Of a DNA stretch of 6,238 bases, positions 1-6,238 are shown in pieces. Made by a program: the position numbers and the translations under genes. Source of the stretch: Candidatus Eiseniibacteriota bacterium (GTDB lineage: Bacteria > JAFGKV01). The stretch is from the NCBI GenBank assembly GCA_025453925.1, contig JALOPK010000199.1:1-6238 (forward strand). Reading direction: 5' to 3'. The notes below the pieces were generated by a model. That model did no database searches and had not been told where the DNA came from. It saw only the letters and a program-made list of their open reading frames with translations. The stretch's first letter is position 1; every line of letters begins with the position of its first letter.

Positions 1-1362
1 ACTATTCGTGCCTGGTTCAACCGTGCCAACCTCCACTGGTTTGTCCACTGCCTTTCGACGCTGGAACACCCTGCCGATATCATTCACGAAGGCGAATGCC
101 ATCAGAGACACCAAGAACACAAAACCAACCCGCTGCAGGGCAAGCTGCGCCTTCAGGCCAAGCGGCTTGCGCCGTATTCCCTCGACAACGGAGAACACCA
201 CGGTCGCTCCGTCGAGAATGGGAATGGGAAGAAGATTAAGCACTGCCAGCATCACGCTGAACATCGCCACGAAACTCACCAGGCTGTCAAACCCTTTCCG
301 CGCGTGGCGGGCCGAAAACTGGGCGATGGCGATAGGGCCGCCGAGCTGCCGGCGGATGCCCTTGGGGTTCTTCACCATGGTGTAGAATCCCGAGTAGACC
401 GTCGCCACCATTCCTCCGGTCATGCGCCCAGCCTGGAGCACGGCCTCCAGGGGCCCGAACCGGACCAGTCGAGTCGTGCCCTCGGGCGCGGCGATTCCGA
501 TGTAGCCGCCCTCGCCCTGGCCCAGCGTTGTCCCGTTGATCGGCCGGACCGTGGTGGCCAGCACGCGGCCCTCCCGGATGAACTCTACCGTGACGTCCCG
601 GTCGGGGCTGGCCAGAATGATTCTCCGCAAATCCTCGAAGGTGGCAACGGGCGAGCCGGCCACCGAGGCGATGCTGTCGCCCTCCTGCAGCCCGGCCTCG
701 AACGCGGGATATCCCATGGTCACATCCCCCACGATCGGCGGAAACGCGAATGCCACGCCGGACAGTAGGGAGTCATGGGGGCTGGCCCGCAACGTGTCGG
801 CCCACCCCTTTCTGGCAACCACCATGGTGACCGAGTCCCGCGAACTCGCTTCTCGCGCGCCCTCCCACGCCTGAAGGAAGTCCTGGCTGGACGTCACTGG
901 GCGGCCATCGAACTCGGTGATGCGGTCTCCCGCCAGCATACCCATGCTCGCGGCCGCCGAACCGGCCTGGACGCTGCCGATGATCATCAGGGGGTCCGGC
1001 ACCTTGAACCCGGCCACCGCCACCAGATAGAGGAGCACGAAGGCCAGCGCCACGTTCATGATGGGGCCCGAGATCGCTACGATGAGCTTCACCCACCACG
1101 GCTGAGCGCCAAAGTCCCCGGGTGCGGGCTCCTCATTGGTTTCACCCGGGTCTTCCCCGGCGAACTTCACGTAGCCGCCCAGAGGGATGGGGCCGACCAC
1201 CCAGTCGATGTCCCGCCATCTGAATCCCAGCACCTTCGGTCCGAATCCGATGCTGAACTTCAGCACCCGCACACCGAGGCGAAGCCCGGCAAGCAGGTGG
1301 CCGATCTCGTGGGGAATCACGAGAATGCCCAGGACGATGATCCCTATGATCACAGCTTCCAT
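1..1362 (-). CDS. rseP: RIP metalloprotease RseP, site-2 protease (3' end beyond window)
   Basis: RseP is an inner-membrane zinc protease that cuts transmembrane segments, typically of anti-sigma factors after a first periplasmic cut, and removes leftover signal peptides. The visible 454 residues have no stop, so the gene continues past the left edge. TM1 (about 2-17) runs into the zinc motif HEIGH (18-22, His18, Glu19, His22). PLGGYVKFAGEDPGE (60-74) follows, then TM2 (93-117) with GPIMN. Two tandem PDZ domains follow (about 120-195 and 205-275), then GGPIAIAQ (341-348), TM3 with NLLPIPILDG (376-385, third ligand Asp384), and TM4 (about 412-428). After TM4 only a short tail is expected, so very little is missing (E. 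coli RseP has 450). The usual LDGG reads LDGA here. The ATG at 1362 has GGAGAGG 7 nt upstream and overlaps dxr by 13 bp. Confidence 0.96.
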   Translation of the reverse strand, partial: MEAVIIGIIVLGILVIPHEIGHLLAGLRLGVRVLKFSIGFGPKVLGFRWRDIDWVVGPIPLGGYVKFAGEDPGETNEEPAPGDFGAQPWWVKLIVAISGPIMNVALAFVLLYLVAVAGFKVPDPLMIIGSVQAGSAAASMGMLAGDRITEFDGRPVTSSQDFLQAWEGAREASSRDSVTMVVARKGWADTLRASPHDSLLSGVAFAFPPIVGDVTMGYPAFEAGLQEGDSIASVAGSPVATFEDLRRIILASPDRDVTVEFIREGRVLATTVRPINGTTLGQGEGGYIGIAAPEGTTRLVRFGPLEAVLQAGRMTGGMVATVYSGFYTMVKNPKGIRRQLGGPIAIAQFSARHARKGFDSLVSFVAMFSVMLAVLNLLPIPILDGATVVFSVVEGIRRKPLGLKAQLALQRVGFVFLVSLMAFAFVNDIGRVFQRRKAVDKPVEVGTVEPGTNS

Positions 1363-2525
1363 TCGCTGTCCTCTCCAGTAGTGACTGTCTCTGCCGCCGC
1401 CGCCGCCTCGCGACGGGCCCAGCGGTCTGCGGCCACGATGGCCTCGAGGGTGGGGGCGGGCATCGCGGTATGAGCGGTCAGGACCCGATCGATGACACGG
1501 GGAATTCCCGTGAACGCGAGTGCCCCCGCGAGGAACGATTCGACGGCGATTTCGTTGGCCGCGTTCATCACAGCCAGCGCGGTCCCGCCTGTGGCGGCGG
1601 CCCGGCGCGCGAGAGCGAGGCAGGGATACCTCTCCACCGAGACTGGTTTGAACGTGAGTGTATCCAGACCGCCAGGCAACAATCTCGGTAGAGCCGTGGG
1701 GCACAGCTCGGGATATGTCAACGCGTATTGGATCGGCCCGCGCATGTCCGGCCACGCAAGATGTGCGACGACCGACCCATCCCCGAGTTCAACCAGGCAG
1801 TGCACCATGCTCTGGGCATGCAGTATCACGTCGATGCTCTCGATCGGAAGCCCAAACAGGAAGTGGGCCTCGATGATCTCGAGCCCCTTGTTCATCATGG
1901 TGGCGGAATCCACCGTGATCTTCCGGCCCATCGCCCACGTCGGATGGGCCAGTGCCTGCTCGGGGGTGACCCTGGCCAGGTCTCCGCGGTAGTCGCGCAG
2001 CGCGCCGCCCGAGGCGGTCAGCCACAGGCCTCGTATGTCCCGTTTCTCCCGCTGGCGGAGCACACAATGAAGGGATGCGTGCTCCGAATCGACGGGGATG
2101 AGGCGGTCCGGTCCCCCTGCGGCGGCCATGACCAGGTGGCCGCCGATCACGAGGCTTTCCTTGTTGGCCAAGGCAACCGTCTTCCCCGCCTCCAGCGCGG
2201 CGAGGGTCGGCGCCAGACCGACCGCGCCGACGAGCCCGTTCAGCATCAGATCGGTGTCAGGATGGACAGCGACCGCCCCGATTCCCTCTTCCCCGGCGAT
2301 GAGCGCGGCGCCTACCTCGGCGCAGGCCTGCGCCACCGTCGGATCCTCGGAACCGAAAGCAACGATCTGCGGTCTGAACCGGCGCACCTGCTCCGCCAGC
2401 ACCGACCCGCTGGTTCGGGCCGCCAGAGCGGTGACGCGAAACCGCGGAGCAAGGTGAGCGACGACATCCAGCGCCGAGCGACCGATGGAGCCGGTGCTGC
2501 CGAGGATCGCGAGGGAGCGGGTCAT
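1350..2525 (-). CDS. dxr: 1-deoxy-D-xylulose 5-phosphate reductoisomerase
   Basis: Dxr converts DXP to 2-C-methyl-D-erythritol 4-phosphate with NADPH and a divalent metal, the committed step of the MEP route to isopentenyl diphosphate; it is the target of fosmidomycin. The 391-residue product begins with the NADPH-binding GSTGSIG (9-15). It has LANKESLV (119-126), the metal ligands Asp146 and Glu148 in DSEHASLH, LTASGG (169-174), the flexible-loop HPTWAMGRK (194-202), and SATMMNKGLE (207-216) with Ser207, Asn212, Lys213 and the third metal ligand Glu216. The C-terminal helical domain includes NAANEIAVESFL (321-332). One oddity is ALRD (175-178), where most homologues have PFR. GGGAG lies 5 nt before the ATG, and an in-frame TGA directly precedes it, which fixes the start. 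The 3' end overlaps rseP by 13 bp. It supplies precursors for the UppS reaction. Confidence 0.97.
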   Translation of the reverse strand: MTRSLAILGSTGSIGRSALDVVAHLAPRFRVTALAARTSGSVLAEQVRRFRPQIVAFGSEDPTVAQACAEVGAALIAGEEGIGAVAVHPDTDLMLNGLVGAVGLAPTLAALEAGKTVALANKESLVIGGHLVMAAAGGPDRLIPVDSEHASLHCVLRQREKRDIRGLWLTASGGALRDYRGDLARVTPEQALAHPTWAMGRKITVDSATMMNKGLEIIEAHFLFGLPIESIDVILHAQSMVHCLVELGDGSVVAHLAWPDMRGPIQYALTYPELCPTALPRLLPGGLDTLTFKPVSVERYPCLALARRAAATGGTALAVMNAANEIAVESFLAGALAFTGIPRVIDRVLTAHTAMPAPTLEAIVAADRWARREAAAAAETVTTGEDSEWKL

Positions 2526-2579
2526 TCAGGCTCCCGTGACCCGTCCACCAGAGGGCCGACAAAGGTGCCGCGAGGCCGG

Positions 2580-2591
2580 CTCCGGCCGGAG
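2580..2591. repeat. 12-bp perfect palindrome upstream of dxr
   Basis: CTCCGGCCGGAG reads the same on both strands and lies 54 bp before the dxr ATG. It could be a dimeric regulator site or part of an RNA stem. Palindromes of this composition also arise by chance in GC-rich DNA, so I claim only the structure. Confidence 0.4.
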
Positions 2592-2604
2592 TCCGACGAA
2601 TGGT

Positions 2605-2621
2605 GCGGGAGAAGCTCCCGC
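2605..2621 (-). repeat. 7-bp GC-rich hairpin in the cdsA-dxr gap
   Basis: On the minus strand GCGGGAG and CTCCCGC form a perfect 7-bp stem around a 3-nt CTT loop. The stem is very stable for its size. The bases that follow (ACCATTCG) are not a T-run. It lies about 80 nt upstream of the dxr ATG, so it would be in the 5' leader if a promoter exists in this gap or just before it. Confidence 0.45.
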
Positions 2622-2666
2622 GGGCGGGGCATCGAACCCGACTGGCGCGGTGCGGGCAGCGTCCGG

Positions 2667-2682
2667 CATGGGTGCGCCCATG
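2667..2682 (-). repeat. Short hairpin just after the cdsA stop
   Basis: CATGGG and CCCATG form a perfect 6-bp inverted repeat around a 4-nt loop, starting 4 nt after the cdsA TAG codon. No T-run follows, so a rho-independent terminator is unlikely. It could protect an mRNA 3' end or be chance in GC-rich DNA. Confidence 0.4.
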
Positions 2683-2686
2683 TATG

Positions 2687-3514
2687 CTACGAGCGCCCGG
2701 GAACAAGCACGAGGGCGTAGTAGACACCCGGAATGTTCAGCAGGAGGCTGTCAAAGCGATCGAGGACACCGCCGTGCCCCGGGATGAGACACGAGCTGTC
2801 CTTCACGCAGACCTCCCGTTTGAACAGGGACTCCGCGAGATCGGCAACTTGCCCCAAGGACCCCGCGATGCCGCCCAGCAGGAGGCCGACGGGAAGAGGG
2901 AGTGGTCCAAGCACACACAGGGCGCCACCGGCCGCGAGCCCGGCGGCAAAGCCCGCCACGGCTCCTTCCCAGCTCTTCTTGGGGCTGATGACCGGCGCGA
3001 GGCGCGTGCGGCCGAACGCGCGGCCGAAGCCATAGGCCGCCGTGTCGACGATCCACGTCAGGTAGAAGGGGATAAGTGCCAGCTTCCAGGGGGGAATCCC
3101 CCAGCGATCCAGCTTGGGCCCCGGAAGGCGGAGTAGGTGCACATGGCCGAATAACCAGGCAATGTACAGCACGGCGGCCGCCGCCCGGGACGCACGGAGG
3201 AGCGTCTGCCGGGGAGTGCCGGAGGCGACGTCGAGCCCGAGGACGATCAGAAAGGGGAGAATCGCCAGCGACGAGGCCGGGCCCGGATGCCCGGTGGCCA
3301 TGAGGTAGAGGGTGCCTCCGCACACCGCCATCGTCAGTGGCACCTCCGGATCCAGATGCGGTCGGCCAAGACGGCAGAATTCCCAGACCGCACCCAGGAC
3401 GATCGCAAGATTGACCACGAAAAGGCCGATCCCGCCATGGATCGTAATGAACACGTAGAGCGGAATAAACGCCGCCGCGACGAGAGTTCGCAGCAGAAGA
3501 TTCGAGCCTCTCAC
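2687..3514 (-). CDS. cdsA: Phosphatidate cytidylyltransferase (CDP-diacylglycerol synthase)
   Basis: CdsA is a polytopic inner-membrane enzyme that converts phosphatidic acid and CTP to CDP-diacylglycerol, the branch point for all major phospholipids. The 275-residue product is strongly hydrophobic, with several membrane segments (for example about 8-25, 28-46, 82-95, 110-125, 144-160, 185-203 and 207-222). The C-terminal family signature is complete: Ser229, Lys232-Arg233, Lys238-Asp239, then PGHGG (245-249) and DRFD (252-255). The upstream conserved ISPKKSWEG (176-184) and WIVDTAAY (154-161) are also present. The start is GTG at 3514 and overlaps the uppS stop as GTGA (3511-3514). AAGGTGG ends 7 nt upstream, so coupling with uppS is likely. 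The stop TAG is followed by the only sizeable gap of the window. Confidence 0.96.
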   Translation of the reverse strand: MRGSNLLLRTLVAAAFIPLYVFITIHGGIGLFVVNLAIVLGAVWEFCRLGRPHLDPEVPLTMAVCGGTLYLMATGHPGPASSLAILPFLIVLGLDVASGTPRQTLLRASRAAAAVLYIAWLFGHVHLLRLPGPKLDRWGIPPWKLALIPFYLTWIVDTAAYGFGRAFGRTRLAPVISPKKSWEGAVAGFAAGLAAGGALCVLGPLPLPVGLLLGGIAGSLGQVADLAESLFKREVCVKDSSCLIPGHGGVLDRFDSLLLNIPGVYYALVLVPGRS

Positions 3515-4260
3515 GGGGCTTCCACCTTACCGAACCGCCGCTCACGCCCCGCATAGTCCTCCAAGGCACGAAGGAGCTCGGCCCTTCGGAAGTCCGGCCA
3601 ATAGGTGGGGGTTACCCAGAGTTCCGTGTAGGCGATCTGCCACAGCAGGAAATTGGAGATGCGCATCTCGCCGCTCGTTCGGATGAGCAGGTCGGGATCA
3701 GGGGTTCCGGAGGTCTGGAGCCTCGCGGCGACCATGTTTTCGTCGATGTCATCCGGGCAAACGACACCCGCAGCCGCTTCGCGCGCGAGCGCACGGACCG
3801 CCTCAACGATCTCCGCGCGGCTGCCGTAGCTCAGTGCCAGCGTCAGCGTGAGCCCCGTGTTCCCCGCGGTGCTCTGCATCGCAGCGGCCAGGTCTCTGCG
3901 CACCGGCTCCGGCATCTGTTCGGAGGAGCCGATGGTAAGCAGGCGGACATTGTTCTTCTGCAGGACATCCAGCTCGTGTCGCAAGTATCGCTGGAGGAGC
4001 CCCATGAGGAAGTCGACTTCGGCCCTGGGCCGGGCCCAGTTCTCTGTGGAAAACGAGTAGAGCGTGACGTATGGGATGTCCCATTCGGCACATGCGGTCA
4101 CGATGTCTCGCAGCGCTTCGACGCCGGCCTGGTGGCCCCGGATTCGTGGCAGGCCCCGGGCGCGTGCCCACCGCCCGTTGCCATCCATGATGATGGCGAT
4201 GTGGGTCGGGAGTCGGCCCAGGCGGCGGGGGTCCGTATCCGGGCCGCGTTCCGTGTCCAG
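3511..4260 (-). CDS. uppS: Undecaprenyl diphosphate synthase, probable CTG start
   Basis: This cis-prenyltransferase adds isopentenyl units to farnesyl diphosphate to make C55 undecaprenyl diphosphate, the precursor of the lipid carrier for peptidoglycan and other glycans. With the start proposed here it has 249 residues. It shows HIAIIMDGNGRWA (20-32) with catalytic Asp26, His43 in GHQAG, YSFSTENW (68-75) with Glu73, Asn74 and Trp75, NTGLTL (134-139), and the signature DLLIRTSGEMRISNF (190-204) with Arg194, Glu198, Arg200 and Ser202, then Glu213. These numbers coincide with E. coli UppS. The first ATG in frame is 4188, the Met of MDGNG, and starting there would remove the first beta strand. 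No ATG, GTG or TTG exists upstream before an in-frame TGA at 4306-4308. CTG at 4260 has GGAGG 7 nt upstream. CTG at 4266, overlapping the frr stop, is a second option. Function is certain; the start is inferred. Confidence 0.95.
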   Translation of the reverse strand: MDTERGPDTDPRRLGRLPTHIAIIMDGNGRWARARGLPRIRGHQAGVEALRDIVTACAEWDIPYVTLYSFSTENWARPRAEVDFLMGLLQRYLRHELDVLQKNNVRLLTIGSSEQMPEPVRRDLAAAMQSTAGNTGLTLTLALSYGSRAEIVEAVRALAREAAAGVVCPDDIDENMVAARLQTSGTPDPDLLIRTSGEMRISNFLLWQIAYTELWVTPTYWPDFRRAELLRALEDYAGRERRFGKVEAP

Positions 4261-4262
4261 GC

Positions 4263-4820
4263 TCAGACCTCCATCACTTCCCGTTCTTTGGCCTTGAGCA
4301 GGTCGTCAACCACGGAGATATGCCGGTCGGTGATCTCCTGAATCTTGTCGGTACCCTTGTGGAGCTCGTCTTCGGTGATGTCTCCCGCCTTCTCGAGCTT
4401 CCGCATTTCCTCGATCTCGCTTCGGCGGATGTTTCTGACGGACACCCGGGCATCCTCTGACAGCTTACGAACCAGTTTCACCAGGTCCTTTCGTCGCTCT
4501 TCGGTGAGCGTCGGAATCGGCAGCCTGATTACGGCGCCGTCATTCAGCGGATGGAGCCCAAGTTCCGACTTACTGATGGCCTTCTCGATGGCGGGCAGCG
4601 CCGTTCGATCCCAGGGCTGCACCACAAGCAGTCTCGGCTCCGGCGCGCTGATGTTCGCCACCTGGCGGAGAGGCATCTGCGAGCCGTAGTACTCAATCCG
4701 TATGCCGTCCAGCAGGGCGGGCGAGGCCTTTCCCGTGCGGACGCGGGAAAACTCGCGCTTCAGTGATTCGCAGGCCTGCTGCATCTTCTCTTCTGTCTCT
4801 TCCAGAACCAGTTCCGTCAT
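4263..4820 (-). CDS. frr: Ribosome recycling factor
   Basis: RRF works with EF-G to split the post-termination ribosome and release mRNA and tRNA. The product has 185 residues, the same as E. coli RRF. Domain I is a three-helix bundle made of the N-terminal helix (about 1-30, ending in FSRVRTGKASPALLD) and the two C-terminal helices (about 105-185). Domain II lies between them (IRIEYYGSQMPLRQVANIS, 40-58, through NDGAVIRLPIPTLTEERR, 93-110). The functionally important arginine of the family is seen at Arg132 in VSVRNIRRSEIEEMRKLEK. The ATG at 4820 is chosen because homology and length fit exactly and AAGGAG lies 10 nt upstream; an in-frame extension back to 4967 runs through pyrH and has no family support. 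It overlaps pyrH by 4 bp. Its last codons carry the ribosome binding site of uppS. Confidence 0.97.
   Translation of the reverse strand: MTELVLEETEEKMQQACESLKREFSRVRTGKASPALLDGIRIEYYGSQMPLRQVANISAPEPRLLVVQPWDRTALPAIEKAISKSELGLHPLNDGAVIRLPIPTLTEERRKDLVKLVRKLSEDARVSVRNIRRSEIEEMRKLEKAGDITEDELHKGTDKIQEITDRHISVVDDLLKAKEREVMEV
4267..4272 (-). promoter_or_regulatory. Ribosome binding site that decides the uppS start
   Basis: GGAGGT lies on the minus strand inside the last codons of frr. GGAGG ends 7 nt before CTG at 4260, the same spacing as between AGGAGG and ATG in tsf. It directly abuts the other candidate, CTG at 4266, which is too close for efficient initiation. It is about 80 nt from the ATG at 4188, so it cannot serve that codon directly. 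The site is seen in the sequence; its use with CTG is inferred. Confidence 0.65.
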
Positions 4821-5566
4821 GGCCGCATCACTCCTTCCGATCCTTCCGAGGAAACGGTTTCGACAGGGCCTACCAGCGTACCCTCGGGGTCGCCCATGAG
4901 GACCCGCTTCATCGCTCCCCGGCGTGTCTGGTTGAACACCACCACCGGCAGATGGTTGTCCCTGCACAGTGCGATGGCGGCACGATCCATGAACAGCAGG
5001 TTGGCGGCAAGCACATCATCGTAGGAGATTCGCTCATAGCGCCGGGGACCCGCGACTCTCTCGGGATCGGCCGAAAACACGCCGTCGACCCGGGTTCCCT
5101 TGAGGAGCACCTCTGCGCCGATCTCCAGTGCCCGGAGAGCGGCGGCGGTGTCGGTGGTGAAGAACGGGTTCCCCGTCCCCCCGGCAAAGATCCCGATGTG
5201 CCCGTCCGACACCAGTGCCCGTGCTTCCTCGGCGGAGAACTGCTCGACGAACCCCTTGATGGGGAACGCAGCGCGAACGAATGCGGGCACGCCCTGTGAG
5301 CGGATCTGCTCTGCAACCGCCAGCGCATTGATCACGGTGGCAAGCATGCCCATGCAGTCGGCGGTGACACGATTCAACAGAAGCGTGGACGTGGCGCCGC
5401 GGAGCATATTCCCGCCACCGGGCACGACGCCGATGCAGACGCCCAGAGATCGGGCCTCGATCAGGTCATCCGCCCGGAGCCTCAGGGCCTCCGCATCGAG
5501 ACCCGCCCCTTCCTCGCCGCCCAGGGATTCGCCGCTCAGCTTGAGCAGCACGCGGCGATACCGCAT
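4817..5566 (-). CDS. pyrH: UMP kinase (uridylate kinase)
   Basis: PyrH phosphorylates UMP to UDP with ATP in pyrimidine nucleotide synthesis. The bacterial enzyme is a hexamer of the amino-acid-kinase fold and is usually regulated by GTP and UTP. The 249-residue product shows the N-terminal phosphate-binding LLKLSGES (7-14, Lys9), the GGGN loop (50-53) followed by LRG (55-57), the NRVTADCMGMLATVINALA stretch (65-83, Asp70), and the near-invariant GGTGNPFFTTD (129-139) that binds UMP phosphate. LLKGTRVDGVFSADP (154-168) and MDRAAIALCRDNHLPVVVFN (193-212) match the ATP-binding half. Length fits the family (about 240). A GGAGAGG at 5583-5577, inside the end of tsf, lies 10 nt before the ATG. The stop overlaps the frr start by 4 bp (ATGA). 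The last 12 or so residues, after LVGP, are a non-conserved tail in which the frr ribosome binding site is embedded. Confidence 0.97.
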   Translation of the reverse strand: MRYRRVLLKLSGESLGGEEGAGLDAEALRLRADDLIEARSLGVCIGVVPGGGNMLRGATSTLLLNRVTADCMGMLATVINALAVAEQIRSQGVPAFVRAAFPIKGFVEQFSAEEARALVSDGHIGIFAGGTGNPFFTTDTAAALRALEIGAEVLLKGTRVDGVFSADPERVAGPRRYERISYDDVLAANLLFMDRAAIALCRDNHLPVVVFNQTRRGAMKRVLMGDPEGTLVGPVETVSSEGSEGVMRP

Positions 5567-5571
5567 CGGGA

Positions 5572-6168
5572 TCAGGCCTCTCCGATCTGGAAGCGGGCAA
5601 ACCGTCGCACGATGACGTTCTCGCCCAGCTTGCCTGCGACCTCCTTCACCAAGTCACCCACGGTGCGGGTGTTATCACGTATGGAGAACTGCTCCATCAG
5701 ACAGCTGTCCTGGTAGAACTTCTCCAGCTTGCCCTCGATGATCCGATCCCAGACCTTCTCCGGCTTGCCGCTCTCCTTGGCCTGTTCCCGGTAGATCACG
5801 CGCTCGCGCTCGACCAGGTCGGCCGAAACATCCTCCCGGCTCACCGATAGGGGAGAGGTCGCCGCGACCTGCATGGCCAGCTCATGGGCCAGCTTCTGGA
5901 AATCATCGGTCCTGGCCACGAAGTCGGTTTCGCAGTTCACTTCGACGATAACGCCGATCTTCCCGCCCAGGTGGATATACGACGAGACAACGCCTTGGCT
6001 TGCGGCACGGCCCAGACGCTTGCTCGCCTTGGCGATTCCCTGTTTCCGCAGCCACTCTATCGCTTTCTCCACATCTTCTTCCGCGACCTCCAGCGCCTTC
6101 CGGCAATCCATCATGCCGGCGCCGGTCCGCTCACGAAGCTCTTTCACGGCCTGTGCGGAGATGCTCAT
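5572..6168 (-). CDS. tsf: Elongation factor Ts (short form)
   Basis: EF-Ts is the cytoplasmic guanine nucleotide exchange factor that releases GDP from EF-Tu so it can be reloaded with GTP during elongation. The protein has 198 residues. Residues 1-54 form the UBA-like N-terminal domain with the first family signature (LRERTGAGMMDCRKAL, 11-26). The second signature, EVNCETDFVAR, lies at 76-86 and includes the TDF motif that contacts EF-Tu. The C-terminal part has the usual GKPEKVWDRIIEGKLEKF (134-151), SCLMEQ (155-160) and GENVIVRRFARFQIGE (182-197). The length matches the short, Thermus-like form with a single core subdomain, not the roughly 280-residue E. coli form. The start is certain: AGGAGG at 6181-6176 lies 7 nt before ATG, and homology begins at once. 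It overlaps rpsB by 4 bp and is followed after 5 bp by pyrH. Confidence 0.97.
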   Translation of the reverse strand: MSISAQAVKELRERTGAGMMDCRKALEVAEEDVEKAIEWLRKQGIAKASKRLGRAASQGVVSSYIHLGGKIGVIVEVNCETDFVARTDDFQKLAHELAMQVAATSPLSVSREDVSADLVERERVIYREQAKESGKPEKVWDRIIEGKLEKFYQDSCLMEQFSIRDNTRTVGDLVKEVAGKLGENVIVRRFARFQIGEA

Positions 6169-6238
6169 GCCTGCTCCTCCTTGTTCACCTCAGCGGGAGG
6201 GGCGGGTGGAGCGGCAGGCAGATCCGCGGGCGCAGGCG
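6165..6238 (-). CDS. rpsB: 30S ribosomal protein S2, C-terminal tail only (partial)
   Basis: Only the last 23 codons and a TGA stop lie in the window; the gene runs off the right edge. The visible tail is rich in proline and alanine (PAPADLPAAPPAPPAE) and ends in a short charged stretch (VNKEEQA). The conserved S2 core is not visible, so the identification rests on position, since rpsB directly precedes tsf in most bacteria, and on the fact that many S2 proteins carry a disordered Ala/Pro/Glu tail. This is the only one of the three minus-strand frames that stays open up to tsf; the other two meet TGA codons in the stretch 6183-6193. The stop overlaps the tsf start as ATGA (6165-6168), and the tsf ribosome binding site lies inside these last codons, which suggests coupled translation. 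S2 binds the 30S subunit. The frame is well supported, the gene name less so. Confidence 0.65.
   Translation of the reverse strand, partial: PAPADLPAAPPAPPAEVNKEEQA

Follow-up and report, generated by a model that had tools for sequence, protein, structure and literature searches.

A probable CTG start codon for uppS directly behind frr in an uncultured bacterial phylum

A count quoted in PMC11983097 lists 20 CTG starts among nearly 85,000 annotated bacterial genes (0.024%), and even wild-type tRNAfMet does not use CUG efficiently (PMC11497404). The closest proven case to the gene described here is rep of the FIB plasmids, in which expression from a CTG with a good ribosome-binding site is low yet enough, and the change of CTG to CTC abolished function (PMC11983097). 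For the coupling of neighbouring genes, work in E. coli found that it is unchanged upon depletion of the ribosome recycling factor, RRF (PMC7538156). A study of reinitiation at non-canonical codons (PMC4648390) concerns eukaryotic expression and was set aside. The uppS gene studied here lies directly behind frr and, judging from the sequence, is probably translated from a non-canonical CTG start at 4260-4258.

The window, i.e. the whole stretch of 6,238 nucleotides that was analysed, is a complete contig (G000:C216) of a fragmented genome assembly of 3.9 Mb in 502 contigs, which is 82% complete. For the comparison within its own phylum we used two further genomes, G001 from the same genus and G002 from the same family, the latter as outgroup. 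We take the gene order on the minus strand to be tsf-pyrH-frr-uppS-cdsA-dxr-rseP; the names were assigned by reading and family knowledge, and those of uppS and frr were tested. Table 1 gives the coordinates of the features. The pyrH/frr junction is an ATGA overlap (4820-4817). We found no 16S rRNA gene in G000, G001 or G002 and therefore assumed the standard anti-Shine-Dalgarno (anti-SD) sequence CCUCC.

Table 1. Features at the frr-uppS junction and around uppS, in positions of the window.
Feature	Position	Strand	Basis or remark
uppS (isoprenyl transferase / undecaprenyl diphosphate synthase)	3511..4260	-	proposed CDS, 249 codons + stop from CTG 4260
CTG, proposed start codon	4258..4260	-	in frame; GGAGGT core, 7-nt spacing; no canonical start upstream of core
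GGAGGT, Shine-Dalgarno-like, within last frr codons	4267..4272	-	also in both relatives
CTG overlapping frr stop (CTGA), less likely start	4264..4266	-	spacing of 1 nt to GGAGG
CTG, alternative internal non-canonical start (codon 14)	4219..4221	-	in frame; without SD
ATG, first canonical codon in frame (Met25 of IIMDGNG)	4186..4188	-	rejected as start; without SD
frr (ribosome recycling factor)	4263..4820	-	ORF + homologues in both relatives, 85% and 69% identity
frr stop TGA	4265-4263	-	sequence
GTGA overlap, uppS stop/cdsA start	3511..3514	-	sequence

The identity of uppS is clear. Its product scored 335 bits against the NCBIfam equivalog PRK14830 (cut-off 304), 280 bits against TIGR00055 uppS (cut-off 109.55) and 286 bits against PF01255. 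With PF01255 and TIGR00055 it thus lies above the curated cut-off for the UppS/cis-prenyltransferase family, and it carries D26, H43, R194 and E213; these residues and E73 are invariant across the three relatives. Counting CTG 4260 as codon 1, PDB chain 1jp3 (E. coli UppS) aligns from 19-247 to 19-247, in agreement with the preliminary description, which had proposed that this start gives the same numbering as E. coli UppS. It is the sole copy found in the genome (82% complete), and a second copy may lie in the missing part. As one uppS per genome was found in all three genomes of the phylum, the copy described here presumably must work.

On the minus strand the uppS frame stays open between 4305 and 3511, with its stop at 3513-3511, and an in-frame TGA at 4308-4306 precedes it. 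The first ATG, GTG or TTG of this frame is ATG 4188, which encodes Met25 within the core IIMDGNGRW. The preliminary description was thus correct in stating that no canonical codon lies between the TGA and 4188. From 4271 to 4189 ATG, GTG and TTG are absent from all three forward frames, and hence a single-base indel is unable to attach a canonical start, a rescue that had been named as a possible refutation and can now be regarded as nearly excluded. The nearest canonical codons upstream, GTG 4277 and ATG 4274, belong to the reading frame of frr, which closes at the frr stop. The residues LPTHIAII just before Met25 are part of the family profile and occur in UppS chains of solved structure. 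We also compared the coding sequence with that of G001. Across codons 8-24 we counted 3, 2 and 12 changes at positions 1, 2 and 3, respectively (12 of 17 at the third position), which resembles the gene body. Translation must therefore begin before 4188, as had been proposed, since the stretch upstream is family sequence with mostly third-position changes, and no canonical start is compatible with the conserved N-terminus. For codons 1-7 the counts were 1, 2 and 1, without a signal of coding constraint. This position-wise pattern supports coding constraint beginning at ~4239; the first seven codons receive no such support, so that the true start could lie deeper in the gene.

The spacing from the SD sequence points to CTG 4260 as the best candidate, the same codon that had been put forward before. 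GGAGG at 4272-4268 lies 7 nt before CTG 4260, which itself stands two bases past the frr stop, and only 1 nt before CTG 4266. The anti-SD duplex upstream of CTG 4260 reaches -10.5 kcal/mol with the standard CCUCC assumed. For ACG 4254, ACG 4236, CTG 4221 and the ATC codons we found no SD core at usable spacing. In this genome an SD core of at least 5 nt at usable spacing precedes 2.6% of the internal CTG codons compared to 35% of the predicted gene starts, and the SD likelihood ratio for CTG 4260 is near 13, without a correction for the small number of codons open to choice. The SD sequence supports CTG 4260, not decisively, because several codons could have been tried and because GGAGGT also encodes the C-terminus of RRF (...MEV). 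The RNA structure at the uppS start was ordinary (z -0.12).

In G002 uppS starts with a GTG one codon before the position of CTG 4260, behind the same GGAGGT and overlapping the TAG of frr. In G001 a CTT takes the place of CTG 4260 in the alignment and is followed at once by an identical GACACGGAAC; an ATG comes six codons later. The bases 4264..4266 are identical in G001 and end frr there, so the C of both candidate CTGs (4266 and 4260) is common to the two genomes. The comparison thus bears on the proposed start in two ways: the C at 4260 is shared with G001, and the CTG codon itself is not conserved, being CTT in one relative and GTG in the other. Conservation of the start in close relatives would support a CUG start and is not required for one; its lack in these two argues against a conserved or old control device. 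G001 furthermore carries a 179-bp insertion between frr and uppS (L112, G001:C146, ~7395-7573, minus strand), which is absent from G000 and G002. As the compact junction is common to G000 and the outgroup G002, the simplest assumption is that the insertion arose in the G001 lineage. We considered a repeat element as the origin of the insert and rejected it: it occurs as a single copy in G001 and is absent from the other two genomes. Behind the GGAGGT that ends frr in G001 there is no uppS start, a reminder that the same bases encode the RRF C-terminus. In four loci from other bacteria (L251, L259, L028 and L004) frr ends directly at uppS, and the closing frr codons (ATGGAGGTN or similar) might also serve as the SD sequence of uppS.

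In order to evaluate how unusual the locus is, we surveyed other uppS loci and other genes of the same genome. All of the 127 other uppS loci whose core could be recognised have a canonical start upstream of it. In 121 contigs of the same genome, 0.88 Mb together, the scan took 497 genes that have an in-frame stop upstream and scored each for coding sequence that extends upstream beyond all its canonical starts. Clear cases were 3 of the 497, namely uppS, a TonB-type receptor with a frameshift and prfB; several of the lower-scoring rows read like antisense artefacts and only the clear cases were counted. The TonB-dependent receptor-like gene (L123, G000:C6) switches frame near 1100, by a frameshift or an assembly error. 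The prfB-like gene (L172, G000:C213) has a CTT TGA site near 5151, which we take to be the well-known programmed +1 frameshift and which serves as the positive control of the scan. The initiator tRNA is present and canonical, with the standard GGG-CCC stem. A lineage-wide use of CTG or altered start codons was rejected on these grounds, as two of the three clear cases are frameshifts. The scan of 0.88 Mb and the standard initiator tRNA thus indicate a one-off CTG start and not a changed code.

Several other readings of the junction have to be weighed against initiation at CTG 4260. The start might be another non-canonical codon in the frame, i.e. CTG 4266 by termination-reinitiation at CTGA, CTG 4221 or ACG 4236, which we consider unlikely. 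The CTGA at 4266 would fit the ATGA and GTGA overlaps at both adjoining junctions, as the preliminary description had pointed out together with the objection that the codon is too near the SD sequence; the spacing of 1 nt from GGAGG bears out that objection. An internal start would agree with a constraint that becomes visible only from codon 8, and with CTG 4221 as the start Met25 would be preceded by 11 residues, a spacing that also occurs among other UppS frames, yet 4254, 4236 and 4221 all come without an SD sequence at usable spacing. We give a smaller chance to a canonical start that is hidden by a base-call or assembly error or by sequence missing from the contig. The fragmentation and incompleteness of the assembly, one frameshifted gene in the sample and the longer junction in G001 all speak for such an error. 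However, the shared C at both CTGs makes it doubtful, no single indel joins a canonical start to the uppS frame, and the compact junction is as in G002, so that G001 seems to have gained the extra bases by insertion. In particular a GTG misread as CTG, formerly named as the main alternative, is disfavoured because G001 also has the C.

Translation from ATG 4188, by which UppS would be truncated or inactive, is very improbable. It has in its favour that the frame offers no other canonical codon ahead of the core, but such a start would drop the first conserved segment including LPTHIAII and ~20 bits compared to the top family models, it has no SD sequence, and not one of the 127 other loci is forced to begin there. 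Moreover, the sole uppS copy found would then be the truncated one. Hardly credible at all is an RRF-UppS fusion produced by a -1 shift where frr ends. The uppS frame is indeed open across the frr stop; against this, the sequence GAG GTC TGA contains no slippery heptamer and the relatives have separate genes, with the 179-bp gap in one and the GTG start in the other.

Returning to initiation at CTG 4260, we infer its use, its coupling to frr and any lowered yield as follows. Ribosomes at the end of frr, or 30S subunits that the GGAGGT in the last frr codons brings in, would initiate with fMet on the CUG, and the strong, well-spaced SD sequence together with the close coupling to frr would offset the weak first codon-anticodon pair. 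As this pair is weak on CUG (PMC11497404), the yield of UppS is probably low, and the coupling to frr may compensate for it. We give little credence to the further idea that the single-copy essential uppS is held low by an frr-coupled CUG start such that UppS output tracks RRF synthesis or ribosome recycling; the coupling that stays unchanged upon RRF depletion (PMC7538156) speaks against a simple RRF feedback on uppS. A regulatory meaning of the CTG start is possible, for instance the one put forward in the preliminary description, in which the weak start would hold UppS low relative to RRF.

The CTG start of uppS is real and rare, probably genuine and of a known kind, unusual and with precedents. 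An annotation that tries only ATG, GTG and TTG would begin UppS only at Met25, at the cost of the leading part of the conserved core, which makes uppS a clean example of start calling for uncultured phyla. The gene resembles rep of the RepFIB plasmids of E. coli (PMC11983097) in its CTG start with a good ribosome-binding site, in the tendency of annotation towards a downstream canonical codon and in the low expression proposed. The two differ in that rep is a plasmid replication gene with an experimentally proven start, whereas uppS is a single-copy chromosomal housekeeping gene known from sequence. In comparison with the frr-uppS junctions of other bacteria, uppS likewise follows close behind frr and the end of frr (ATGGAGGTN) supplies an SD-like GGAGG, as in G002, whereas at every locus examined there an ATG, GTG or TTG is available. 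E. coli UppS (chain 1jp3) shares the residue numbering obtained with CTG 4260 as codon 1 and differs in its start codon.
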